Source of the DNA: Brachycybe producta
Taxonomy: Eukaryota; Arthropoda; Diplopoda; Playtdesmida; Andrognathidae
DNA length: 64,000 nt
Reading direction: 5' to 3'
NCBI GenBank assembly: GCA_036925085.1
Contig: JAUPFP010000035.1
Span: 2,297,856 to 2,361,855, forward strand
Shown here: piece by piece, positions 1 to 64,000 of the stretch
Layout of the letters: each line of letters starts with the position of its first letter
Position numbering within the stretch: position 1 is the first letter of the stretch
The notes under the pieces: generated by a model
Databases searched by the model: none
Told to the model about the DNA's origin: nothing
Seen by the model: the letters and a program-made list of their open reading frames with translations, nothing else
Translations under genes and position numbers: made by a program

Positions 1-13
1 CATATATATATAC

Positions 14-45
<32 letters not shown>

Positions 46-63
46 ATACATATATATATATAT
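1..63. repeat. (TA/CATATA)n microsatellite, left of LTR element
   Basis: Alternating TA with CATA interruptions, running off the window start. The same repeat resumes at 10,350, so this is the left part of one microsatellite split by the retroelement. Confidence 0.95.
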
Positions 64-205
64 TGTAACACCCTGTAAATCGTGATCCCGCCAAAACCAT
101 AGCCTGGGGGGTAAACAACTCTCAACCGTCCCTCCCTCCTCTCTGACTCACCTTTCTGACTCATGCCCAAGTGGCGGATTGATACATAAAGGACCATGGT
201 CACTT

Positions 206-240
206 GGACCTGGTTACACCTCGCAGGTGTACACAGGTCC
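206..240. promoter_or_regulatory. Conserved inverted repeat upstream of LTR TATA box
   Basis: GGACCTG (206-212) pairs with CAGGTCC (234-240) and TACACCT (215-221) with AGGTGTA (225-231), around a CGC loop. The two arms survive in all three LTR copies of the family: here, near 58,588 in the solo LTR, and near 58,130 in the minus-strand LTR. It could be a dimeric protein-binding site or an RNA/DNA hairpin. Confidence 0.7.
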
Positions 241-244
241 AAGG

Positions 245-251
245 TATAAAA
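245..251 (+). promoter_or_regulatory. LTR TATA box
   Basis: TATAAAA in the context GGTATAAAAGGACC, 133 bp upstream of the AATAAA signal, the spacing expected for an LTR promoter. The same box occurs at 9845 in the 3' LTR. Confidence 0.8.
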
Positions 252-751
252 GGACCATGTTCCTCTTTGTTCCTCAGTTCTTTCCTTTGCCTGTTTTTGC
301 GATACATTCCAAATCATGGGCCTGAGGATTTCCAGTTAGTATATTACTATTCACCCTTGTATCTGTACTTCTTACAAGGAATGAATAAAAGTGTTGTAAC
401 AAGAAGTAGCGTTGTCTCTATGTTTATGTAAATAACTTCTCTTCAGAGGCCGGAGGTTTCATAGGGCAGGAGCTATACGATTCTCAGCAGCTACAACATC
501 TTCTCTAGTCGGAATACCGATGGAGAAGATGTATATCAGCATCAACCGGAAGAGAGAGAGATGGCCGCCACTCTCCTGCATTGATTTCACCCCCATGCAG
601 AAGAGTGACTACAATCTATCTCCATCCAGCTCTCTCTACAGCTCGGATCTTCTCTGTGCAGGTGTCATACTGCTCAGAGAGGAAACGAAAAGTAGAAAAT
701 GTCATCTAAAGGTTGGTAATAAAATATTGGTTGATGTCAAAAGCTCACATT

Positions 752-767
752 TGGTGGAGGTGCGGGG
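752..767 (+). promoter_or_regulatory. Primer-binding site, probably tRNA-Ala
   Basis: TGGTGGAGGTGCGGGG begins 2 nt after the 5' LTR. Its complement would end in CACCTCCACCA, which resembles the 3' end of many eukaryotic tRNA-Ala. The match stops after about 16-18 nt. The tRNA identity is inferred from memory of the family, not searched. Confidence 0.65.
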
Positions 768-859
768 TATAGCTCCATCTGCCTTCTCCGACCTGTAAAC
801 AGAAGCCGTCCTTTGTCCTAAGTCTCGTGATTGTGCCTCACGAGGCTTCGTCCGTCCTT

Positions 860-1230
860 TCTATGTTGGAGCCACGTATGGAGACCCTCGATAGCGTCAA
901 AGTCAACCGCGTGGCGCCTGTCTGTAAAACCGCGTATGGAGACCCTCGATCACGTCAAAGTCAACCGCGCGGCGTCCTTTGTGTTGGAACCACGTGTGGA
1001 GACCCTCGATAGCGTCAAAGTCGACCACGTGGCGCCTTTGTAAAACCGCGTATGGAGGCCCTCGATCACGTCAAAGCCAACCGCGCGGCGTCCTTTGTGT
1101 TGGAACCACGTATGGAGGCCCTCGATAGCGTCAAAGCCAACCGCGTGGCGCCTTTTTATGTTGGGATCATGTATGGAGGCCCTCGATCACGTCAAAGCCA
1201 ACCGCATGGTACCGTTTTTGTGGAATCGCG
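860..1230 (+). repeat. Tandem ~58-60-bp minisatellite with two-subunit higher-order structure
   Basis: Six copies with the core GTATGGAGRCCCTCGAT start at 876, 934, 994, 1050, 1110 and 1171. Two subunit types alternate: one continues AGCGTCAAAG and the next CACGTCAAAG, so the true unit is a dimer of about 116-121 bp present three times. Every copy contains CACGTG- or CGCGTGG-like palindromes. It lies in the transcribed leader. Several short overlapping ORFs here are a by-product of the repeat. Confidence 0.85.
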
Positions 1231-3190
1231 AAAGAGACTTGTGGCTACACACACCACGTGTCGACCGCGCGATTCTGTGTCCTGTCCTTAGAGACACGTG
1301 GGAACGAACTTTTGTCTGCTGACCGCTTAGCACTCGGAAAGTGGACAACCGTTTGGACACACGTGTTTCCGTCCGTGTTTTTGTATTTCATGTTTCCATT
1401 ACAATCACCCACTGTCACCTTCACTCTTCTTTAATTTTCAAAGTGAAACCCACACCACGTGGGCAACACTTTAAACAAATTCTTCTTACTCTCCGAGAGG
1501 AGTTTGCAGTCTCATTATGAGATGAGCAAACAAATCTCATCTACTAATCTATTCATCTATTAATAGGCTTTTAAAGGACGTGTGTGTCTTTTAAAATGTC
1601 CTATTATCTTCACTCTTCATCTTTAATTTTCAAGCAAGATTCTCCCTAGCTCTATTTCATTGTTAGGGGGCTTACAAGCTTAAAACACACTTTTTCTAGC
1701 CACGTGGGACTTTCTTGTCCCCCCTTTTCTTTGTTCTTTGTTTTTACACTTGTGTTTCCCTTGGGACCCTCTATGTCCCAAGTCATGTTCTTCAATTTCT
1801 TCATCATCATCACCTCAATGCATCATCACATGAACTTTCTCCATTGGACAGCACTGAAGCCCGGCCGCCATCTTGGATCGACCGGACACTCTTCAAAAAG
1901 CGCCAACGGAGCGGTTTTTCGCTCCATGTGACTCATTGTTGTACCTTCTCTCATCTTTTTGTGTTCTCTTCTCTTCTCTTCCAGAGGGTTGCACTCACGC
2001 GCCCCCTGGCGGAGTTCCTCTTGTTAGAGAAAACTTCTCTTTTTCTTTGAATTTTCTCTCTTTTTGTGTCTTTCTCCTGGCCACCATAAAAACGTGCCCC
2101 GGAGGAACTTTTCAATCATCAATTTTTGGACATTGCAATAAACTGAACCGGAAGTGGCCACCTCAGCGCCACCTACGGACTTCTTCATTCTACTCAACAT
2201 AGTCCCTCACTGGGCACTGACTCTGTCTTTTCATCCAGAGCCATCCAGCAGTGAGGACTCAAAATTTCTCCAGTCTGAACATTTCTTCTGGTTCACCAAG
2301 TATTTATCTTGTTGAACACACTTCAATTTCTACACTGTTTTACTGTTTTAATAAAACTAAATTGAAACTTTTGATGTGCGGGCACCGCACCTAAGTTTTA
2401 AACTTTCAAAGTAAAACAGCTTTCTTTTCTTGCTTCTTTGGAGAGTTCAGCCATCTTGAACTTCTCCTTTGTTTGTGCATTTAAAAAGTTCAGCCATCTT
2501 GAACTTTTTGTTCTTTGTGTGTTCTTCACACACACACTCTTCATTCTTGTTTCTAAGTAAAACTAAAAGTGCGGGCACCGCGCTCTAGCTTTACTCTTCG
2601 TATTGCTTTCCTCTTCTTCAGGCAATTGCAATACACTTTCATTTCTAATTCACTTTCCGCAGTGCAATCTTGATTGGGTGGTGTACCACGCTCGAGGTTG
2701 TATTGTACATCTGCTGTTTCTTTATTGAGGTTTTTGGAATTCTCGTAACCTCCACGTGGTCGCCAAATACCACGTGTCGAGAGAGATCCTTCCAAAATCT
2801 GACGCTCAATAAAGAACTCACGACGCCACACCAGTTGGGAACCAAAACTCATCACACGCCCAACTGAGAACACGATCAACCCGACACAACCATCACCACA
2901 CTAACGGAGTGAACGGCCACTTCGTTATACACGTCACAAGCTTAGGTAATCTATCGTTATTCAGTGTATAAGAGTACGATAGTGTCGGTTGCCGACAAGC
3001 ACTAAATTGCCAACGCGCAGTGACATCACCGACCTACAACTTCACGAACTGAACGAGTCCCATCATACTGGAACCCGAAAGTATAGCTCAGAGTGTACTC
3101 GAGAACCCTCGGAGCTGCACACAACGACTTGGACTTCGCCGGACTCGTTCGTCACCGCACATTCACATTACACAAGCCACTTCATTAATC
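1231..3190 (+). other. Long structured 5' leader of the retroelement
   Basis: About 2 kb between the minisatellite and gag with no credible ORF. Nested inverted repeats are frequent. 1440-1472: AAAGTG/CACTTT enclosing CCCAC/GTGGG. 1520-1542: AGATGAG/CTCATCT. 1561-1606: TAATAG/CTATTA enclosing an 11-bp stem. 2376-2390: GTGCGG/CCGCAC, with a second version near 2556-2597. GTTCAGCCATCTTGAAC is repeated near 2446 and 2490. Such a leader would normally hold packaging and dimerisation signals; that role is inference. Confidence 0.7.
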
Positions 3191-5572
3191 ATGGCTACCT
3201 CACACGACAATACGGGGTCCCTGTCTGATCACCAGGGTTCGCACGAAGATCTGTTGGAAGTACCCGTGACTACTGATGTGACACCACCGCCGCGGCCGAC
3301 TGGGGCCGAGTTTGACCACCTGTCACAACAAGTGGCTGCACTCTCGACTCGTATGTCTCAGTTCATAGACGACCGATTCACACCGAATCGACCGACTACA
3401 CCACGGCGGACAACACGCACACACCGACTTCGCGACGATGACTCGGACGCCTCTTCAGCCCCCTATGTTGGCTACAGAGAGCGTCACGATCGTTACGAAA
3501 GACATTACACACCGCACACACGTCATCTACCGCGTAACCCTGACTGGCAACAACAAGGGCAGTCAGATGATCCGCGTCACAGAGATGAGCGTGCGGAAAT
3601 ACCGATCACGACACGTGCTGATTCTCCTCACTCGCTTGTCCGGGTTGCACGTAGCGGTCGCCGCTCGACACCCCCGGAGCAACAGCCTAGCCAAGGAGCG
3701 ACACAAGGCACTTCAGTTTACGCGCCACGTTTTCCACCGCAAGGGGTAGGTCTGATGCCGGCTGGAATGTCAAACGTCCAGGATGGCATCTATCGACCAA
3801 CCCCCAGAGAACCCTCCGTGGAAGAATTCAATAAGAAATACAGCGGTCGCCACCCAGCCGACTCAATCCAAAAATTCAACGGATTGACAGGTTTCCGTCC
3901 CTTCCTGGAAGAATTCGAGGAAGTAGCACACCTGTACGGTTGGAAAGACCACCACAAGGAGGAATACATCACGGGGTGTTTCACTGGGGCCGCCCGCACG
4001 TGGCTGAGTAAACTGAGGTATGAGCTTCAGGACATTCCTTGGCCAGCACTGAGAGTACAGATGGTAGATACGTTCGGGAAGCCGAACGAACTGGCCATCT
4101 TGGAGAAAAAGTATACAGAGATGCTCCAGAAGGAAGGTGAGAGTACACAAGCTTTCATCTGGGAGTTTATGATACTCGGCGACCGAGTTTATCCGCAACT
4201 TGACGATCAGCTGCGTATAAGCCAGTTGCGCCGCGCTCTACATCCCACCATACAGAACGCCGCGCATCACGCATCTACGACGTCGTTCAAGGACTTCGCA
4301 AACGCCGTCCTCAATATGGAGGTGGTCTTGCTGTCCTTGGATAAATGGCCGACGGAACCGAAACCCGCAGCTGATTCACAGTCGGGTAAAGGAGCATCGA
4401 AGACCGACCAGGAGCCGGCGGCAGCCGCCAGCCCTAAAGACAAAACACACCGGTCTAGGCATGATAAAAAGCCTAGTCAGACTGCTGCCACCAATTCAAA
4501 CCGACACTCTGCAGCGGACACCCAACCAGAGACCACTCGCACGTTCGACAAGAGTAAGTCGACGTGTTATAATTGTGGCAAATTGGGGCATTTCGTCCGT
4601 GAGTGTCGGCAACCAAAGAAGAAGGTTGCAATCAAGCAGTTTGGAGAGCCGGTTACCGACTATGACATCAAAGGAGAGGTGCCTGAGACGGATATCATCA
4701 CCGAAGACGGCGTTGAGTTTGCTCTAATAAGAGTGGCGGGACAAATCCGCCGGATTCCTCTTCCAGCAGCAGACTCAGCCGCCGGAGCGCCTACTCCTGA
4801 TAAACCCGACAACGACAGTTCTGACGACTCTGAGGATATACCAGTCAAGGTGCTCGACCGGGCTCCTGCACATAAATGGACCCCGGACGATCTAATCGTT
4901 TGGCAGGACACGCTCGACGTCCTTAAACAATCCGTCAAGGAGATTGGGTGCCGTGAAAATAAAACAATAGCCATCATGGCTCCCGGAACCCAATCGCCGA
5001 CGAAGGGCCACTCCTGCTGCCGAAGACTAATGACAACGGTGTATGAGCAGCTGGTAAGCAGCTGTTCACCTCAAGAAGTCGGAGACTATGATGCCAGCGA
5101 CAAGAACCCGCGCATCGCCGTCACGATCAACGGAAAGAGTATACGGATGCTCGCGGACACCGGAGCTACGGGCAGCGTTATCACCATTGAACTCGCGCAG
5201 GAACACAAGTTCGAAATCGAGCCTGTGTTAATCCCACCCAACATTCAGGGTGTGGGAGGCCAAAGGATCACCGTGGTGGGGCGACTCGCCGCGACGGTCC
5301 AGCTGGGCCCCCACGCTGTGCGAGGGCACTTACTAGTGATTACCGGCCGGCACGAAGCCATCTTAGGCCGAGATCTAGGCCGGGCTCTGCACTTAGCTGT
5401 GTCCATGACAACAAACAAAGTATACGTGGAGGACGACCTCTTCGAATCCACACTCCGACAAAAATGCATCGAAGCACACATCGGATGGGCTCTGGGAGAA
5501 ACTTCCGTAGAGGCCCCTGGCAAATCTGCCAGCACCTCTAAGGAAAACCTCGAAACTCCACCCCGTAAGTGA
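3191..5572 (+). CDS. gag: Gag-protease polyprotein of LTR retrotransposon (793 aa)
   Basis: Structural polyprotein that would form the cytoplasmic virus-like particle, with a fused aspartic protease. The N-terminus is a polar, low-complexity region; residues about 225-360 match the Ty3/gypsy-type Gag capsid domain (FNGLTGFRPFLEEF, then TWLSKL). A CCHC zinc knuckle, CYNCGKLGHFVREC, is at residues 459-472 (CX2CX4HX4C). Towards the C-terminus a retropepsin is visible: catalytic DTGA with D at residue 656, and ILGRD about 75 residues later. The ORF then stops; nothing resembling RT follows in any frame. The start at 3191 has a good Kozak context (A at -3, G at +4). The last codons, CGT AAG TGA, include a strong splice-donor-like GTAAGT (5565-5570). 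No frameshift or internal stop is seen, so the gene looks functional. Confidence 0.92.
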   Translation: MATSHDNTGSLSDHQGSHEDLLEVPVTTDVTPPPRPTGAEFDHLSQQVAALSTRMSQFIDDRFTPNRPTTPRRTTRTHRLRDDDSDASSAPYVGYRERHDRYERHYTPHTRHLPRNPDWQQQGQSDDPRHRDERAEIPITTRADSPHSLVRVARSGRRSTPPEQQPSQGATQGTSVYAPRFPPQGVGLMPAGMSNVQDGIYRPTPREPSVEEFNKKYSGRHPADSIQKFNGLTGFRPFLEEFEEVAHLYGWKDHHKEEYITGCFTGAARTWLSKLRYELQDIPWPALRVQMVDTFGKPNELAILEKKYTEMLQKEGESTQAFIWEFMILGDRVYPQLDDQLRISQLRRALHPTIQNAAHHASTTSFKDFANAVLNMEVVLLSLDKWPTEPKPAADSQSGKGASKTDQEPAAAASPKDKTHRSRHDKKPSQTAATNSNRHSAADTQPETTRTFDKSKSTCYNCGKLGHFVRECRQPKKKVAIKQFGEPVTDYDIKGEVPETDIITEDGVEFALIRVAGQIRRIPLPAADSAAGAPTPDKPDNDSSDDSEDIPVKVLDRAPAHKWTPDDLIVWQDTLDVLKQSVKEIGCRENKTIAIMAPGTQSPTKGHSCCRRLMTTVYEQLVSSCSPQEVGDYDASDKNPRIAVTINGKSIRMLADTGATGSVITIELAQEHKFEIEPVLIPPNIQGVGGQRITVVGRLAATVQLGPHAVRGHLLVITGRHEAILGRDLGRALHLAVSMTTNKVYVEDDLFESTLRQKCIEAHIGWALGETSVEAPGKSASTSKENLETPPRK
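5565..5570 (+). promoter_or_regulatory. Candidate splice donor overlapping the gag-pro stop codon
   Basis: CCCC|GTAAGT, with TGA beginning at 5570. Consensus-quality donor at the very end of the ORF. Candidate partners are an acceptor inside or before ORF2, or CTTTTTAG ending at 9438. Use in vivo is inference. Confidence 0.4.
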
Positions 5573-7082
5573 CGACGAAAGCAACGGCCACCCACGCTGT
5601 CAAGAAACCAAACGCGACGAAAATAAAACAATAATTCACCAGTGTTTATTTCATGACTATGGAAATAAACACCAGCAACCATCAAATATCAACAATAGAA
5701 GAGCGGGAGGAATTTGAGAATTGTTGTGTTGAAAAACAACTGAGGACAGTTGTCAAGAGGTGGGGGAGGGGATAAAAGGAACCCCCCAACGAATAAACAA
5801 CCCCACAGCATCAACAACCCCTCTAAACACTCTCAAATAACTCCCAAAACTCTACAAAATTCATACAACTTTAATTTTCGAAACACTTTTAAACTTTTCA
5901 AAATGGCCGCCAATATTTACATATTGGCAACCATTTCAAACATGCAATAAACTACACCGGAACCACGTGGCCTTCACACACAACTGTCAACCACGTGGTA
6001 CACCTGGGAAAAACGCCGAAGGCTAGTCAAGGACGTTCAGAAGAAAAATCAAGAGCCATAAAAGGGTCAGCAAAAGGAAAAACACCGTGCTCCCCTTTAT
6101 TATGGACGGACGTCATTGACCATGCTGTTGACAGTAGAGGGATAGAAAACTTCAAAGAGACAATTGCTCTGGGGGCCAGACCAATGCACTGGGACTTCAA
6201 AGAAAAAAAAACAAACAACAAAAACTGCTGGCCATAAACAAATAAAAAAAAAAAAAAGAAGAAAATCAGTTTTGAAGATTTTGTGAGAGCGGACACCTTC
6301 AATTAAAAAATAAAATTGAAGAACCTGTCACCCTCTCAATTAAGATCGAATTGTGGGACACCAACTCCTGTCCCACTCCCCCCTAAAAATAATAACAAAC
6401 AGCAAGGTACATTAGTAACCTTGCTGACCTATTCTTTCCAAAAAAAAAGGCATTAAGGAAAAGAAGGGGAGAAAGTTAATGGGCAACTTCACACCTCGGT
6501 GTGAAATAAAATAACGGCCCTTCTCCCTCGAGATTCCTTAGTCCTTTTGTTTATCTAAAAATAATAAACAGGACCGACTCTGATAAGAATTAGATCAACA
6601 CCTCTCACATCTAATGTCGGTGGGACAACCCCCACCCCCAATAAATAAAGTCGTGAAGAAACCAATTAGAGTAAGGTGTCTTATTCTAAAAGGGGCCGGC
6701 CCTTCTAACTTTTAAAATTAAATAAGAAAAGTGACCAAACTTGGTCAATTACCACTTGATTTGCTCTCTTCAAAGAAGCACTCGTTTTATTCATCCTGTC
6801 ATCTCAATTATATTCACCTTCGATTCTTCAAATCTTCAAGTCCTTTTTGTGCCAAGTTCCAAACTCTAATTTCGGACTTCATCAGTTTTTGTTATTAATC
6901 AAAAGCTTGAGTGCCACCTTCAAGCCTTTGAACTCACGTGCAGTGCATCAGGCCTTCAGAACTCTTTGGACCTCTTGAAATAATAACAGAGTGATCGGGG
7001 ACCGATTTCTGTTATTATTTGGAAGTAACCACCAGCAACGGGACTTTTGAAAAAGTAAGAACTTTTAAACTCTTAAGAAAAT
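5573..7082 (+). ncRNA. Stem-loop-packed spacer between gag-pro and ORF2
   Basis: No credible ORF. Consecutive inverted repeats occupy much of the region: 5642-5672 (11-bp stem GTGTTTATTTC), 5737-5752 (CAACTG/CAGTTG), 5901-5936 (AAATGG and GCCAATAT stems), 6285-6337 (GAGAG, GACA and CTTCAATT, three nested stems), 6353-6376 (GTGGGACA), 6400-6426 (CAGCAAGGT), 6454-6540 (TAAGGAA, GGGAGAA, TTCACACC nested), 6541-6574 (GTCC and TGTTTAT), 6573-6621 (ACCGAC and ATTAGAT), 6666-6689 (10-bp, one G.U), 6693-6702 (GGGCCGGCCC), 6732-6747 (TGACCAA) and 6978-7020 (13-bp stem plus ATCGG/CCGAT). Arms within one hairpin have matched interruptions, as in folded RNA. Candidate roles are translation of ORF2, packaging or export. 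Confidence 0.65.
5769..5780 (+). promoter_or_regulatory. TATA-like element between the two ORFs
   Basis: GGGATAAAAGGAACC resembles the LTR promoter core GGTATAAAAGGACC. It could drive an internal transcript carrying ORF2. Weak evidence, based on sequence similarity only. Confidence 0.3.
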
Positions 7083-9260
7083 ATGCCAGGTAGAGGCTCA
7101 TGGAGAGGAGGCAGAATGATGTCTGCCTCTTCTAGTGAAGATGAGACGGAGAGTGGAACGGCGGGGACCGCTGAACCCCTCTCTCAATCTACCTGCCAGC
7201 TACAAAGGGCGGGCGCCGCCAGTGCGCCAGTAACAAGAAGAGAGTCGCCAAACATAATAGATAGGCGCCGCACCTCCTCCGAACCGGAGAATTTTCACCG
7301 GCGTGGGGAGAAGCGCCTAAAAGCAAGCTTCAAGCGACCTGCCAATGTCGGGCGCGAAGGGAAGCCTGCTGCTCCAAGCAGCATCGTCCCCTTCGACGTC
7401 ACGACATCAAAACACTACTGGGAGGAGCGGGAAGACCGCGTCGATATTAATACAATGGCATGGGGGGTTAACCAGGCGTTCCGCGATAGCATCGCGCCTG
7501 GTCAACCCATTCCGGGTGGAGCTGAAGCAAGAGGGAAGCGTGGGGGAGGTGGATCTGTGCCCTCCCCCCTCGAAGACCTCCACTTGGAGATGCAGAGGGA
7601 GGCTGCCCTTCGCCAGGCAGCCAGAGATAAAAAGGAAGGGGAGGACAATCTGGCGTACCTCCGTGCGGTTTGCGCCCGCCTTGTCGAGCTGGGCTTACCG
7701 TGTACGGCGCAACTCCCGAAGGAGGAGCTCCTGCAAATCGAGGCCCGACTCCAAGAAGCCGCCCAAGTTACGTCATCGGCCACGTCATCACCTCCATCCT
7801 CAAACTCGCCAGCAACCCTGACAACTGGCCTCTCCACATCTCCTTCTCCACCCATAACGCCACCAGAGCCTTTCCAACACTGCTCACTGGTGCCGTCAAT
7901 CACTCCGCCGCCTCCTCCTCATACACCATTATCGTCACCACCAACCTCCCGATGTGCCACGCCTCCACGCAGCGAGGCCGCCACACCAACTCCGACTCCA
8001 AAGCTACCTTCCATAGTGGTGGTTCCCCAACCTGTTCGTGTTCAGGTTCCCACTGGGGCTCGCCCCAAGGAGCCTCAACAGTCCTACAGGGGCCACCACT
8101 CTTCTCGAGACTCTCTTCAACGGCCACAACCACGTCGCTCTTCGCCACGTGGTTCCCATCTTTCGCCCCGACGCCGACCCGACGGAAGAAGTCAGCAGGA
8201 ACAACGTGGTTCCTCTGGACGCGGCCCTCCGCCGCGTAATAACTTCGACCCAAGGGTCAGGCAAGACCTACAGGATCACCGAGTCCAACTGGACCGCGAC
8301 CATCGCTATGAAACTCGGGGCCCTCCTACTTGGGTCCCGCGTCGCTCTCCTCCTCCGCCACCTCCGGGCCGCCCTTCTGGACAACCTACGCCTACACCTT
8401 TGATGCCGCCACCTTCCGCAGAGCGTGCCGCGTTCTTGAAAAAACAGAAGGCCATCACAAACCTTCTGCAAGACGTCATGCGACAGGGAGGTGACCCCAT
8501 GGAAGCACTGGGCCGTGCACCAGGAAGTGCCAAGCCACTGGAGGCGCTGAGCAGGAAGTCGGCATCGAAGCGACTACGTCAGCGGGCCCGCGATATGGCC
8601 CGGTCCGCCTTGCGCCATGCCAGGCCTATCACGGGCGCATCAGTTTCTTTGGAACCTGCGGCTCCAACACCAGCCCGACCAGCCGCACCGCCCACTGTAC
8701 CCCATGCCGGGGCTACTCTGGGGCGGTTACCGCTGGATCATCCGTTCCGTGCAGCCACCTCCGGCGAGAGGTTGCTCAACAATCGGTGGGTCACTTGGCA
8801 GCGCGAAGTGCGCTCTGCCAACACCCTTTACATAGGACACTTCTCTTTGGAGGAAGGGTTTCCCCGTCTGGACCTCCCTCCCCGGGAGCGATATGTCGTG
8901 GGACTCTCCCGCCTAACAAGTGTCCTCATCACCATCGTCTTCCCAAGAAGACGGATTGTTGAAACCACCAGTTTCGCCGGAGATGCCATCGATGAAGCCA
9001 CGGAAGCCCTTTTGGGAGCTTTCGTCAACTCCGTCTTTAGACTGCCAGCTGGACAGACGTTCCGTACCAGCCGTCACTACATTCCGGAACCGGATCCTCG
9101 TTACCGAATCGCCGTCTTATGGGACGCCGCTTGGGCTACCTTGTACAACAAGCGGTCCTCCCGCAAGATTATCGGGGACCGGGACATCTTCAATATCTTC
9201 CACCGGGATCTACCTGACGACCAGGGGCAATGGCTGTCTGCCGCATCCAGCTACCGATGA
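7083..9260 (+). CDS. Unrecognised retroelement ORF2 protein (725 aa)
   Basis: An intact ORF filling the position where pol would be expected, but with none of its motifs (no YXDD, no HHCC zinc finger, no DD35E pattern). Residues 1-100 are acidic/serine-rich then basic. A short helical, charged stretch follows (about residues 155-235). The middle, roughly 235-480, is a proline/serine/arginine-rich low-complexity region with polyproline runs. Residues about 460-540 are basic and helical (SKRLRQRARDMARSALRHAR), compatible with nucleic-acid binding. The last ~175 residues (about 550-725) look globular, with NNRWVTWQREV and a hydrophobic strand SVLITIVFPRRR. No signal peptide or membrane span is seen, so an Env-like role is unlikely. 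The ATG has A at -3. A segment of the minus-strand element at 49.5-50.0 kb may be related. Function unknown. Confidence 0.8.
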   Translation: MPGRGSWRGGRMMSASSSEDETESGTAGTAEPLSQSTCQLQRAGAASAPVTRRESPNIIDRRRTSSEPENFHRRGEKRLKASFKRPANVGREGKPAAPSSIVPFDVTTSKHYWEEREDRVDINTMAWGVNQAFRDSIAPGQPIPGGAEARGKRGGGGSVPSPLEDLHLEMQREAALRQAARDKKEGEDNLAYLRAVCARLVELGLPCTAQLPKEELLQIEARLQEAAQVTSSATSSPPSSNSPATLTTGLSTSPSPPITPPEPFQHCSLVPSITPPPPPHTPLSSPPTSRCATPPRSEAATPTPTPKLPSIVVVPQPVRVQVPTGARPKEPQQSYRGHHSSRDSLQRPQPRRSSPRGSHLSPRRRPDGRSQQEQRGSSGRGPPPRNNFDPRVRQDLQDHRVQLDRDHRYETRGPPTWVPRRSPPPPPPGRPSGQPTPTPLMPPPSAERAAFLKKQKAITNLLQDVMRQGGDPMEALGRAPGSAKPLEALSRKSASKRLRQRARDMARSALRHARPITGASVSLEPAAPTPARPAAPPTVPHAGATLGRLPLDHPFRAATSGERLLNNRWVTWQREVRSANTLYIGHFSLEEGFPRLDLPPRERYVVGLSRLTSVLITIVFPRRRIVETTSFAGDAIDEATEALLGAFVNSVFRLPAGQTFRTSRHYIPEPDPRYRIAVLWDAAWATLYNKRSSRKIIGDRDIFNIFHRDLPDDQGQWLSAASSYR

Positions 9261-9663
9261 GGCCAGGTCCGGCGGGATTACCCCCCCGTACGGTTCATGG
9301 ACCCAGGATCCTCCCCACCCTCCGCAGCAGGGATAGCTGCGCGCCACATGTACTCATGTGGTTGCCACCCATCCGGGTGGCCTTATCGAAAAATTTATAA
9401 AAAAATAAAATACGTTGCAACTGTTCTTTTCTTTTTAGATTTCAATAGCGGCTCGCCACTCAGCGAGCATTAATTATCTTTGTTTTATGTTTTCAGCCTT
9501 TTCCAATTTTTAAGGGCGCTGACACTTCGGTGCCAGTGCCTTTCCATAACCACCTCTGTACACGGTAAGTCCTCAGCCACCCATGTCTCCCCGCTGCGTA
9601 ACTTGAAAACCTTCCACCCTTGGCTGGAGTACGAGGACGTACTCCAAGCAAAGTTGGAGGGTA
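9261..9663 (+). other. 3' non-coding region with hairpins, splice-like sites and polypurine tract
   Basis: Three perfect short hairpins: CCACATG/CATGTGG (9344-9361), GCCACCC/GGGTGGC (9364-9381) and GCTCGC/GCGAGC (9451-9468). A pyrimidine tract ending in TTTTTAG (to 9438) and a GTAAGT donor (9565-9570) would bound a 126-nt exon. The purine-rich AAGTTGGAGGGTA (9651-9663) abuts the 3' LTR and is the likely plus-strand primer. Confidence 0.7.
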
Positions 9664-10349
9664 TGTAACACCCTGTAAATCGTGATCCCGCCAAAACCAT
9701 AGCCTGGGGGGTAAACAACTCTCAACCGTCCCTCCCTCCTCTCTGACTCACCTTTCTGACTCATGCCCAAGTGGCGGATTGATACATAAAGGACCATGGT
9801 CACTTGGACCTGGTTACACCTCGCAGGTGTACACAGGTCCAAGGTATAAAAGGACCATGTTCCTCTTTGTTCCTCAGTTCTTTCCTTTGCCTGTTTTTGC
9901 GATACATTCCAAATCATGGGCCTGAGGATTTCCAGTTAGTATATTACTATTCACCCTTGTATCTGTACTTCTTACAAGGAATGAATAAAAGTGTTGTAAC
10001 AAGAAGTAGCGTTGTCTCTATGTTTATGTAAATAACTTCTCTTCAGAGGCCGGAGGTTTCATAGGGCAGGAGCTATACGATTCTCAGCAGCTACAACATC
10101 TTCTCTAGTCGGAATACCGATGGAGAAGATGTATATCAGCATCAACCGGAAGAGAGAGAGATGGCCGCCACTCTCCTGCATTGATTTCACCCCCATGCAG
10201 AAGAGTGACTACAATCTATCTCCATCCAGCTCTCTCTACAGCTCGGATCTTCTCTGTGCAGGTGTCATACTGCTCAGAGAGGAAACGAAAAGTAGAAAAT
10301 GTCATCTAAAGGTTGGTAATAAAATATTGGTTGATGTCAAAAGCTCACA
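9664..10349 (+). repeat. 3' LTR (686 bp), identical to the 5' LTR
   Basis: Offset exactly 9600 bp from the 5' LTR with no difference found over the whole length. Identity implies very recent insertion or gene conversion. AATAAA at 9984-9989 is the expected transcript end signal. Confidence 0.95.
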
Positions 10350-10985
<636 letters not shown>

Positions 10986-12193
10986 TTCAAAAACACTTGC
11001 TTGATTTGTGCATATCTATCCACTCTCTCTTAATGGCCCATTTTACGTCATTTCCGCCTTCAACAGTCAGCAAAGTGCAGTGAAATTTGGAAGAAAAAAC
11101 AGGTGTTTCATCATAACTTATAATTTTATATCAATTCCTTGTTTTGCTATTAATTCCTCAAGGGGCTTTTCATAGAAACTTTTTTTCATTATTCATTACG
11201 TGTACATTGTACAGTGAATGTGTACATGCATGGATAAATTTAAAATATTTAAAACATACACACAAACAAAAAAAAAATACAATTTTTTCTTCATGATTGT
11301 AGACTGAACACAACCGACCCTCCCGGAGGCAAGGACGTGTTCAACGTGCAATGGCCGCCAAAGTTAATTTCTTACCAAATGATTATGGATCATGTTTTGA
11401 ACTCATCATAATGTTTTTTTTTTAAATAATAAAAGAATCTCATTAGGCAATCTTATTAACCTTATCAAAAATCCTTTTCAAAAGGCTTTGATATTAGAAA
11501 CAAAAAGAAAAACTAAGAATAACACTCAATATATACTATATACATGTGCATAATAAGTTGCTACATTTTTCTCTTAGAAATATTTCTTTTCAAGAGGATT
11601 TAAGGTCAACTTCACTTTCATTATTTGAAGGTGGTTGTTCTGAGCTAAGAATTCTTCCCCTGAAGGAATTATTTTTTTCTTTCTTCTTTGGTTGGTGATC
11701 ATCCTCCATATAAAATATTACAAGCGGAATTGGCGTGAAGTTCACTGACCCTTCAACATGAGATACAGATGACCACAGAAGGCCTATAATAATTTTTAAC
11801 TGACAAATAAGCATTTATATGATTGTATTTCATGAACAGCCCTCCCTGTCCAGCGAAAGTAGTTAGACTCTTAGCTACTATTAACATGGGTTGTGGGTTC
11901 AGTTTCTTAGCACTTAGGTTAGCACTTTTAAAGTCACTCCTGAAAAAAAATTCTATATATGATGATGAGCCTTTCAAGTCAAAAACAGGCCACATTTTTA
12001 AATGAATCATTTCTTTTTTTTAATCAGTTAAGAACAATTTTAACATGAACGGCTCTTCATACTTAACATGCTCTTCAAGATGCTTCAAAAGCATTCAGCA
12101 ACTGATCAACAAAAGTAAACAAATAAAAGATTTTTTGAAAAATCTTTTAAAAAAGAATTTCACATTTATTTGAAAATACTATGCTTTACCTTT
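10986..12193. other. AT-rich spacer, no gene seen
   Basis: Homopolymer-rich spacer. Short ORFs (for example near 11,590-11,814) lack codon-like composition or recognisable motifs. Confidence 0.6.
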
Positions 12194-12398
12194 TAAGATG
12201 AAGCTTCTGAAGTCATAGGATTGACAAAAAAATTTAGGATTGTGTGATTTTTTTTCTGATAAAAAATATGTAATAAAAAATTCAAAGAACCCTTTTGTTT
12301 AAATTGTTGACAATCTTTATTACTCCTTATCTATCAGAAACTAAATAACAAAATCCTAAATTTTGCAGCAATCAAAATGAAGTCACAAGCTTCTTCTT
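12194..12398. mobile_element. MITE with AAGCTTCT termini (copy 1)
   Basis: Inverted ends TAAGATGAAGCTTCTGAAG and CACAAGCTTCTTCTTA, continuing inward to a shared AAATTTAGGATT / AATCCTAAATTT. A related copy lies at 21,579-21,764. Non-coding. Confidence 0.65.
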
Positions 12399-12709
12399 AT
12401 ACCTTGTACAATGTACACACACGAGTTAAATGAATTCACATTCAATGTGTTTATAGGTGAATTATACGGAATCCAGTTATGGACAAGAGCCAAATAAAAA
12501 TTGACTATTATTAATATTTTAAAATTGAAATACTAAATCAATATTTTGTAAATAGTTAATATATTATATTTAAGTATTAATTCAATATTTTCAGATTATT
12601 AACTGAATAAAATGAATTCGACATATTGTTTGTTTGCCCTTTACAGGGCTCTGTAGAACACGTTTATTATTTAAATGCATTTAAAATATCAGGTGCGTGT
12701 GCTAGGTAT
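12399..12709 (+). mobile_element. ~310-bp MITE family, ATACCTWGTACACAC ends (copy 1)
   Basis: Starts ATACCTTGTAC and ends CTAGGTAT. Full-length relatives are at 20,006-20,326 (inverted), 22,318-22,620 and 43,929-44,234 (inverted); fragments at 15,360-15,397 and 52,461-52,506. The interior is strongly AT-rich with TTTGCCCTT and GAATTCATTTAA landmarks. Non-coding, deletion-derivative DNA transposon type. It directly abuts the neighbouring MITE. Confidence 0.85.
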
Positions 12710-13653
12710 TATGATGAGGAAAGTATATAGAAGAGTAAATTAAAGTGGAAGGAGCAACAATTTCATGTTCATATTTTTAAAAGTAAACTTTTTATCGCAG
12801 TTCGAAAAACTTATTTTTTGTTTACACTTTTTAAGGTGAAAAAGGAAAATGTACAGTCTTATGCAGTTATTAAAAGTTTATTTCAAAAGTTATTTCATTT
12901 TTAATACCTAGTGCACTTTTTTCCTTCTTGTCTAAAAAAATTCTTTTATAAGTTGTGTCAAAAAAAGTATTTTTAACCTGTTTTGCTACACCATATCCAA
13001 AAAAAATGAATTTTTTTTGTTTTCTTAAAACACCACTTTAACCTGTTTAGTACTGGTTTCAAGATATAAATTTAGGAGTTTTTGGCCTAAATTCAAGAAG
13101 TAAACTTGCACTTGAACTTCAACTTGAAGCCTATGAACAGGGTTCCAACATATAAAAAAATATGTATCTTTGAGTACCCTCTTTAAAAGGGTTTCTCTAT
13201 GTTCAAATCCTGATCAGAAAATTCCATTTGAAGTTCAAGAGCTTGCTCTCTTTTTGAATTTGGGCCTTTTGTAACTCCTACTTGAAGCGGCGATCCCATC
13301 AATGGCGACATTTCTCGCGATACTTAGTGCAAGAAAGAAGTCAAATATTGCTGTGGTCTTGCACAGTTTCGTACGAAAAAAATCGCACATGTGCGTTTTC
13401 TGCAAGACGGCCGGGTGTGTGCAAGAAACCACTTTTATGTCGTGCAAGAGTATTATCACATTGGTAATTGCAATGGATTCAATGACACACTGCAGTGACT
13501 CTTGCTTTAATGAATTTTGCGATATTCTTACTTTGCATATAGGAAGCTACCAAATACCTATTGTTATATCAATGCATTATTTGTTTATTATCTGTTTGTA
13601 CACAGAAGGGGAACTAAGTTCCCCCACTAGATTCTTTAAAATTTCTATAAGTT
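12710..13653. other. AT-rich spacer, no gene seen
   Basis: A less AT-rich patch (13,260-13,460) contains overlapping 60-118-codon frames on both strands, but they have no recognisable motif and no strand stands out. Confidence 0.5.
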
Positions 13654-14004
13654 TATAGTGTGCTTGCTGTACACCATGCTACCTTTGACGCGAGTCGCTG
13701 GCTTCTTTTCTCGCCCACCAAGAGCGAATTTCTGGCTGATAAATCGTTTACACGGTGCTGCTAAAATATATGAAGTTGCGAGCATTTGGAGAGAATTTTG
13801 TGGGGACAGACAGTCTGGGCTGGCCTTCTCGCACAAGTACAATATCCCAACTGTTCGCCAGTTGCCCAATGATTAATTCGCCACCGTCCTGACAGAGCCC
13901 TTCTTTTTAAGCGGCTCCTAAAATAAACCAGCTAGTCGCTGAGCTAGAAAGTTGGACATGTTCAACTTTTACTGAGTTTATCGCCGTGTACAGCACACCC
14001 TATA
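13654..14004. mobile_element. Putative MITE with TATAGTGTGCT / AGCACACCCTATA ends
   Basis: Imperfect terminal inverted repeats (TATAGTGTGCTTGCTGTACAC against GTGTACAGCACACCCTATA) around about 310 bp of sequence that is GC-richer than its surroundings. A 72-codon frame inside is not recognised. Confidence 0.5.
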
Positions 14005-15399
14005 GCTATATTATCTTCTACATATTAAGCATACATGTAATTTATATAGAAAATATTCTAATAAAATCAGTTAGAAATAAAAAAATACCCATAAAACATG
14101 CAGAAACGCAATTCTAGAAGTTAAATTTTATATCACTAAACACGTTTCTGTGAATTAACCAGTGGTACTTTTATCAAAAAAATTTGCGGAAATATTTCAT
14201 TGCTATTTAGAAGATAATAAAAAGGAGTTTTACTTTTGATTTTCAAACTAGGAAATACTTTCTCTTAAATAGAGTTTCCTGTTCGAAAAAAAAAAGAAAG
14301 AAAGATAATGACAACAATTAAAACAATGGAGCATGGAGACGACTGTTTGCATTTAAATAAAAAAACCAACAACAACAACAACAACAACAATGGGTGCAAG
14401 AGTGTGGAACATTCATTTGTTTGATGGCCACATTACAATCTTAATTTAACTCAATAGCCTCCTTTTTATACAGTATGTCTCAGAACCAAATGCATCAATC
14501 TAATTACCAAAATACAATTAAGCGGTGCAGCTAAATAATTTAAAATTAAGTATTTCAGAAACTATAAATGCTACACATTTAAAATTTCAATTCATTGTTA
14601 GGAACATATGGAAATCTAATTGTACAAAAAAAATGAAACAAATTTGAAAAGAATTAAAAAAGTGAGAATTGAAAAAAAAAATTGAAAGAATTAAGAGTTT
14701 TTTTTCCATTCTTAATTTTTATCAGAGTGAAGCGATTTTTTTAAACCTTGCTTTCTTTTATTAATCTATGACTTAATTCTTTTAACAATTTATTTCAATT
14801 TTATACTACATTTTAATATGTTAAACATATTTAAGTGCATAATTATAGCTTTTATAATTTGAGATGTTTAACGTTATGTATAAACAGACATTGACACCCA
14901 AGTTTACTTCGATAATATACTTGGGCGTTGGTTTTGTTACATACTGTATATGAAGAAAAAAATAGCCTAAAAGTTCAATGTAAAATAGGTGTGTCAAGCA
15001 ACACTGCCGAATCTTTTAAAATGTCAAAAAATAACATCTAGAAATCTTCAAGTCAACATACATTTTTAATTATTTAAAATGTTTATTTGAAAATAAACTT
15101 TTTTAAAAATTGTTTAAATTGTAGTAAAATTATTGATATATAAACGATTCATTGATATAAATCACTGAATGAATAATCCATAGTAAAACGATTTACTTTC
15201 GTATTCAAAAATGTTTATTACAAAAAAATGAAAATAAAATTGAACTTAAAACCATAACGCAATACGAAATTCTCTATAGTAAGTCTGTAGAAGGTTTTTC
15301 AGTTTAGCATTGTTTAAGTTTCACTTTCGCTGAATTAAGTAAAGCTTTAGAATACAAATATACCTAGTACACACCTGATAATTTAAATGCATTTAATGA
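14005..15399. other. AT-rich spacer with (AAC)n microsatellite and MITE fragment
   Basis: A short (AAC)n run is at about 14,369-14,391. 15,360-15,397 is one end of the ATACCTWGTAC MITE family, cut off by the repeat arm that starts at 15,400. No gene seen. Confidence 0.6.
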
Positions 15400-16140
15400 T
15401 GTTACTAAAACTGCAAGAAGTCGCCTCACAAGTCCTTCTATTTTTAGACAAGGTTCAAAATCGTTCGTTTTTTTAACCCCATGTTAAATCACATTGGATC
15501 AAAACCGGCCCACAAACATTTGAAAAACTCTCCTTAAAAACGATTTAGAACAATAACAAAATAATTAACACATACTTTCATGTTCATACTTTCACGATGT
15601 TTTCTTTTTATAAATTTTTAAAAAGTCCTATTTTTAATAACGTTTAAAATCGTACATTTTTGAACTCCTTGTTAAGACCCATAGGAGCAAAACACCGTCC
15701 CACAAACGTTAAAAAACTCCTTAAAATGATTTAGAATAACCAAAAAAATTAGCACGTACTTACACGTGTTTATTGCCTTGACGGTGATTCTTCTTACTAA
15801 ATTCTGAAAGGTCCTTTAATTTTTTAACAAGGTTCAAAATCTTACGTTTTTTTAACTCCATGTTAAGTCCCATAGGACCAGAAAACCGTCACCCAAACAT
15901 TTGAAGAACTCCCATTAAAAACGACATTGAACAATCACATAATAATTAGCACGTGCATTAATCTATTGGCTTCACGATGTTTTCTTTTTATAAGCTTAGC
16001 ACGTGAACTTATTTTTCTATTAATTATTATGTGACTTGAAACCGAGAGAAAAAAACGTTAAAAACCGTTTTTCAATCAAAAACGATCGCAGCGCCTACAT
16101 TCGGAGAAATTTTGAACTAAACGCTGTATCTAGGCTCTTA
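15400..16140 (-). mobile_element. Repeat arm of ~191-bp units (left arm of inverted pair)
   Basis: About three tandem units (landmark CATGTTAAGTCCCATAGGA near 15,480, 15,670 and 15,861) ending in GCGCCTACATTCGGAGAAAT and TCTAGGCTCTTA. An inverted copy is at 17,281-18,112; related copies at 35,250-35,677 and, more distantly, 53,089-53,921. Non-autonomous DNA element; class unknown. Confidence 0.7.
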
Positions 16141-16318
16141 AAAACTTTGGCAAAATTAGTTTTAACTCCATTCACGTCCAATAGAAGCCGTTCACTAACA
16201 ATAAAACCGGCGATTGTTGCAACCCGGATCACCACTATCACCTTGTGACGACTCTTATTATTAATAATTTAATATTTAATATTATTTCATTTATTTGTAT
16301 CTTCTTAATGAATAAAAT

Positions 16319-16530
16319 GCCGACGCCTTGGTGGTGCAGTGGGATGGTGTTGGGGGTCCCGGGTTCGAATCCTGGTACAGGCATGGCTGTTTGTGTGTGC
16401 CTTCATCTTCATATGCAGAAGGCAAGGGGAAACCACTGCATTTCACGTTTCCTTAGTATGCAGCAACGTACACTTGCTGTTTAACCAGTACATCACTGTC
16501 CATGGACTGCATGCATGACTTATCATCATC
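16319..16530 (+). mobile_element. tRNA-derived SINE with perfect 12-bp target duplication
   Basis: AATGAATAAAAT occurs at 16,307-16,318 and again at 16,531-16,542. The element starts with a tRNA-like head holding an A-box (TGGTGCAGTGG) and a consensus B-box (GGTTCGAATCC), the two parts of a pol III promoter. A body with GGCAAGGGGAAACCACTGCA follows, then an ATC-repeat tail. It needs a LINE partner for mobility. I do not recognise the body domain. Confidence 0.88.
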
Positions 16531-16542
16531 AATGAATAAAAT

Positions 16543-17280
16543 AGGATTCTTATATGAAGCCTAATGAAGGATTTGAGAGATTCGAGATTCGAGAGAATCG
16601 AGTACCTTTTAGGATTTGGATTCAAGAAAATTTAGGATTCGTCCCACTAATTTTTTTTTTTAAATCTGTTTTTTCACTTTTATTAAAATATCATGTGGTA
16701 TGAATTTCGATAGGCCCAGCGTTATAAATATATGGGTGGTCACTGGTTAAACAGTTTAGATTTACGTGGCACTTTCAGATGTAATTTCTCCTCTACCCGG
16801 TAAGCAATTTTAAACAACATGACCAAAATGTAAACCTACACATTGACGTCAAGCATACAACGTCATCAAGTCTACCCACAAACAACTGAACAAAAACCTA
16901 TCCCACCCAAATTTCAAGTTCTAAGAGATTTGTTAATTAAAATGTTACATCCACCCTTTTTCTTTCTAATTTACAAAGTCAGTAAGATACCATCTGCTTT
17001 ATTGACCGTTTCTATATTCTATCAGGGTTGGAAGTGGGAAACTTAACTAATTTTTTTTTGGAAAAATATCAAAATTTAAAAAAATTGTTTATAAATTACG
17101 AATCTAGCATGTTTAATGCTTTAACATGAATTTCACTTAATTACACTTATATAAAGTCTACCAAAAGAGTAAAATATGCCTAAATATTCCATTTCCATTC
17201 ACAGAAATACTTGGCACGCAACTAACTGCTAATGCAAAAAAATTAAGTGTTTTAGAAACTAGAAAAGTAACTGAATTAGT
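16543..17280. other. Spacer between the inverted repeat arms
   Basis: AT-rich sequence with no recognised gene. Together with the SINE it fills the gap between the left and right arms. Confidence 0.5.
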
Positions 17281-18112
17281 TAAGAGGCTAGATAGATCGT
17301 TTAATTCGAAATTTCTCCGAATGTAGGCGCTGCGATCGTTGTTGATTGAAAAACGGTTTTTTAACGTTTTTTCTCCCAGTTCGAAGTCACATAATAATTA
17401 ATAGAAAAATAATTTCGCGTGCTAACCTTATAAAAAGAAAACATGGTGAAGAAAATAGATTAATGCACGTGCTAATTTTTGTGTGATTGTTATAAGTCGT
17501 TTTAATGGGAGTTCTTCAAATGTTTGGGTGACGGTATTTTGCTCCTATGGGACTTAACATGGAGTTAAAAAAACGTAAGATTTTAAATGTTATTTAAAAA
17601 TAGAAAGCCCTTTTAAAATTTAGAAAAAGGAATAATCCTGAAGGCAATAAACACGTGTAAGTACGTGCTAATTTTTTTTGGTTGTTCTAAATCATTTTAA
17701 TGGGAGTTCTTCTAACGTTTGTGGAACGGTGTTTTGCTCCTACGGGACTTAACATGGAGTTAAAAAACGTACTATTTTAAACGTTATTAGAAAATAGAAG
17801 GACCTTTTCAAAATTTATAAAAAGGAAACATCGTGAAGCCAATACATGAAAGTATGTGCTAATTATTTTGTTATTGTTCTAAATCGTTTTTAACGAGAGT
17901 TTTTCAAATGTTTGTGGGACGGTTTTTGATCCTATGGGATTTAACATGGGGTTGAAAAAACGAACGACTTTGAACCTTGTTTAAAAATAGAAGGACCTTT
18001 TCAAAAATTATATAAATCGAGCACGTGAAGAACAATACTTTTTATTGCATTTTGCGCTTTACTGTATTTGAATTGAGCGATTGTGAGGCGATTTCTTTCA
18101 GTTTTAGTAACA
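17281..18112 (+). mobile_element. Repeat arm of ~193-bp units (right arm of inverted pair)
   Basis: Inverted relative to 15,400-16,140. Begins TAAGAGGCTAGATAG, has GACTTAACATGGAGTT landmarks at about 17,551, 17,746 and 17,938, and ends GTTTTAGTAACA, the complement of the left arm's TGTTACTAAAAC start. About 70 bp near the outer end is absent from the left arm. Confidence 0.7.
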
Positions 18113-19374
18113 CCTTATAAGAACACTCATTTGTCTCGTTGTCGTCTGCTCAAAACAACAAGATGGACGTGTACCTAGGCACTTAAGATTTTTACATTTT
18201 TTTGATTCTGTCTGTTACATGGTTATGAGTTATAAATAACAATTTACTCTCATTTTCTGTAATAAAACCCACCAAGTTCTATTCCATTGTTCTCATTTAT
18301 TTGCAGATTTCACAATGTCTATTTAACTTGTTTATATAAAAAAAACCTTTTAACAAACAAAAAATTACAAACTATGGCTATCAATAGCAGCATTGTAATA
18401 AGTCGTTACAACTGTTAAAAGTAACTAAGTAGTAAAGTACCAACAATTCTGAATGGCCAACACAATAATATAATGATATACTTCAACGTTGTTGCGGATC
18501 TATTATTTTTAATTAAACATTCTGTACAGGTGATTTTTATTATTATAACACTAAAGACACTTAAATGAATTCTATTTTTAAAAAAACAAAAAAACAATAC
18601 AACTTGCTAATTTCGTTCAGTTGCAAATAGAAAACCTTTTTTTATATATACAGTTCTAAATTGACAAAACAAGGACAACTTGAAATTAATTATGTAAATG
18701 GGTCAAACGTATTTTTTTTTCGTGCTTTATAGCTTATGATATTGTTAAGTGTCACGTGCACAATGGACAACAGTTGGTGTGCTGGAGTAGTTTACATCTA
18801 TATTTTTTTGCATAGATATCTACTTTTTTATTTATTGACGTCAGTAATCCACTATTCATTATTATCAGCATTTGTACAAGTTGCAACAAAAAAAATGAAC
18901 AATAGAAAACACTGCACAAATTCATGATGTGCTGTTTTGCATATTAAGTTATTAACACAAAGACCAAATCGCGTCTCTTGAATTATAAAAATTTCATATA
19001 TCAAATGGAGATTGAGATTGATCGGTTTTCACAAAGATGTATACGTATAAGAATTGATAAAAGATTGAAAAATGCTCAGTAATTTGTACAATATAACAAT
19101 GTTACGGCATAAAATGGTCAAGTGTGGTGGCATTGGTAAAATGTACATGGTGTTGCAATCCTGTGACATTTCTACGCAGTATTTGTAACGCTGCGGTTAC
19201 GTGAAACCTTTCACAGTGTACTTTGTAAAGTGTGCTTTCAGAAGAATGCCATGTTATGATTTTCATTATAGCTACTACTGTCATCTTTTATATTGTTTCT
19301 TACTATATGTATGTAGACCTACATGTACTACTCATACTTGCACACTTGTACAGTAATGACTAGACTTGACAGCT
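18113..19374. other. AT-rich spacer, no gene seen
   Basis: No coding signal, tandem array or inverted ends noticed. Confidence 0.55.
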
Positions 19375-19518
19375 GTGGAGGACAGTCCTCCATTCAGAAG
19401 AACTGTCCTCCGGCCAGGACCGTCCTCCACAAACGTATTTAAGTTTTTATACAATTTATTGTGTGGAGGACGGTCCTGGTCGGAGGACATTTCCTCCGTA
19501 TGGAGGACTGTCCTCCAC
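19375..19518. repeat. 144-nt near-perfect hairpin
   Basis: Arms of about 58 nt built from GTGGAGGACAGTCCTCCAT pair around a ~25-nt AT-rich loop (AAACGTATTTAAG...). The arms themselves contain the palindrome GGAGGACAGTCCTCC. It may be a tiny foldback MITE; a transcript would be a good double-stranded RNA substrate. Confidence 0.75.
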
Positions 19519-20005
19519 AAAGGAGGAAAGGTGGCAAACCTAGTTATGACCATAACCTAAAACGTTACTTACGCTAAAGTGAAACTTAAACAAAGCTAAA
19601 CTGAAAAACTCTTCATATACTTATTATTGAGAGTTTTGTCTTCCATCATTATTTAAGATTAACTTTTAAGAAGAAGGGATTAGTTAAAACAGAGCGTGTA
19701 TTAACTCAGTCAATGGCAATAGATTATATGACAACGCATTCTGCTATTATAAAATTCAATTTTAAATACAATACAACAATTATACAATTATAACTGAACA
19801 AGATATATTGTATTGTAATGCCTTCAGAGGTCGCGCAGCTGAATGCTATAACATTTAACTGAAACGTCAAAGTGTTTCTAGTAGTAATCTAATGCAAATT
19901 AAGCAAAATTTAAAAAATAAAATAAAATAGAATTTAACTTTGGTTATTTTGCATTGGAAAACAAAAATAAATTGAAAGTGATTAATTAACTTGAAAACTA
20001 ATATA
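19519..20005. other. AT-rich spacer, no gene seen
   Basis: No feature supported. Confidence 0.5.
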
Positions 20006-20326
20006 ATACCTAGTACACAGTACACACCTGATAATTTAAATGCATTTAAATAATAAACGTGTTCTACAGAGCCTTGTGTGAAGGGCAAACTTGTAAATAA
20101 TATGTCGAATTCAATTTATTCAGTTAATAATCTGAAAATATTGAGTTAATACTTAAATATAATATAGAAACTATTGACAAAATATTGATTTAGTATTTCA
20201 ATTTGAAATATTAATAATGAAGTCAATTTTTATTTGGTTCATGAATCATGTCCTTAACTGGATTCCGTATAATTCACCAAAACACATTTAATTTGAATTC
20301 ATTTAACTCATGTGTGTACAAGGTAT
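20006..20326 (-). mobile_element. ~310-bp MITE family, ATACCTWGTACACAC ends (copy 2)
   Basis: Inverted relative to the copies at 12.4 and 22.3 kb. Starts ATACCTAGTACACAG and ends GTGTACAAGGTAT, with the shared GAACACATT/GAATTCATTTAA interior. Confidence 0.85.
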
Positions 20327-21578
20327 AAAACGAATTCCATATTATATTTAAATTGGAAATTCTTCAATTTTAATTTTTTTAATTAAAAATTATGCAAAAA
20401 AAAAAACCCCAAAAAACCCCAACTAAAATAAAAATCTATTAATTTGAAAACCGTTATGCTACTGAAAAAGATCATTTTTAACTACACGTACTAACTTATT
20501 TTATGTGCATTCTTTTTACTATTCTAGTTTGTATTATACTTTCTTAAAATTCTAATTACAAACACACAGTAAGTAATCAGCAACCCACAGTCTTTTTTCT
20601 AAGATTTTATATGAATTTTATAATAAATTAAAAGTAATTTGTCCTAACTGTAATCGACTAACTAAATTCAACATTTTATGTTTCATGCAAATTAATGAAG
20701 ATTTTTTTGTTTGTTACCTGCTGTCGAATTTATTTAATTACGGATCCAATGTATAGTGTATTCCTCCAATTATTTGAATATAGATACTGAAGGGTTAAAA
20801 TAATAACTTGTGCAGCATTAAAATACACATTAATAAAATAAATATCCTTTGATTCATGTGCATAATCCAGTACACAAAAATATAAAAATTATTTTAACTC
20901 ATAAAAAGAATGATTTTGCTCAGAAAAAAACTGAACTGAGTGAGTTAGCAGCAACAACAGCAGCCATGTATTTAGTTAGTCGAGTCTTTGCCACTCACTC
21001 AAGTCACTGACTAAAAGTGTGACTGGCTCCTAAAAGAAACAAGTGAAACTTTTAGAAAGTGGATAACAGGTGACCTCTAAGCTACAACTCTGTCCGTAAG
21101 CAAACCGCTTTCACACTGAGAAAGAACCAGTTTGAAAGTGAGAGAGAGAGAAAGAGGGGGGCTTGTGTTCACCACACAAGCCCAACTTTTGACAATGATT
21201 TGCACATATGTAGCATACCAAGTGAGGGAGGTATTCAGGCAGGTGAAACACAACAATCCTCCTTCTCAAATAATATTTTTTACACCCACTACCAACATGC
21301 ATGTAACAAATATGCTCAGTTGTTTTTTCAACCATTTAATACTTTATATGATTTCCATTTTTTCTTCTAAATCTAGTTTTTGCTACAAAAATTTTAGAGC
21401 AATTACTGAAGTCATTGAAGACTCCCAACACCACAAAAAAATCGTGTTTTAAATATGAAAGTGATGGTAAAAGTGAATTTACATTAAGCAATAAAATATA
21501 GTAATGAGTTGTACAATGTGGCATACCACAATAGACTACCACAGTTTGTGGCAGTGTTGTAAAAAGAGCTAAAACTGC
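20327..21578. other. AT-rich spacer, no gene seen
   Basis: No credible ORF; a 106-codon frame at 21,132-21,452 has no recognisable features. Confidence 0.5.
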
Positions 21579-21764
21579 CTCATCCTTAGAAGATGCTCGT
21601 GACGTCATAGGGAATGACCAAAAATTTAGTACCAGCATTGTGTCACTTAGTCTCGAAGGATTCTTGAATTCTTTTGTTATTGCCCCTTTTTTATCAGACA
21701 AAATGACAAAATCCTAAATTTTTCGTCAATTCCTATGAAGTCACAAGCTTCTTCTTAGGATGAG
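21579..21764. mobile_element. MITE with AAGCTTCT-type termini (copy 2)
   Basis: Outer ends CTCATCCTTAGAAG / CTTCTTAGGATGAG, then GACGTCATAGGGAATGAC / TCAATTCCTATGAAGTC. It shares AAATCCTAAATTTTT...AAGTCACAAGCTTCTTCTTA with 12,194-12,398. Confidence 0.7.
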
Positions 21765-22080
21765 ACAGCTATATGTTCTACATATTTTTTTCCCAGAAAC
21801 TTTTGTAACTAATCTGAAGAATTGATTCGCAAAAGGTGGGCATGTAAATAACAAACTGGTCACACACAAAAAATAAGAGCCATTACTTGCTGTAAACTCA
21901 AGGTTGCAATTTTTGATTCAACAATTTCTGAACAATTCTAAACAAAATACATGTTTTACAAAAGGTGTTGTTAAATGTTGCAATACAATTTAAAACAATT
22001 TATTGGCCAGTGCGACCCCGGCTTTATGCACAGACTAACTATACCCTAATCATCAGTATTATTGACAAGAACATTCTAAC

Positions 22081-22282
22081 ACAGGCAATTAGAAATCGGG
22101 ACGAGCAGAAGTTGGCTCCGCCCTTTTTATGACGACCGGCAACTTCTAATTGGTTTGTGTGGTTCAACGTTGAAAAGGGCGGAGCATGTGACGTCAGATT
22201 ACATAACCAACCAATTAGAAGTTGCGTTCGTCATAAAAAGGTCTGAGCCAACTTCTGCTCGTCCCGATTTCTAATTGCCTGT
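22081..22282. mobile_element. MITE, ACAGGCA ends with CTCCGCCCTTTTTATGA core (diverged subfamily)
   Basis: Inverted ends ACAGGCAATTAGAAATCGGG and its complement, ~50-bp arms through TTGGCTCCGCCC, plus an inner AACTTCTAATTGG. It shares the core with copies at 23.4 and 47.2 kb but differs in the outer sequence. Confidence 0.8.
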
Positions 22283-22317
22283 CATTCTAACTGGTCTACC
22301 ATTAACCGTGAGCAGTA

Positions 22318-22620
22318 ATACCTTGTACACGCACATGTGTTAAATTAATTCAAATTAAATGTGTTTAGGTGAATTATACGGAATCCAGTTAAGGACATGA
22401 AGGAAATTAAAATTGACTTTATAATTAATATTTTAAATTGAAATACTAAATCAATATTTTGTCAATAGTTTATATAATATATTTAAATATTAACTCAAAA
22501 TTTTCAGATTATTAACTGAATAAATTGAATTCGATATATTGTTTGTTTGCCCTTCACAGAGCTCTGTAGAACACATTTATTATTTAAATGCATTTAAATT
22601 ATCAGGTGTGTACTAGGTAT
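22318..22620 (+). mobile_element. ~310-bp MITE family, ATACCTWGTACACAC ends (copy 3)
   Basis: Starts ATACCTTGTACACGC and ends GTACTAGGTAT; lies 35 bp from the preceding MITE. Confidence 0.85.
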
Positions 22621-23383
22621 AAGCCACGCACACCTGACCAGGTCTTTACAGCTTGAAAGTTCTCTAAAAGAAAATGAGTATCAAAAATTCTAGGACGTTT
22701 TTTTCTTCTTTCTTTTAAGTTAAGTGCATCCCCTAACTACATATTTTCATTGAATATTTTCATAATTGGAATCTAATTATTAGCAAACACATTTTTCATA
22801 AAGAATCATAGAACACATTTACACCATAATGTGACAAGTACACAGATAGACAAACGAAAAGAAAGAAAAAAATTTAGCAAACGCTCTCCTCTGCCTGTGT
22901 TTTAATTATTTTTTTTTTCATAATTATATGACACCCAATTTTTCTTAACACTGAGCACACAACCAATAAAAAAAGTTAATTTTAATAAAGGTTTTCAAAA
23001 ACTTAACACTTTCATCTCATAATTACTGAGAAAACTGATGGAATTTTAGTGTCATGAGTCTAGAGCTCTCTATATTTATTTAGAATGAGACAGCTATTAT
23101 GATTTTGAAACAAATTCTTTGGATGTGTAATTGTAATTTTAATTATACCCACTCGTTGATGGGAATGGAATCTTGGATAACTATATAATCAAGTATAAGA
23201 AAAATTGGAAGACTAATTTACAGAGGCTCCAAATTATGTTTGTAATTACCTCATTTCAATTGTGGAATGTTAAAAAGTTTGGTATAGTGACAGTAACAAG
23301 AAATATTTTAACATTTCTTTTGGATTACAAATTTAAGGTAGCTGAATAGATATTTATTTTGTTTTTTGTCCTTCCGTCCAGAT

Positions 23384-23577
23384 ACAGGCATCTGTAGACA
23401 GCTTCAGAATTTCTTTGGCTCCGCCCTTTTATGAGCGTCAGACCAAATATCAACCAATTAGAAATAAAAAGGGCGGGGCTTGTGACATCAGACCCAGTAA
23501 CAAACCAATTAGAAATTGATGACGCTCATAAAAGGCCGGAGCCAAAAAAAATTCTGAAGCTGTCTACAAATGCCTGT
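23384..23577. mobile_element. MITE, ACAGGCATCTGTAGACAGC ends (copy 1)
   Basis: About 50-bp terminal inverted repeats (ACAGGCATCTGTAGACAGC through GGCTCCGCCCTTTTATGAGC) and an inner CCAATTAGAAAT repeat. A closely related copy is at 47,193-47,384. Confidence 0.85.
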
Positions 23578-25459
23578 CTTCCCGATGTCCCTCCACTTTT
23601 GTCGTTATTTGTTTTTATAGGTTTCTTTTCCCATCTACAGTTTTGAGAAAATCTGTTTTTCAAGTTAACGTTTTTATGGAAAAACATTACAAAAAAATTT
23701 AGTATGTTTTAGAAACTAGAATAGTTGGCGATCATGCTAAAAGTTTTTTTTTAATGATGATATATTTAAAAATAAACTTGTTATGCCATTTTGAAAATAA
23801 GGCGAAAATAGTTTTTCATGAAGTGACAATGGGAAAAAAACTGCTATAAAATGTTTAATTTTTAAGGTATTGTCACGAAAAAAAACTTTAATAAGAGTTT
23901 TGAAAACAATTTGATTTTTTTCATAATGTTGTTTCTAAAAAAAATCTACAAAAACATCTACAGAGCATAGCATTAGCCACTGCAGTAGTACCATCCGGAG
24001 GGATATCTGTTCAGTCACCTTAATTCAACAATGATTAAACTAGTTACGCGTCACCACAACTACAATTTACGCAACTTCTCTCCCAATCGTTCAATTTATC
24101 TCTTAGTTTTGTAACAATAAAGGGATACACAAACTTTTTAGAAGCATCAATTCAGAAGAAGAAAAAAAATTGAAGGTTATTTAAAACTAGTAGGTAAATG
24201 TGTTAAGTGATAACGAGAGTTACCGCGATTATTATGCTTTTTTAAAAAAAATTAAAACCTGATTGCATGTGCTTTCATTTTCTAATTAACATATCTTATG
24301 CTTGGTTGACAAAATAACTAGAAAGCTCTAATCTCAAACCAGTAATTTTGATTGGAATTCAGCATAATTTTGGTTGATCTATCACCGACGACTTTTTAAA
24401 GATGACTTTAAAAGTATAGCCTACTTTTCACAACTGTATGAAAATTGATCAAAGTGTAAAATTGAATTCAAAAAGATTTCTATATATTATGAAAATTATA
24501 TAATTAATTCAAACATATTTACCTAATAAAGTCAGTTTATTTTGATTATGCAATTTTTGCGTCTAAATTGTCTGCACATGTTTAAAACTAGAATAGGTAA
24601 ATGTGCTAAGTGATAAAGCATAAATAATACCATCAATTAATTTAAAATATTTAAAAAAAAAAAGAATTTTCCGGTTTCATTCACTTTGCTTAAAAGACAT
24701 CTTGCTCGCTTTTTGCTCACCTGCATGTTAGTGCAAAACGGCAAAGTGTAGTACAAAAATGACAATAGAGCCAAATGAAATGTTGGGTGGAGTTGTAGGC
24801 ATTTTTGGAGGTTCTTACTTCTTAGGGCCTGTATGCAATTTTTCCTAGGGCGTGTTCTTCTCCCAGATCACTTCACTTAGAGAGCAACCTTCCATTGCTG
24901 AACATTACTAAACATCACTTGCATACGTTTTTGTGACAAAATGAAAACAATAAAAGCGAAAAATTGATTGACATTATTCGTCACTAAAATATGTTAGTTA
25001 GCTTATTCATTTATTCTAGTTTCCCGCAAACTATTATTTTCTTTTTCTAAAATGTGCTTGTAAAAATTGTAACTTACTGTTAGTTAATTTTTGACTAAAT
25101 TGTGTTGGGCCAAATTACTGATAATCTAGGACTTGTTTACTAATAAGGTTATTGAGCTTAGTAGTTATCTTAAAGTTGTGATGACAATTCTTGAGATAGT
25201 TGTTCAGCTGGTTTCTGTTTGGGGCTTAATCAGTTTCATGCAAATTTCTACATCATAATTTCATTTAAACTGCACTTAAAATTAGAAACAGCTACAAAGA
25301 AACTTTCAACTACATTACTGCATCCTAGCAGATGCAGACAGGAATAGAATATCCTGTTTACTCTTGCTTAGTTAAACTTATTTAAATGCTAAATACATTT
25401 AACTTTTCTGATGTAAACAATTTCATTTATAAATCTAAACAGCATTTAGCTAGGTTAAA
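23578..25459. other. AT-rich spacer, no gene seen
   Basis: One imperfect direct repeat (AGGTAAATGTGYTAAGTGATAA near 24,192 and 24,594). No gene supported. Confidence 0.5.
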
Positions 25460-25783
25460 TGTTTTACAATTGGTTTTTTTACACGAAAACATATAATTCT
25501 GTTCTATTTTCCATTAAAAAACCAAAATATTTTCCAAGTTGCATGTAGTGTTATTACACAAAAATTAATAACAGATTTTGAGTAGTGTGAATCCACCTTT
25601 AACATGCTCGTTGCGTGACGTTAGCCACATTGAAGATTGCAAGCTACTATTTAGCAACCTAGGTGTCACTATTTGTCCACAGCTCGATCATTTTTTTGTC
25701 TACATGTCTCTAGAATGTGCCAGTAGACAACTAGATTATTCTTGCTACTTTGAGCTTATCAAAACAATTCTTTGCCAATTGAA
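25460..25783 (+). repeat. 324-bp inverted repeat, left arm
   Basis: Near-identical to the reverse complement of 26,506-26,830, with only a few differences, mainly in homopolymers and at the outer end. Outer end TGTTTTACAATTGG, inner end TTGCCAATTGAA. The arms could be long TIRs of a DNA element whose ~720-bp interior has no ORF. Confidence 0.85.
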
Positions 25784-26505
25784 CTTTCAAACAGTTGCAG
25801 CTACACATTGAATGCCATGCAAACAGCTCTGCAAATCATGTTATCAGATATTATTGTTGTCACTTGGTATAAAATTTGTCAATTATCATAAGCTTTTTAA
25901 CTAAATTAAATGTGTTTAGGAAAATGTATGTGTATCCACTATACCACCATTGTAATCATTCAAAGCTATTCAACAAAATCGGTTTAATTTGAATGCATTT
26001 ACTGTAGATCAGGTGTAGACAAGATTTAAGACACACTTGTCATAGAAATACATAAGTATTTATAAATATTTAGATCTGTACAACAAAGACGAAAAAGAAA
26101 CAATTGCCGCAGGTACAAGACTTGCATACATGTATAACGTGTTATGATTTTCCATTGGTTGTCTGTCATCAACAGATAACCTGTTCCTAAAGACTGTTGA
26201 AGATTCGTTTGTTATTATTTTTTTTTAGTCTACCTAAAATAATTGCTGGAATTTCTTATTTTTTGTTACACCAAGGAAACTCTCTCTTATTCTGCAGTTT
26301 GCTAGTACAAACATATTACATGTAGCCAAGCCTTGTATTTGCCCATCTTCTCGTATGTCCTTCATAGAAAAAAAAATACGTTTTTTCATTTAGTTTTTAA
26401 GCACATGGATGATGATGGAGGCAATGCCCTCAGTGGAGGTGGAGAACTTACAACATAAAGATAGATAATCAACCATTAAATGACATGAGAAAAATGCTCA
26501 AAATA

Positions 26506-26830
26506 TTCAATTGGCAAAGAATTGTTTTGATAAGCTCAAAGTAGCAAGAATAATCTAGTTGTCTACTGGCACATTCTAGAGACATGTAGACAAAAAAAAT
26601 GATCGAGCTGTGGACAAATAGTGACACCTAGGTTGCTAAATAGTAGCTTGCAATCTTCAATGTGGCTAACGTCACGCAACGAGCATGTTAAAGGTGGATT
26701 CACACTACTCAAAATCTGTTGTTAATTTTTGTGTAATAACACTACATGCAACTTGCAAAATATTTTGTTTTTTTAATGGAAAATAGAACAGAATTATATT
26801 TTTTCGTGTAAAGCCACCAATTGTAAAACA
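26506..26830 (-). repeat. 325-bp inverted repeat, right arm
   Basis: Mirror of 25,460-25,783; starts TTCAATTGGCAAAG and ends CCAATTGTAAAACA. High identity suggests recent origin or conversion between the arms. Confidence 0.85.
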
Positions 26831-28622
26831 TTATTCGATATTATTCAAGTTTGGAAACTTGCTAGAATGATGTTATTGGTTTGTGTCTATGAACAAGTAA
26901 ATATAAGAAATTATGTTTTTCAGTACAAGCTTTTATTCATACTAAGACATGTTTCTTTATTTTTGGGACTACATAAGTGTATTTTTTTATTTTGTTGACA
27001 ATTAAGTACGTTATTTAACGTATCCTCTTATAACGAATCCTGGACAGGTCATTCGAGGATCCGTCAAAATTTGATAGATTAACAGGTTGCATTAGTAGAA
27101 GCTGTGTACAAAATTTCAGCTCTAGATTATGGGAAAGATGGTTAAAATAGGGGAAATTGAAGTCCAAGCAAAGCCACAACAACGCAGTCATATCAACTTG
27201 AAAAAAAGCTTGTAATAATAAAAAACAATCATTGATCAAGTGCAGAGGCGCACTGAGTGAAATTAAAGGCTACAAAAATATTTAGAACTCCACCCAATAT
27301 TTCACTACGTTTTATTTTCATTTTTGTTTAAAATGAACATCTTATTTTTTTTTCAGCGAGCGTAGCGAGCACTTTTTTAAACTGTTTGAATTCAGCAAAA
27401 TTATTTTTAAAAATGTTTTCCCATTTTCCTTTTTTTTTCACAAAAAATTGTCATTTTACTTTCTTTGGAATTTCTATTATTAAAAAAAAAACACATCAGC
27501 TTTCTGTTCGTTTTCTTTCTGCGAATGTTTAATCTTCATCATAAACAACGTATGATCTGCCCTCAATGGAAAACAATGGCCCTCAAACTAAATGGTATTT
27601 TGGAAAAATGCCCGAATGCCGATAGGCCAGTCCGCACCTGAATTAGTCATAAATGACACATCAAATTGTTCAGTACAATTTAGTGTGAACTTATTAAGAT
27701 TGCACGCCACGGTTTACACTGCTTTGTACAACTATTTGTTGAATAGTGTGTAGCTACCATTAGTCGTGTATCTTGCGTGCTATCATTACACATTCGTGCG
27801 CATGCTTCGACGAATGGATTATGCAACGTGGATAGCTTACGGAAATGTGCTTACATTGTACACAGTTTTAACCAATTTGGCAAATAATACAATAAGCCAG
27901 AAATGTAAACACAGTTACTTGTATATGGCTCTGAGAGCCAGTATAAGTTTCGGCCACCTCTGAAATAAACTGTAAAAGGTTTTAAAATGAGTTTCTAATA
28001 TCAACAATTGACGTCACCTTCATTAAAAGATAATTTATAACAAACAAACGTTGATTAAAGAACTGACCGTTGTTTTCAGACAGGTCATGCATATTTACAT
28101 ACTTTATAACGTCTTGAAAATTAGCATATCCAACAGCTATCATAATTTAAAATCTTTCCCCGTTGCGACAATAGTTAATTTTTATTTGAGAATATATCTT
28201 TTTAAGAAAAGTTCCAAAGCAACTTGCCTTAGAGATTTTAGGGTCCAAAAATCCATTTAAAGAAATGAGTTCCTTGTGAATTAAATGAGAATTAAATGTC
28301 AGGAGTTATAAAACATGTCCAATTTTTGTACAAGTTGGTTGATGATATGCCAACAAATTAATTTAGACAGACTTACAGATTGGTTGAATGATCAATGTTT
28401 CTTTTCTTTTCAGGTGAAAAGAGCCGTAGGGTGCTCATGTTGCCAATTATGCCAACTTTACACTGACATGGAATGAGAAATCACACATACACACAGAACC
28501 CGACATTCACAAATGAAAACGCACACATCACAAGGACTGTCCTTCACCAAAAAAAGTCATTAGAAACATGATAATGATTACAAGTGTTTGTAAAAAAGAT
28601 GTGAGAAATGTTATCACGCTTG
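26831..28622. other. AT-rich spacer, no gene seen
   Basis: A 65-codon frame at 27,766-27,963 opens with a GTG rather than an ATG and has no recognisable motif. No feature supported. Confidence 0.5.
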
Positions 28623-29214
28623 TGTAACGTCCCGACTGCACCGTCACAATACCTGGTAAATTTAGATACAAAAACTTACCGTCACCGGCTCCAAAACGGA
28701 GACGGGACCGTTCCCGTAGCCGTCTCCACACGGTAGACCTTGGGATGTGTTGGCTCCCAGGAACCACCCACGATGGACACGACAAAAAACCATGTCGCCA
28801 CGCCGAGAATATTGCGGTAGAACCGTTGTTCTACTGCGAGCCAACACGAATTACTGGCCGAAAAAGGACGGAGGTGGACGGTGGTGTTAACCCCAAACCG
28901 GCAACCCACCCTCCCGCGGTAAACCCCCAATAAAAGACATGACACAAGTGTATGATGAATAAAAGTGTGTTTAATTACACTTACGATGTGATAAGATGAA
29001 TGCAGTGATTATTTACACATTTGGCTGGTCAATTCCGACCAGCCAAAGAACAGAGGTCACTTCTGACCTCTCACCCATTGACTTAATGGTGAGAGGTCTG
29101 CTGGCACCAAAATGGCGTCCGTCCCAACAGCCTACTGTAGCTGTCAGGCAGACCACCATAGGGAATTCGTCTGCTCAATCAAAAATTTGAAATTGAGCAG
29201 ACCAGGTTGCCACA
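28623..29214 (-). mobile_element. Solo LTR of a second LTR-retrotransposon family
   Basis: 592 bp flanked by CTTG on both sides (28,619-28,622 and 29,215-29,218). Its left end, TGTAACGTCCCGACT...CCGTCACAA, matches the left end of the 48,363-49,173 LTR, TGTAACGACCCGACT...CGTCACAA, which fixes the minus orientation. A solo LTR arises by recombination between the two LTRs of a full element. Confidence 0.85.
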
Positions 29215-29236
29215 CTTGTACTTTTGTGTGTACACA

Positions 29237-29431
29237 CAGTGCCATTTTAAGAGTTATTTGGTCTGTGGGCTAAATGAAGAATTGGGGCCCACAGGATGTT
29301 ACATACCCACAAATGTTACATTTAAACATAGATACAGCATGCTAAGTTAGTGTTAAGAAAGTGAGGCCCTTTAAAACTAATGGGGCCACTGGGCTACAAC
29401 ACGTACTAGTCCGTGCCTTAAGATGGGACTG
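29237..29431. mobile_element. hAT-type MITE with 8-bp target duplication
   Basis: Ends CAGTGCCATTTTAAG / CTTAAGATGGGACTG, flanked by TGTACACA (29,229-29,236) and TGTACAAA (29,432-29,439), 7 of 8 identical. 195 bp, non-coding. Confidence 0.75.
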
Positions 29432-29439
29432 TGTACAAA

Positions 29440-32398
29440 TTACGTTTGTTGGAAATATTGTTACCAAATTTTTTAAACATTAATTAAACGACATTAAATA
29501 ATATCGTTTCCAGACAGATGTTCAATGTATAAAAACATTTAGGGTGTATTTGAGAAAGGCTAGATTTCTTGAATTAATAGATAGTATTGAAGTTATTGTC
29601 AGCTTCTAAGGCTTGCAGAAAATGAGGCAGCAATTAAAAGCAGGTGTTGAATGTGAAACTTCATTTTGACATCACATACAACCAGCCAGCAACTTTTATT
29701 CAGTATGTTGTTTATTGAAAAAATGATCAAATGAAGCAGCTTATTTGCAAGAAAGAGTTTACTAGTTTTTCCACTTTAGCATATGGCCTGACCAAGAAAA
29801 ACGTCATTGTATGCACACGCGTGGGTCATTATTTTGTGATCTACACTTGTGCAAATAGTTCTGTTGTCTCAACTTGCTGCCCTGGTCAATCCAAGTACAC
29901 CGCATTTGCTGCCTGAATGTGGTTGCTTTCAACTGCTACCCATATATGACAAGCAATACTGATCGCCAAATTAACTGCTGTCACATTTGCTACCGGCCTA
30001 AGATGGTTTCATGTTATTCAACAAATTGTAGTACAATGCTGCACAACCTGTGTGCGATTTAAAACTGTTCGCAATAAATTTATTACTGACAAGACAAACA
30101 GCTTAATGTACATATTGACATCACCCCTACCACATTATTCTAATAAAAGCATAAACTTCAAGAATGCATTTCTTTTGGTTACAACAACTTCCGCTTCACA
30201 AAAATAAAGCCGTTCAATTATCAATGTAGGCTGTAGCAGATGGTGTTGTGTATCATTGCACTACATTTTTAAACAATTTCTTTTAAGTATTGTGAATCCA
30301 CCTTATGTCTACAAAATTAGACCTTGTGCAAATTTAGTATGTTGAATGCAACAGGAAGCAAAACAGCACAGAAAGTAGCATGGCTCCCGTTTTAGTTGAC
30401 AACACTCATGAAGCCATGCAAAGCATTCAATTCAATTCAACTCAGTACACCTGCAATCAGCTTAAAAGCCATGTGGCAGGGGGGAGGGATTGCTCCTGAT
30501 CACAAATTCAATTCAATTCAATTCAATTCAATTAAGTACACCTGCAATCAGCTCGAAAGCCATGTGGCAGGGAGGGATTGCGCCCAATCACGACTGATTG
30601 TCATTATTTAAAAATAAGACATCATCATGAAATTGAAATCGTCCTAACAAAGAACTATTCACAGGAAGAGAAATGATTGTCATTCAGGTAAAACAAGACA
30701 TCATTGGGAGTATATTAGGTGTATGTCAAGTAATTTGCAAACATAATGAATATGTTTACATATGACTAACTGAACACTGTACAACAGACACAAACCGCCA
30801 TATTGCATCAAACAATTGTCAAACGCATCCATGGTGATGGCGTTCCTGACGTGTTGATTGCATGCTGGCAAAATTTCTGCCAAACCTTAGAATGGTGTCT
30901 CGGTTCGGTTCTAACAACCCAACGGTATATCATTAAGTATTTTAGCAGTCAATATAACATTCATACTTACAGTATTTCCACCAACAACATGCAAGGTTAA
31001 ATAAAATAATGAAATAAACATTCCACCCATGTTATAATACAATTTATAGAAATCAAGAACATCATTACAGAAAAAAAGTTATAAAAAATGAAACAACCGT
31101 ACCTTAAGATGTGACTGCTTATGAGCTATTGTTTTATAACGAGGCCCCAGACTGTTATATGACACTAAATTATCATATCTAGTTCATAAACCTGTAAAAG
31201 TCACAAAAGAAAAAAAAACATTATAACAAATATTGTAGTATGACTGCCAATGACTGGTGTGCTAAATAATAGGCGGTCATAAAATGATCAAGCACAAGTA
31301 GTGACAACATAACATATGATCGTCACTATTTTATGACTTTTTATGTAATTAGACAGCCTCCCCCCTTCCCGGGATAAGTTTTTTTTGGAAATTGTATACT
31401 TTCGTAATTATCATCAAAGTTAACATCATTTCATCATTCACTATTATTTCCCTCCACCAAATATCTATTCTTTAAGTCATAATGCAAGCGTTGCTTTGAA
31501 TCAATGCACATAATGACTATAATTCAACTATATGGATGAGAAATGGATATGGAGAATTGTACCAAATTGTGTTTGCTATTCAGTCTATGAACAATAATAC
31601 AAGAACCCAATTTTCTTTCTTTTAAAAGAAATTACTGCCAGTGATTTTAGTAAGTGAAATAAAAGGGAAAAAAATTCTTTTCACACAAAAGTCGATTTTT
31701 GCAAAGAATTATCGGCTACTAAAACTTTCACTTGGAATTTTTGAAATCATCCAACCTTTTCCAAGTATTTGTGTCTTAAACTCTTTTGCTGATGAGTGAT
31801 GATGAATCTTCTTAACTACTGACTTGTGAAATATGTTTGGCAGTAGTTGAAAAGTTTACACTTCACTTCTTATCAGTTTCACTATTCAACAAAAAAACAC
31901 ATTTTTCTACTTTTCTTCTTCACAATTGTACATATGGCATTACATATGACAAGCATCTATCAAAGTAACAATTGTATAACCTTGTGACTTTTTTTTTCAG
32001 CAAAAAAAAATCAGACAACAAAATGTTTCAATGTTGCTGTGCGTGAACTGACATATTCATACAAGACACATAGATAAGAAAGCATACAAGTTCACACAAA
32101 TAAAAAAAATGGTGATGTTATGCTGCACAAAGTGTGATGTGCAACCTGAAAACGAACACACTGTTCAATAATTTGTTGTGCAACATCAAACTAAACCAGA
32201 GTCTTTAGCCACAGAACAACAGCATCATTGAAGACAAACTCTCAAATTCAAAGTTGTTATTTTATTGACTGCAACAATCTTTCCAAAAACAAAAACAAAT
32301 AAATAAAACTCTTGTTCTCTCATTTTTACAACACACCTACAGCATGTATTACGTATGTTGTTGTTGTAACGTAGCATTACACTTGCTAAAAAAAAATA
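29440..32398. other. AT-rich spacer with a ~110-bp tandem duplication
   Basis: 30,420-30,600 holds two copies of an (AATTC)n-CACCTGCAATCAGCT-GCCATGTGGCAGGG unit. The rest shows no coding signal. Confidence 0.55.
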
Positions 32399-32400
32399 TA

Positions 32401-32941
32401 CAGGGTGTCCATAAAGTCTTTCCCTGATTAAAAAAATCCACTGTACACAAACTATGTAAAGTACAAGCAAACGGTTTTCACCTATTTGTAGCCACACTCA
32501 TAAAGTTTTTTTCCTGCCCAGTTTTCCAACCCGTAAACAGTCCAGGCAGCGCTGCGGTCATCAAAACCAAAATGGCGTCGTTGCAGGGGAAAGCGCAATG
32601 TGTTTCGTGGTTTCATGAAACGAAATCGGCAACTACAATTCGGCGAAACTAGAACGGAATATCTACGAGAACCACCGGATGTTAAAAGCATTAAACAGTG
32701 GTATCTGAAGTTTAAAGAAACTGGTAGTGTTGGAGATTTGAAAAGAACTGGACGACCAACTGTGACTCAAGCCAATGTTGATGACTGCAGCGCCGCCTGG
32801 ACTGTTTACGGGCTGGAAAACCGGGTAGGAAAAAAACGTTATGAGTGTGGCTACAAATAGGTGAAAACCGTTTGCTTGTACTTTGCATAGTTTGTGTACA
32901 GTGGGTTTTTGTAATCAGGGAAAGACTTTATAGACACCCTG
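32401..32941. mobile_element. Mariner-type MITE with ~165-bp inverted repeats and transposase HTH remnant
   Basis: TA on both sides (32,399-32,400 and 32,942-32,943). Ends CAGGGTGTCCATAAAGTC / GACTTTATAGACACCCTG extend inward for about 165 bp. The centre (about 32,590-32,790) encodes, in two frames, a helix-turn-helix remnant: KAQCVSWFHETKSATTIRR and then PPDVKSIKQWYLKFKETGSV-GD-KRTGRP, the N-terminal DNA-binding region seen in Tc1/mariner-like transposases. The catalytic domain is absent. Confidence 0.85.
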
Positions 32942-32943
32942 TA

Positions 32944-34112
32944 TGTTGAGTAGTGTGACCTCAGCTAAGGACACGAGAAAAAGATCGAAAAAACGCACCA
33001 TGAAAGATACAGAAATTACACTCACAAACACATGTGAGAGAACACAAATAGAAGAAACAATGTGAAATTGTCTCTCACAATTCAGTCTCACTATTAAGAG
33101 AAAAGATTCAAGATATGACCAAAATGTAAATCTACATAAATCTGTTCAAAATTTTCACATGTTCCATGTAATGTCCATGTAAAATGTCAATGACAGCTTT
33201 TAACTTTCTGAGAAATGTTTTTTTTTTCTCTCTCTCTCTCTCCAACCTCGGTGTGAATATTTTTTTTGTAATCTTACATGTGCAAATCGCAAGTTTGTTT
33301 TCATTGTAATATTCCAGTATCGTCAAATATATCCCCCACCCCTCATGCAAACTTTGAAGAAAGAAAAAAAAAACACCATCGAATAAATAAAAAAGGCAAA
33401 ACATTGTAGCATAATATTTTTTTTTGGGGGGGGGGGGGGTTTCATAGGTCATTAACCGAATGGTAGAAAAAAAAAAGAAAAGCAAAAGTGAAAACTACAC
33501 GCCTATAGTTTAAACACACTCTCTTAAAATTACAACGTCAGGTTTCGTGATAATGTACTATACCGTTTATACCTAATTACAATTCATTCCCAAGTTCAGA
33601 GATACAAAAAAATAAGGTTGTACACTGTATACCACTAAAAAAAAGGCATGAGTTAAATTTGAAGTGAGCATAATGCATTGCTAGAGTAAGATGAATAAGA
33701 GCTAAACTTAGTAACAAGCAAATTAGTTTGTCTATGACTTTTGCCCTACCACCTATATCCTCTAAATGTACTTTTTTTTTTTAAAGAGACCAGTACCTCC
33801 AGCAATTTCTTGTCAAAATATTATCAAGAATTATTCAACGATTACCAAAACTATTTTTAAAATTTTAAATAAATGATTAATATAATTTAAAAAAATTCAA
33901 AATCAGTTGACTTCATGTAAATGAACTTTATGAGATAGATGCGCCACCAAACAACAGACATTGGCAACAAAACCCCCAAAGTCTACTTGTATACTCGAAT
34001 TCTGATGTGTTGTTACCAGCGCACATTACTTTCATTTAAAAGTACCTATGGATTTAATATTTGAATTATTCAACATGGAAGGTTGTATTGAGTTGGATGT
34101 GAATAGGGAATA
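32944..34112. other. AT-rich spacer with homopolymer and (CT)n runs
   Basis: A (CT)n tract is near 33,228-33,242 and a poly-G run near 33,426-33,439. No gene supported. Confidence 0.5.
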
Positions 34113-35068
34113 CCCAACGATCTATAAAGAATAGATTGGCAGTTAAGACGCCATCTTTGAGGCGAATTGAACACTACAGCGGCCATGACAGTAAAAGGCA
34201 AAAAGCTTTTAATTGCCTATGGGCTGCTCATAGCAAACTCATATATTCTTATTTTTTTTCATAAAAGGAACTGCACATTTAATGTATTTGTTCATTATTT
34301 ATGTAACCTTCCCCTGAAAATTATACTGAATACAATAGAATAAAATTTAATTGTTTATTTCACACAAATACCAAAATACACATATTTAACATGAATAATA
34401 AAATACGTACATCAACGTGATTTATTCAATGGCCTTTGAAAATAAATAATTTGGTTAGCTGTTGGTTAGCTGTTGCTGTTACAGTCATTCACTTTTTCAC
34501 TGTTGGCAGGTAGTACCCTCACCTACCCTCGATTACCCTCACCTGCCCAAAAATATCGCGACCTGCCCAGAAATAATGAAATTCTGCCCATTCTACCATA
34601 TACAAAAAAATTCAAAATTTTTATAAAATTACGGAAATTTTTTTTTTGGGCAGGTAATGGTTAAGTTTAGTGGGGAGTAGCCTCACCTACCCTCGATTAC
34701 CCTCACCTGCCCAAAAATATCGCGACCTGCCTAGAAATAACGAAATTGCGCCCATTCTACCCTATACATAAAATTTCAAAATTTTTTTAAAATTCCGGAA
34801 ATATTTTTTTTCCGGGCAGGTAATGGTTAAGTTTAGTAGGTAGTACCCCCACCTACCCTCGATTGCCCTCACCTGCCCAAAAATATCGCGACCTGCCCTG
34901 AAATAACGAAATTCTGCCTTTTCTACCCATCCTGCCTTTTAGTATGACCCCTAATGTATTTGACTGCTGATCAGTGATCACTGTCCTTTCTGCGTAGCTG
35001 CAGTAGCCTCAGTTTGGGGGCGCTGATGTCTATGAAATTGCCAATCTATTTTTTTATAGATTGTTGGG
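34113..35068. mobile_element. ~0.96-kb inverted-repeat element with internal 165-bp tandem repeats
   Basis: Ends CCCAACGATCTATAAA / TTTATAGATTGTTGGG, with a further TAGATTGGCA / TGCCAATCTA. Inside, a unit of about 165 bp with landmark ACCTACCCTCGATTACC begins near 34,521, 34,685 and 34,851. No ORF of interest. Confidence 0.7.
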
Positions 35069-35249
35069 AATACCTATATTTCATTAAAGAATTCTGGAAA
35101 TGTGAGGTGACAACCTTTACCTCAAAAAAGAGATGGGGGAGGGAAAAACTTTGGTTTTTGGAAATTAAAATTTAAAAATTGTTTTGACAATCGTTGGGTA
35201 AGTCTTGACAATATTTTGAAAAGATATTCCTGGAGGTTAATGGTCTCTT

Positions 35250-35677
35250 TAAGAGGCTAGATATAGCTTTTATTTCAAAATTTCTCCGAATGTAGGCGCT
35301 GCGATCGTTGTTGATTGAAAAACGGTATTTTAACGTTTTTTCTCCCGGTTTGAAGTCACATAATAATTAATAGAAAAATAATTTCTCATGTTAATCTTAT
35401 AAAAAGAAAACATGGTGAAGCCAATAGATTAATGCGTGTGCTAATTTTTAGGTGATTGTTCTAAACCGTTTTTAATGGAAGTTCTTCAAATGTTTGGGTG
35501 ACGGTTTTTTGCTCCTATGGGACTTAACATGGAGTTTAAAAACGTAAGATTTTAAATGTTATTTAAAAATAGAAAGCCCTTTTAAAATTTAGAAAAAGGA
35601 ATAATCCTGAAGGCATTAAACACGTGTAAGTACGTGCTAATTTTTCTGATTGCTCTAAATCATTTTAATGAGAGTTT
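35250..35677 (+). mobile_element. Partial copy of the TAAGAGGCTAGATA repeat element
   Basis: Starts TAAGAGGCTAGATATAGC and carries CCGAATGTAGGCGCTGCGATCG, CTCCTATGGGACTTAACATGG and CACGTGTAAGTACGTGC as in 17,281-17,700. It stops abruptly at the junction with the LINE. Confidence 0.75.
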
Positions 35678-37716
35678 CTAGTCACTATCAATAATATGGC
35701 AATCATTGTCAGATGTAACCTCACGATAAATTATTGTATCATCTGCAAATAGCCGGCAATTGCTGCTAACTTGACTGCTGAGGTCATTGATATATAAAAG
35801 AAACAGAAGCGGACCCAACACACTACCCTGAGGAACCCCTGATGTAACCCCTATCCAGTCAGATTCAGACCCACCTGCAACAACCCTTTGTTTCCTGTCA
35901 CTCAAAAAAGGAATGCACCCATTTATACACCTGTTCACCCAATCCATACCCACTAATTTTTTTCATTAGTTTTGAGTGAGAAACTGTGTCAAATGCCTTG
36001 CAGAGATCAAGAAAAACCAAATCTATCTGACTGCCTTTGTCTAAAATTTTCTGAAGGTCATCAACTAAAAGAATAAGCTGGGTTTCACATGAACGCCCCC
36101 TAAGAAACCCATGCTGGTTATCACACAAAAGATTGTTTTCCATAAGAAAATTCATTGAGAAGGAATATATAATATGTTCAAGGACCTTGCAAACTATCGA
36201 GGTTAAAGACACGGGTCTGTAATTAGTTACCTGAGACTTGTCTCCTGATTTAAAAATTGGACTAACATTAGCTAATTTCCACATATCTGGTACAATACCT
36301 ACATCTAAACTCTGTTGAAAAATTAACTGAAGGTATGGACCCAACTCTTGTGCAAGATTTTTTAAAATGATAGCATACATCCCATCTGGACCACAGGTTT
36401 ATTTGAGTCTAATTTTAGAAGTTGCTTGACTATCCCATCTGCAGTTATTACAATTTGATCCATACAAAGAGATGTTGAAGGAAAATCCTCATGTGGTATG
36501 CCATCATCAATTGTGAAGACCTTCTTGTATTGTTCATTTAATAAGGTAGCTTTCCCTACTGCATCTGAAACAAGCTTCCCATTTATGTCAACCAGAGAAG
36601 GAATAGATTCTCTACTTTGCCTAGAGTTCTTGATGTAACGCCAAAATAGTTTTGGGTCCGTTTTTAACCATTCTCCAAGCGTTTCTGTTTTAAAAATATC
36701 GTGAGCTAACAAGATTTCCCGTTTCGCTGCTGTGCGTGCAATACGGAATTCATTTGAATTCACTAATTTTGGGTGATTTCTAGCCCTATTCCTCCATAAG
36801 CGTTGCTTACGAAGAGCCCTTTTAACTTTGCTAGTGTACCATACTGGTGTGGCACAGTCTCTAACTACCTTGGTTGGAATAAAGGAGGAAGACCCACTTA
36901 AAATTAAACTATGAAATCGTGACCAATTCAAATTCACATTTTGAGGATGAAAACATTCTTTAAATTTATGAAAATTATCTATCAAATGTGACTTAAAACC
37001 ATCCCAATTACATTTGTTAAAAAGAACACTACTCTTTTAACCTCAGAAATTTTTTCCACACATGCATTAACATCACATAAGACAATCTGATGATCACTAA
37101 TTCCCCCTGATACCCTAACATTGGATAATAACTCTGGACTATTAGTCAGTACTACATCAAGAATTTTGTCATTTCTGGTTGGTTTAGTTACAACCTGTTC
37201 CATAGAATAAGTATTCATACTATCTAAAAATGAAACTGCTAATGGCTTGTCACTGCCACTGATCACCGTATGCATTTCCCAGTTGATGTTTGGAAAATTT
37301 ACATCACCTCCTAAAATAATCATTGGGCTATGGTATTTACGATGAAGAGTGTCCAAAGAAGTTCTTACACTAGTTACATCTGCTATGGAGGATCCCGGTG
37401 GCCGATAGAAAGAATATAAAAACACCTTTTTACCATTCTTTAGCCTTAAACTACAACATACTATTTCATAGTCTGTTTCAAAACTTGTTTCCCTGCAACT
37501 ATGAAATATTTGTGAAATAGCTATGAAAACCCCACCTCCAGAACGACCAACCCTGTCTCTACGGTACACTGTGAAACCATCTGGAAATATTTCCCCATTA
37601 TTAACAGTATCATCAAGCCATGACTCTGTACCAAGAATTATATTGCAACCAGTCTCCTCAACTGCCGCAATGAACTCAGGAACTTTGTTTCGTAGACTCC
37701 TACAGTTAACCACCAT
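35678..37716 (-). pseudogene. Jockey/CR1-type LINE: endonuclease and partial reverse transcriptase, frameshifted
   Basis: One LINE ORF split over four overlapping frames by about three frameshifts. First comes an AP-like endonuclease (37,716 to about 36,990; ILGTESWL, GGGVFIAI, ILGGDVNFPNINW, SDHQIVL). Then a linker with HNH-free basic sequence (to about 36,370). Then reverse transcriptase: NYRPVSLTSIVCKVLE, FLDLCKAFDTVSH, SGVPQGSVLGPLLFLLYIND and active-site FADD. Coding sequence stops about 18 residues after FADD at 35,679, so RT thumb, C-terminus and 3' UTR are missing. Loss of the 3' end is not what target-primed 5' truncation produces, so a later deletion or rearrangement is likely. Clade assignment (Jockey/CR1) is from the domain order and motif style. 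Confidence 0.88.
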
Positions 37717-37967
37717 AACCTTTACATGTGAAGGTATAGCTGAAGTGGGTTTTCCTAAATGATTTCCTTCCTGGACAGTGTTTGAAGAAATAATACCTCA
37801 AACAAAGGAACTATTGCTCCCAGCAACAAGCTGTGGAGCATTCATATTAGTATCAACCCCCTAAAGCATTTGCACCTAAACCCCAAAACCTTACCCTAAA
37901 AAATGCTTAACAAAATCACCTATCTTTTTACCCACAATCGATTAAAAATATACATATAAAAATATTA
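37717..37967. other. 5' flank of the LINE
   Basis: Possible 5' UTR of the LINE; no defined end or target duplication identified. Confidence 0.4.
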
Positions 37968-38389
37968 TATATATAATATCCCAGGTCTGTGTGTGTGTAA
38001 CGTCGGAATTTATATAAATTTGAATAAATGAACTGCTTTTTTTTTCTCAAGGTCAACTATATGTTGCACCCTTCCCATCCAAGAACCCCATGATATTAAA
38101 TTGGAGAGGGGAAAATGTTGGATGGAAAGTGTAGAAGGGGGGACCCGGGTGAAAGAGAAACGTGGAGGGAGGAAAAGTGGGAGGGGGTGACTGAAATTGA
38201 AATGAAATTAGTAAAAAAAAAAACGACGCGCATGCGCACACCAGAGAAAATGAAAAACACATTTTCGCTTTCAAATATAAAAAGGGGAGGGGATAATAGT
38301 AGCAAAAGTAAACTACAGTTTATCACAGGCAATTGTGCCCAGCAATTATAACAACATTATGTTGCACTCTCTCCATCCATGCCATAAAA

Positions 38390-39350
38390 ACAATTAACCC
38401 TAATGGAACATTTTCCTTAAAACAATTTACCCTAATAGAACATTTGCCCTAAAACCACTTGCCCTAAAACCAGTTGCCCTAAAACTATTTGCCCTCAAGG
38501 AACACTTGCCCTAAAACTATTTACCCTAAAACTATTTACCCTAATAGAACATTTGCTCTAAAACAACTTGCCCTAAAACAACTTGCCCTTAAAACCATTT
38601 GCCCTAAAACTATTTGCCCTCAAAGACCACTTGCCCTAAAACCATTTACCCTAAAACTAATTACCCTAATAGAACATTTGCCCTAAAACTATTTGCCCTC
38701 AAGGAACATTTGCCCTCAAGGAACATTTGCCCTAATACCAATTACTGTATATTTAGACTACTCATTAGGGGAACATCCCTTTAGGGCAAATGTTTTTTTA
38801 GGGCAAATGTCCCTTTAGGGCAAATGTTTTTTTAGGGCAAATGTTTTTTTAGGGCAAATGTTTTTTTAGGGCAAATGTTTTTTAAGGCAAATGTCCCTTT
38901 AGGGCAAATGTCCCTTTAGGACAATGTCTCTTTAGGGCAAATGTCTCTAGGGCAAATGTCCCTAGGGCAAATGTCCCTTTAGGGCAAATGTCCCTTTAGG
39001 GCAAATGTCCCTTTAGGGCAAATGTCTCTTTAGGGCAATTGTCCCTTTAGGGCAATTGTCCCTTTATGGGAAATTGTCCCTTTAGGGCAATTGTCCCTTT
39101 AGGGCAATTGCCTCTTTAGGGCAATTGTCCCTTTAGGGCAAATGTTCTTTTAGGGCAATTGTCCCTTTAGGGCAAATGTTCTTTTAGGGCAAATGTCCCT
39201 TTAGGGCAAATGTCCCTTTAGGGCAAATGTCCCTTTAGGGCAAATGTTCTTTTAGGGCAAATGTTCCTTTAGGGTAAATGGTTTTAGGGCAAATGTTTCT
39301 TTAGGGGAAATGTTTCTTTAGGGTAAATTGTTTTAGGACAAAAACTTAAT
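38390..39350. repeat. Opposed TTGCCCTAAA / TTTAGGGCAA minisatellite arrays
   Basis: From 38,390 to about 38,740, units of the type TTTGCCCTAAAACCA. From about 38,780 to 39,350 the complement, TTTAGGGCAAATGTCCC, in about 30 units of 16-18 bp. The two halves form a giant imperfect foldback. Confidence 0.92.
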
Positions 39351-39394
39351 CAGATTGAAATTTAAATGAACCACTTTTTTCTCATGGTCAACTT

Positions 39395-39640
39395 TATGAG
39401 GGCCAGCAACTTTTAATTATTTTGTTATGTTGTCTGATGTCACATGCCCCGTTCTTTTCAATTTCCAATTGGTTGATATTTGGTCTGACGTCACATGCCC
39501 CGTTCTTTTCAATTTCCAATTGGTTGATATTTGGTCTGACGTCACATGCCCCGGTCTTTTCAATTTCCAATTGGTTGATATTTGGTCTGACAGTCATAAA
39601 AGGGCGGGGCACACGACTGTATATCCCTGTCTTCACATAC
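39395..39640. repeat. Internally triplicated fragment related to the CTCCGCCC MITEs
   Basis: A 51-bp unit (CTGACGTCACATGCCCC...CAATTGGTTGATATTTGG) occurs three times from 39,434, 39,485 and 39,536, then CATAAAAGGGCGGGGC. This is the interior of the MITE seen at 23.4 kb, tandemly expanded. The repeat length is divisible by 3, so frames on both strands stay open. Confidence 0.8.
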
Positions 39641-39767
39641 CTGTAACAATATTAAGGTGCTTATAAAAAAACACAAGTGGTCAAGGCGAATTACTTCATG
39701 ACAACCGGACAGTCACACAAAAATAAACTAGATGCTCCCGTCATTTATGACAGGTTACCCCACTAGT

Positions 39768-40128
39768 ATATATATAAAATCCCAGGTCTGTGTGTTTGTG
39801 TGTGTGTGGAGTAACAAAAACCATTGAAGCACGTCGGAATTTATATAAATTTGAATAAATGAACCGTTTTTTTTCTCAAGGTCAACTATATGTTGAACTC
39901 TTCCTTTGGAAAGTGTAGAAGGGAGAGAAGAGAGAGAGAGAGAGAGAGAAAAGTGGGAGGGGGTGAGGAGAAAAGATTGGAAAGTGTAGAAGGGAGAGAG
40001 AGAGAGAAAAGTGGGAGGGTGTGACTGAAATTGAAATGAAAAGAGTAAAAAAAGGAAAAAACGACGCGCATGCGCACAATTGCCTGTGAATTTTGCTCCC
40101 GTCATTTATGACGGGTTACCCCACTAGT
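39768..40128 (+). mobile_element. Second Helitron-like element, immediately adjacent
   Basis: Starts ATATATATAAAATCCCAGGTCTGTG and ends with the perfect hairpin CCCGTCATTTATGACGGG (40,098-40,115), 8 nt spacer, then CTAGT (40,124-40,128). It lies end-to-end with the preceding copy. A (GA)n-rich duplication occupies the middle. Confidence 0.78.
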
Positions 40129-40232
40129 TTTATAAAAAACTTTAAAATTTAAAAAAGGAGGTCATTACAAAATAACAATAAAACTGCCATTTGACAAATA
40201 GAAGTGTCATAACTGGCTCATTAAAAACATTA

Positions 40233-40579
40233 CAGTAGAACCTCAATTATCTGACTTCTGATCAACCGACTTCTTGGGTTAACCGGTCCGACACCATGTC
40301 ACTTCTTTCCAAAAATATTAACTGACTTTTACTATTACTTTTAAAACTACTGTTTTTTTTTGTTAAAAAATTAAAATTGTTTAATTTTTTGTGACAAAAT
40401 ATATGTACATATGTCTGTACATGTGTAATACATTTTATTTTACGAAACCGGTAACTTATTTTTGTACAATTTAATAAATGATTTATATGTACAGTTTGAT
40501 AATTATTATCCGACATTTTATTGCGTTCCGACCAACACCCCAGTCTGATAGGTGACGGAGGATAATCGAGGTTCTAAGG
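40233..40579. mobile_element. Pogo/Tigger-type MITE
   Basis: TA flanks at 40,231-40,232 and 40,580-40,581. Ends CAGTAGAACCTCAATTATC / GATAATCGAGGTTCTAAGG, the CAGTAGAACCTCGATTATCC style of pogo-like elements. Non-coding, 347 bp. Confidence 0.8.
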
Positions 40580-40689
40580 TATTGAATAACAAATACTGTC
40601 ATATATGAGTGTATGGACATCATATCTTTATGACTACCATTGACTGGGGAACAGAATTAACATGATAGTCAAAAAATTCATCATCATCA

Positions 40690-41185
40690 TTTCCTGCACA
40701 TCCCCCCCCCTCCCGCAGTATGCACGCTCGGCCTTATGGGTTATATCTCTTCACTCCTTTCGATTTTGTACCAAACTCCCAAGATAACCCACATGCCCCC
40801 TATCCCGTTTTACCACCACATAACAAGCTTGTTAAGGCCTTCCTCTACCCCTTTTAATCCCCAGGTCCAACCCCATCACCTGTTTAAGCAGCTCATCCTT
40901 CCCCACTCCCTGTTACATGCCTAAACCATCTCAACCTTATTTTCCTGCATCTTTTCTAGTATGCTTGCTATCTCTACACTCCCTCTGGTAATGTCATTTC
41001 TGATCCTATCCTTCTTGTTACTCCACACCTAAACATTGGCATTCGCATTTCAGCCACCTGCAGTCTATCCTCTTGCTTGTTCTTGGCTGCCCAACATTCT
41101 GACCCATACAATATAATTGGTCTAACCACTGTCCTATAAAATTTGCCCTTTAGTTTTATTGGCATCCTCATAGTCATAAAATTAT
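40690..41185 (-). pseudogene. LINE reverse-transcriptase C-terminal remnant
   Basis: Minus-strand translation gives KLKGKFYRTVVRPIILYGSECWAAK followed by LQVAEMRM and RIGSEMT, the C-terminal post-RT region common in RTE-like LINEs. Downstream the frame decays with shifts and stops. Unrelated to the LINE at 35.7-37.7 kb. Confidence 0.75.
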
Positions 41186-43928
41186 AGATCCTAAGTAAGT
41201 CATGAATATAGTCATGACTCATGAAAATAGTCATGATTTTCACAGTTTTGTGATTTTTTTTACTGAGGCCCAAGAATTCCAAAAAAGAAATTTAAGAAAG
41301 TCGCATTTACTAGTGTTGTTGTTGGCATTCCTAAAGACGTTTACAACTTTACAGCATTACAGCCAATTGAAAACAATAGTTTTTCACTTAAATTTTTGAA
41401 ATGTAAAATTTTCAAAAGCAAATTTTTCAAATGTAAATTTTTCAAATGTAAATTTTTCAAATGTAAATTTTTCACAGCTTTAGGTAACAGTAATTTTAGG
41501 GGAAACGTAAATTTTTGGCATTCGACATTTACAGTAAGTTCCTTATAATTATACGCTAGTAATATGTTGGTATAGCATTAACGTGTTGGACACGTTGAGT
41601 TCAGTTACTCGAGAGGCTTTGACTCTTGCGGATTCGTTTAGCGATGACGAAGTTTTATAATCATGCACGCATTGTTGGGAGAAACACCACGATTACAGCG
41701 AGTCAACTAAATTGTACTCGTCCCCATCAAATGACTTGATGAGCACCGACACCAAGCCAAGAAAGACGAGCCTCTGGCTCGCGTTACTCGTGCTACTTGT
41801 ACTACTGATCGCGAGTCCGTCCACATTACTTGAGCTTATCCACGACACACCTCACCGAGCACGAATAGTCTACACGCACCCTTAAAATGAAAGCAATGAG
41901 GCTGAGGTTGCTATAGATGTAAAGGTGCTGAACTCGGATGGCGCGGTGAGCACGTCTCTAGAAATTATTTTTCAATAAAAATTCATTGAACTTTACTTGG
42001 GTTTCCTGCATCTTCAACAGTCAATACGTAGCAAACTGTCACGCATAATGAAAAACACAAGAGGATATTTTTTGAAAAGATTTAAAACTTCCTGTGAAAA
42101 AACAGTGTGGAACCCATACAATATACTCATTTTAAAGGAAATATTTTTGAGAAAATTTCACGGTTTCATTAAGTGCGTGTACTAACACAGTAATTTATGT
42201 GAATTAAGAGGAGACACACATTAAAGATTTTGATGAAAAACACATGTTAGGCATTACATGTAGTTTACAATTTAAATGTCATATTAACACATTTTTTTTT
42301 ACTAGTTAACCTACTACAATAGATGTTATATATGCTCTGAACAATTACACCCTGCATACGTTAAGAACAAAGTTACAGAACAGGATTGACGTGGTGAGAA
42401 GGGTGCATTCCAATGCCCAGTCTGAAGAATTCAAGTGAAACTGCTTAAAGCTAATCAAAAAGTGGAAACTTGATGACATTGTAACCAAATTACAGCCATT
42501 CAAAATTGTTCGATTATTTAAATTAGTCTGAACTCAACTTGTGTTTAGTCCTTTTCTTACCAAACAATGAAGGTGACTGGTAATTTTTTTCTCTAATTAA
42601 TCATAAATCTTTTATGTTAATTTTCATAGACAAAAACTTCTATCACTGAACACTTCGAACTCATTATACTGCCAAGGTTTAAAATTTTAACATCACTTCC
42701 ATTAATTAACTATGGTCTATGGTATGTTCTGTTACATGTCTATTAATAATAAATAATATTCCATAAAAACCACAATACAAGATTGCCCTATTTTGACACT
42801 ATAACCTACTAAAGGTCCAGCCACATCTAATACAATGACCCATTCCCATTCTTCATGGGATTATTAAGATGTACACAATTTGATCCTCGTGACATTCAGA
42901 CACCGCCATTCGGGTGTCTTTGTTTGCCGGCATAGCTCGTTGTAAACATTAACACATGTTCATTTGTAGAGTTCATTTGTGAAGTGTGAGCATTAATATT
43001 ATGTTGGACTGCACGTCCACAAGTGGTGGAGTCGCGGCGGCACGTTATATGGGCAAAGTCTCGTATAGAATGCTCCACACGGTGAGCGACTAGCTTAAGT
43101 GAACTGCGGCCCTGAATTCAAATGAATTTCAGTTGAATGCTAGGCTGGAAAACGCCAAATAATTTCAACCTATACGATTTTAATAAAGTCTAACAAAAGG
43201 CATTGCAAAACCTGAAGAGACTAATATATTAATAGGCTTTAGGGTTTACGAGTGTGTCATTTTGTTTGTAGTCATACATAGTCAAGAGACCCATAAGCAA
43301 GTTTAATATTGAACTAAAGAGATTTCTTCCTTATTTTGTTCAAACATACAAGAGTAAACCAACTTTTTAAAAGGTGAAGAACCTTTTCCCTACAAGAAAA
43401 AACACTTTTGGCATAAACCATGTCAAGATCAGGAATGCATGCTTATAAAACTTTAATATATTGAAAGTTATTTTTGAAAAAAAAATCGTGCATTGTTGTC
43501 CTATTAATCACCATTAAATAACTATATATGTAATTATATGAATGTTTTACACCCTTTACTTATTACACTTTTACTTTTGAAAAAGGATACTGACTATCAA
43601 GTTCTTAATTTTTATTAATAGCTTCCTAATTTACAATGCTGAAGCTTTAAATACACATAATTCTTAATTGCAGTGTAAAGAATTCTGTGGCATCTATAGG
43701 TATATACAGTATTTATAGGATTATATACTGTATATGGTAGAAATCTGAGCAGCACAGATTGGTCTGCAACCGCAGCAGCATCCTCTAGTGTAAGGTGCTG
43801 CTGCACTCTCCTCCAAATATCCTGCAGCAAGTCTCTCCCTTATTTTAAACAATGTTGGTAAACGTCTTTAAATCAATATGTTTAGGTGTAGTCATTTAAA
43901 GTGAAATAACGTTTAGGTATTTAGTATA
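41186..43928. other. AT-rich spacer with a 17-bp tandem repeat
   Basis: AAATTTTTCAAATGT repeated about five times near 41,405-41,475. Less AT-rich patches at 41,580-41,950 and 42,890-43,110 have no recognised gene. Confidence 0.5.
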
Positions 43929-44234
43929 ATACCTAGTACACACCTGATAATTAAATGCAATTAAATAATAAACGTGTTCTACAGAGCCCCGTGAAGGGCA
44001 AACAAACAGTATGTCAAATTCAATTTAGTCAATTAATAATCTCAAAATATTGAGTTATTTTTTAAATATAATATACATGTAGAAACTATTGACAAAATAT
44101 TCATTTAGTATTTCAATTTCAAATATTAATAATAAAGTCAATTTTATTTGGTTCATATGTCCTTAACTGGATTCCGTATAATTCACCTAACACATTTAAT
44201 TTGAATTCATTTAACTCATGTGTGTACAAGGTAT
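43929..44234 (-). mobile_element. ~310-bp MITE family, ATACCTWGTACACAC ends (copy 4)
   Basis: Starts ATACCTAGTACACACC and ends TGTGTACAAGGTAT; same orientation as the 20.0-kb copy. Confidence 0.85.
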
Positions 44235-44634
44235 TAGGATATTTAAGTCATTTAGGTGAAAAACTTGAGGTGAATATGAGAAGTGACTTAAAACAGTGTG
44301 TTTAGATACTGTAGTTAGTATAGGGTAAAAAGGGTACCTGGGTATCTTAGAATATCTCAATTTAAACTTCCACACACACAACAGAGACACGCTTCCAGAA
44401 ATTTTAAATCGTGTCATCTTGTTAAGTGTAAATGTTTACCTAGATTTGAATTATGTCAAGAGTAGAAATAGCAGTTTCAATTTGAAAAATAAATGTAAAT
44501 CACTTGACAGGGCCTTGGTCCTTCCTGAAAAGCATACGTAAAAAAACATTTATTCATGTCATTTAAAGGAAATGTAAACAACCTTTTTTTTATATTGTTC
44601 AAGGTGACATCATTACGGCGTACAGAAGGGACTG

Positions 44635-44748
44635 GCTCACTACAGCTACCTGGGTCACTACCACTACAGCTACCAGGCTCATTACAGCTACATGGGTCAC
44701 TACAGCTACATGGGTCACTACAGCTACATGGGTCACTACAGCTACCAA
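44635..44748. repeat. 18-bp tandem repeat (GGTCACTACAGCTACATG)
   Basis: About six units, with variants in the first two. Unit length is divisible by 3, which explains the repetitive frames on both strands. Confidence 0.85.
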
Positions 44749-45004
44749 AAAAATATATAGACCTTTTTTATCAAAAGGGTCACTAGCGCTACCAAAAGTC
44801 ACAGCTACCAAAAAATATAGGCATATTTATTTATAGCATTACCGGTTTTCGGTAATGCAGCATTACCGAAACTGGTAATACCGGTAAATTTTGGTATTAA
44901 AGCAAAAACCTTCATTAGCACTGTAAAAAAAAAACTCAAAAATTGAAAAAAACAATTTCTCATGTTAAAAACAATTAAAATAAATGTAAATTCATGAGTA
45001 TCAT

Positions 45005-45150
45005 TACTAATATCATTAATAATTATATATTATTATATATCTATATTATATATTATATATTATATTATATATATTATATATTATATATTATATATTATAT
45101 ATTATATATTATATTATATATATATCTATATTATATTTATTATATATCTA
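45005..45150. repeat. (TATATTA)n microsatellite
   Basis: TATATTA/TATTATA repeats with few interruptions. Confidence 0.9.
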
Positions 45151-45363
45151 TTTTTTTTAACATGGGAATTTTTTTTTTCAAATTTTGAGCTTTTTATCAC
45201 AAGAGTAACAAATGAAGATGTTGCGTTAATTTAGTAAATCAGTATGTACAGTATATAATGCACGGAAAGCATTTTAACTGTACGAACATTTACGTTTGGA
45301 CCTTACTGAAGTTACTGCAACTTTCGTAAACAGTTTACAAGAGCATACAGATACCATTTTTGA

Positions 45364-45391
45364 CCTCCATTGCTCTAAAGAGCAATGGAGG
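45364..45391. repeat. Perfect 13-bp-arm palindrome
   Basis: CCTCCATTGCTCT, AA, AGAGCAATGGAGG. AGCAATGGAGG followed by TATAGG recurs near 46,701, on the far side of the GT/AC array. Confidence 0.85.
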
Positions 45392-46027
45392 TATATAGGA
45401 TCATGCAAGAAAAGGGGAAAAAAAGGATGTCTGTGTGTGTGTATGTATGTGTGTGTGTGTGTGTGTCCGGAACCCGATTTAGTTCCTCGAACAACTCAAG
45501 AAGGATGGAATGAGATAAAGACATGCAGTATTTTTTATTTGATTCCGTGGGTCAATATGAAGCTCCTGAAAAAAAATTAGAAAATTTTACCCAGGGGTTA
45601 TTTTTTTATGATTTTTTTAGAAACAAATTTTGAGTTTTTGGTCATAATTTTTAGTGGGTCGAACAACTCGAAAACGGGGCCACCTACAATAAAATGTCAT
45701 CAGACTTAAAATGATGTAAACATTCTGACGATGAAACTGGAAAAAATTGGAATTTTAGAGCGATTCGATATATAAAATTTCGATTTTTTAAAAACGTAAT
45801 TTTTTTTTCAAAAAATCGAGATTCTTCCTCTTTCCAGTTGTAGCATTCGAAAGGGGGGACTTTTCTATTATTTAGGAGGGGTGTTCCTTTTTATGTTCTG
45901 TTATTATTTTTGTATATTAGAATACATGTGACGTATTTTCATTTTAAACCCATATTATTACAAATGAATGACGCATGTGCATCATATGTAACTATGTCAT
46001 GTACATGAGTACATACATGTGTGATTA

Positions 46028-46656
46028 TCTATATACATATGCGCACACGTGTGTACATGTGCGTACACATGCGCACACGTGTGTACATGTGCGTACACAT
46101 GCGCACACGTGTGTACATGTGCGTACACACATGCGCACACGTGTGTACATGTGCGTACACATGAGCACACGTGTGTACATGTGCGTACACATGAGCACAC
46201 GTGTGTGTACATGTGCGTACACATGCGCACAAGTGTGTACATGTGCGTAGACATGCGCACAAGTGTATACATGTGCGTACACATGCGCACACGTGTGTAC
46301 ATGTGCATACACACATGCGCACACGTGTGTACATGTGCGTACACACATGTGCACACGTGTGTACATGTGCGTACACATGAGCACATGTGTGTACATGTGC
46401 GTACACATGCGCACAAGTGTGTACATGTGCGTAGACATGCGCACAAGTGTGTACATGTGCGTACACATGCGCACACGTGTGTACATGTGCATACACATGC
46501 GCACACGTGTGTACATGTGCGTACACATGCGCACACGTGTGTACATGTGCATACACATGCGCACACGTGTGTACATGTGCGTACACATGCGCACACGTGT
46601 GTACATGTGCATACACATGCGCACAAGTGTGTACATGTGCATACACATGCGCACAA
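46028..46656. repeat. 30-bp alternating purine-pyrimidine tandem array
   Basis: About 20 copies of a 30-bp unit built from GCGCACACGTGTGTACATGT and GCGTACACAT. The unit is almost strictly alternating purine-pyrimidine and self-complementary in parts, so it should favour Z-DNA or cruciforms. All six frames stay open because 30 is divisible by 3; none is a gene. Confidence 0.95.
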
Positions 46657-47192
46657 TGAAAAAAAGTTGGTTATTTGATATATGAAAGCATATATTAAAG
46701 CAATGGAGGTCTATAGGGTTCCTTGAATCCCTTGTTTAACTTTAGTCTTTGAAAAAACTCTTGGTTTCTACGCATATGTGAAATTTTAATTTTAAACTCA
46801 GTGGTTTTTAAATATTGGTCAATTCTTTTATCCAAATTAATATAAAACTTTGTTTTACCGAAAAACCGAAACGTCAATTTACCATTAATACTGATATAAC
46901 AAAAGACTGGTAATACCGGTTTACTGGTAATGATAAAGCCGGTAATGGAAACCCTATAATACACAAACACACAACATACGAAAATACACACATTCAAATC
47001 CCAGGGGAATGTTAAGTTTAAATTCTCTTTAAGGCAATCATATTTTTAAGAGAGAAAAAAACGAAAGGTCTAGTTTAATTCCACATTGTGGATTTAATGT
47101 AGCATAACAATATGCTTCAAATTTGTTTCAGAAAAAAAATGTGGTGAAGGAAACTTGCACCTTCACAGAAATAGAACTGTGCGTGTGAACAC

Positions 47193-47384
47193 ACAGGCAT
47201 CTGTAGACAGCTTTAGAATTTCTTTGGCTCCGCCCTTTTATGAGCTACAGACCAAATATCAACCAATTAGAAATAAAAAGGGCGGGGCATGTGACCTCAG
47301 ACCCTGTAACAAACCAATTAGAAATTGATAATGCTCATAAAAAGGCGGAACCAAAAAAATTCTGAAGCTGTCTACAGATGCTTG
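47193..47384. mobile_element. MITE, ACAGGCATCTGTAGACAGC ends (copy 2)
   Basis: Near full-length match to 23,384-23,577, with the same TTGGCTCCGCCCTTTTATGAG arms and CCAATTAGAAAT interior. Confidence 0.85.
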
Positions 47385-47607
47385 TGTGTTAACATAGGGC
47401 TACGCTTATAGACACCAGCGATGATCAGCATTGGATCAGAAATTCGGAGGGGCGTGTGTGCTTGAAAAGACAAGAATAAAAAATGGTTCATTTTAACTTA
47501 CTTTAACCCTCCAAATGTTCACAACTATACTTTGCATACAGTTGGTATAATGGCTATTGTCCTTCTTGGAATTGAAAACTTTAGGATGCATCAGCAATTC
47601 AGCATTT

Positions 47608-47612
<5 letters not shown>

Positions 47613-47683
<71 letters not shown>
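47613..47683. repeat. (TA)n microsatellite
   Basis: About 35 uninterrupted TA units. Confidence 0.97.
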
Positions 47684-47689
<6 letters not shown>

Positions 47690-48362
47690 GTACATGGGAA
47701 AGTAAAAAAAAAATATCAAATTTTACAAACCCATTTATAATCCCTGGGTTCTTAATTAAACTCAACAGGAGACAACATTCGGATACAATAGATTTAGAAA
47801 TGTTATGTCACATAACACTACAAACAACCTTTTCATGTTTTCAATCAAACAGCAAGTTCGGAATTATGCGTAGAGACACGCTGCTTTAATTTCCAAATGG
47901 AATAGTTATTTTTTTAAATGAAAGAACAGTGGTGGCCACCAGCTGGCAGCAATTGTATCAAAAGATGTATAACATTTGTTCTTTATGGATTAAGTGGGAT
48001 TGTTGGAGAGTGGGGAAGTTGGGCTAAAGTGGAGTTGGTGGTGTAAGGGCAGTGCTGGCCTTACCCTCTTTGGCGCCCTGGGGCAAATTTTTTCAGGGCG
48101 CCCGATTAAAAATGAGAAAGTGAAAATATTTGCGTGATTATTAGTACAAAGAACACATCGATTATGTCCATAGAGAAAAACAAACATTATTTTTAGATTA
48201 AACAAGGACAAACTAGTGCAAAGATCACAAAGAAAATTTTAAACAAAGTTTAATGAATATCTGAAGACTAAAAGTTGACCGTTCTGGTCCTTTTATCAGC
48301 CAAATCTTTAATTAAGAGCAGAAAAGTCGAGATTTTTGGCGATTTCATTTTTCAGTGAATAG
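47684..48362. other. Spacer with a possible hAT fragment
   Basis: CAGTGCTGGCCTTACCC then GGCGCCCTGGGGCAAA (about 48,050-48,090) looks like one end of a hAT element; no matching end found. Otherwise no gene. Confidence 0.4.
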
Positions 48363-49173
48363 TGTAACGACCCGACTTGGTCGTCACAACACCCCGGCAC
48401 GTTTTGCCCAACTTACCGTCGCTTGACTCCCTTGGGACGGGATCCTAGCGCGGGCGAACCCTCTTGCCCCGTCCGTGTCCGGGGTGACGTCGGTCGGAAG
48501 ATCTCCCCGCAAGTCGACGGTCTAATGGCCGCAGAAGATGACGGAGAATCCACGGTGAATCCCAAGTGGATCTCACCGTGGGTACCGACGCGAAGTATCA
48601 GCCGACATGACGATAAACATGGCGGAAACAGGACGGTGAAGTGCCGGCATAACCCCACCGGCAAACCCCCACCCTCCCCATGATAGCTTTCCCAATTATA
48701 CTTAAAAAATAATTGACACGGACACAGTGGTATTGAGTGAAAAGAAACAAAAGATAATTTATTCATTAATAAATTATATAAAAACACTCACTTAATTGTA
48801 GATAGATCTCCTAGCTAATCCAGCCAGGAGGAGAGGTGGTAAACACCCAAAAAACAAACAAAGAAGATTGATGAAATGGTGGCCATCTTGGCCACCTGCT
48901 GAATGAAGGAGCACAAACACACACATGCACCTGGCATCAAATGGTTCAACTCACTGCCCAGTATATAATGGCTGCCACCATTATATACCCCCCAGGCTGC
49001 TCCACCTGGGGGTTGGCAGTCACCCTTGCTGGCCTTTATGTTGTCTACCGGGCAGCTAATAGGCAGCCTAGCAGATGACAACAGAAGATTTAGTTTTGCT
49101 CAAAAAGGAGCAAAACTGTTGACAACAGAAGATTTTGTTTTGCTCAAAAAAGGAGCAAAACTGGGTCGTCACA
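48363..49173 (-). repeat. 3' LTR of a truncated minus-strand LTR retroelement
   Basis: 811 bp. On the minus strand it begins TGTGACGACCC and ends GGGTCGTTACA. A purine tract (GGAAGTTGAGAGGAT on the minus strand, 49,174-49,188) abuts its start, like the AAGTTGGAGGGTA tract of the first element. A TATATAA box (minus, 48,981-48,987) and an AATAAA signal (minus, 48,758-48,763) are in LTR order. It contains a tandem duplication of about 47 bp (GACAACAGAAGATTT...GAGCAAAACTG). Confidence 0.8.
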
Positions 49174-49188
49174 ATCCTCTCAACTTCC

Positions 49189-51160
49189 ATGATCCACCCC
49201 GGGATCAGGTCAGTCGAGCCAGCAAGGATTGCTCTTGTGACCCCCCACTCAGTTTTAGACTGATTTCTTTGGTGGTGGATCCATCGGAGCTACCATGAAC
49301 ACAACCGGGTGTTTCGCCACCCGATTCCGATATCGAAATCAGTCCCCCTGAGCCTTGCCACCTCCTGCCATCGAAATTCATTGATGGCAAGCATGTCAAG
49401 CTGTGGACCCTGGCATAGGGCCGGACTTGTAAGAAGATCCACGAGGGTGGCTGCGGGATCAGACACACTCCCTCATAGCGGTTGGATAACAAATTCCCCA
49501 ACCATATCTCCTAAGTCACAGCCAAGGAGATGCTGGATGTATGGTGCTGCGAGCTGGGATAGATCTACTATTTCAGCTCCTGTCCCTACCACGTCCAAAA
49601 CTGCGTAGCATCTCCTTACCGGGTTGACGACCAGCAACACCGAATAGTCTCCACTGCCAAATGCCAGCACAACGCATGGCAAATGACGGCATCGACGGTG
49701 CCCACAAAACTGGGAGTGGCTTTCCCAGACAATAATATCCGTAGTATTGGTACCCCTCCATTCCCAGCTGGTCTTGCCACCAAAGCGTCGACCTTTGCCC
49801 ATGGGTTCGGAAGACTTGGCTTTTTCTTCTGGTCCTAGGGTCGCAAAGACCCCATCGTCAGAATCCAGAAAGAAGGGTGTCCTTCCTATGGAAGGCACGG
49901 GACCACATTTGGCAAGAACACTAACATTCCCCGCTGGGCTGCCCCCACCGCTAGGTAACGGTGAGCTGACCTGGTGAAAAGTTCCCACCAACCGAACCGA
50001 CAGGCTCGGTACCATGACCACCTTCGGGGAGGATAAAAGTATACAAAGAACAATGTCTCACATTAACCTTCAATCCGTCTGTGCTGTCATTACCTGACGG
50101 GTATGGTCCAGTTGATTCCCGGCCGACATGGTGGCACCATGTTGGGACTCCTCCTCATCCGTCCTGACACTTCTGCCACCACCAGTCCCCTGGGACCCTT
50201 GGGTGGAAGTCTTTGGACCTCCCTTCTTCTCACGCCTAGACTTTTTGTCCTTTTTCTTTTTCTTCTTGTGTGCAGAAGAAGGTTGACCATGCTTTGAGCT
50301 GGACGCACCTAAGCTCAAAGACTGACTGGGCCGGTCAGACTTAGGAGGGTGGTTAGCCCCCTTTGTTTGACCAGACTTACTAGTCGCAGGTTTTCGAGCC
50401 GAAGCTGTACTAGCCTTTGAACTAGTTCCCGTAGCTGATCCGACAATCGAGGGCACTCGTGTAGCCACGGTACGCCCTATCCCATCCTGGGGAAGATTTC
50501 TCTTCTTCTCCGGTGCAAAGGTCAGCTGACCCTTGCCACCAACAGGTTTAACTGCCGCACATGGTGAGGTGCCTCGACAGCTTGTATCGCCCCCCTTTGG
50601 GCAATACGCTGTTGGCCAGTGGCCATGGTGGCACTCAGAACTGGAGTGACACTGTGCCCGTCAGGAAGTGCCCCTGTAACGAGTGGATTCCTAGCATCAG
50701 TTTCCCGCAAAGGCGGAAACTGAGTGGCCTGGAGCTCGAACTCCCGACAGTGTGCGGCCTTCTTGTCACTCTGGACAAAGGCCTCACAATGTGCCACTTG
50801 AGCCTGGTGGTTTTGCAAGTGGTCCTCCTGGCTCCATTTTCCTTTGGGGAAGCCGGCCGAACCTCCACGAGAGGTCTTGGCCTTTTTCCCCACCGGATTA
50901 CTAACCACAGGTGAGGTGAAGGGGTGGGTACGTTTCTGTCCCGGACCACCACCACCACTAGCAGAAAGGCTATTCCTTGGAGCGGAAGGAGAAGGAGAAG
51001 GCTGATTGGCTGATCCGCCGTCGGCCAAGTCCGCTATGGCCTGTCCCAAAGAATCCGGGGAGCAAGCAGCATCCGACTCAACAGCTCCGCATTTTTGGAA
51101 GAAAAGTGAACACCAACAAGGCCTTAACACTAAAGCTTTACCATAGAAGTCCAAGAAGAT
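49189..51160 (-). pseudogene. Decayed internal region of the truncated LTR retroelement, ORF2-like
   Basis: A block GC-richer than its surroundings, with successive minus-strand frames: 51,154-50,522 (Ser/Gly/Pro-rich with basic patches), 50,468-50,070 (Ser/Lys-rich, HKKKKKKDKKSRREKK), 50,021-49,473 (globular; SWEWRGTNTTDIIVWESH, then LLVVNPVRRCYAVLDVVGTG) and 49,501-49,205. The order, a low-complexity basic N-terminal part followed by a globular C-terminal part next to the 3' LTR, parallels ORF2 of the element at 64-10,349. Frameshifts mark it as decayed. The 5' LTR, leader and gag are missing beyond 51.16 kb, and no RT is seen. Confidence 0.6.
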
Positions 51161-52249
51161 TTTTCTGCATGACTACATTTTTTTGCGGTTTTCTCTTAAA
51201 ATATTAGCCTGATTACCTTAAAGCTTTCGTAATCTTGCTTTAGTTTTTCGTTTCATTAATGTTTTATTCCTAAAACGTATAGATATGCATAATTCAAAGC
51301 TTCCCTTCACATGTAATGATTTTTCGAAGCACTGAAATGAACTCAGGAGGGCCCAACAGACCTCCGAGGACTGTAAAACCCATAAATTAAAAAAAGCAAA
51401 AATTGACAAAAAAATAATTTCCCATTTTTTCTTGAAAATTTTTCAAAAAATGGCAAAAAAATGAAAGTCTTCTAGACAGGGTGGCTGATGTTTTGGATTT
51501 TTTTAAACAAAAAATCAAATAAATCGATTTATTTATTTATTATTATCAATTTTTTTCCATTTATATGAAACATTAAATTTTTTTATGACGATGTTTGCAA
51601 AAATGAGTAATAATATCATTGTTAATTGATAAGTTGTTAATAAAATAAATGCAAAATAAGAAAAAAAAAATGTTAATAAACATTCAAATTTGAAAATAAT
51701 AAGTTTCAAGCACTTTTAATTTAATATTCTAAACATATAAACACAAGTTTTGCAGAATTTCAGTTCCCAAAGTAAATCAGTGCCTCAAGAAGTAAACTGG
51801 GTTGTCACTTTTTTAAAAAAAAACACGATTACTACATCTTCATAAGATGTAAAATTCGTGTTTTTAAACAGCTTGTGAAGTTCTACCAGTAGTAAACAGT
51901 GTTAAGTCCACGGTTTTACACATTGGCCACTAGATTGTGGTATACCATGTTAAGTCCTCTTCCATCAATGAAGAGAAAAACTTTCAAATGACTCCACTGT
52001 AAAATTTAGGTTTGGTGACTTAACACAGTTTATCTCTGAGGTTCTTAAATAGATTACTATTACTATCTATATGTATGTATCTATTTAATGATTTTTCCAC
52101 CAGTCAAATGGGAATACTTTCTCAAGTATATCTTCCAAAAAAAATAATGCATTAATGAAAGGACTACCACCAGACTTTATTTTATAAACATAGAGAAAAA
52201 TGCCCGGAACTGTTTTATTTTTATTGTATAATTTAAATGTTTAAATAAA
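51161..52249. other. AT-rich spacer, no gene seen
   Basis: No feature supported. Confidence 0.5.
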
Positions 52250-52440
52250 TGTGAACATTTTTTTTAAAAAAATCATTTGATTTATTTAAAAAAATCATTT
52301 GATTTATTTAAAAAATCATTTGATTTATTTAAAAAAATCATTTGATTTATTTAAAAAAATCATTTGATTTATTTAAAAAAAATCATTTGATTTATTTAAA
52401 AAATTTATTTGATTTAAATCATGATTTAAATCATAATTTA
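52250..52440. repeat. 22-bp tandem repeat (AAATCATTTGATTTATTTAA)
   Basis: About eight units. An end fragment of the ATACCTWGTAC MITE follows at 52,461-52,506. Confidence 0.9.
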
Positions 52441-52690
52441 AGTCAATGCCACCCTGCCTCAACACATTTAATTTGAATTCATTTAACTAATGTGTGTACA
52501 AGGTCTTACAGTACGTTACAGTTTCATTCTGAGAAGTAATATTTTTTTTTTTAAAAAAATATCAAAATTCCAAGAATATCGATCACGGCTTAATTTAAAC
52601 CAAATTGGTTTTTGTATCATACTAGAAAATATCTATATGTATCGATGTAGTAATTTATAAGCCCATTATTATTTGTTAATATAAAATTTT

Positions 52691-53088
52691 AAGCCGCTAT
52701 TACACTAGCAACTTTTGATGCAAGAAAACTTACAATGTAACATGCAACTTAATGTTTATAGTGTGATATGACATGCCGTTTGATGATCGTGTGGATGGAA
52801 ATTCATTTTACTTTTTAGCTGCATTTTACTGGACATCCAGAATATAATTGAAATTTTAAAATTCAGTAAAACGCGGATTAAAAGTAACATGGTTTACGAT
52901 ACCGTATGAGATTCACCCGAATGTCGGCCCCTTGGCATAAACGAAGTTTTGAAAACTTGATTGGGAACTAGTTTGCATAGTGTGATATAGAAGTTTATTA
53001 AATTATTACATAGTTCTAGTTGCAAGTCACATCACGAGTTGCACTGCAAGTTGAATTGCATCAAAAGTTGCTAGTGTAATAGCGGCTT
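52691..53088. mobile_element. MITE with AAGCCGCTATTACACTAGC ends
   Basis: About 33-bp perfect or near-perfect ends: AAGCCGCTATTACACTAGC...TTTTGATGCA and TGCATCAAAAG...GTGTAATAGCGGCTT. TTTAA overlaps both borders, so the duplication is ambiguous. Non-coding. Confidence 0.8.
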
Positions 53089-53921
53089 TAAGAGCCTACA
53101 GTGAAAAAAAACTTACAAAAATCTTCGCATGTAGGCGCTTCTGTAGCTGTGACGTCAACATGTGGCAAAAAAATCAATTTTGATACACTTTTGTCCGCCA
53201 TTTTCTCTCTTATCGATGGATAAAAGTGGGTATATTATTGTAATAACGACTCTTTTTTGGGTAAATATGCACTACTGAAAAAAGGAAGAGCAACTTTTGA
53301 TCTACAATGGTGAGTCATATTTAATTAGTGGTCAAATTTTAGGGTACTATGAAACTTTTTGTTAGTGGGAAGTTTGATCCTATAAAATGTATAAACGGAG
53401 GAGCATTTGTCGCCTAAGGGATTTAACATGAGCTAAAAAATACGAGATTTTAAAATGAAATTAAAAATAGAAAAACTAATTATAAATTTGTACCAATGTA
53501 TCACTAGATGAGCAATAATGTTATGTATATATTGCAATTTGAATTTTGAAAATCACAATTTTTGTTGCAGAAAACAAAACATTTGTGTGAACCATGTATT
53601 TTTTAAATAGGAATTTAACATGGGCTAAAAAATACGAGATTTTAAGCGAAATTAAAAATAGAAAAACTGATTATAAATTTGTACCAACGTATCACTAGAT
53701 GAGCAATATTGTTATGTACATATTGCAATTTGAATTTTGAAAATAACAATTTTCGTTGCAGAAAACAAAACATTTGCCTGAACCATGTATTTTTAAAATA
53801 GGAATTTCTCTTTCTCATTGGTTTCAATGGCTTAGCTGTGGGGCGCCACTAAACGGCGAAAAGTGGAACTATAATTGTCATCTGCTAATATTCAAAATGG
53901 CGTCACACATATAGGCTCTTA
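53089..53921. mobile_element. TAAGAGCCTA element, distant relative of the 15-18 kb repeat arms
   Basis: Ends TAAGAGCCTACAG / TATAGGCTCTTA, subterminal CTTCGCATGTAGGCGCT, and an internal ~190-bp direct duplication (TTTAACATGRGCTAAAAAATACGAG near 53,420 and 53,615). The repeat landmarks correspond to those of 17,281-18,112. Confidence 0.7.
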
Positions 53922-56333
53922 AGCATAAAAGTTTCCTTCCTTTATTTATTGTTTTGCAAAATTCGAGCATTAACCCTCCCCATTTTTTGCATATTTAGTT
54001 TTATTTTTCTAAACTTACCTTTTAACTTTATTTTTTATCATCTTCCATCCAGTTTCTTGTTTCAAAAAGCCTATTAAGTAATCATTTGTGAATTTTGATT
54101 CGACTTGTCCCATCTTTTCTCGTTCATTCACTATAACACCATAACCCTAAAGCCACCCCACCCTTCCCCCCCCTCTTATTATTTTTGTGCAAAATAATGA
54201 AAAAAGTAAACACGCGCAATTTGATGACTGTGCATACGCCTAAATGTCTGTATGGGCCGCCTCTATTATAATAGCCATCAATATAAGGAAGGAACTTTCT
54301 ATAAAAAATAAATATACACACACAGAATTAAATAAAATTGAATAGAATTGTTCTTCAGGTGAAGCTATTTCAAATTAAAGAATTTTTGGTGTTCTATTAT
54401 GTCATCAATTTGCATGACATCAAGGTTATTACATTGCTCTCATGATAGCGCCAATTGAATCGTCAAACAATATTTTAAATAGCTATTTTGAAATTTGACC
54501 TCTTATTCCTCTGGTTTCAAATATCTTATTTAAAATATCTTTTGAAATTACTTAATTTTTTTTTAAAAAAAAAAAACTACGTAACGTTCTCACATGAATG
54601 ACAATTGATTACAAAAGTATGACATTTCATAAACTTTGATATTGGTGGCAAACGACAATTTAAAACATAAATCCAACAAATGATACTTACACTATTTGAA
54701 CTTGAACTAAAAAGAAGCAGAAGTCGCCATTTGCTTTCATTATGGAGCAACAAGCGTGAACCATTTTGTGGCACCACACAAGGCGGTTCCTGTGAATCCG
54801 ACAGAAAGGATGTGAAAACAAGCACTATATGTCAAATATGTTAGCATTAGATGTCAATGTTAAATCTAAACTTTTTAGGTAACTTAGGTTATCCATTTTT
54901 GGCCTGCAAATTACCTAAGGCCGGATCAACATCAAGCTTACAAAAGTGCAAAATGAGACCCAGACAAAAAGCATTCGTAACAAAAATGCCAGAAAAAAGC
55001 AGATTCTGAAAACAAAATAAAACTGAAACAACTATCAGCAGTAGGCCTACTCAGGAGAAACAAAACAAATTGGTTTTTTGTTTGTTTCTATTGCTATCCA
55101 CATAGACTTGCCCCATACACGTGTGTTTAGTGTGGCTTTGAAGTGATTTATTTCACTGTTCTGTTGATGTTAATTGTTTTACAAACCAAAAACCTTTTGA
55201 TGTTTACCGACTTAAGCCAGGACATGAAATAGTTTGTGAAATTGCTGACAAAACGAAACACAAAAGTCACAGAAATGTTAGAATTGTCGCCAATTTGTAG
55301 CGAAACACTTAAGTTATCAACTTGATGTGGACCCCCCCCCCCTTCCCGGGATAAAAAATCGAAACAGTTTTAAATACTAGATGGGTATTTTAATGTTAAC
55401 ATTTTTAGGGTAATTTCAAATTCTTAATTATTGTTTTTCACTTCCAAGTTGAGTCGAGAGAAGAAAAAAAAATCAAGTGATAAATTTCAAATTTGATTTT
55501 GAAATTTGGCAAAAACATCTTAAATGTGAAAATACATTAATTTAATTCCAAACTTGGAATGAACATTAGCAGTTTCAATTATGAAAAAAAAATATTCTTA
55601 AGATTGTAACAGGTAGGTTGGAATGATTTCCGCCATAAAACTATTTACACTCGTATAATGGCAATAATAAAAAATTATGAATGCAAACATTAATTTTCTA
55701 AATCCTAGAAAGGGTTAAGAACCGAACCACAACTCCAGGGGAGAGTTTTATAAAAGGAGTAATTTTGCTATCCACCTTTTAAGTTAAACAGTATAATAAA
55801 ATGTTTTCAAAAGAATGCTTTTGTGTCATGTATTTTATATATAGACCTATTTATAAAATAAAGAATAAACTTCATTTTTTTTCTTTTATGCTGAAAAGTG
55901 CATCTCTGCCTTGACCTTATAAGTGACTAACCTAAGAAAACACTTAAGTGTTACTATATACATTATATTGTTCAAGGAAAGTCTTCTTTTTTAGTCTGGC
56001 TAGGTTATTATTGCACGATGAGAGTAATTTCATTGTTTTTTGTTTCCGATTTTGCGGAAACTAGAAAAATAAAGCAGAAAAAAGAATGAAAAATATTTCA
56101 TAAAGGAATGAGTAGTTGTTGTATTGAGCCTTGTCTTCATTGGCATTTTTGGCCAACTGAATATACGAGCTCATAGTGTGCACTGTGCATGCTATTATTC
56201 AAACATTTAACTTCCTATTGTAATTAAAAATAACTATAAGAATCAGAAATTCTGTCAAAAGTATAATTTTTATAAATAATTACGATATAAAAAAATTGCA
56301 CCTTTTGCAAAATGCATCCATTCTTAAGCCCTG
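53922..56333. other. AT-rich spacer; one candidate exon inside
   Basis: No long ORF. GGATCAACATCAAG (about 54,925) and CTTGATGTGGACC (about 55,323) could be ends of a ~400-bp element; this is weak. Confidence 0.4.
54691..54789 (-). CDS. Candidate internal coding exon (33 codons, low confidence)
   Basis: On the minus strand, a pyrimidine-rich tract ending TTCACAG precedes GAACCGCC, and the open frame ends at AGT|GTAAGTATC, a near-consensus donor. Phase is 0 at both ends. The peptide starts EPPCVVPQNGSRLLL and contains one Trp and one Cys. I do not recognise it. It lies about 6.7 kb downstream of the stop of the minus-strand membrane gene, so it would belong to another gene, or be chance. Confidence 0.2.
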
Positions 56334-56694
56334 TCCACATGCAATGTTTTGTACAACGTTAATTTGCCTGTGCAGGCAAAATTGTATAAAAAAAAGCTGC
56401 AGTTCAGGGTTTTCTACACTGTCTAGTTTTCATCATTATTTTTCCAACTCAGTTCAGTGGAGTCCATCGACATCCTACTCCACGAACACTGTTCTGACAT
56501 CAAAATTGAAGGAAAACTGTGCAGATTGCTGATAACTGAACTCTCAGCCTCAGTTTTTGATGTCCGTGTACTGTCTCCGTTCATATAATTGCACAGTTTT
56601 CCTGTCCATACACAATGTCTTGCCCATAACATCTTGAACTGTATGTGCAGGCAAAACATTGTAAAAAAATGTTGCATGCAGGGGAGCCAGGTGC
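56334..56694. mobile_element. Putative MITE with CCCTG ends
   Basis: CCCTGTCCACATGCAATGTTTTG against CAAAACATTG...TTGCATGCAGGGG, imperfect ends over about 40 bp. Target duplication not clear. Confidence 0.45.
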
Positions 56695-57289
56695 GGTTGT
56701 GCAGGTTGTGCATCGCACAACCACGCATGATGAAAGGGCGTTATTAGCGTTAAGTTAAGAAATTCCTACAAAAGAATTTAGCAAATGGCAATGAGTGCTA
56801 CATTGCATGACTTTTCCTACTTCGTTTTCTTTCTAAAGGGTGGAGTGTATGATGCTTCTGTGAGCTTTTGGCAACGACCTTATAATTTTACCAACTTACA
56901 TGTATGATGATGTTTTCCATAACTCATTTCTTCTCCTGATAGCGCGGTGACCGCACGAAGAAGATTCGAGTTACAGAAAGAGTCGGATGGAGATCGATTG
57001 TGATCATCCTTCTGTGCATGGGTGTAGTCTTCGCAGAAGGATGGTGACCATTTCTCCTGGTTGACGCTGATGTACATCTTCCTGTTTTTACCAGAAGATG
57101 TTGTAGCTCCTCCAGGATCTGTATGTCTCCTTGCCTTGTGGTGTCTCCGGCTTGCTTAGAGAAGGATTCGTTTCCAGATAGATAGACATTGCAGTTTATC
57201 ATTGTAACGCTTTATTCATTCTTGCTCAGAAATATCAAGAGTACAACAATGAATTATATTAAAGGTGCATCCTAGGGCCCATGATGTGG

Positions 57290-58036
57290 CAGTGCCGTAA
57301 ATAATTATTATTTCTGGGGGGGGGAAAAGTAAAACTTATGCCCCCTCTCAAATTTTTAGTGGGCCCCACCACTATTAAACAAATTGGGCCGACTGAATAA
57401 GCACTAAATTGAACAAACGCCAAACTGAATAAGTGCCAAATGAAATAAATGCCAAACTGAATAAAAGCCAAAAATTTGGCGGTTATTCAGTTTGGCGTTT
57501 GTTCCAATTGGCGCTTATTCAGTTTGGCAGTTATTCAGTTTTTTGCTCGTTCAGTTTGGTGTTTGTTCCATTTGGCGTTTATTCAGTTTGGCGTTAGTTC
57601 AGATTGGCATTTGTTCAATTTGGCACTTGTTCAATTTGGTGCTTATTCAATTTGGTGCTTGATCAGCACCACCAACAAATTTCATACCTTTAAAAATTGC
57701 TTCTTCCTGTCCGGCGAGAGTAGAGTTAACTGGATTTTCTAGTCTTAATTATTTTCCATGTAGGGGACTTTGGTTTGTGTTTATGACACCATAAACTTCC
57801 TCAGGACTCTAGCTTCTGTATTTTTAGGTGAGGGGTGTAAACGTTCAGCATAAATGGTGCTAAGCTTTCTTTCAAAAGAACTTCGAAAAAGAAAACTAGT
57901 TAGCAATTAAAAAAAAATGTTTCGAAAAAAATTTTTTCGAAAATTTTTTTTTCCATTACAACCATTTTTACGCCCCCTATTCATGTTTTGGGTGGGCAGT
58001 TGTTCCTCCCCTGCCATCCCGTTATTTACAGCACTG
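57290..58036. mobile_element. hAT-type element nested in the solo LTR
   Basis: Ends CAGTGCCGTAAATAA / TTATTTACAGCACTG with an exact 8-bp duplication TGATGTGG (57,282-57,289 and 58,037-58,044). 747 bp with no transposase. Its interior holds the opposed array at 57,400-57,665. Confidence 0.88.
57400..57665. repeat. Opposed GCCAAACTGAATAA / TTATTCAGTTTGGC array
   Basis: About five GCCAAACTGAATAA-type units, then about twelve units of the complement, 15-20 bp each. Same design as the 38.4-39.3 kb array but unrelated sequence. Confidence 0.9.
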
Positions 58037-58434
58037 TGATGTGGTACGGATATAGAAATCAATCGTAATACAAAAGTTGAGCAAGTAAGGACGACGAACA
58101 AAGAGGAACACGGTCCTTTTATACCTTGGACCTGTGTACACCTATGAGGTGTAACCAGGTCCAAGTGACCATGGTCCTCAGAGTATCAATCCGCCACTTC
58201 GATATTAATCAGAGGGAGGGAGAGACAAACAGGAGTTGTTTACCCCCCAGGCTATGGTTTTGGCAGGATCGGGAGTTACTGGGTGTTACACTTCTTTTAC
58301 TCACTAGTAGTATGCTAGGTATGGGGAATATGTTTTCAATGCATTAGTACTGAATAGAAACTGACTAAATATTGTGAACATTTTTTAAAGAATCAAAATG
58401 TCTTATAAATTACTAATAGAGTACTACTACACTC

Positions 58435-59118
58435 TGTAACACCCTGTAAATCGTGATCCCGCCGAAACCATAGCCCGGGGGGTAAACAACTCTCAACCGT
58501 CCCTCCCTCCCCTCTGACTCACTTTTCTGACTCATACCCAAGCGGCGGATTGATACAAATAGGACCATGGTCACTTGGACCCGGTTACACCTCGCAGGTG
58601 TACACAGGTCCAAGGTATAAAAGGACCGCGCTCCTCTTTGTCTTCAGTTCTTGTACTTTGCCTGTATTCCGTGATAAATTCCGAATCATGGGCCTGAGGA
58701 CGCACCGTTAGTATTTTACATATTCATCCTTGTATTCCGTGTTTCTTACAAGTGATGAATAGAGTGTTATAACAAGAAACAGCGTTGTCTTTCTGTAATG
58801 TAACTAACTTCTCTTCAGAGGCCGGAGACTCCACAGGGCAAGAGTTATACGATTCTCAGCAGCTACAACATCTTCTCTTGTCGGTGTACCAAAAAAAGAT
58901 GTACATCAGCATCAACCGGAAGAGAGAGAGATGGCCGCCACTCTCCTGCATCGATTTCACCCCCACGCAGAGGAGTGACCACGATCTGTCTCCATCCAAC
59001 TCTCTCTGCAGCTCGAATCTTCTCCGTGCGGGCACCGTACTGTTCCGAGAGGATTCGAGGTACAGAAAATGTCATCTAAAGGTTGGTAATAAATATTGGT
59101 TGATGTCAAAAGCTCACA
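58435..59118 (+). mobile_element. Solo LTR of the first retroelement family
   Basis: 684 bp, alignable along its full length to the LTR at 64-749 with scattered substitutions. ACTC on both sides (58,431-58,434 and 59,119-59,122). It proves the family uses 4-bp target duplications and existed here before the 64-10,349 insertion. Confidence 0.93.
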
Positions 59119-59122
59119 ACTC

Positions 59123-60756
59123 TGAAGTGTTTTGATACCAAAACCAATGGCTGCAAGTGAAATTCTTAAATATAAAATTTGTAACCACCATGTATTTTCC
59201 ACTGCAAAAAAGTTAGAACTATAAATTCAACTTTTAACTCTCAGTCTCAGAACAGGGTTCCACCGAAAAATCATTCTTTACCTTTGAACAGGATTTTCTC
59301 ATCTTGGAACCTTGTTCAACCTGTTTCAACACAATTATTAGTCACTGTGCAGATGCACCAACGTGGTAGTAAAAATGTACCATTAATAGAGTATTAAGCA
59401 GACAATGTGAAGATTAAACAAGTCAATAAAAATGTTACAAGATCATCCTGTTTTGCTTATTTATTACAGGCATTCTGCGTATTTTCTAAAACACTAGTAA
59501 ATATGCAAAGTAACTTCAAAGAACCCAAATATAAACTATTATATCTGTAAAATTACTAGTTTTTCACTTTCAAGACATCGTAATACAACTTTAATATTAA
59601 ATACGCTGTGGACTTTTTAAACTTTTTGTATTTAGTTGGAAGACTGAATTATATATTAATTAACAGGACCTACATATACTTCCTAATTATTATAATGGTG
59701 TGCACATTCTAGAGATTTTGCTACAAACTTATAAATAAAACTTTCCATTCTGATCATTTAGATCAGTGATCATTAATTCACATTAATACTATTTTATGCA
59801 AATAATGCACCAAGTTTGTTAATACTAAATAATATAATTAATTTAAACAAACGGTAAAAATGTATGAGCGTAAATGAGATCGTAATACTGGCAAGTGATG
59901 GCAAGATATAGTATCGTAATTGATATCGTGAGGCAGCTGTTGAAAAAAGAAACATTGTTTTTGCCTTAGAATGTGGCGCCTCCTTTTCATAACAATGTGA
60001 AACACTTTTGTTTTTGTTAGGTCTGTGGTCGTTTTGAATTAAAACTCACCTCTCTGGTGAACTTGAAATTTAAAAACTGGATAACGAATTTATTTGTTGG
60101 TGTTTGTATTCTGGATTTGTGATAGTAAATCCCTTAACCAGACATTCTTAAATATTTGCTACAATCCAATGAAAATACCACACTTCACGTAGCAACAAAA
60201 ATGTGTGTTAATTAGTCACCAATTACGTGGTTTCACTAAGTAAAAGACCTAAAAAGATTTTGACCCTGTTGCATAATTAAAATAATTTTGCTAAAGTTAG
60301 GCGTTTGATAACTTTTGCTGCATCTAATTTCTATTTTAAAAACAGAAAATCACACTATTCAACTTTAAAATGTTTCTCTCCATAAGAAAATCTCATGACA
60401 ACTTCGTGAAACATTTGTGTAATTAATAAAAAAACTACTTCCAATAAATTCAGAAGTAAAGTTCAAATAATTACCTTGACCTGTTATTCAAATGGCAACA
60501 GTCAAAATATTTCTGAAAATAAAAGTCATTGTAAATAGAAGTTTTCAAAGATACAAAAAAAAGTTTCAAATACAAAAATATATTAAACTCATACTTCAAT
60601 AAAAACATATTTACAAAACTTGTGAACATACCCGATAATCTTATGTATTTTTTGTTTCCAATTACCATCACCAATAAATATTACAAATGCTCCCATAAAT
60701 TATCAGAATTCACCAAATAATTTCCTGCAAAGTAACAAAACAAAAACAAAAAGGCT
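59123..60756. other. AT-rich spacer, no gene seen
   Basis: No feature supported. Confidence 0.5.
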
Positions 60757-60764
60757 ATCTAAAG

Positions 60765-61090
60765 CAAGGGTTAGCAAACTACAACCACACTGCCTACTAC
60801 TGCGTGGCCGCGAACTAAGGATTCAATTAATTGAATTTCCAAATTTAAATGTAACTTTAATTAAATATAAAATAAAATTTCATTTCAATTGCAATTAATT
60901 CATTTCTTAACAGAATTTTCAATTTTTTTTATAGTAAGAGATTTATTGAAATGGCCGGATTTGATACGTTTTGTGTCATAGTCAATAGATGGCGATGTGA
61001 GAATTTTTACTTCTTTTTGGCTCGCAACATAAAAAATATTTTACTATCCGGCCCTTTTCAAAAAAAAAAGAAAACGTTTGCTGACCCCTG
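60765..61090. mobile_element. hAT-type MITE with 8-bp target duplication
   Basis: Ends CAAGGGTTAGCAAAC / GTTTGCTGACCCCTG, flanked by ATCTAAAG (60,757-60,764) and ATTTAAAG (61,091-61,098). The inner GGCCG and CATAAAAAATATTTTAC parts are also typical of hAT MITEs. 326 bp. Confidence 0.88.
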
Positions 61091-61440
61091 ATTTAAAGCA
61101 AGATAGATTTTATCAAAATGCAGTTTAACCGCAAATATAAATAAATAAAATGTATTTATGACATTATTCTTAAATTATGACTTCTGATTGCTGAAATTTC
61201 TAAATTTCTAATATTTTTTTAAATAAACTAACTTGCAACTTTTAAATTCCAAATGTTTGACAAAAATAATTCATATGCAAGCTCGGATATTATAAAGAAA
61301 GACAACCAGTACTTGAACTTTGAAATTGAACCCTCAGAACAGCAAAATCCTGATTTAATGAGTTTTCTTATGTTGAAACCCTTCACCACAAACACCAATC
61401 ATACTAATGTAATATAGTTTAGTATCCTTTTTCATCAAGG

Positions 61441-61646
61441 TTAACTGTATGATTCATAGGGTCTGTGATTCGACAAATGGATGCATTTCCGACCAATTCG
61501 ACGATACTGACGTCCCAAAACATACATACTGATACTGAACACCACTGAAATGACAGCAATCCCAGTCAGAATTCCAAACGAGAGAATCATTTTCGACGTT
61601 GCGAGGCATGTTGTATTTTCTTCTAAATGTCTCGTCTTTGTTACAT
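61441..61646 (-). CDS. Last exon of a single-pass membrane protein
   Basis: On the minus strand, TTGTTCTAG precedes the exon. Read in phase 1 it encodes DVTKTRHLEENTTCLATSK, then a hydrophobic span (ILSFGILTGIAVISVVFSIS) and a basic tail with CIHLSNHRPYESYS before TAA at 61,443-61,441. The layout is that of a type I membrane protein: juxtamembrane segment with one N-X-T glycosylation site, one membrane span, and a ~27-residue cytoplasmic tail. The phase joins exactly to the exon at 62,282-62,489. Protein family not recognised. Confidence 0.65.
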
Positions 61647-62281
61647 CTAGAACAACAATATCTCATTCAAATGAAATGTTTCAAAATGATTATTTAGCAA
61701 AATGAACTAACATAATACTAATAATGTACTATGTACTAATAAAATACTATGTGTTAGTAAAGATACGAGCATAAGTAGTTCTTCTTAGATAGTCTAAAAA
61801 AATCATTTCAGATGGTTTACGAACAGCTATTTTTTTTCGAATTCTGATTATTAATCTGTCTTTCAGGCTCAAAATTAAGAGAAACTAGAAAGGGTTTAGG
61901 AAACTAAATGGATAGCTCAATAACGTAAACATATTGTTACGTTTATATCTTTAAAAATAAACGTTTTATAAACGACATTATTAAAGTTATGTTGAAAAAT
62001 ATCAACCTGAAAACACTCCTAAGTGATTGAGCAACCTGTCTAGTTTTTAACACACAGTCAAGTTTCTCTTCAATTTTGCACCTGAAAGACAGAATAACCA
62101 AAGTTGGAGAAACTTTTACACTTTCAAAACACCATAAACAAACTTCATAGAATTAGAAAGCCATTAAAACAATAATTTGAACATAATTGTTTGTTTACTT
62201 GAATTGTTTGACACTATCCGAGAATAACTAATTGGAAATAAAAAAAAATTTTCCAGACATGTCACCATGTTGTTTCTTTAC

Positions 62282-62489
62282 CGGATTTAAGGTGATCTAG
62301 GGCAATCGCATCCAGTTCAATCTGCGGTGCTCGAACTTCAAACGCATTAAACACGTCTATAATATCAACCACACTTCCGTCATTATTTGTCAACAGATAC
62401 TTGTCTCTCTCGATCACATCCGCTGCTATTGTTGCAGAATGTTGACTTCTTTGGTAGTGTCTTCCTTCACGAGTTACACAAGGAAACAA
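62282..62489 (-). CDS. Penultimate exon of the same membrane protein
   Basis: Acceptor ATATTATAG precedes TTGTTTCCTTG; donor TCCG|GTAAAG follows at 62,281-62,280. The exon encodes FPCVTREGRHYQRSQ then DVIERDKYLLTNNDGSVVDI and VFNAFEVRAPQIELDAIALD, a polar extracellular-looking segment with acidic repeats. It ends in phase 1 (TCC G), which matches the AT that starts the next exon. Upstream exons must lie beyond, but the segment up to 63,205 shows none I can support. ZP-domain proteins have a comparable linker-membrane-tail ending, but no ZP cysteine pattern is in view. Confidence 0.65.
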
Positions 62490-63204
62490 CTATAATATAA
62501 TAAAAGAAAAATAAGTTTAAACAAGTAAATTTATTTAAAAAGTACACGGCAGGTTTCTATTTTCTAAACAAATTTATTCCATAATTTAAGAAAATGACAG
62601 CACTTGAATTTTCAACTTGAACACTCTACATAAGCTCCACCATAACATCCTCTCTTTGTTGAGTACCGTTTAATTAGGCTTCACTTTAATAAAAAAATTG
62701 CTCAGAGGGTTCAAATACCAAGTTTACTTTTCGAATTTGGGTCTGAAAGACGGTTTACTGTATTCACAGTAATCAAGCTAAAAACACCTTCATTTAATAT
62801 ATATTCACGACATTATAAAAAGTGACGCGTTTATATCTATTGAGGGCTTTGCGCCCTGTGACACTTTGGCATTTCTAGTGTTTGTTGTGTTTCAGTATAC
62901 TCACTAGGGTGGCCCTTGTTATATGAAAAAAAATTAAAACATGCTAATTTAACCATCTGACCCCATCAAATTATTCCAATTATGATAAGAAAACATTGTG
63001 CAAATTTTTTTTAAAATCGGATAATATTTAGGGGTGGCCCCCGAACCCCTAAGGTTTCACATATATCATACCTATTATACCATTATTCTAGGAAAACTAA
63101 AAAGTAACTTAATATTTTTCAAAAACCTTTCAGGAACAAACCAAGATTGTTTTTAAACATATAACATTTCAAATCATGCACGTCCATTTTTACACAACTT
63201 CTGA
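62490..63204. other. Non-coding: intron of the membrane gene and/or 3' flank of the next gene
   Basis: AT-rich, no ORF. Contains two GGGTGGCCC-type motifs near 62,908 and 63,034. Confidence 0.5.
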
Positions 63205-63924
63205 CTAATTTTTAGCATGATTTTTCGAGAGAGAGTTGTTTGAACAGTCCAGAAACTTTTGCCTATGGTCAGACACGACTTGCAGCAGGAACTGCAACTG
63301 CTCCTCCCCTTTCGTTAACTTTTTGTTAAAATCGTGGATGAGTGCCACACCACGCTCAGCCCTGTCATTAACAACAGCCAGCTCTCTGAGAATAGCCACA
63401 GATGCCTTGTATGACTCATCATCTTCCCACTGAGAAGGATCCTTTGATAGGAATGCATTATGCAATCCCAATTGTTGGAACAGTCTCTTAGAGTTGGTCG
63501 TGCAGAACTGTTCCAAACCTCTGCTTCCGAAAAACGCATCTGGTTCCACTCTAGGGCGCTTCGGTGGAATGTCCGGAGCTTCAATGTCCATGGCTGCAAG
63601 CATAAGTTTCTTACACTCTGGAGAAACTCTAGAATCAAATAGATCCAATCCAACCAGTTCCTCAGACAGATACCATAGGTGGAGTCCGAGTTTTTTGCAC
63701 GTCTTTTTGGAAACATCTGTTTGAGGGTACCTGATAAGTTGTCCCATCAGGTTGAAGTCATTCAAAGGCACCTCCACAGCTAGTGGCGCGGCCATCCATA
63801 CCTTGAGATAAACCAAGACAGAGAAGACAGCTAGGTCATGGATTCCTCTTTGTTCCGAAGCAGTCACGTATTGTAAACGAAACTCGAATAACCAACGGGT
63901 CAAGAACAGTGTGCTGCTGCAATT
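63205..63924 (-). CDS. 3'-terminal exon of an uncharacterised invertebrate protein
   Basis: About 239 open codons on the minus strand ending at TAA near 63,205. No in-frame ATG starts it; CCCCTAG at 63,930-63,925 can serve as acceptor, after which AATTGCAGC is in frame, so an upstream exon is expected beyond. The sequence is even in composition with no low complexity: FRLQYVTASEQRGIHDLAVF, LWYLSEELVGLDLFDSRVS, then ELAVVNDRAERGVALIHDF and GEEQLQFLLQVVSDHRQKF. I recall similar ERG-ALI / EEQ-FLLQVV sequences as uncharacterised multi-copy proteins of invertebrates, possibly mobile-element associated; this is memory, not a search. No domain assigned. Confidence 0.65.
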   Translation of the reverse strand, partial: NCSSTLFLTRWLFEFRLQYVTASEQRGIHDLAVFSVLVYLKVWMAAPLAVEVPLNDFNLMGQLIRYPQTDVSKKTCKKLGLHLWYLSEELVGLDLFDSRVSPECKKLMLAAMDIEAPDIPPKRPRVEPDAFFGSRGLEQFCTTNSKRLFQQLGLHNAFLSKDPSQWEDDESYKASVAILRELAVVNDRAERGVALIHDFNKKLTKGEEQLQFLLQVVSDHRQKFLDCSNNSLSKNHAKN

Positions 63925-64000
63925 CTAGGGGATTCCCCTATCGCGCTCACTCACAAGCTCACTCACTTCTGGTTGTTACTAGGAGAAAGACACAGAAGCT

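What the first reader, a model, noticed from the sequence alone, without database searches (positions are those of the whole stretch)
64..10349. Young LTR retroelement with Gag-PR and an unknown second protein in place of pol
Both ORFs are intact and the LTRs are identical, so this is not decay of an autonomous element: pol appears to have been replaced. Known non-autonomous LTR elements keep no ORFs (TRIM, LARD) or only Gag (TR-GAG); a second large intact protein of unknown fold is not something I can match to a described class.
Basis: partly seen in the sequence, partly recalled or inferred. Interest (0 to 1): 0.88.

Follow-up and report, generated by a model that had tools for sequence, protein, structure and literature searches.

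The report
Two-part retrotransposon, Gag half
This jumping gene makes the particle shell but not the copying enzymes, and a second element with the same ends makes the enzymes but not the shell, so the two look like complementary halves of one system, although a complete relative in the same genome may also help them.

Summary
Window 64-10349 is a young LTR element with identical 686-bp LTRs, Gag-protease, a second intact ORF and no reverse transcriptase or integrase. The reading that ORF2 replaced pol is not right. The same genome holds a partner family, B, with the same LTRs, primer site, leader and 3' end. B encodes protease-RT-RNaseH-integrase but no capsid or zinc knuckle, plus a short ORF2 homologue. 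Of 25 typed elements carrying these LTRs, 20 are window-type (A), 5 are B and none was seen to be complete. One B copy has exactly the leader of the window and three other A copies over 1 kb, but differs from a second B copy at 43 sites, so A and B exchange sequence. Gag, Pol and the ORF2 C-terminal domain show purifying selection in older copies. A keeps a scar of the pol tail. Most likely A supplies Gag and B supplies Pol. Pol-less Gag-plus-extra-ORF elements are known in plants (Athila, RLG_Quinta); a capsid-less pol partner with over 100 copies is the new part. A third family, C (10 frames of 2287 codons holding Gag and RT), could be a helper; its LTRs could not be read. ORF2 is an orphan protein.

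The parts
64..749 (+). 5' LTR, 686 bp, TG...CA
   Evidence: identical to 9664-10349; 41 near-full-length matches in the genome, capped list
752..767 (+). primer binding site TGGTGGAGGTGCGGGG, two bases after the LTR
   Evidence: read; same in the partner B copy
750..3190 (+). 2.4-kb leader shared with partner B (100% identical over 750-1749 to the B copy at C22, falling to 62% beside the coding region)
864..1214 (+). six tandem copies of a 56-61 nt unit in the shared leader; candidate packaging or dimerisation region (inferred only; folds no better than shuffles)
3191..5572 (+). ORF1: Gag (capsid, zinc knuckle) and protease, 793 codons
   Evidence: Pfam; dN/dS 0.02-0.16 against four of five copies, 0.62 in the fifth with 3 changes
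3968..4243 (+). Retrotrans_gag (capsid) domain
   Evidence: a 136-aa piece over it is identical in 150 of 150 scored copies, capped list
4562..4612 (+). CCHC zinc knuckle
5117..5374 (+). aspartic protease domain (DTG); region deleted in L042 and probably in copies with 629-codon frames
5733..5772 (+). scar of the 3' tail of a pol gene
   Evidence: aligns to the end of the partner's pol; score 51, best of 1000 shuffles 36
7083..9260 (+). ORF2, 725 codons, basic, proline-rich, no known family
8718..9257 (+). ORF2 C-terminal domain (residues 546-725), shared with partner B
   Evidence: alignments; dN/dS 0.06 in two comparisons
9428..9663 (+). 3' segment shared with partner B, ending in the purine-rich stretch before the 3' LTR (candidate polypurine tract, by eye)
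9664..10349 (+). 3' LTR

Best explanation
The window element (A) is the Gag-supplying half of a complementary pair of Ty3/gypsy-type LTR retrotransposons. A makes capsid, nucleocapsid and protease plus ORF2. Partner B makes protease, reverse transcriptase, RNase H and integrase plus a short ORF2. Both carry the same LTR, primer site and leader, so both RNAs should be packed into particles built from A's Gag, copied by B's polymerase and inserted by B's integrase at the shared LTR ends. Shown: the gene contents, the shared termini, exchange of leader sequence between A and B, selection on the proteins in older copies, and the pol-tail scar. Inferred: co-expression, packing into the same particles, use of A's Gag by B, and how a Pol with no Gag part enters the particle. 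My estimates: A uses B-type Pol 0.85; B uses A's Gag 0.65. ORF2 most likely acts in the particle or RNA stage shared by both elements, not as an envelope; this is the weakest part.
For: Same LTRs, opposite gene content: 20 A, 5 B and no complete element among 25 typed (how far pol was excluded in each A is told in the full report). The 5 B copies align unbroken across the capsid-knuckle place, and in 6 more B copies the leader end runs straight up to the pol start. Linkage: 0 of 150 capsid hits lie within 6 kb of any of 108 B RT hits; 30 of 30 scored B pol hits have the B ORF2 downstream. Leader 750-1749: B(C22) has 0 differences from the window and from A copies L039, L041, L044, but 43 mismatches from B(C2). 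Selection: B pol dN/dS 0.18-0.22 (P<=3e-7 or lower); Gag 0.02-0.16 in 3 older copies (P<=1.3e-7); ORF2 C-domain 0.06 (P=0.0015) in L040 and L042.
Against: A complete family C exists: 10 copies with Retrotrans_gag and RT in one 2287-codon frame, RT 87% identical to B. If C shares the LTR and leader, it could mobilise A and B without A's Gag. None of the 41 LTR hits and none of the 134 B-ORF2 matches lies within 12 kb of a C copy, but both lists were capped and C could not be read. A and B are only 48% identical over the protease region, so A's Gag and B's Pol come from lineages that parted long ago. Leader exchange could also come from gene conversion in DNA. B(C2) is far from all A copies over 750-1749 (43-47 mismatches), so exchange is shown for one B copy. 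No expression or particle data. The two comparisons with fewest changes (L041, L044) show no constraint on ORF2; L040 and L042 give the same C-domain counts and may share their changes.
Confidence: 0.68

Rival explanations
1. A complete element (family C, or another Gag-Pol family of this genome) is the true helper. A and B are separate hitch-hikers that lost pol and gag respectively and do not need each other.
For: 10 C frames of equal length with capsid and RT; B's RT is 87% identical to C's. Known plant systems have a complete partner (PMC11302176, PMC9744471, PMC2410132, passages seen).
Against: No complete element among 25 typed with these LTRs; no LTR hit near any C copy (capped lists). 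Gag of A is under strong purifying selection in older copies, so it is used. A and B swap leaders.
Confidence: 0.25
2. One reading: pol was replaced by ORF2, which carries a new function in place of pol.
For: ORF2 is intact, constrained in its C-terminal domain and without known relatives.
Against: A homologue of ORF2 coexists with a full pol in B; pol-tail scar in A.
Confidence: 0.02
3. The ORFs are intact only because the copies are young; they do nothing.
For: LTR pairs of the three copies compared are identical; many near-identical copies; youngest ORF2 comparisons show no constraint.
Against: dN/dS far below 1 in the older comparisons; A and B ORF2 keep 37% identity and intact frames although long diverged.
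Confidence: 0.05

Closest known systems
Athila families II and IIIa of Arabidopsis (PMC2410132: abstract and passages seen)
   Same: LTR + Gag + third ORF, pol absent; pol-less copies with ORFs under purifying selection; recombination with pol-bearing relatives
   Different: The paper says all pol-bearing Athilas also have gag; here the pol partner with the same LTR carries no capsid. Third ORF called Env there; here no hydrophobic segment and no known family.
RLG_Quinta / RLG_Cereba of wheat (PMC11302176: abstract and passages seen)
   Same: Gag plus a domain of unknown function, no RT/INT; partner shares LTR motifs, PBS and PPT
   Different: Cereba is complete; B is capsid-less. In the passages seen Quinta has one ORF and no protease.
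RLG_Sabrina_SA / RLG_WHAM with RLG_Wilma of wheat (PMC9744471: passages seen)
   Same: Gag-protease element called semi-autonomous, thought to be mobilised in trans
   Different: Wilma is complete and shares only a few motifs; here LTR and leader are almost identical.
BARE-2 of barley (one passage of PMC9744471; Tanskanen 2007 seen only in a reference list)
   Same: Pol kept, Gag lost, like B
   Different: BARE-2's gag is said to be disrupted and BARE-1 presumably supplies Gag; in B the whole capsid-knuckle block is gone.
Extra ORF3s of bdelloid rotifer LTR elements (PMC5408684: abstract seen)
   Same: non-envelope third ORFs in LTR elements
   Different: those types have known domains (GDSL esterase, DEDDy exonuclease) beside gag and pol

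Membership tests
Ty3/gypsy-type LTR retrotransposon | TG...CA LTRs, short target-site duplication, PBS after the 5' LTR | tested here: met
   (4 bp in one A copy, two B copies and one solo LTR; 5 bp in a second solo LTR; 3 of 4 bases in the A copy at C9; uninformative in the window)
Ty3/gypsy-type LTR retrotransposon | Gag with Retrotrans_gag and CCHC, retroviral-type protease | tested here: met
   for A; protease only in B
Ty3/gypsy-type LTR retrotransposon | PR-RT-RNaseH-IN in that order | tested here: not met
   absent in A; present in partner B, so A is filed as a derivative by its Gag-PR, shared termini and pol scar, not as a full member
   A has protease and a 725-codon ORF2
Semi-autonomous Gag(-Pro) element (Sabrina_SA, Quinta, Athila II kind) | intact Gag, no RT/INT, termini shared with a pol-bearing element | tested here: met
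Semi-autonomous Gag(-Pro) element (Sabrina_SA, Quinta, Athila II kind) | a complete autonomous partner with the same termini | tested here: inconclusive
   none seen among 25 typed elements; family C looks complete but its termini were not readable
Retrovirus-like element with envelope | third ORF with signal peptide or transmembrane segment | tested here: not met
   highest 19-residue hydropathy 1.3 in ORF2-A and 1.2 in ORF2-B; no signal-peptide predictor was run

The most novel reading that the evidence does not exclude
A and B are an obligate two-segment (bipartite) retrotransposon: neither is complete, both RNAs are packed by A's Gag through a shared leader, Pol enters particles without any Gag fusion, and the Gag:Pol ratio is set by two separate transcripts instead of by translational recoding. 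The ORF2 domain carried by both is a system-specific part, for example for bringing Pol or the partner RNA into the particle. Family C would then be a related but separate complete lineage.
Probability: 0.33. Interest if true: 0.85.

Novelty: new variant of a known kind. Interest (0 to 1): 0.64.

Why it matters
Multipartite genomes are well known in viruses (recalled), but the three retrotransposon partnerships that I looked at in print (Athila, Cereba/Quinta, Wilma/Sabrina/WHAM) have a complete member. Here two high-copy families with nearly identical ends hold complementary gene sets under selection and exchange sequence. That makes it testable whether a retroelement can live as a divided genome, how Pol gets into particles without a Gag part, and whether cooperation between elements can be stable. 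It also gives a concrete protein domain (ORF2) with no relative found in the libraries searched.

Tried and rejected
Known family for ORF2: none in Pfam, PHROGs, PDB sequences or the 5.8-billion-protein set (9, 69; only about 8000 best candidates scored each time). Weak Pfam SIMPL (best E 0.76, 3 of 5 members) and phrog_17237 (best E 0.11, 2 of 5 members) are treated as chance. AlphaFold2 on one sequence (residues 518-725) gave pLDDT 38.7; no fold search was made on it.

Leader repeats as a structured RNA: energy no better than shuffles, z 0.12.

Identical Gag proteins as proof of selection: rejected. The 30 loci cut were picked by top protein score (one of them, L033, is the window copy); their 0-16 DNA differences are all synonymous by that choice. 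Ratios were taken from copies chosen by LTR instead. Of those 5 A copies, Gag is open and full length in 3 (L044 has one stop, L042 lost the protease region); ORF2 is open in 5 of 5.

A 1916-codon Gag frame at C17:3148028 looked like a complete element; the two pieces fetched there read N, so the frame cannot be interpreted and was dropped. The long frames at C11:3206483 (5498) and C47:354999 (2113) were not followed.

Gag N-terminus vs B Pol N-terminus: weak, 6 of 500 shuffles score as high; not used as proof of how B arose.

It showed that the 86.5% bin is a divergent patch of the B copy at C2, which is far from A copies too; the wording on exchange was mended for that.
Full report
1. The observation. 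The element at 64-10349 is real and the coordinates are right. The LTRs are identical (686 of 686), the primer site is at 752-767, ORF1 is Gag-protease (Retrotrans_gag 1.5e-7, CCHC 5.5e-7, protease 8.5e-13), and ORF2 has no family at E<=1. No frame of RT or integrase size is left between the LTRs; the next longest is 202 codons. Stop-free runs of this length do not arise by chance: maximum 272 in 300 shuffles against 839 observed.

2. Copies in the genome. LTR search: 42 rows, 41 near full length and 1 a 55-bp fragment. Gag: 57 of 57 scored copies full length without stop. ORF2: 62 of 62. A 136-aa capsid piece: 150 of 150 scored copies identical, so A-type Gag has at least 150 loci. All these lists hold only the best-scoring candidates, so they are lower bounds on copy number and over-represent intact copies. 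Two Gag frames recur: 839 codons (84 of 150) and 629 codons (40 of 150). For the plus-strand copies that I tabulated with a paired ORF2 hit, the 629 class has capsid-to-ORF2 distances of 2513-2535 (n=8) against 3025-3275 (n=21) for the 839 class, so about 670 nt are missing. In the one such deletion read (L042; its own frame is 666 codons) this is the protease region; for the 629 class that is inferred from spacing.

3. The partner. Six LTR-bracketed stretches from the LTR list were read, chosen without regard to coding sequence. Five are A-type: Gag full length and open in 3 of 5, ORF2 open in 5 of 5. The sixth (C22, L043) has the same LTRs and leader but a 1562-codon ORF with protease, RT, RNase H, integrase zinc domain and integrase core, no Retrotrans_gag at E<=1 and no CCHC. 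Downstream is a 416-codon frame, of which 294 codons (no start codon fixed) were taken as the homologue of the end of ORF2 (37% over 221 residues). Over residues 535-779 of Gag-PR, A and B are 48% identical.

4. Typing the LTR carriers. The 41 near-full-length LTR rows resolve into 20 A elements, 5 B elements (C22, C2:1764650, C109, C1:15563667, C19:304431), 2 solo LTRs (C51, C25) and 1 unresolved LTR (C19:305198). None was seen to be complete. How well pol is excluded differs among the 20 A: 6 were read through or nearly so (the window, C28, C9:1425170, C6, C20, C1:15384443); 6 have LTR pairs 10.2-10.3 kb from end to end, leaving no room for pol (C9:1379273, C5:336207, C75, C39, C18, C11); 4 are fixed by Gag-to-LTR or Gag-to-ORF2 spacing (C5:5612758, C3:7100123, C17, C32:828110); and 4 were typed by one piece only (C59, C4, C3:5160606, C32:1422028). 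In the 5 B elements sequence runs unbroken across the place where the capsid would be: L043 and L060 long stretches, L073, L074 and L077 over 801 bases each. In 6 further B copies, out of 30 pol hits, the leader end lies directly upstream of pol.

5. Copy number and linkage. B pol: 30 of 30 scored copies full length, 29 without stop. B ORF2: 134 matches, of which the 100 best were carried into the linkage count. B RT piece: 108 hits that I took as at least 96% identical. Of 57 Gag hits, 26 have one of the 62 listed A-ORF2 hits 2-6 kb downstream, and none has one of the 30 B pol or 100 B ORF2 hits nearby. Of 30 B pol hits, 30 have a B ORF2 downstream and none a listed Gag or A ORF2 nearby. With the longer lists, 0 of 150 capsid hits lie within 6 kb of any of 108 B RT hits; 2 pairs lie about 13 kb apart, further than one element spans.

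6. Exchange between A and B. Along the leader, A(window) and B(C22) are 100% identical over 750-1749, at least 99.2% to 2499, then 94%, 78% and 62% towards the coding region. Over 750-1749, B(C22) has 0 mismatches and 0 gaps against the window and A copies L039, L041 and L044, while A copies L040 and L042 differ from it by 4 and 10 mismatches. B(C2) differs from B(C22) by 43 mismatches and is as far from every A copy (43-47). So the C22 copy carries an A-type leader; what the C2 leader is, I do not know. In the LTR, a variant at window position 582 is shared by A copies at C18 and C9, the solo LTR at C51 and B(C2), against the window and C28. Template switching between RNAs in one particle is the usual source of such patches (established knowledge of retroelement replication); gene conversion at the DNA level is not excluded.

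7. Selection. Counted by Nei-Gojobori against the window copy: Gag dN/dS 0.02 (L039), 0.14 (L040), 0.16 (L041), 0.16 (L042), 0.62 (L044, 3 changes); ORF2 0.40, 0.30, 1.42, 0.32 and undefined (L044: 0 synonymous, 5 replacement). ORF2 C-domain: 0.14, 0.06, 0.00, 0.06, undefined; N-terminal 545 residues: 0.84, 0.42, undefined, 0.45, undefined. Where at least 15 changes were seen, neutrality is rejected for Gag (P 6e-9, 3e-9, 1e-7 for L039, L040, L042) and for ORF2 in L040 and L042 (P 5e-4, 6e-4), borderline in L039 (0.05). B pol C22 vs C2, C1, C109: 0.18, 0.22, 0.21 (P 7e-14, 3e-7, 2e-7). Copies share history (L040 and L042 give the same C-domain counts), so the comparisons are not independent. 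Of the 4 B pol genes read, 3 are open over the whole length (C109 with gaps that keep the frame) and C2 has one stop.

8. Origin. A keeps 40 bp aligned to the 3' end of B's pol between Gag-PR and ORF2 (score 51, best of 1000 shuffles 36); the core motif is present in 5 of 5 other A copies read. So A is most likely a deletion derivative, and ORF2 was already the third ORF. B's N-terminus only weakly recalls Gag's (6 of 500 shuffles as good).

9. The complication: family C. An RT-piece search gave, after the B copies, 10 hits at 87% identity with open frames of 2287 codons. A Retrotrans_gag search found a capsid in the same 10 frames, each exactly 2169 nt upstream of the RT. C is therefore a Gag-Pol family that looks complete. 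None of 134 B-ORF2 matches and none of 41 LTR hits lies within 12 kb of a C copy, which hints that C lacks this ORF2 and these LTRs, but both lists are capped. C's sequence could not be fetched. This is the main reason for not claiming an obligate pair. Twelve further rows with frames of 2052-2097 codons and a capsid match exist and were not followed.

10. ORF2. Basic (pI 10.7), 12.7% proline, no hydrophobic segment above 1.3 on the 19-residue scale. Its last 180 residues are the part shared with B; the 545 before them have no counterpart found in B. No relative in any library searched. It is thus not an envelope by this test; any role in bringing Pol or RNA into particles is a guess. A Pol made without a Gag part is known for foamy viruses (recalled, not looked up), so entry of B's Pol into particles is not without precedent.

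11. Comparison and novelty. Pol-less elements with intact Gag and a further ORF or domain, thought to be mobilised in trans, are described in plants (PMC2410132, PMC11302176, PMC9744471; passages seen). In these three systems the pol-bearing partner has Gag; BARE-2 (one passage) has pol with a disrupted gag. I found no description of a capsid-less pol family paired with a pol-less Gag family through the same LTR in the ten full-text searches made (the one in 119 was on HeT-A and TART), which cover only the open library and of which I saw listings. I therefore call it a new variant of a known kind.

Noticed in passing
1-63 and 10350-10882: The element sits inside a long AT-rich microsatellite array (TA with spaced C), so its own insertion site duplication cannot be told.
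   Followed up: partly
35898-37797 (minus strand): Frames that read like the endonuclease and reverse transcriptase of a non-LTR (LINE) element, broken into three frames; judged by eye only.
   Followed up: no
45997-46735: A short GT/AC-rich repeat that is open in four listed frames; low complexity, not a gene.
   Followed up: no
63205-63924 (minus strand): An open frame of 239 codons near the window end, possibly an exon or transposon gene; not identified.
   Followed up: no
L043 9134-9552: The B copy at C22 has about 420 extra bases between its 5' LTR and the primer site, with the last 55 bases of the LTR repeated after them.
   Followed up: partly
G000 (40 of 150 capsid hits): A recurring 629-codon Gag frame with about 670 nt missing before ORF2: probably a protease-less subfamily of A that has also spread and must get protease in trans.
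   Followed up: partly
9490-9570: The 3' segment shared by A and B holds splice-like signals (TTTTCAG and GGTAAGT), present in both; unexplained.
   Followed up: no
G000: Twelve further rows with open frames of 2052-2097 codons and about the same capsid score as family C; their RT was not looked at.
   Followed up: no
G000:C19:304431 and 305198: Two LTRs in opposite orientation 82 bases apart beside a B element; one is unresolved.
   Followed up: partly
L060, about 2450-2700 (B copy at C2): A divergent patch in the leader, 86.5% identical both to the window (bin 1250-1499) and to the B copy at C22.
   Followed up: no
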